The position numbers and the translations under genes were made by a program. The notes beneath the pieces were generated by a model. The model had not been told where the DNA came from. It ran no database searches and saw only the letters and a list, made by a program, of their open reading frames with translations. A stretch of DNA of 20,038 nucleotides from a virus, in the IMG/VR virus record IMGVR_UViG_3300005664_000142, positions 1 through 20,038 of that record; one strand, 5' to 3'. Below are positions 1 through 20,038 of the stretch, one piece after another (positions within the stretch are counted from its first letter, which is position 1; each line of letters begins with the position of its first letter).

Positions 1-245
1 AATTCAGGAACTATGAACGAACCCTTGGTTCCTACAAATGAAAAATCTGGCAATGACCAAGGAAGCATCTCAGTTTCAATATCATCATACAAACCCATCA
101 CACGAATTTTACAACGACCAATTCTCTCAGGGTCATTATTATCTTCAACAACTCCATTATATCTTTGGTCATATTTAACACGCAAATCCATATCAACAAA
201 CGACCGAAGTTTTTTAATTAACGAATCCGATAAATTCTCTTTCAC
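1..245 (-). CDS. Baseplate hub / central spike protein, gp5-like OB-fold (partial, 3' end outside window)
   Basis: The first 81 codons of a gene that runs off the left edge. I place the start at a GTG (245-243) whose GTGA overlaps the TGA of the upstream gp27-like gene. A GGAG lies 7 bases upstream, and the same overlap style is used throughout this block. An ATG at codon 19 is an alternative start. Residues 42-81 read as an oligonucleotide-binding barrel: a G-R-C-K-I-R-V-M-G-L-Y strand, then E-M-L-P-W-S-L-P, then a G-S-F-I-V-P strand. This pattern (GR.KVR..G.H, ..LPWA.., G.F.VP) is typical of the N-terminal domain of T4 gp5, P2 gpV and VgrG, which joins the gp27 hub to the membrane-piercing spike. 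The position directly after a gp27-like gene fits that pairing. Whether a lysozyme domain or beta-helix follows cannot be seen. Confidence 0.72.
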   Translation of the reverse strand, partial: MKENLSDSLIKKLRSFVDMDLRVKYDQRYNGVVEDNNDPERIGRCKIRVMGLYDDIETEMLPWSLPDFSFVGTKGSFIVPE

Positions 246-1492
246 TTTTCAACTCCAATCAGTTTGGGCTTAACAATACCATCGTTTTTTATATTAAATC
301 CATTTCTAAACAAAACCAAAACCATTGTGTAATATCCACCAACATGAATATTATGATAAATTCCACCCACCAAATATTCACCCGAATGGATATCATCGAT
401 ACCAACATTCCCTGTTTCTATATCTTTCTGCTTAACAAACGAAACATTTATCTTATCCATCAAATCAATTTTCATGTTTGGTGATATCGTTATAGTTGTG
501 TAATATGAAAATATATTCTTTTTCAAATACAAATTCTGACTAAATGCTAAAAGATAATTGTCATGGACGTTGGAGTTCTGCATATTAAATGTAATGCTGT
601 TATAATTTCCAGTTGTTGGTTTTTTGTTTATTGTATTTGACAATGGATGATAATTAAAATCAACAACAACGTCATTAAAATTAGTAGCATCAAAATAAGT
701 GTAATCAAACCGATATCCACCCGTTCTATTTTCAATCGGCATATTATCAACAAATGTATAATCGCTCTTGAAGAATAAAATCTTGTCTCTATCTTTTTCT
801 GATATCAATGACGAAATAACTTTATCTTGAGTTCCAGCATCCATTGCTAACAAGTCGTTATTGATAGCTACAAATTTTTGTTTTTGGGAACATTTTGTTT
901 TTAATGTAGTGTAATGAAATCTATTGTTCTTGTTACAATAGATAATCGGTATATCTTTTTCTTGATAAAATGAACGTTCAGTTATATTCTTAATAAATGA
1001 AGAATCGTGAATACTTATTTGATACCATATTTGAGAATCATTTGATTTAACTTCTTCTACATATGTTAGTTGTTTGTTCTTTGATACAACTTCTCCAATA
1101 ACTTCCGAAGATGTTCCACGATATGCTGTTTGTGATACTTCACCAAACATATAATCAGTTCTTTGGATAGCTACTAAACTGACGAAATACATTGAATTGC
1201 CTGGAGTATTCTTTTTAACAGCTTTGTTGTTCAAAATATCAAATTCTATTTCTATCGGGTTCTCTTCTTTGTCTTTTGAAAGAATAACTTTAAGAACGGA
1301 ACCATCAACAATCGGATATTCTTCTACAAACAATCCATTATCAACAAATTCCAAATCCAACTCAACGGCAGTGTCGAAAATAAACTCTCGCATTGAAAGA
1401 GATTGTATTTGTTGTGCTCCAATTTCTATTCCATTTATGAAAGCGCGGCAATAATACTGAGCACCTTGAATGTTTGTATCTTGTTGGTTCAT
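242..1492 (-). CDS. Baseplate hub protein, T4 gp27-like
   Basis: A 416-residue protein close to the size of T4 gp27 (about 390 residues), the trimeric hub ring that adapts the threefold spike to the sixfold tube. Residues 51-67 (DNGLFVEEYPIVDGSVL), followed by an E-I-E-F-D-I-L strand at 81-87, resemble the first beta-barrel of gp27/gp44/gpD-type hubs. The rest is beta-rich, with no signal peptide or membrane segment. The ATG at 1492 overlaps the stop of the upstream gp53-like gene (ATGA), and its own TGA overlaps the GTG of the gp5-like gene, so the hub and spike genes are translationally coupled. The hub role is inferred from size, from position beside the gp5-like OB-fold and from weak motif similarity. 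It could be another baseplate protein of the same fold. Confidence 0.6.
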   Translation of the reverse strand: MNQQDTNIQGAQYYCRAFINGIEIGAQQIQSLSMREFIFDTAVELDLEFVDNGLFVEEYPIVDGSVLKVILSKDKEENPIEIEFDILNNKAVKKNTPGNSMYFVSLVAIQRTDYMFGEVSQTAYRGTSSEVIGEVVSKNKQLTYVEEVKSNDSQIWYQISIHDSSFIKNITERSFYQEKDIPIIYCNKNNRFHYTTLKTKCSQKQKFVAINNDLLAMDAGTQDKVISSLISEKDRDKILFFKSDYTFVDNMPIENRTGGYRFDYTYFDATNFNDVVVDFNYHPLSNTINKKPTTGNYNSITFNMQNSNVHDNYLLAFSQNLYLKKNIFSYYTTITISPNMKIDLMDKINVSFVKQKDIETGNVGIDDIHSGEYLVGGIYHNIHVGGYYTMVLVLFRNGFNIKNDGIVKPKLIGVEK

Positions 1493-1848
1493 TTATAATT
1501 CCGAGCAAAGCTAAAGAAATTATCAATATCTCGCTTGCTGGGAATATTTATGAATTCTGTAAGTTTAACTGCGTCTGGATATTTCTCTTCTTGCTCATCA
1601 TCAATAGCAACATCATTCCAAATATCCTCTATCTCCGGGTTACATTTTAATATAATCCACCAATAATCTGTAACGCCAAAGAACTTAAGAGAAATTAAAT
1701 CTGGACGCATGTAATCATTGTATTGTATTCTATATTGTGTGAAGTCATCTCTAAATTTGAATTCATTAAACGCACTATTAACCAAATCTCTTTCCATTAG
1801 CGAATTTCTTACTTCACTTTTGTAATAATTTGTTCTTGAATATTTCAT
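1489..1848 (-). CDS. Baseplate wedge protein, gp53/LysM-like
   Basis: A 119-residue protein. The core, residues about 37-75, reads Y-R-I-Q-Y-N-D-Y-M-R-P-D-L-I-S, then K-F-F-G-V-T-D-Y-W-W-I-I-L-K-C-N. This is the signature of T4 gp53 and related LysM-like baseplate proteins (a module starting a secretion/LysM-like fold, followed by YWWII). The C-terminus has I-N-I-P-S-K-R-D-I-D-N-F-F, matching the usual 'L.IP...DI..F' ending of this family. At 119 residues it is shorter than T4 gp53 (about 196). In T4, gp53 helps hold wedges together around the hub. The start ATG overlaps the TGA of the upstream gene and its stop overlaps the next ATG, consistent with coupled translation within a baseplate operon. 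Confidence 0.66.
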   Translation of the reverse strand: MKYSRTNYYKSEVRNSLMERDLVNSAFNEFKFRDDFTQYRIQYNDYMRPDLISLKFFGVTDYWWIILKCNPEIEDIWNDVAIDDEQEEKYPDAVKLTEFINIPSKRDIDNFFSFARNYK

Positions 1849-2810
1849 GGCGTTTTTGGTTCCACTCTTGGCGAACCTTTGATATTATTCCAAGCATAAC
1901 TCATTTGTTTACCAATACCAGCAATAGGGTTTGATTGTTCGTATTTATCTATTACAACTCTATCATAATTATTGTTTCTTGAAAATCCTGGTCCAAAAAT
2001 CTGACTCTGGACTTCCGAAGAATTTGATACAGGAGTTCCGAATCCTAAAGCTAAGGATGAATATAAACTTTCCACCTGTAAATCAAAATCAACATATGTT
2101 GGATATGTTCCGCCTTCAGAACGCGTGAATTCTTTCGAAAATGTAAAACTACAATTAGTAAGAACCATTTCGGTTTTTTTGAAATATGAGCCAATACTTA
2201 TTCTCAAATGTGGCGGCATTCTTGATGTCATATCATCTGTTATATTTTCTAAAACCGAGGCGGTGGCTGCTCCAACACTATAATCATTATTAACAAACGC
2301 ATACGCACCTTCACCAAGATACGTCCCAACCCGACCGATAGCTGCGCCTGCAACTTCTATAGCATTTGTATTCAACATGAAATTTTCGCGACTTATTATA
2401 GGCAAACAACATTTGGTTAACAAATCACACTTAGAGATGATATCTGGTTCGTCATATGCCCGAAATTTCAAATTCAGTTGAACGTAAGATTTTCCAGGAT
2501 TAAATATTCTCTTTGACCCATATCCTGAGAAGAATGACAAGTTTCTCTGGGTCGCATCCTTAAACATTTTTGCGAATATACCATCACTCGAGTCAGACCA
2601 CCCAAGAACATTCGAATACTCAGCTTGAACAGAATAACTAAATGCTTCTTTAGAAAACCCATCTATCGTTGTTAATGCAGGGCCGTCAAAACTATTTGGA
2701 GGCATTATGTCAATTACAATCTTATGTTCTTGGGCCGCACCCAATGATTCTGGAGCAATTACATCTTTGGTCCCATCTCCACCAATATTTCCATATATAC
2801 TCCAACCCAT
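1845..2810 (-). CDS. Baseplate tube-initiating protein, gp48/gp54-like
   Basis: A 321-residue protein, nearly the length of T4 gp54 (320) and similar to gp48 (about 364). Those proteins cap the hub and start tail tube polymerisation. Visible features: an early P-P-N-S-F-D-G-P segment (37-44), a central small-residue-rich stretch (150-185), and a C-terminal beta region (199-250) with M-P-P-H-L-R-I-S-I-G-S-Y-F then E-G-G-T-Y-P-T-Y-V-D-F-D-L-Q-V-E-S-L. That last segment is typical of tube-fold phage proteins, ending in a strand followed by VESL. It lies downstream of the two tape-measure-like genes, as 48 and 54 lie downstream of 29 in T4. The ATG overlaps the preceding TAA (TAATG). Only one such protein is seen here; whether it does the work of both gp48 and gp54 is inference. 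Confidence 0.6.
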   Translation of the reverse strand: MGWSIYGNIGGDGTKDVIAPESLGAAQEHKIVIDIMPPNSFDGPALTTIDGFSKEAFSYSVQAEYSNVLGWSDSSDGIFAKMFKDATQRNLSFFSGYGSKRIFNPGKSYVQLNLKFRAYDEPDIISKCDLLTKCCLPIISRENFMLNTNAIEVAGAAIGRVGTYLGEGAYAFVNNDYSVGAATASVLENITDDMTSRMPPHLRISIGSYFKKTEMVLTNCSFTFSKEFTRSEGGTYPTYVDFDLQVESLYSSLALGFGTPVSNSSEVQSQIFGPGFSRNNNYDRVVIDKYEQSNPIAGIGKQMSYAWNNIKGSPRVEPKTP

Positions 2811-5239
2811 TATTCACCACCAAATTCAGATTTAACAACATTCGCTAAAGCTGGCATAAAAGTATTTATCCAAAAATTAGAGTCGGAATAGATGTCATAT
2901 TCTTCTATTAGTTCAGGATTAGATATTTCATATTTGCCGGACTTTACAGATGATCTTATTTTGTTAGCATGGTATTCCGGAACAATCATCTCTCCTTTAT
3001 GGACAAATGCTTCTTGGTCCCTGTCTATTTTCCACGAACCAATATCAAATGATTTAATTGTTTCTTTTCCTGGAACAAATCCTTCTTTTTTCTGAAACGC
3101 ATCTATGATTTTTTGTCGTGTTGGTTCATCAAACGATGATAACACACCATCACTTCCAGCAACCGCAATAACCGCTTTCGCATAAGCAACTGGATCATTT
3201 TTATCTTTAGCTGGCGCATATCTCTGCAACGCTTGGGATATCTTTAGATTTTTATAACTTTTAGCTTCAAATAACTGACGATATAATGCTTTTCGTCCCG
3301 ACTCATACGAATCAAATACTAAAAACTTACCACTGTCCGTAGCCATTGTACCAATAACTCCAGGACCATTAATATTGGCTGGTATTGGGCGAATATTTCC
3401 TGGGTTGTTTGCTCGCCAATTAATATTACCTGTTCGTTCTATAAGAGCACCGTCGGTTCTCTTCAACGTTAAAGTCCGTCCTTTAGATGATACAATTTCT
3501 GAAATAGACGTTTTGATTCCAACAGAAGTCATTAACTCTTGTTGGGGTGTTGTTGTGTCTAAATTATCACCAATAGATGTCATTGTTTCTTTTTTCTGTG
3601 GATTAATATTACCCTGCTGATTTGTTACGTTGTCGGCTGGCGACGCCGCCGTTTCCGAGAAATAACTACGAATCTTTTTCATATCATCAAAAAAGACTTC
3701 AAATTTCTTGTCTATTTCTCTCTGCTGTTGAATTTGTTGTTTTTTCAAAGATGCTCGTTCTTGAGTTATCTTTTTTTCAACTTCTCTATTTTGTTGAACA
3801 TTTGGCACATATGTCTCTGGTTGTCTTTCACCAACAACATAGGTTTTATTTCTAACAACTGGTCCGCCAGTCTTTCGTGTTGATATTGCTACCTTACCAA
3901 CATTAGGAACAATCATATAGATGTTCCCATTTTCAACAACAATCTCTCTTTGTCCACCCGTTTTTGTATTTAATTTATATGTCTGTATTCCTGGAAGTTT
4001 TGGGTCTGTCGATTGAATGATTGGATTTCTTCCATTCATTGCTGACAAATATTTTCCTGTAGAACTATCAACAATCGGCTTCCATTCATCACCAGAGTTA
4101 TATTCCCAATAAATGTTTTTGTAGTCTGAGAAATTTGGACGAAGTTCTACCATCGTCCCTTTACTTCTCTCAACATCAATCAACTGTTCGGTCTTAGCAA
4201 CTTTCTCTCTTGCTTCGCCAATATATCCTTCAGTTCGTCCATTTGTTTCTTTCATCTTATCAGAAACTAATGTCATTGATGTGCCGAGAGCAAATAAAGC
4301 AATTCCTAATGGTCCTGGGAGAAATGAACCAACAACATTTATAGTATTTCCAAAAGTGTTCATCAACATGGCCGACAAAGCACCTTGAGCAGCTAACTTA
4401 TCCCCAGCTTGAGAATATTTTGAATAATCAGCAAGTCCTGTCTTAACACCTTTTACCAAATCATAGATAGACATAACAGCACCAATAACAGGTAATGCTT
4501 TTCCACCTAATTTAGTAGCGCCTTTTAACAATCCTCCAGCTTTTCCTACAAGTCCACCCAACTTACTTCCTATTTTAGCGATTCCGCCTATTTTAGAAAG
4601 CGTTGGAAAGTATTTTGCTATTAGTGAAGAAATGATTCCTCCACCCAAAGCTGCTGAAATCAATCCACCAATATTTCCAAAGAAACTCCCCGAATCCTTT
4701 TCTTCTTTAATGTCTCCGAGATTCATGTTTGGAGAATTTGAAAGATTGTCATTGATTCTTTTTAATATAGCTATCTTTTCCGTTTGATATTCATTCTTCT
4801 TATCATCTGTTTTGTAAAAATCTTGAGATGATTGTGAAACTTTTTGTGTTTGTGATTTAATACCAAACAAATTAACTTTTGAAAATACAGCATTACCAAT
4901 TGTTAAACTTGGAAATAGAAACTTAGCAGACGTGATTTTCAGAGTCTTTGGTTTCTCTTTTATTGTTTTTTGTTGTTTAGCAGGTTCAACAATTTTAGAA
5001 ACAGACGAAACTAATTTCTTTTGAATTGTCTTTAATTTATTGGCTTCTTTTAACTCATTACCTTTTAAAGAAGTCTTTGTTTTATTCTTCAACAACCCCC
5101 GAAGAATATTATTAACTGCCTCAAATTCACTGATTTGATTGTCAATAATTTCCGAAGTCTTTTCTAATTCTTTTGCTACATTCTTGTGAGAGGTTTGCAG
5201 TTTGGCGTATTCGGCGTTGAAAAATGTTCTAATATCCAT
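2810..5239 (-). CDS. Tape-measure-like tail protein B with NPGNIR (putative muralytic) domain
   Basis: An 809-residue protein. Order of features: a charged, helix-rich N-terminus (1-100); S-Q-S-S-Q-D-F-Y-K-T-D-D (135-146); a glycine-rich hydrophobic region (185-325); G-G-P-V-V...T-Y-V-V-G-E-R-Q-P-E-T-Y-V-P (458-479), a variant of the tape measure motif GGPV..G..Y.VGE.GPE.F.P; a Q/K-rich coiled coil (483-525); a domain with N-N-P-G-N-I-R (611-617) and a downstream Q-R-Y-A-P...N-D-P..Y (672-685); H-K-G-E-M-I-V-P (747-754); and a C-terminal F-W-I-N-T-F-M-P motif (789-796). The NPGNIR domain occurs in phage virion proteins thought to cut cell walls, so local peptidoglycan digestion during infection is plausible but inferred. 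The gene shares five modules in order with its upstream neighbour and starts on its stop codon (TAATG). Confidence 0.62.
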   Translation of the reverse strand: MDIRTFFNAEYAKLQTSHKNVAKELEKTSEIIDNQISEFEAVNNILRGLLKNKTKTSLKGNELKEANKLKTIQKKLVSSVSKIVEPAKQQKTIKEKPKTLKITSAKFLFPSLTIGNAVFSKVNLFGIKSQTQKVSQSSQDFYKTDDKKNEYQTEKIAILKRINDNLSNSPNMNLGDIKEEKDSGSFFGNIGGLISAALGGGIISSLIAKYFPTLSKIGGIAKIGSKLGGLVGKAGGLLKGATKLGGKALPVIGAVMSIYDLVKGVKTGLADYSKYSQAGDKLAAQGALSAMLMNTFGNTINVVGSFLPGPLGIALFALGTSMTLVSDKMKETNGRTEGYIGEAREKVAKTEQLIDVERSKGTMVELRPNFSDYKNIYWEYNSGDEWKPIVDSSTGKYLSAMNGRNPIIQSTDPKLPGIQTYKLNTKTGGQREIVVENGNIYMIVPNVGKVAISTRKTGGPVVRNKTYVVGERQPETYVPNVQQNREVEKKITQERASLKKQQIQQQREIDKKFEVFFDDMKKIRSYFSETAASPADNVTNQQGNINPQKKETMTSIGDNLDTTTPQQELMTSVGIKTSISEIVSSKGRTLTLKRTDGALIERTGNINWRANNPGNIRPIPANINGPGVIGTMATDSGKFLVFDSYESGRKALYRQLFEAKSYKNLKISQALQRYAPAKDKNDPVAYAKAVIAVAGSDGVLSSFDEPTRQKIIDAFQKKEGFVPGKETIKSFDIGSWKIDRDQEAFVHKGEMIVPEYHANKIRSSVKSGKYEISNPELIEEYDIYSDSNFWINTFMPALANVVKSEFGGE

Positions 5240-6873
5240 TAAGCAACCCCAAATATATTACCAATATCATATGTAACCATTCTGTTCTGAGTCTTTTCTG
5301 TCTTAATCATTGTGGCAAACTTAGGAACGAATTCATCAATCCAGAACTCTTTTCCTAATTGTGATTTTGTAACATATTGAGGAGTCTGTTTTGTATTAAA
5401 TGGTTGGTTTTGTAATTTGGCTGTAGCTCTCAAAGCTTCAGATTGTGCCGCAGGAATAACCATTTCATCTTGGTGTAGAGAAACTTTCATGTCTTTTGGA
5501 ACATTCTTGTCACCAATTCTTCTTGCTGGAGCTGCTGGGGAAGATGAGGGAGAAAAAATAGATTTGACATCTGGAATAAGAGGGATTTTTAGATCACCCA
5601 AACCAATAGCCTTCAATCCACTATTAACTGTCTCCGAACCAGTGTTAATAACCTTCGTCCCAAAGTCCTTAACCACATCTACGGCGGCTCCCGCAACATC
5701 CTTAACTTTGCCTACAACTTTCTTTATACCCTGTTTAATCAATTCTAAAATATTAGACGGCCTAAAGAAATCAATAACCTTTTTGAAAGCGTCTGTGAAA
5801 TATTTGAACAAGTTAGATGATTTTGTATTTTGTTCCCGAATTAATGCAAACATGCTCTCATATACTTTACTGTTATTAGCATATTTGTCTGTGTGGCTTT
5901 GTAGTTTATGGTTTGGAACTATTCTACCTGATTCTCTTGGCTTGAATAATTCCGGTCCTTTTTCACCAACAATATAAGGTTTTCCGGAAATAACTGGACC
6001 ACCTTTTTCTCTTTGTTCAGCATTACCCATTTCATCAAAGTCTTTTGTAAACACACCTGCTTTGATAGAATCATAAATTGTGTAACCAGCTCCTGCAATT
6101 AAAGCAGGGATCAATATTTTCGGATTCTTCAACAACTTTGCCGAATCTTTTAGAACACCCGATGGTTTAAGTTTAGACAATGGTTTGAAAAGACTTCCTA
6201 ATTTTTTGAATTTAGAAAGACCAAACAAACTTCCAGCAACGCCGCCAATTCCAGCACCGGCAGCACCAACAAACATTTTTGCTAAATTCCCAAGACCTCC
6301 AAACAATTCTCCGAAAAGACTTGAGCCGCCATTTGAAAAACTTAGTTTAGATTCAATACTTCTTAATAATTTTAATTCTTCTTCATTACCAGCAGAAACA
6401 TCATCCGTTCTATAAAAATCTTCCGATGATTGAGACTTCTTGTCAATATTAACTGGAACTTTGAAATTTTTAGAATTGACTATTAAATTTCCACGGACAT
6501 TCAAAATAGAATTAGAAACATAAACCTTTTCTAATGAGTCTGTTTTCTCTTTCTTAACTGGCTTAACTAACTCTTTTACTGTCTTTGTTTTTGTTGCTTT
6601 TTCAATTAAAGCCGAAGTTGTTTTAAGAAAAGATGAAATGTTTGTTTCATTCTTCTTTTTCTTTTCTTTCTTCTGGTCAATGTCCGAATGAAAAAGATTT
6701 AATTGGTCAACAGTTGTTCTTATTGTCTTTGTTAACTTCTTAGCTTTGTCAGAATTCTTACTCTGAACATCATTTATATTTTTGGCAGCTTCTAACTGAG
6801 ACGCAGCAATCTTGTTCGTTGCTGCTAATGCCTCATTTAACATATTTGTAATATCTGCAGGAGTTCCAGCCAT
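5239..6873 (-). CDS. Tape-measure-like tail protein A
   Basis: A 544-residue protein, near the size of T4 tape measure gp29 (590). Tape measure proteins span the tail lumen and set its length. The N-terminus (1-110) is helical and lysine-rich. S-Q-S-S-E-D-F-Y-R-T-D-D lies at 147-158, a hydrophobic glycine/alanine region follows at 185-270, and then G-G-P-V-I-S-G-K-P-Y-I-V-G-E-K-G-P-E-L-F (291-310) with K-P..S-G-R-I-V-P-N. This is a textbook tape measure motif. Late in the protein are H-Q-D-E-M-V-I-P (467-474) and a terminal F-W-I-D-E-F-V-P (510-517). All these blocks recur in the next gene, so the two are paralogs. The ATG at 6873 has no convincing Shine-Dalgarno sequence. Which paralog is the true ruler cannot be settled from sequence alone; this one has the cleaner motif. 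Confidence 0.68.
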   Translation of the reverse strand: MAGTPADITNMLNEALAATNKIAASQLEAAKNINDVQSKNSDKAKKLTKTIRTTVDQLNLFHSDIDQKKEKKKKNETNISSFLKTTSALIEKATKTKTVKELVKPVKKEKTDSLEKVYVSNSILNVRGNLIVNSKNFKVPVNIDKKSQSSEDFYRTDDVSAGNEEELKLLRSIESKLSFSNGGSSLFGELFGGLGNLAKMFVGAAGAGIGGVAGSLFGLSKFKKLGSLFKPLSKLKPSGVLKDSAKLLKNPKILIPALIAGAGYTIYDSIKAGVFTKDFDEMGNAEQREKGGPVISGKPYIVGEKGPELFKPRESGRIVPNHKLQSHTDKYANNSKVYESMFALIREQNTKSSNLFKYFTDAFKKVIDFFRPSNILELIKQGIKKVVGKVKDVAGAAVDVVKDFGTKVINTGSETVNSGLKAIGLGDLKIPLIPDVKSIFSPSSSPAAPARRIGDKNVPKDMKVSLHQDEMVIPAAQSEALRATAKLQNQPFNTKQTPQYVTKSQLGKEFWIDEFVPKFATMIKTEKTQNRMVTYDIGNIFGVA

Positions 6874-6892
6874 ATAGATATTTAGTTACAAA

Positions 6893-7591
6893 TTAAATTC
6901 TATCTGTCCACCAAGAATTGAATGGGTCTTTTGGAGCGCATTCCGTAGCTCCTGGTTCATATAAAAATTGTTTTTTCTCATCATCAATAATATCATTTAA
7001 TGCGTAAATATCTTGAACATTTACTCCCGAAGCAGATGTTGTAATATAGTCTCCCATATTAAACAACTCCTCACTTACAAGATACCCTTTGTTCTTAAAT
7101 TCAATCAGTTGTAGTGTCCAAGTATGCTTACCTTGAAGAAAAATATTATCTTCTTCTTTGACCATATTGACTTCATAAAACTTGTCATTATATTTGGCAT
7201 AAACGATATCACCAATCTTAGGAGAATAACTTGGATAGAATCCTGAAGTTCCTGAAGAGTGATATTGAGAAGCTACAGTGAAATGAATCATACTAATGTA
7301 GATTGGAAAATTATCAATAACAATGGTCCCCAAAGAAGAAAACATCTTCTCTTCTTTAGGGAGTTCGTAGTGAGCATTATAATCAAATGCTCTTTGAATA
7401 ACTCTCGCATTATCCTCACCATATAACTTATCTGCTGAAATAGAAACTGTGTAATATCTCATAGGAACAGCGTGGTGATTGAATCCTTCCATTTGAAGAA
7501 CATCATACAACTCACGCTCACAATCATACGCAGAAACACACTTCACGAAAAAGTTTTTATTTGGTAGCGGATTCCAATCATCATAGCTCAT
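6893..7591 (-). CDS. Neck / head-tail connector protein, gp14-like
   Basis: A 232-residue protein (T4 gp14 is 256). Supporting pattern: an early V-P-M-R-Y-Y-T-V segment (42-49) that resembles the 'YLPR.Y' strand of gp14 relatives; the acidic F-D-Y-N-A-H-Y-E-L segment; P-K-I-G-D-I-V-Y-A-K-Y-N-D-K-F-Y-E-V at 124-141 (family pattern 'P..GD.IY....LFEI'); a following Q-G-K-H-T-W-T-L-Q-L-I-E-F strand pair; and an acidic, D/P-rich C-terminus ending W-W-T-D-R-I. In T4, gp13 and gp14 form the neck that joins the filled head to the tail. Its place between a baseplate/chaperone gene and the tape measure genes is unlike T4, so the call rests on motifs, not position. The start ATG lies 8 bases after the stop of the small overlapping ORF. 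Confidence 0.55.
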   Translation of the reverse strand: MSYDDWNPLPNKNFFVKCVSAYDCERELYDVLQMEGFNHHAVPMRYYTVSISADKLYGEDNARVIQRAFDYNAHYELPKEEKMFSSLGTIVIDNFPIYISMIHFTVASQYHSSGTSGFYPSYSPKIGDIVYAKYNDKFYEVNMVKEEDNIFLQGKHTWTLQLIEFKNKGYLVSEELFNMGDYITTSASGVNVQDIYALNDIIDDEKKQFLYEPGATECAPKDPFNSWWTDRI

Positions 7592-7599
7592 ACTTCTAT

Positions 7600-7833
7600 T
7601 TACTTCTTCCCTAACATATCCATCAAATTAACATTACTCTTGTTTCCTGACATACTCTCATTTCTCTTCTGAATGTAATTATCAAGACGCTCTTTCAAAG
7701 ATAGAACTTCATAAAAATCTCTATCTTCAATATTAGTTATATGAGCATGGATAGCCAAAGAAAACTCAATGTCCAGTATCTGGTCTATGGTTATACTTGG
7801 GAAGAAAGAACTCAGAGTGAAATCGAACCTCAA
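7600..7833 (-). CDS. Small +1-frame protein overlapping the gp26-like gene (TTG start or frameshift extension)
   Basis: A 77-codon ORF that shares 68 bases with the end of the gp26-like gene, in the +1 frame. The proposed TTG start (7833-7831) sits just after an in-frame TAA (7836-7834) and 9 bases after a strong AGGAGG. The N-terminal part, S-S-F-F-P-S-I-T-I-D-Q-I-L-D-I-E-F-S-L-A, followed by A-H-I-T-N, then a helical S-L-K-E-R-L-D-N-Y-I, reads as a natural continuation of a gp26-like protein rather than a random overlap. It may be (a) an independently translated subunit, (b) a C-terminal extension made by ribosomal frameshifting, as in many tail assembly chaperones, or (c) the product of a gene split by an old frameshift. 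The ORF is clearly coding-like outside the overlap, but how it is expressed is unresolved. Confidence 0.6.
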   Translation of the reverse strand: MRFDFTLSSFFPSITIDQILDIEFSLAIHAHITNIEDRDFYEVLSLKERLDNYIQKRNESMSGNKSNVNLMDMLGKK

Positions 7834-8596
7834 TTAGGTTTTCCTCCTGACAAGTCTGATTTGAACAAGCAACAGGAATTACAGGAGATACCCCAATTTC
7901 AATATCATCCATATAAGACTTGATGAATGAGAAATCTTCAGGGGTCAAATTGTTCAAATACTCATAAACATACTTCAATGACATTTCTTCCCCATTGATT
8001 GTTTTTACCATAGTAGCCATTGAAAGAATCTCTTCATCCAACTGTTGAGCGTTGTTCTTGTTCATCCTCAACATATGAGATACTTTATTCTCATCTTTGA
8101 CTTTTGGAAAACAAATTCTCAACTTATCATCTCTATTCAAAAGAGATAGCTCATTATCTACATCAAAATCCTTTTCACTCAAAGAAACAATGTTCAACTT
8201 ATCCATTGTAAACATGTAACGATTCTTAGTTCCGCAATGCTGACAAATATACTCAGTAGAATAACCTTCATTCTTGTAAGTATTAGCCCGAAGCCAAAAT
8301 AGAATGTAAAGCTTATCCGCTACATACAACTCGTCAACCTGAATTCCGGTAATTGTATTTTGAAGAACTTCGTTAATGATGAATGAAAAATTGGATTCGT
8401 TCATTCCAGCCAACAGCTTTGTTTCTTTTACAGTTAGAGGACGACCATATATCATTGTTCCTTCTGGATACAACTTGTAATCTGTTGGAAGTCCTTCAAT
8501 CGGAAACATATTAGTCTTAGTTGTAATAGTTTCTTTTTGAATTGACTCCTCTTGGAATTCTTTGACCAGAGGAGTTCTTTTTCTTTGCGGTGTCAT
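7766..8596 (-). CDS. gp26/gp51-like baseplate hub assembly protein (tail chaperone type) with two Cys pairs
   Basis: A 276-residue protein. After a charged N-terminus (1-30) come F-P-I-E-G-L-P-T-D-Y-K-L-Y-P (31-44) and G-R-P-L-T-V-K-E-T-K-L-L-A (51-63), a pattern I associate with the T4 baseplate gp26/gp51 family. A helix-rich region (70-105) leads to C118-x2-C121, and a second pair C244-x4-C249 lies near the end. Together these could bind one zinc ion as a split ribbon. In T4, gp26 and gp51 act in hub assembly. The last residues after about 255 (P-K-Y-N-H-R-P-D-T-G-H) look unlike a folded protein, whereas the +1 frame over the same DNA looks structured. The ATG at 8596 has GAAAGG just upstream. 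Confidence 0.58.
   Translation of the reverse strand: MTPQRKRTPLVKEFQEESIQKETITTKTNMFPIEGLPTDYKLYPEGTMIYGRPLTVKETKLLAGMNESNFSFIINEVLQNTITGIQVDELYVADKLYILFWLRANTYKNEGYSTEYICQHCGTKNRYMFTMDKLNIVSLSEKDFDVDNELSLLNRDDKLRICFPKVKDENKVSHMLRMNKNNAQQLDEEILSMATMVKTINGEEMSLKYVYEYLNNLTPEDFSFIKSYMDDIEIGVSPVIPVACSNQTCQEENLIEVRFHSEFFLPKYNHRPDTGH
7843..7848 (-). promoter_or_regulatory. Strong Shine-Dalgarno inside the gp26-like gene, for the TTG-started ORF
   Basis: On the minus strand this reads AGGAGG, 9 bases upstream of the TTG at 7833 and inside codons for Q-E-E. It is one of the best ribosome binding sites in the window and is the main argument for independent initiation of the small overlapping ORF. 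It could also be a by-product of the Gln-Glu-Glu codons. Confidence 0.5.
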
Positions 8597-8614
8597 ACAT
8601 ACCTTTCAATGCTT

Positions 8615-9271
8615 CTATAGTAGTATATATGGTAGTTGTTTTCTCTTAGCTCTAACGGTATCGAAATAATCATTTGTTGCCGAAAAATCTCGTTCTGTTT
8701 GATACAATGAACCGCGACCATCAACTTCGTGGAAATGGTCTGCGTTGAATGTGATATCGTAGAAGATTTGCTTTCCTTCTTCGTAACTAAATGTTGCGGT
8801 GGATGCTTTCAGATAATAACAATTCTTAAAATAAACTTTTCTAACATTTGTTCCGTCAGCTTGATACACACTAACAACAATGTGGTCTATTACAGTTTCT
8901 TTATACCGTTTGTTGAATCCATCTTTATCAATATTTCTTTCAACCAGTTTGCGAATCAATTTATTGACAATGCCATCCGAATCTTCCTCAAACCTAATGG
9001 TAAATTCAAAACCATTGTGGTCTAAAATTGGGAATGATTTAACGAACGGACCTACTTGCTGGTCTTCTTTCTTAAATGAATAATTGGGCAACTCTACAGA
9101 AACCGCATGATAAGCATATAGCCCATTAAATACGGAAGCTGTAGAGTCAGATTCATCAAAATACACCATGAAATTAAATGACCGCTGAATGTCTTTTCGA
9201 ATGTAGAAATTGGCGGTTCTACTTGTTAGAGAACCACCATCATTCAAAAAATTTCCACGGTCATCAGCCAT
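8615..9271 (-). CDS. Second tail-tube-like protein
   Basis: A 218-residue protein, the same length as the gp19-like gene just upstream and only 3 bases away from it. The arrangement of strands fits the tail tube fold: F-N-F-M-V-Y-F at 33-39, A-V-S-V-E-L-P-N-Y near 56-64, E-F-T-I-R-F-E-E-D near 88-96, a helix with L-I-R-K-L-V-E-R-N, then V-V-S-V-Y-Q-A-D-G and a final I-F-Y-D-I-T-F-N-A-D. Sequence identity with the neighbour is low, so this is at best an old duplicate. Possible roles are a minor tube subunit, a tube terminator or a baseplate-proximal ring. I cannot choose among these. AGGAG lies about 15 bases before the ATG, which is further than usual. Confidence 0.55.
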   Translation of the reverse strand: MADDRGNFLNDGGSLTSRTANFYIRKDIQRSFNFMVYFDESDSTASVFNGLYAYHAVSVELPNYSFKKEDQQVGPFVKSFPILDHNGFEFTIRFEEDSDGIVNKLIRKLVERNIDKDGFNKRYKETVIDHIVVSVYQADGTNVRKVYFKNCYYLKASTATFSYEEGKQIFYDITFNADHFHEVDGRGSLYQTERDFSATNDYFDTVRAKRKQLPYILL

Positions 9272-9274
9272 GGA

Positions 9275-9931
9275 TTAGCTCGCTGTCTCCTGAACATTTA
9301 GCTTCAAGGTAGGATTTGGTCCACCGAGATATGGAGGATTGTCAGTATCACCCATTAACCAGAAATCAAACTGGAATGTGGCGTTATACTTGACCGCTTC
9401 ATTTGTGCTATAGTCAAGAGCAACATCATCGACATTTTGAAGCCAAGCGTTGTAGAAATAAATGGAGTTGTTGAAAACTTCACCATTATATCTAACAGGA
9501 GTGACACGAATCATGTCAACATACGCATCTGACTTAGTTTGTCCACGCTTCTTTCCTGAATTAGAGTGACCCTTAGTAACATCAAAAATCATCTGATGCC
9601 AATTGTAAAGCCAAATTCCAATTCCTTGAGATTCGGTTTCTTCAAATTGGATAGACGTTGTGTTTCCAAAAGAAGGCTTTCCAGGGAAATACTGCTTCAT
9701 CGCACCGAAATTAGATTCGATAGCTTCATGACCGCGCTGAGGAATAGTAGCATTCCGAGCACGAAAAGTAATATCCTCAGACTTCCAATTGGTTCCAAGA
9801 GCCATATCATATCCTGGAAGCTGCTTGTTAGTGAAGTTCATTATCTCAACTTCAAACATGAACGAACGCTCAATATCAGCAAAATTCTTGATATTTCGTC
9901 CTTCAATAAACATGGGAGAAATTCTTGCCAT
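9275..9931 (-). CDS. Tail tube protein, gp19-like
   Basis: A 218-residue protein (T4 gp19 is 163) directly after the sheath gene, the same 18-19 order as in T4. The N-terminal F-M-F-E-V-E-I strand, A-T-I-P-Q-R-G near residue 60 (tube proteins carry a 'v.lP' turn here), P-G-K-P-S-F-G-N-T-T-S-I-Q-F, the W-L-Y-N-W-H helix, and the late strands I-Y-F-Y-N-A-W-L-Q-N-V and A-T-F-Q-F-D-F-W-L-M match the family plan. The tube is the inner channel through which DNA leaves the head and on which the sheath contracts. A good AAGGAG precedes the ATG. It is longer than T4 gp19, mainly through loops and extended ends. Confidence 0.8.
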   Translation of the reverse strand: MARISPMFIEGRNIKNFADIERSFMFEVEIMNFTNKQLPGYDMALGTNWKSEDITFRARNATIPQRGHEAIESNFGAMKQYFPGKPSFGNTTSIQFEETESQGIGIWLYNWHQMIFDVTKGHSNSGKKRGQTKSDAYVDMIRVTPVRYNGEVFNNSIYFYNAWLQNVDDVALDYSTNEAVKYNATFQFDFWLMGDTDNPPYLGGPNPTLKLNVQETAS

Positions 9932-9944
9932 TTTACTTTACTCC

Positions 9945-11705
9945 TTACTCGCTGACCGTGACGGAATCAGCGGTTATTATCACTTTAAGATTTATGTATT
10001 CAATCGCATATGTTGGCTGAATATACAAATCAACATTCAAAATATTCTGAGCAATAGAAGTTGGTGTGTTATTTGTATCATCAACAACTGCTCTGAATGA
10101 CTGAACACCTTCACCTGTCTTTACAGCAGACATGAAGTTGTTAATCAAACTGGTTACCCGTTCGCGAGTCTTGGCAGAGTTTCCTTTGAATAGGAAAGCG
10201 GCAAGAATGTTTTCTACGTTACGTTCGACATAAAGAAGCATACGGCGAACATTAATTCTGTCTCTGGCAGTGTGCTTTAGTTGAGCAGTCTTCTGTCCCC
10301 AAATGTATTGAATTCCAGCAATTCTCTTAACACAGTTGATGTTGTATCTCTCATACAAATCACCAAGGTCAATTTCATCAAGTTTGATGTTTTGCTTTGC
10401 GGCAGGAACTCCACCAAAATCTTGTCCGGCAGGAGCATCCCAACGATTAGCTACACGATCTGTTCTTGCGATAACAGAAGCGGCAAAAATTGAATTAGGA
10501 AGCCAAACACGAACAGAGTTGTATGGGTCAAGAATCTGCTGCCAACCAACATACTTACCCCAATAAGAAGGATTAGAAACCGAACCCGAACCAACTCCAG
10601 CAAAATCATCTGCCAAAATTGTTGCTTTATTTACAGATGTTAGCTTTCCTACAGGAGCAACAGCAAATACATCCATTCTCTTTGAGATTACGCTATCAAC
10701 TACCGATGCTAATGAAGTATCAACATAATTTGAACTTGCTACACCATTGTAAGGAGTTACGTTGAAAATATCAATTGTTTCTGAAGATTTGTTTCCGTAG
10801 AATCTCCAAGCTGCTTGATAACTTGAAGAAACTTGTGTTCCGAATGTTCCATCAACACCACCAGCAAGAGCAAGGTATGTTGTAGTATATGCTGGAAGAA
10901 CTCCATTTGAACGAACATAAATGTAGCTTGACTTTCCGTTGATAAGCTCATCAGCAAACAAAGAATTGCCAGAATTATCAAGAATTGCGTAGTTGTGAGA
11001 AACATAGAAAGTCTCGGCGGGAGAAGCGGAGATTGATGGCCAAACATTAGCAAATGTGTCTGTTGAATTCTTAACATAAACATTTACTTTAAAGATAGAT
11101 TTCCACTTAGCATTAGAAGCTGAAACGTTTGAAGGGTCATCGTAACGATACTTCCAATCAACAAGTGCAGATGTTCCGTTTACATCCATAGCTGATGTAA
11201 TAACCGAAACCGCAATATCATTACCCCAAACACCCGGAGCATTTGCGTGGACTTCAAATGGATATGTTACAGTTGAAAAATCTCCAATATCATCTGGAGA
11301 ATACCCCTCTGGATATTTTACATCAATTGTGGAAGTTGCTGAACATGTAACCGCTAAGGCGACTGCTGAAGCAGGTTGTGTGGATGTTCCTGAAAGACCA
11401 ACACCCGCGTAGATTTCTGTTCCATTTGTGACACGAACGAAATAAACATTTGAAGTCTCTTTCAAGTTTTCACGAGCCGCATAAATTCCATAGTCAATTA
11501 TCTGAGAACCTGGAATTCCACCAGAAACCAACGGAGTGCCGAAAATCTGAATTAGTTCTTGCTCACTCTTTACTAAAACCTTTGTGTTGACAATTCCTTT
11601 TCTGGCCAATCCAACGGTAGCAACTACAGTGCTGTTATCTACAACATTCACTTGTGAGTTATCTACTTCTGTAGTATTGATACCAGGTAGACCTGTATAC
11701 GCCAT
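9945..11705 (-). CDS. Contractile tail sheath protein, gp18-like
   Basis: A 586-residue protein (T4 gp18 is 659). The N-terminus G-L-P-G-I-N-T-T-E-V-D is the usual 'PGV...E.D' opening of sheath proteins. The middle (120-330) is a variable, Ser/Thr/Asn-rich beta region, the part exposed on the tail surface in T4. The C-terminal third is conserved: R-I-A-G-I-Q-Y-I-W-G-Q-K-T, R-I-N-V-R-R-M-L-L-Y-V-E-R, A-A-F-L-F-K-G-N, then V-V-D-D-T-N-N-T-P and a final I-Q-P-T-Y-A-I-E-Y-I strand. These form the core that links sheath subunits into a mesh. The ATG has AGGAG 9 bases upstream and a T4-type late promoter about 30 bases upstream. Sheath is needed in high copy number, which fits its having its own promoter. 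Confidence 0.93.
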   Translation of the reverse strand: MAYTGLPGINTTEVDNSQVNVVDNSTVVATVGLARKGIVNTKVLVKSEQELIQIFGTPLVSGGIPGSQIIDYGIYAARENLKETSNVYFVRVTNGTEIYAGVGLSGTSTQPASAVALAVTCSATSTIDVKYPEGYSPDDIGDFSTVTYPFEVHANAPGVWGNDIAVSVITSAMDVNGTSALVDWKYRYDDPSNVSASNAKWKSIFKVNVYVKNSTDTFANVWPSISASPAETFYVSHNYAILDNSGNSLFADELINGKSSYIYVRSNGVLPAYTTTYLALAGGVDGTFGTQVSSSYQAAWRFYGNKSSETIDIFNVTPYNGVASSNYVDTSLASVVDSVISKRMDVFAVAPVGKLTSVNKATILADDFAGVGSGSVSNPSYWGKYVGWQQILDPYNSVRVWLPNSIFAASVIARTDRVANRWDAPAGQDFGGVPAAKQNIKLDEIDLGDLYERYNINCVKRIAGIQYIWGQKTAQLKHTARDRINVRRMLLYVERNVENILAAFLFKGNSAKTRERVTSLINNFMSAVKTGEGVQSFRAVVDDTNNTPTSIAQNILNVDLYIQPTYAIEYINLKVIITADSVTVSE

Positions 11706-11732
11706 ATTGTATTTTCTCCTACTTTATGTAAC

Positions 11733-11740
11733 TATTTATA
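11733..11740 (-). promoter_or_regulatory. T4-type late promoter (TATAAATA) for sheath and downstream tail genes
   Basis: The minus strand reads TATAAATA, an exact match to the T4 late promoter -10 element recognised by the gp55-type sigma factor with sliding-clamp activation. It lies in the 38-base gap between the large terminase stop and the sheath gene, 28 bases before the ATG, with the AGGAG ribosome site between them. No -35 box is expected in this promoter class. It is the only exact copy I found on the coding strand. That this phage encodes a gp55-like factor is inference. Confidence 0.68.
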
Positions 11741-11743
11741 GAA

Positions 11744-13795
11744 TCATAGAAATCCAAATCCGTTGTCATTATTTCCAAAATTATCACCATATCCACCATA
11801 ATTTCCATAAGGACTTCCATAATTATAATCTTCAAACCCATTACCAACAACATTACCATCCATGATAGCAAAACTTGAAAATGAATTCTTTTCACCATCT
11901 TCTGATTTTGTTTCTGTACCATCAAAGAAATCCGTGGTTACATAATATAAAGCCCAAATCAAAGACGAAACACAATCATCGTTCTCATTCTGTCCTTCAG
12001 CGTGGAATACATTAGGAGAAACTTCAATATAACGAGAAAGTTCGTAAATGGTTCTCTTGTCACATATTTCAAGCCAACCATTCTCAATATATTTCTTTAG
12101 AAGCATATTCCCTTCTAACTTTGATTTTCTCGTAGCTCTAACCCCCAACCCCTTCTTATCACAATTAAGCAAACGTTCAAAGTTCTTCTTATTCCACAAC
12201 TCAGAACAAAACAATTCACCAACGTCATTAGATTCCGCCATAACTTCACACTCATTGTAGAAGTCTGAAATACCAATAGTAATATCAACCAACTTATCAA
12301 TCTTTATGTAATTAGAACGGAAAACAGCAACCTGCCTAATCTCAGCTACATTATTTATTCTTAAAACTTGAATAACTGAATAATCATTTCCAGAACCTTT
12401 TCCAGGGTCAACTCCGATAATATACTTCTCACCTTCTATAGGCTGCTCATATATTTGTAAAGCTCCAGAATAATGAGAAATGTCAATAGGTTCCTTCGGA
12501 GTCAATTCCTCTAATTTGTCAGCTTCTATTAGCTGGGAGGATGAACCAATAAATTTGCAGTTATACTCACTTTCAAATTGTTGCTTGGAATATCCACTTC
12601 TTAAAATCCCATCTTTCCAAGCTTCGTCTCTATCTGGGTGTAAATGCCAGGGAAGTTTAACAGAATAAAAATCATTCTCACCAATAACACCAGCTCTGTA
12701 TATTGTGTAAAAATGGTTTAATCCGTTAGGAGTTGACACCATAATAATTTTTCCATTTTTACTTGATGATATTGTTGGCATTACCGATGCTTGAAAATCA
12801 TCCCAAATATAATCCGGAACGAACCCAGCCTCATCCAAAAATATACAATTACTAATTAATTTTGTATTATAATAAAATCTATTAACATCTGAAACATCTA
12901 CTAAATCACAAACTTCTCGCTCTTCAAATATTTTCATTTTTATACATAAATCATCACAAATACCAATATTATAAGAATATTTTCCCACAAATTCCGAAGC
13001 ATTGTATTTATTTAACATATTATCAAATATTTTATGTTCTGGTGTTGTTACTAATTCAACACCCGATTCAAATAATAATTTTATAGTATCTTGTTTTATT
13101 GATGTTATTCCGCGAAAATCTTTATATCCATCGTCTGTAAGAACTTTTATGTTATTGTTATTTTTATAAAAATGTTTATCTTGTATAACGCCACAATACT
13201 CCATATACGTTTTTAGATTTTTTATTGTTGTGATCTCTATATTACCAGCGTCATGTTTAATTGTTACAACACCAGCTTCATCAACGCAATTTATTGAAAA
13301 CCCACGGATTGAGTTTGATGATGTTGATGATGCCATTACACGAACACCATTTTCTAATCGAATTGTCTTTTTATTATATTCAACCACACCTCTCTGCATC
13401 CAGAGAGGAATTAATTGATAAGCCATCTGTATTCTTCCCAAAATCTCAATAGATGTTGCTTCTCTATTTGCCAAAATTGCTATTGTATAATCTTTCCTGA
13501 ACAACATTTCGTGAAGAAGATATATTGTAGTTACTGTAGTTTTTGACATTTGGCGAGCTGCAAGAACACACACATGTTTCTTTCCATTTGGGGGTTCTTT
13601 AATAGCTTTTATTAAACTTTTCTGAAATCCCCAAAGCGGTATTTTTATCTTACCTCTGTCTAAGTTTTGAATATAAAAATAATTCTCAGCGAAATAAAGG
13701 ATATCTTCTTTACATCTAATTATTTCTCTTATCATTTCCTGAGTATATTCAAATGTCTCTCCAGCACCTCTAAGAGATGTATTTCCATCAAACAT
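11744..13795 (-). CDS. Terminase large subunit, gp17-like, interrupted by an in-frame intein
   Basis: A 683-residue precursor. Residues 170-316 are an intein; splicing would leave a 536-residue packaging motor (T4 gp17 is 610). ATPase domain: Walker A-like A-R-Q-M-S-K-T (80-86), S-S-N-S-I-R-G-F-S (159-167), then after the intein C-I-F-L-D-E-A-G-F-V-P (317-327) with Walker B Asp321/Glu322, and V-S-T-P-N-G-L-N-H-F-Y (353-363), the coupling motif. Nuclease domain: G-V-D-P-G (Asp462), A-E-S-N (Glu521) and N-D-D-C (Asp606). Their spacing matches T4 Asp401, Glu458 and Asp542 closely. The protein translocates DNA into the head and cuts the concatemer. The C-terminus (about 646-683) is a Gly/Tyr/Asn-rich tail. 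GAGG precedes the ATG. The Walker A glycine before Lys is Ser84. Confidence 0.93.
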   Translation of the reverse strand: MFDGNTSLRGAGETFEYTQEMIREIIRCKEDILYFAENYFYIQNLDRGKIKIPLWGFQKSLIKAIKEPPNGKKHVCVLAARQMSKTTVTTIYLLHEMLFRKDYTIAILANREATSIEILGRIQMAYQLIPLWMQRGVVEYNKKTIRLENGVRVMASSTSSNSIRGFSINCVDEAGVVTIKHDAGNIEITTIKNLKTYMEYCGVIQDKHFYKNNNNIKVLTDDGYKDFRGITSIKQDTIKLLFESGVELVTTPEHKIFDNMLNKYNASEFVGKYSYNIGICDDLCIKMKIFEEREVCDLVDVSDVNRFYYNTKLISNCIFLDEAGFVPDYIWDDFQASVMPTISSSKNGKIIMVSTPNGLNHFYTIYRAGVIGENDFYSVKLPWHLHPDRDEAWKDGILRSGYSKQQFESEYNCKFIGSSSQLIEADKLEELTPKEPIDISHYSGALQIYEQPIEGEKYIIGVDPGKGSGNDYSVIQVLRINNVAEIRQVAVFRSNYIKIDKLVDITIGISDFYNECEVMAESNDVGELFCSELWNKKNFERLLNCDKKGLGVRATRKSKLEGNMLLKKYIENGWLEICDKRTIYELSRYIEVSPNVFHAEGQNENDDCVSSLIWALYYVTTDFFDGTETKSEDGEKNSFSSFAIMDGNVVGNGFEDYNYGSPYGNYGGYGDNFGNNDNGFGFL
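12848..13288 (-). other. Mini-intein (147 residues) within the large terminase
   Basis: Residues 170-316 of the terminase precursor. It starts with Cys (TGC at 13288-13286) and ends with Ser-Asn, followed by Cys+1 (TGT at 12847-12845). Removing it restores an uninterrupted terminase sequence (..RGFSIN|CIFLDEAG..) aligning with T4 gp17. Block B is T-T-P-E-H-K-I-F with Thr82 and His85; block F is R-E-V-C-D-L-V-D-V-S-D-V-N-R-F-Y; block G ends K-L-I-S-N|C, with Ser in place of the usual penultimate His. There is no LAGLIDADG or HNH endonuclease, and the length is that of a bare splicing domain. N-N-N-N-I-K-V-L-T-D-D-G-Y (43-55) resembles, from memory, the C-fragments of the atypically split AceL-TerL-type inteins. 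Here both parts are in one reading frame. The DNA looks more AT-rich than the flanking exteins. Confidence 0.88.
13389..13408 (-). other. Perfect 8-bp inverted repeat (hairpin) inside terL, upstream of the intein
   Basis: CCTCTCTG and its exact reverse complement CAGAGAGG, separated by 4 bases. On the message the loop is GAUG, so it contains an AUG. It lies about 100 bases before the intein-coding part and encodes L-P-L-W-M-Q-R-G. It is GC-rich in an AT-rich gene. A role is not established; amino acid constraint may explain it. Confidence 0.4.
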
Positions 13796-13833
13796 AATTA
13801 AAACCTCATTTCAAAGTATATAGTATTTTGTTC

Positions 13834-14424
13834 TTACTTCTTGTAATATTTTTTATAGATATCTGAAGTCAATCCAAAATCAATTAGAAGAACTTTTCCA
13901 TTTTTCTTTCCCCAGCTTGAGATTCTAACCATATCTCCAACTGAAAGATTGAAATTTTCTATTAGTCCAGCCAATTCATTTAGAAGTTTGTTATTTTGTA
14001 TTTGTTGTTCTTTCTTATAATCTATCTCAATATTTTTTCTAATTCTATCTTTTTTATATTTCAGAACATCGTGTAGTTTTAGTAATGTTGTTTGTGATAA
14101 CTCTTCAAATTCTTCTTTTGTGATTGTGTCTACTTTTTCAAAAACCGACCAAGAGTTATTATCATCAAATGAAATTAAATTAGGAACACAATCTGGTTTG
14201 GTTAATCCTATTGCTATTTCAACTTGATTTTGTTCTATCCCTTTTTGATTCTTGGCAATTTTTATAACCGAAGAATCAAAATCAAAAACAACTCTAGCAG
14301 AGCCTTTAGCAAGTTCTTTTAGTTGCTTCCTACAGTAGAAAAGTTTTTGGGAAAATGTTTTTTGATTTGAAAGGTCTGTAAAAGAAAATGGTTGGAGTTG
14401 GTTGAGGTATTGGAAAAAGTTCAT
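13834..14424 (-). CDS. Small protein with degenerate protein-kinase-like fold
   Basis: A 196-residue protein. It carries kinase-fold landmarks in order: L-A-K-G-S-A-R-V-V-F-D-F (38-49), like a glycine-rich loop and beta1-beta2; S-S-V-I-K-I-A-K-N (51-59), with Lys55 in the beta3 lysine position; I-E-Q-N-Q-V-E (63-69), with Glu69 as the helix C partner; S-V-F-E-K-V-D (93-99), a hinge; and K-V-L-L-I-D-F-G-L-T (177-186) with a DFG motif, followed by D-I-Y-K-K-Y-Y. A normal HRD/HxxN catalytic loop is absent: the segment before DFG reads S-V-G-D-M-V-R-I-S-S-W-G. It is therefore either a pseudokinase or an unusual phosphotransferase. I recall similar 'WG...GK.VLLDYGLT' proteins in other large phages, without an assigned function. 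Its start overlaps the preceding stop (ATGA). Function unknown. Confidence 0.6.
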   Translation of the reverse strand: MNFFQYLNQLQPFSFTDLSNQKTFSQKLFYCRKQLKELAKGSARVVFDFDSSVIKIAKNQKGIEQNQVEIAIGLTKPDCVPNLISFDDNNSWSVFEKVDTITKEEFEELSQTTLLKLHDVLKYKKDRIRKNIEIDYKKEQQIQNNKLLNELAGLIENFNLSVGDMVRISSWGKKNGKVLLIDFGLTSDIYKKYYKK

Positions 14425-14732
14425 ATCTTCTTAACAATAACTTTCTCAATTTCCTTGCGAGATTTGTCCATAATGTCCGTTTCACAAAGTCGGGAGAACC
14501 ATTCTCTTGTGACTAAATTCTGTCTATCTTCAAGGGCCAGCATTAGTCCTTCATAATCTTTGGTTTCTATAATCATCAGAAATTTTTCAAACCAAGAACG
14601 CTGCTGTTTCTTTACAACTGATTCCGACAGAGTTCCAAAAAACCCTTTGGAATAATACTTTGTAAAGACCTGCTCAAAAATATCAAGCTTGGACTGTTTA
14701 ATAGACGCTTGGTAGTATTCTTTAAATCTCAT
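14421..14732 (-). CDS. Hypothetical protein, 103 residues
   Basis: I do not recognise this family. It is lysine/glutamate-rich and predicted mostly helical, without signal peptide, membrane segment or cysteine pairs. Visible segments are M-R-F-K-E-Y-Y-Q at the start, W-F-E-K-F-L-M-I-I in the middle and a basic C-terminus, I-E-K-V-I-V-K-K-I. It sits between the small terminase and the kinase-like gene, and its stop overlaps the next ATG (ATGA), so it is co-translated with the latter. Upstream of the ATG there is no clear Shine-Dalgarno sequence; a late-promoter-like CATAAATA lies only 5 bases before the start. It may assist packaging or be an accessory gene inserted between the terminase genes. 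Confidence 0.75.
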   Translation of the reverse strand: MRFKEYYQASIKQSKLDIFEQVFTKYYSKGFFGTLSESVVKKQQRSWFEKFLMIIETKDYEGLMLALEDRQNLVTREWFSRLCETDIMDKSRKEIEKVIVKKI

Positions 14733-14747
14733 AGTAATATTTATGAC

Positions 14748-15287
14748 TTACTGTTTCACGTTGTCAATGTCCGAAGCAAAATCAACTTCAATAGAGTTCA
14801 GCTGAGAATTTTGCTGCGCTTCCCTAATCATCTTGTCAATATCATTAGAGTTTAGAATGTATGAGTTGTTAACAGTTACTGGTCCAGATATTTGATTCTT
14901 AGTAACACCTACCTCAGTTTCTCTTACAGTCATTCTACGCTCGGCTATAGCAATATCAACAATATCTCTGTTCAATTGACGAAGTTCTCTCAGAGCATTT
15001 TGAATCGTATTACAAACTAATGTATATACCTCAAACATAGATGCTTTAGTCCCTTGTTTCATTAATTCATCTTCTAAACGAGATTTGATGTTTTGATTAG
15101 ATGCTATTAGAGATTTAAGTTCAAATTCTAAATATTCCTTGTCTTCAAGAGCAAAAGTCTTAGCTTTTAATTTCTCTCTCTTCTTTTCAAGAGCAGCTAA
15201 CTCAGAATTGATTTTGTCAATCTCCGAGTTAGAATTTGAAATTGTTGTCTCAAATGTTGTATTTAATGCCTGTGATATTGGGTCCAT
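14748..15287 (-). CDS. Terminase small subunit, gp16-like
   Basis: A 179-residue protein (T4 gp16 is 164). The first 75 residues are coiled coil (S-E-I-D-K-I-N-S-E-L-A-A-L-E-K-K-R-E-K-L). The central helix pair, M-F-E-V-Y-T-L-V-C-N-T-I-Q-N-A-L-R-E-L-R (84-103), followed by L-N-R-D-I-V-D-I, parallels T4 gp16 'MEVFATLM....NREILKLHKDMKDI'. Later V-T-V-N-N-S-Y-I-L-N-S-N-D-I-D-K-M-I parallels gp16 'NIQNATVFMGSPTELM'. Small terminase forms a ring that binds DNA and regulates the large subunit. The location two genes before terL supports this. The coiled-coil N-terminus is more pronounced than in T4. AAAGGA lies 7 bases before the ATG. Confidence 0.72.
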   Translation of the reverse strand: MDPISQALNTTFETTISNSNSEIDKINSELAALEKKREKLKAKTFALEDKEYLEFELKSLIASNQNIKSRLEDELMKQGTKASMFEVYTLVCNTIQNALRELRQLNRDIVDIAIAERRMTVRETEVGVTKNQISGPVTVNNSYILNSNDIDKMIREAQQNSQLNSIEVDFASDIDNVKQ

Positions 15288-15316
15288 AAGTATTCCTTTA
15301 TTAAGTATGTATTAGG

Positions 15317-18300
15317 TTAAATAACACAGCAGAATCCTCTAAATTCATATTCGCCTGTATGAACTATCAACATAGACCTAAATCCAATGAAATCTACGGT
15401 ATCTCCACCTGTTTTCGTAATTGCTGTTCCTGAAGATGTTCTATACTTTAAAGAATACCCATTTGGAACTGTCAATAAATTTGTTGTAGCTACGGCACCT
15501 GCTTCACCCATAACAAAAAATCTAGTACCAATTATCGATGTAGGTATTGTCCAACCACCTGTTGATATAATGATAACTTCCCCAAACTGCTGTTCTGTTG
15601 TTGTGCTTGGAGTTTGTACTACCGATCTAACAATTCCTAATTTGTTAATATTTACATTTTGAGAATTCCAAGATATACCCGGTGTTATTGCTAACGAAAA
15701 TGCAACACCTACATCTGAAGTAGTTCCTATTTTCCCACCAGCACTTGTTAAAACAATACCTCCACCAATTGTCGAACCACCATCATTATATAACCACGAC
15801 TCGCCAGCCAGATGCGGAGAACCAAAGTAATCAATATTATCAATAAATCTTGTTTTTGGAAATGCTAGTGTATTTGTTGATATGTTATCAACATTAAGGT
15901 CTTTGAAAACAGCCTTTCCGTCACCAAATATAGATGCTACATTTGAACTACTTCCAGGAACACCATTATAAAAATCTAGTTTGTTTGAGCTTGAAGCTAG
16001 ATGGATTGAATAATTGCCGTTCTGAGGATTCCAGATATCTACATCATTTGATGATTTTCTAAAACGTATTCTATCATCTGCCAAACTGACATCAGTATTT
16101 GAGAAGAAATTTGCGATCCAGCTCCCGTCTGCATTGTTTATGGTAAATGCTTCAGAACCATCATTATTGTTTGAAAGAGTTAGAATCAACGCACCCGAAT
16201 CAGCGGTTCCTGTAGATGAAAATGTATACCAATCAGAAGAACTACCAAGGATACCCGTCAATGGTAGATAATTACCTGGCGTAAAGTTTCCTGCATTCCA
16301 GATTGTGTTTCCGTTTACCTTTGCGAAGTTATTATTTGGACCAATTAAATTAACCCAATCAGTTATGTCATTTGTAACATATAGTTCCAAAGATTGGTCT
16401 TCGCCCGAGCGAGTAACCAATCGCATACCCGCAGTATCACCACTTCCACCAAAAGCATTATCTGGAAATTTGATACCTGCGGTTGTAACATTTAAAGCAT
16501 ATCCAACACTTACAGAATCTTTTGTGTATGATATTGCGGCTTTGTTATTTCCTACACCATTATACACACCCAAGGCAACTTTATTTGCTGATGTTCCGAA
16601 TCTTACAGCAAGGTCACCAGTGGCATCATCTGAAAAATATGATGCTGGATAGGAAGCAATGTCTATAGTTTGGTTATTCCATGCGTTTGTTCCGACTTTT
16701 CCATTCAACTGAGTTTGGATATTGGAAGTGGTTCCTGTGAGATGGGTGGCAGTGATTGGCAAATTAGAGTTAGTCCAAATTTCGCTCCACGATTCCCACG
16801 ACGAAGCATTTCTTGTTCTAAATGCTATTCTACTTTTATAGTTTGTCATCCCCCAAACAAGCTGACCACCGTACCCCGTTGAACCATCATCCAAACCATT
16901 CCTATGTCTAACATCAATAGTGTTGTAATACGCATTTCCGAACGGAGAACCCGATGTTGCGTTTTTAGCACCGACAAAAGAGTAAATTGTATTGTTTTCC
17001 GGATAATCTAAATTAACATTTGTATCGTATGATAATGCACGAACAGTATCTGAAATTGCTGGCTTTCCATTCAACTGAGTTTGTATATTTGAAGACACAC
17101 CACTCAGATGACCAAGTTCTATATTTGTTATTGTTGAGGTTGTTAATTTTTGAGAAGCATCTGTTAAAACAACTCTATTTGCTGTAGAATTTAACTTCAA
17201 CGAATTAACAAAATATGGATAATTTACACCAGATTCTACTCGCATAAATTCTGATGTATTTTTATTGAAATATGTAATATCTGATATGTTATTAATTCCA
17301 AATTTTTCAGAACCACCGACATCCATCTGGAAATAAGAAGTAGCACCTGTACCAGCATTCATTTTAAATGTGGTGTTTCCAGTGTTTGTTCCGTATGTTA
17401 GAAGTGTAGTTTCATCTAATAACGATGAGTTGCCTACCGTTCTAGTTCCTGTAAATTTTGGAATGTAATTAGATGTTCCAGATCCACTTATCACATTCGC
17501 AACTGCTGTATATGCAGAGTTCCAGTTTGCTATGGATGAGGAATCCGTAACAGTATCAATCGCTCGTTGCCATGGTGACCAACCGTTGAAATCATCTCTC
17601 TTATTTCTAAACCACATCCTTTCCGATCCAGCATCAGTTCCAGCCCAGCTTAAAAATATTTGATTTCTACCAGCTCCATCTAACGATAATATATTACCAT
17701 ACGAAGCTGGATAATCTTGCCAATAAACCCTAGACATATACAGCCCATCACCAAACCATGATGATGGCGTTGCTGATGAATTTGGTGAAACTCTATCACC
17801 AACAATAAATTGATGGGTGTGGCTTGTTAAACTTCTAGCATTAAGTTGAGTTTGTATATTTGAAGTAACACCATCAAGATAATTGAACTCTGTATTAGAA
17901 ATATTCCCAATTGTCAATGTAGATGCAGATACTGAGTTAAATGTAGCAGTAACTGCTGGTGCGGATAATGTTGTTGGATTGAATGTATAAGCAGTATTTC
18001 TTGTAGAGGATTGTCTAAACGCCAAATTGATAGATTCTGTGCCACCATCACCTGTTTCAATAAACATTGCTCCGGCATTACTTCCACCTTCGCCGTAAAT
18101 TCTCCATTGGTCATTTGTCCCCATTGTTTGTGAAATTGAATACGGTGGAAGGGCAGATGGATATGTAGTTAATGCTTGTTCTACAATTCGGAATGTTTGT
18201 GCATTTGATGTAATGGCAGAAACTGATGTAGCCGAAACAATTCCAATTTTAGCAGTTCCAGTGTATACTAACGAAGTCCCATCATATCCAAATGCATTTG

Positions 18301-20038
18301 AGTCAGAACCAAATTTAATATAGCCTTTAGTAGCATCATTAACACCTCTAATTCCTAATGTGTGTGAAACATTAATATCACCAATAAGCGCATCATCTCC
18401 AACTCGTATATTATCCCCGCTTCCATTTGCAGATAAGTGTATAGAATCAAATATTGGCGATGCAGATAATGCCAATGACTGATTAATCAAATCAAGATTT
18501 GCTTTATTTGGGTGGTTGTGTGCAGAAGTGTACCCAATATTCCAATTAGCTTTTTCGGTATCAGTTACAAATCTATTGGACGCATCTTGAGAAATCTTAG
18601 ACGGCCCAAGTGTAGGAACATCTGCAGAAGTTAATGTTGCCCCTGCTGTTACTTGACCATACGCATTTGTGGTAACTTTTGTATAGGTTCCAGCAGTTCC
18701 TGTAGTAGCTAACGAAATAGTTCTATTAGTTGAAAGATTTCCACCGCCTGCCAAACCTGTTCCAGCTGTTATAGTAACCGTTTTATCTGCTTTAGATGCA
18801 GACAATGTAGACAACTGCGTCTGAATATTTGCAGAAGTTCCGGCAAGATACCCAAGTTCAGTTGTTGTGATTGATGATGAAACGAGATTCTTAGAGCCAT
18901 CTGTAACAACAACTGCTGAAGTTGTTAGATTTGGAATATTGATTTTTCTTGTGGAGGTTCCTATTGTCACAGTTCCGGTTGCCCCACTCAATACCGATAC
19001 TGGGAAGTCATTAACCACCACATCTTGAATCACAAATGAATTGTTCTGAAGGGTTCCTGTATACCACCGAATTGATCCAGCATCATTGAAACGAATGCCT
19101 TTTGAATTTCCTACCGGGCCATCAATAACTAAACGCGGGTTGGTTGCGGAAATAGTTAAGTAGTCTCCACGAAAAGTAACATCTTTATTTGCCGTGTTTT
19201 CAGATTCTATTCCAAAAACGGTTTCATATGCAGACGTAGTATTGTTGTATCTTTGATGCTTAAATGTGCTATTTGTTAATCCAATAAGTCTAAACCCAGG
19301 GAGATATAACTTACCTGAATTTGCATCACTTAAAATTCCAGCAGCGCCAATACGAATTTCACCCCCGCCCGCCTGACCCGGATTCTGGTTTATGATTATA
19401 ACAGGAGAATTGATGTTTGCCGATAACCCAACTCCGAGGGTAGTACCATCAAAGGTTAATGCTGTTTCTCCTGCTAAATTTGAGGCGTTTGTAAATGTTG
19501 CTATTCTATTATCAGCGCCATTTGAATATGTTGCTTTTGTTGACGTGGTTGCCGAAAGATTTGTTAACTGATTTTGAATGTTTGCGGATGTTCCTACAAG
19601 ATATCCAAGTTCGGTTGTTGTTACAGTAGAAGATACAAAATTTTTAGAACCATCTGAAACAACGACTCTTGATGTGGTAAGAGATTGAGAATTGATTGTT
19701 CCGTTTGAATTAATTCCGGCAATTGGAGTTCTCGCTCCTGGAGTTCCTTGGTAAAAATTAAATCCTTGCCCGTTAGAAATATGAACTGAGTATGAACCAC
19801 CTTGGTCATTCCAAATATCTGTGTTTGTTGTTGATGCAATAACACAGAATGTACTTGTTCCTGCTCTAAGCTGAGTAACATCAAAACGACCACCATAATT
19901 TAGAGATGTCTGATTATATCCTAATTTATTACTATCACTACCGAACCCAACATATCCCTGTCCTGGTAATGTTATACCCTTGACCCAAATAGTATTTGCT
20001 ACATTTACATCACCAATCCAAGCATCATCACCCACTCT
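15317..20038 (-). CDS. Long modular tail fibre / receptor-binding protein (partial, N-terminus outside window)
   Basis: At least 1573 residues. The frame is open to the last base, and the apparent GTG at 20035 lies inside a repeated module (R-V-G-D-D-A), so the true start lies beyond the window. The protein is rich in Ser, Thr, Asn and Gly, without coiled coils. A motif of the form T-x-x-E-L-x-x-L-x-G-x-x-S-N-I-Q-T-Q-L-N occurs five times (about residues 139, 389, 713, 971 and 1094), joining larger modules. Two knob-like modules (about 740-827, ending G-W-S-P-W-Q-R-A-I, and 999-1092, ending W-E-S-W-S-E-I-W-T-N-S-N) resemble pyocin/phage fibre knobs. H-x-H motifs occur near residue 499 and just before residue 740. 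The last 100 residues form a beta-rich tip. No auto-cleaving chaperone motif is recognised. It likely binds the host surface. Confidence 0.85.
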   Translation of the reverse strand, partial: RVGDDAWIGDVNVANTIWVKGITLPGQGYVGFGSDSNKLGYNQTSLNYGGRFDVTQLRAGTSTFCVIASTTNTDIWNDQGGSYSVHISNGQGFNFYQGTPGARTPIAGINSNGTINSQSLTTSRVVVSDGSKNFVSSTVTTTELGYLVGTSANIQNQLTNLSATTSTKATYSNGADNRIATFTNASNLAGETALTFDGTTLGVGLSANINSPVIIINQNPGQAGGGEIRIGAAGILSDANSGKLYLPGFRLIGLTNSTFKHQRYNNTTSAYETVFGIESENTANKDVTFRGDYLTISATNPRLVIDGPVGNSKGIRFNDAGSIRWYTGTLQNNSFVIQDVVVNDFPVSVLSGATGTVTIGTSTRKINIPNLTTSAVVVTDGSKNLVSSSITTTELGYLAGTSANIQTQLSTLSASKADKTVTITAGTGLAGGGNLSTNRTISLATTGTAGTYTKVTTNAYGQVTAGATLTSADVPTLGPSKISQDASNRFVTDTEKANWNIGYTSAHNHPNKANLDLINQSLALSASPIFDSIHLSANGSGDNIRVGDDALIGDINVSHTLGIRGVNDATKGYIKFGSDSNAFGYDGTSLVYTGTAKIGIVSATSVSAITSNAQTFRIVEQALTTYPSALPPYSISQTMGTNDQWRIYGEGGSNAGAMFIETGDGGTESINLAFRQSSTRNTAYTFNPTTLSAPAVTATFNSVSASTLTIGNISNTEFNYLDGVTSNIQTQLNARSLTSHTHQFIVGDRVSPNSSATPSSWFGDGLYMSRVYWQDYPASYGNILSLDGAGRNQIFLSWAGTDAGSERMWFRNKRDDFNGWSPWQRAIDTVTDSSSIANWNSAYTAVANVISGSGTSNYIPKFTGTRTVGNSSLLDETTLLTYGTNTGNTTFKMNAGTGATSYFQMDVGGSEKFGINNISDITYFNKNTSEFMRVESGVNYPYFVNSLKLNSTANRVVLTDASQKLTTSTITNIELGHLSGVSSNIQTQLNGKPAISDTVRALSYDTNVNLDYPENNTIYSFVGAKNATSGSPFGNAYYNTIDVRHRNGLDDGSTGYGGQLVWGMTNYKSRIAFRTRNASSWESWSEIWTNSNLPITATHLTGTTSNIQTQLNGKVGTNAWNNQTIDIASYPASYFSDDATGDLAVRFGTSANKVALGVYNGVGNNKAAISYTKDSVSVGYALNVTTAGIKFPDNAFGGSGDTAGMRLVTRSGEDQSLELYVTNDITDWVNLIGPNNNFAKVNGNTIWNAGNFTPGNYLPLTGILGSSSDWYTFSSTGTADSGALILTLSNNNDGSEAFTINNADGSWIANFFSNTDVSLADDRIRFRKSSNDVDIWNPQNGNYSIHLASSSNKLDFYNGVPGSSSNVASIFGDGKAVFKDLNVDNISTNTLAFPKTRFIDNIDYFGSPHLAGESWLYNDGGSTIGGGIVLTSAGGKIGTTSDVGVAFSLAITPGISWNSQNVNINKLGIVRSVVQTPSTTTEQQFGEVIIISTGGWTIPTSIIGTRFFVMGEAGAVATTNLLTVPNGYSLKYRTSSGTAITKTGGDTVDFIGFRSMLIVHTGEYEFRGFCCVI
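16698..17083 (-). repeat. 20-bp perfect direct repeat pair in the tail fibre gene
   Basis: Copies at 16698-16717 and 17064-17083 are identical on the plus strand (tttccattcaactgagtttg). They encode the same end of the junction motif, Q-T-Q-L-N-G-K. They bracket one knob-like module, so recombination between them could delete or swap it. Confidence 0.85.
16700..19620 (-). repeat. Five degenerate copies of the fibre junction motif
   Basis: Approximate copies at 19561-19620, 18812-18870, 17841-17898, 17066-17125 and 16700-16755. Each encodes an E-L-x-x-L (or H-L) turn followed by G-x-x-S-N-I-Q-x-Q-L. Copies 1 and 2 share a longer block upstream (V-V-x-D-G-S-K-N-x-V-S-S), showing that the duplicated unit is larger than the motif. 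Spacing is irregular, as expected for module joints rather than a uniform tandem repeat. Confidence 0.8.

What the first reader, a model, noticed from the sequence alone, without database searches (positions are those of the whole stretch)
12848..13288. Contiguous mini-intein at the Walker B strand of the large terminase, apparently related to atypically split TerL inteins
Seen: a 147-residue insert with Cys1, T-x-x-H block B, a block F-like segment, terminal Asn and Cys+1. Its removal gives a clean gp17 alignment. Known: metagenomic terminase inteins such as AceL-TerL are split unusually close to the N-terminus. From memory, their C-fragment (N-N-I-K-I-L..G-F..F-x-G-I) resembles residues 45-61 here, and their +1 extein (C-x-F-L) resembles C-I-F-L here. 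Inference: this is an unsplit relative, possibly showing the ancestral state or a refusion. The region around intein residues 25-42 would be where the split occurs in relatives.
Basis: partly seen in the sequence, partly recalled or inferred. Interest (0 to 1): 0.78.

Follow-up and report, generated by a model that had tools for sequence, protein, structure and literature searches.

The report
Unsplit intein in a phage packaging motor
A phage DNA-packaging enzyme carries a small self-splicing protein insert (an intein) in one piece, at exactly the spot where the same kind of insert is cut into two separate genes in many related phages, so it is a normal intein with an informative evolutionary position.

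Summary
TerL (11744-13795, minus strand, 683 aa) is a T4 gp17 homologue interrupted at residues 170-316 (12848-13288) by a 147-aa class-1-type mini-intein: Cys1, T82-P-E-H85, D128, Asn147, Cys+1. It matches the solved intein CatC (E=9e-5), and its AlphaFold model (pLDDT 85) retrieves only inteins or intein-like domains from the PDB at E<=0.001. In 78 IMG/VR TerLs the same site is empty. The family link to atypically split TerL inteins is right, and stronger than claimed: 31 non-redundant relatives sit at exactly this site (RG-x4|C...[NQ]|C-h-h-h-DE). Twenty are split after 31-51 residues, usually around a GIY-YIG homing endonuclease; nine are contiguous with an HNH gene; two are contiguous minis. 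The tree puts the window beside a split intein (L026), favouring re-fusion of a split ancestor, but other placements are not rejected. Verdict: new member of a known kind. A side finding may be more novel: out-of-frame HNH genes overlapping contiguous inteins at this site.

The parts
11744..13795 (-). Large terminase (gp17/TerL) precursor, 683 aa; predicted mature product 536 aa after splicing
   Evidence: Terminase_6N/6C; T4 gp17 structures, E 1e-65; PHROG terminase large subunit
12848..13288 (-). Contiguous mini-intein, 147 aa (TerL residues 170-316)
   Evidence: empty site in L004/L005/L097 and 78 TerLs
13286..13288 (-). Cys1 (intein N-terminal nucleophile)
   Evidence: conserved in all 32 same-site inteins
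13193..13288 (-). IntN-equivalent part, residues 1-32; Cys32 (TGT, 13193-13195) aligns with the TGA stop ending IntN in locus L026
   Evidence: alignment read by eye: IKNLKTYMEYC / IKELRQRMGE*
13160..13192 (-). Junction segment, residues 33-43, where same-site relatives are split or carry a homing endonuclease gene
   Evidence: mean pLDDT of residues 31-40 dips to 78
12848..13159 (-). IntC-equivalent part, residues 44-147 (NNNIKVLTDDGYKDFRGI...)
   Evidence: CatC alignment; family profile
13034..13045 (-). Block B T82-P-E-H85
   Evidence: Invariant T82 and H85 in A6
12905..12907 (-). Block F Asp128 (VCDLV)
   Evidence: Asp or Glu in all same-site relatives
12881..12883 (-). Asn136 in place of the block F His; together with Ser146 both usual C-terminal helper histidines are missing
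   Evidence: 27 of 32 same-site inteins have His here
12851..12853 (-). Ser146 in place of the usual penultimate His
12848..12850 (-). Asn147, terminal residue that would cyclise
12845..12847 (-). Cys+1 (TerL residue 317), 4 residues before the Walker B Asp321
   Evidence: the 78 empty-site TerLs never have Cys here

Best explanation
The insert is a class 1 mini-intein with no homing endonuclease, sitting in the Walker B strand of a T4-like TerL. It is translated as part of the precursor, folds as a HINT domain, and should excise itself by the standard route: N-to-S shift at Cys1, transfer of the N-extein to Cys+1, Asn147 cyclisation, S-to-N shift. That would leave a 536-aa terminase with ...RGFSIN-CIFLDEAGF.... 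Splicing is inferred, not shown; it is almost obligatory because the insert separates the Walker B strand from the rest of an essential ATPase fold. It belongs to a family of TerL inteins that occupies exactly this site in three other forms: atypically split around a GIY-YIG homing endonuclease gene, split after that gene was lost, and contiguous with an out-of-frame HNH gene. The window's contiguous form most likely arose from a split ancestor that lost its homing endonuclease and then fused (inferred, about 50%); the rest of the probability is that this lineage was never split or descends from the contiguous HNH form. The confidence below is for the mini-intein identity, site and family, not for the direction of evolution.
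For: Sequence: all class 1 nucleophiles present. Homology: CatC, gp41-1 and VidaL hits. Structure: HINT-like model, only intein-type PDB hits at E<=0.001; the best BFVD hits include large terminases with insert-sized extra domains. Site: clean gp17 alignment and empty homologues. Same-site family with split, HEG-containing and mini forms. Tree: window sister of L026_split 96/83*, in a set with two more split inteins 96/92*. Rare shared features with L026: block F His to Asn, penultimate Ser, VCDLV, no Cys before block B Thr. TerL: closest relative also L026 at 56.5%. Intermediates exist: L077 and L094 are split with the homing endonuclease gone; L073 is an HNH-family intein without the HNH.
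Against: Splicing was not assayed. The window intein is on a long branch (1.4-2.1), and in IntC-only trees its position is unresolved. Grouping it with contiguous HNH inteins is not rejected (AU p 0.18-0.24), nor is a tree with the window outside all same-site split inteins (p 0.083). Both helper histidines near the C-terminal junction are missing, so splicing might be slow. Curated intein models do not reach threshold.
Confidence: 0.9

Rival explanations
1. The contiguous form is ancestral in this lineage: the window's intein was never split, and L026-like inteins were split later when a homing endonuclease invaded the loop after residue 32.
For: A tree with the window outside all same-site split inteins is not rejected (p 0.083); contiguous forms exist at this site (L068, L073, HNH forms) and at the neighbouring DE|C site (CP21, SRB7757).
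Against: The best tree nests the window with L026, L056 and L075, all split; it shares rare block F and junction residues with L026.
Confidence: 0.3
2. The window intein descends from the contiguous form with an out-of-frame HNH gene and lost that gene by deletion, as L073 did.
For: An IntC-only tree joins it to L089/L050 (75, not starred); this grouping is not rejected with IntN included (p 0.18); L073 shows that such a loss happens.
Against: The IntN+IntC tree prefers L026 by 10 log units; the window's TerL belongs with L026/L004/L077/L057/L097 (100*), not with the HNH-intein TerLs.
Confidence: 0.15
3. The segment is a decayed intein or a permanently retained domain that no longer splices.
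For: Both helper histidines are absent and the sequence is divergent.
Against: Nucleophiles, block B, Asp128, Asn147 and Cys+1 are all intact and the ORF is open; L026 has the same two substitutions; an unspliced insert would break the Walker B strand. Relatives lacking the insert have normal terminases.
Confidence: 0.05

Closest known systems
Cat / AceL-TerL / GOS-TerL atypically split inteins (PMC11766414: IntN 25-37 aa, IntC 104-115 aa)
   Same: Host gene, IntC sequence family, Cys+1, position of the N-proximal break relative to the fold
   Different: Window form is contiguous; its insertion site is Walker B (Cys317), while the Cat-like L216 sits at the C-x-F-[IL]-G-S site equivalent to residue 413
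Same-site split TerL inteins in IMG/VR (L026, L077, L034, L056 and others; found here)
   Same: Exact insertion site, Cys1, block B, Cys+1; L026 shares rare residues
   Different: Two genes, mostly with a GIY-YIG homing endonuclease between them; many end in Gln rather than Asn
Mycobacteriophage TerL1-e intein (Gaia; PMC5050341)
   Same: Contiguous intein in the Walker B motif of a large terminase, spliced in the reported assay
   Different: Different terminase family and phage group; sequence relationship not tested here
Campylobacter phage CP21 TerL third intein and Nitratidesulfovibrio phage SRB7757 TerL intein
   Same: Contiguous mini-inteins of the same family in the Walker B region of gp17 homologues (36% and 26% identity)
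   Different: Inserted after the DE pair (DE|C), 6 residues downstream of the window site
Fractured-gene split inteins with a homing endonuclease in the gap (Dassa et al. 2009; not held, cited from knowledge)
   Same: Same arrangement as the window's split relatives
   Different: The window has no endonuclease and no split

Membership tests
Class 1 inteins | Cys/Ser/Thr at position 1 and at +1 | tested here: met
   Cys1 and Cys+1
Class 1 inteins | Block B T-x-x-H | tested here: met
   T82-P-E-H85, invariant across family
Class 1 inteins | Terminal Asn (or Gln) | tested here: met
   Asn147
Class 1 inteins | Penultimate His and/or block F His (helper residues, usual but not strictly defining) | tested here: not met
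   Ser146 and Asn136; both positions vary within the family
Class 1 inteins | HINT fold | tested here: met
   AlphaFold pLDDT 85; Foldseek gp41-1 7e-7, CatC 2e-5, VidaL 8e-5
Class 1 inteins | Score above curated intein models (annotation threshold, not a mechanistic feature) | tested here: not met
   PF14890 no hit, TIGR01445 E=0.27; 11 of 26 family members do match TIGR01445
Class 1 inteins | Uninterrupted homologues with an exact empty site | tested here: met
   78 TerLs plus L004/L005
Class 1 inteins | Self-excision with ligation of exteins | not testable with these tools
   Needs expression
Atypically split TerL inteins (AceL/GOS/Cat type) | IntC sequence similarity | tested here: met
   CatC E=9e-5 single sequence; 6e-18 family profile
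Atypically split TerL inteins (AceL/GOS/Cat type) | Encoded as two polypeptides with a short (25-37 aa) IntN | tested here: not met
   Single open frame of 683 codons
Atypically split TerL inteins (AceL/GOS/Cat type) | Insertion at the C-x-F-[IL]-G-S site | tested here: not met
   That site is uninterrupted at residues 412-419
Walker B (C-h-h-h-DE) site TerL intein family | RG-x4|C ... [NQ]|C-x3-DE insertion site | tested here: met
   Identical position in 32 non-redundant inteins

The most novel reading that the evidence does not exclude
The window's mini-intein is a natural re-fusion of an atypically split intein: a split ancestor with a GIY-YIG endonuclease in the gap lost the endonuclease, and a change such as TGA to TGT at the IntN stop joined the halves. 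Split and contiguous inteins would then interconvert through loss of the homing endonuclease.
Probability: 0.5. Interest if true: 0.6.

Novelty: new member of a known kind. Interest (0 to 1): 0.5.

Why it matters
At one insertion site in one essential phage gene, the same intein family occurs split with an endonuclease, split without it, contiguous with an overlapping endonuclease, and contiguous with none. That makes the origin and reversal of intein splitting testable with natural variants, and the window sequence supplies a single-chain scaffold that can be cut at residue 32/33 and compared with naturally split relatives. Practically it adds a contiguous sequence to the short-IntN inteins used for protein labelling.

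Tried and rejected
The idea that C-V-D-E-A-G at the intein start is a copied Walker B motif (it resembles C-I-F-L-D-E-A-G) was dropped: same-site inteins start C-V-D-G-[ST]-[ST]-x-V-T, so it is ordinary block A sequence. A second family member in the window was sought and not found. A genome-contig scan for the intein plus C-extein found nothing. IntN fragments aligned separately misaligned (A5) and were left out of the AlphaFold alignment. IntC-only trees did not resolve the window. Dassa 2009 was not held, and the original AceL/GOS papers were not found.

Full report
What is in the sequence. The window is a whole 20,038-base IMG/VR record, a fragment of a T4-like contractile-tail phage: sheath, tube, baseplate and tape-measure-like genes flank the terminase on the minus strand. 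TerL is 11744-13795 (-), 683 aa. T4 gp17 structures match residues 5-168 and 317-619 (E=1e-65) and skip the insert. The insert, 12848-13288, is 147 aa and runs from Cys170 to Asn316, with Cys317 as +1.

It is an intein. Alone it matches the consensus atypical TerL intein CatC (E=9e-5, residues 36-141) and gp41-1 (0.017). Pfam gives nothing and TIGR01445 is below cut-off (0.27), so routine annotation would miss it. A profile of 26 relatives retrieves CatC (6e-18), gp41-1 (1e-12) and VidaL (3e-4). The AlphaFold model (pLDDT 85, pTM 0.77) has the HINT-type mostly-beta layout with a helix at residues 22-32; all 48 PDB matches at E<=0.001 are inteins or intein-like domains. Cys1, T82-P-E-H85, Asp128, Asn147 and Cys+1 are present; the two histidines that usually assist Asn cyclisation are replaced by Asn136 and Ser146. 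GC is 0.24-0.28 in the insert against 0.31-0.36 around it.

The site. In 78 TerLs fetched by their C-extein the strand is uninterrupted, e.g. RGMSFN-ILFLDEFAF, always with eight residues between RG and DE and never Cys at the +1 position. The closest empty relatives of the window's TerL are L004/L005 (48%) and L097 (46%). Removing the insert restores RGFSIN-CIFLDEAGF with the same spacing.

Same-site relatives. A scan with eight IntC sequences gave 80 loci. An HMM search and N-extein mapping found 32 non-redundant inteins, window included, at exactly RG-x4|C...[NQ]|C-x3-DE. Twenty are split: IntN of 31-51 aa fused to the N-extein, then usually a free-standing homing endonuclease of GIY-YIG type (L026 and L034 match PHROG 314, homing endonuclease, E about 1e-38), then IntC, commonly starting MADL. 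In L077 and L094 the endonuclease is gone and only about 40 and 8 bases remain. Nine are contiguous, 351-389 aa, with an HNH gene. Three are contiguous minis: the window (147), L068 (145), L073 (144).

Relation to AceL/GOS/Cat. CatC groups with L216 at 98* and 54% identity, and L216's C-extein is CDFIGSAGTLI, a site equivalent to the window's uninterrupted residues 412-419 NCKFIGSS. That AceL itself lies at the L216 site is inferred from this grouping and from general knowledge; the original papers were not held.

Split first or contiguous first. On IntN+IntC sequences the window is sister to L026_split (96/83*) inside a set with L056 and L075, also split (96/92*); contiguous versus split needs five changes on the tree. 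L026 is also the closest TerL relative (56.5%; window, L026 and L004 form a 99* set) and shares block F Asn, penultimate Ser and VCDLV. In the alignment the window's Cys32 codon TGT stands opposite L026's IntN stop TGA. These favour re-fusion. Against certainty: the window branch is long, IntC-only trees do not resolve it, and AU tests do not reject grouping it with the HNH-containing forms (p 0.18-0.24) or placing it outside the same-site split inteins (p 0.083). I put re-fusion at about one half.

A side observation stands out. In the contiguous HNH-containing inteins the HNH endonuclease is encoded in another frame (+1 relative to the intein) while the intein frame stays open straight through about 225 codons. 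In seven loci, shuffling synonymous codons of the HNH frame 2,000 times gave 14-18 stops on average in the intein frame, never zero, where zero is observed; the third frame has 23-31 stops. HNH protein identities between loci fall to 41% while both frames stay open. This looks like true dual coding. One full-text search found no paper describing it, which is weak evidence of novelty.

What is known. Inteins in the TerL Walker B motif are known from mycobacteriophages and were reported to splice (PMC5050341). TerL inteins are noted for Salmonella phage Mooltan (PMC6486243), Rak2-like phages (PMC5259590) and Campylobacter phage IBB_35 (PMC3322345). Several large terminases of insert-bearing length are among the BFVD fold matches. 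The window is therefore a new member of a known kind whose value lies in its exact position among split relatives.

Noticed in passing
L049 2848-3660, L025 2345-3181, L043 3324-4052, L050 3291-4013, also L033, L054, L089: An HNH homing endonuclease is encoded out of frame (+1) inside contiguous 351-389 aa TerL inteins, and the intein frame is stop-free through the whole overlap (0 stops against 14-18 expected; 0 of 2000 shuffles in each of 7 loci). Possible dual-coding intein/endonuclease overlap.
   Followed up: partly
L002 1148-5434 (Campylobacter phage CP21): TerL appears to carry three inteins not annotated as such: contiguous at Walker A, atypically split with a homing endonuclease-like ORF before Walker B, and contiguous after the DE pair.
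   Followed up: partly
L003 (Campylobacter phage IBB_35): The third CP21-type TerL intein is interrupted by an HNH (MobE-like) ORF after its IntN, giving a split version of an intein that is contiguous in CP21.
   Followed up: partly
L013, L014, L015 and hits H65-H92 (T4-like phages of Escherichia, Salmonella, Shigella, Yersinia, Shewanella): gp17 annotated as two or three genes with an endonuclease is an atypically split intein at DE|C in the Walker B motif; records label the pieces as terminase fragments, endonucleases or hypothetical proteins.
   Followed up: partly
L077 3828-3870 and L094 3956-3971: Split inteins whose homing endonuclease is entirely gone, leaving about 40 and 8 bases between IntN and IntC; L077's TerL is a close sister of an intein-free TerL, L097.
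   Followed up: partly
L085, L089, L094, L081, L057, L048: Single TerL genes with two or three family inteins at different sites (P-loop, Walker B, after Walker B, C-x-F-[IL] site).
   Followed up: no
Window 12851-12883: Both helper histidines near the C-terminal splice junction are replaced (Asn136, Ser146); L026, L077 and L025 also lack both.
   Followed up: partly
Window 15317-20035 (-): A 1572-aa GTG-start ORF with a match to a virion structural protein family (PHROG 16122) runs up to the contig edge, so it is probably incomplete.
   Followed up: no
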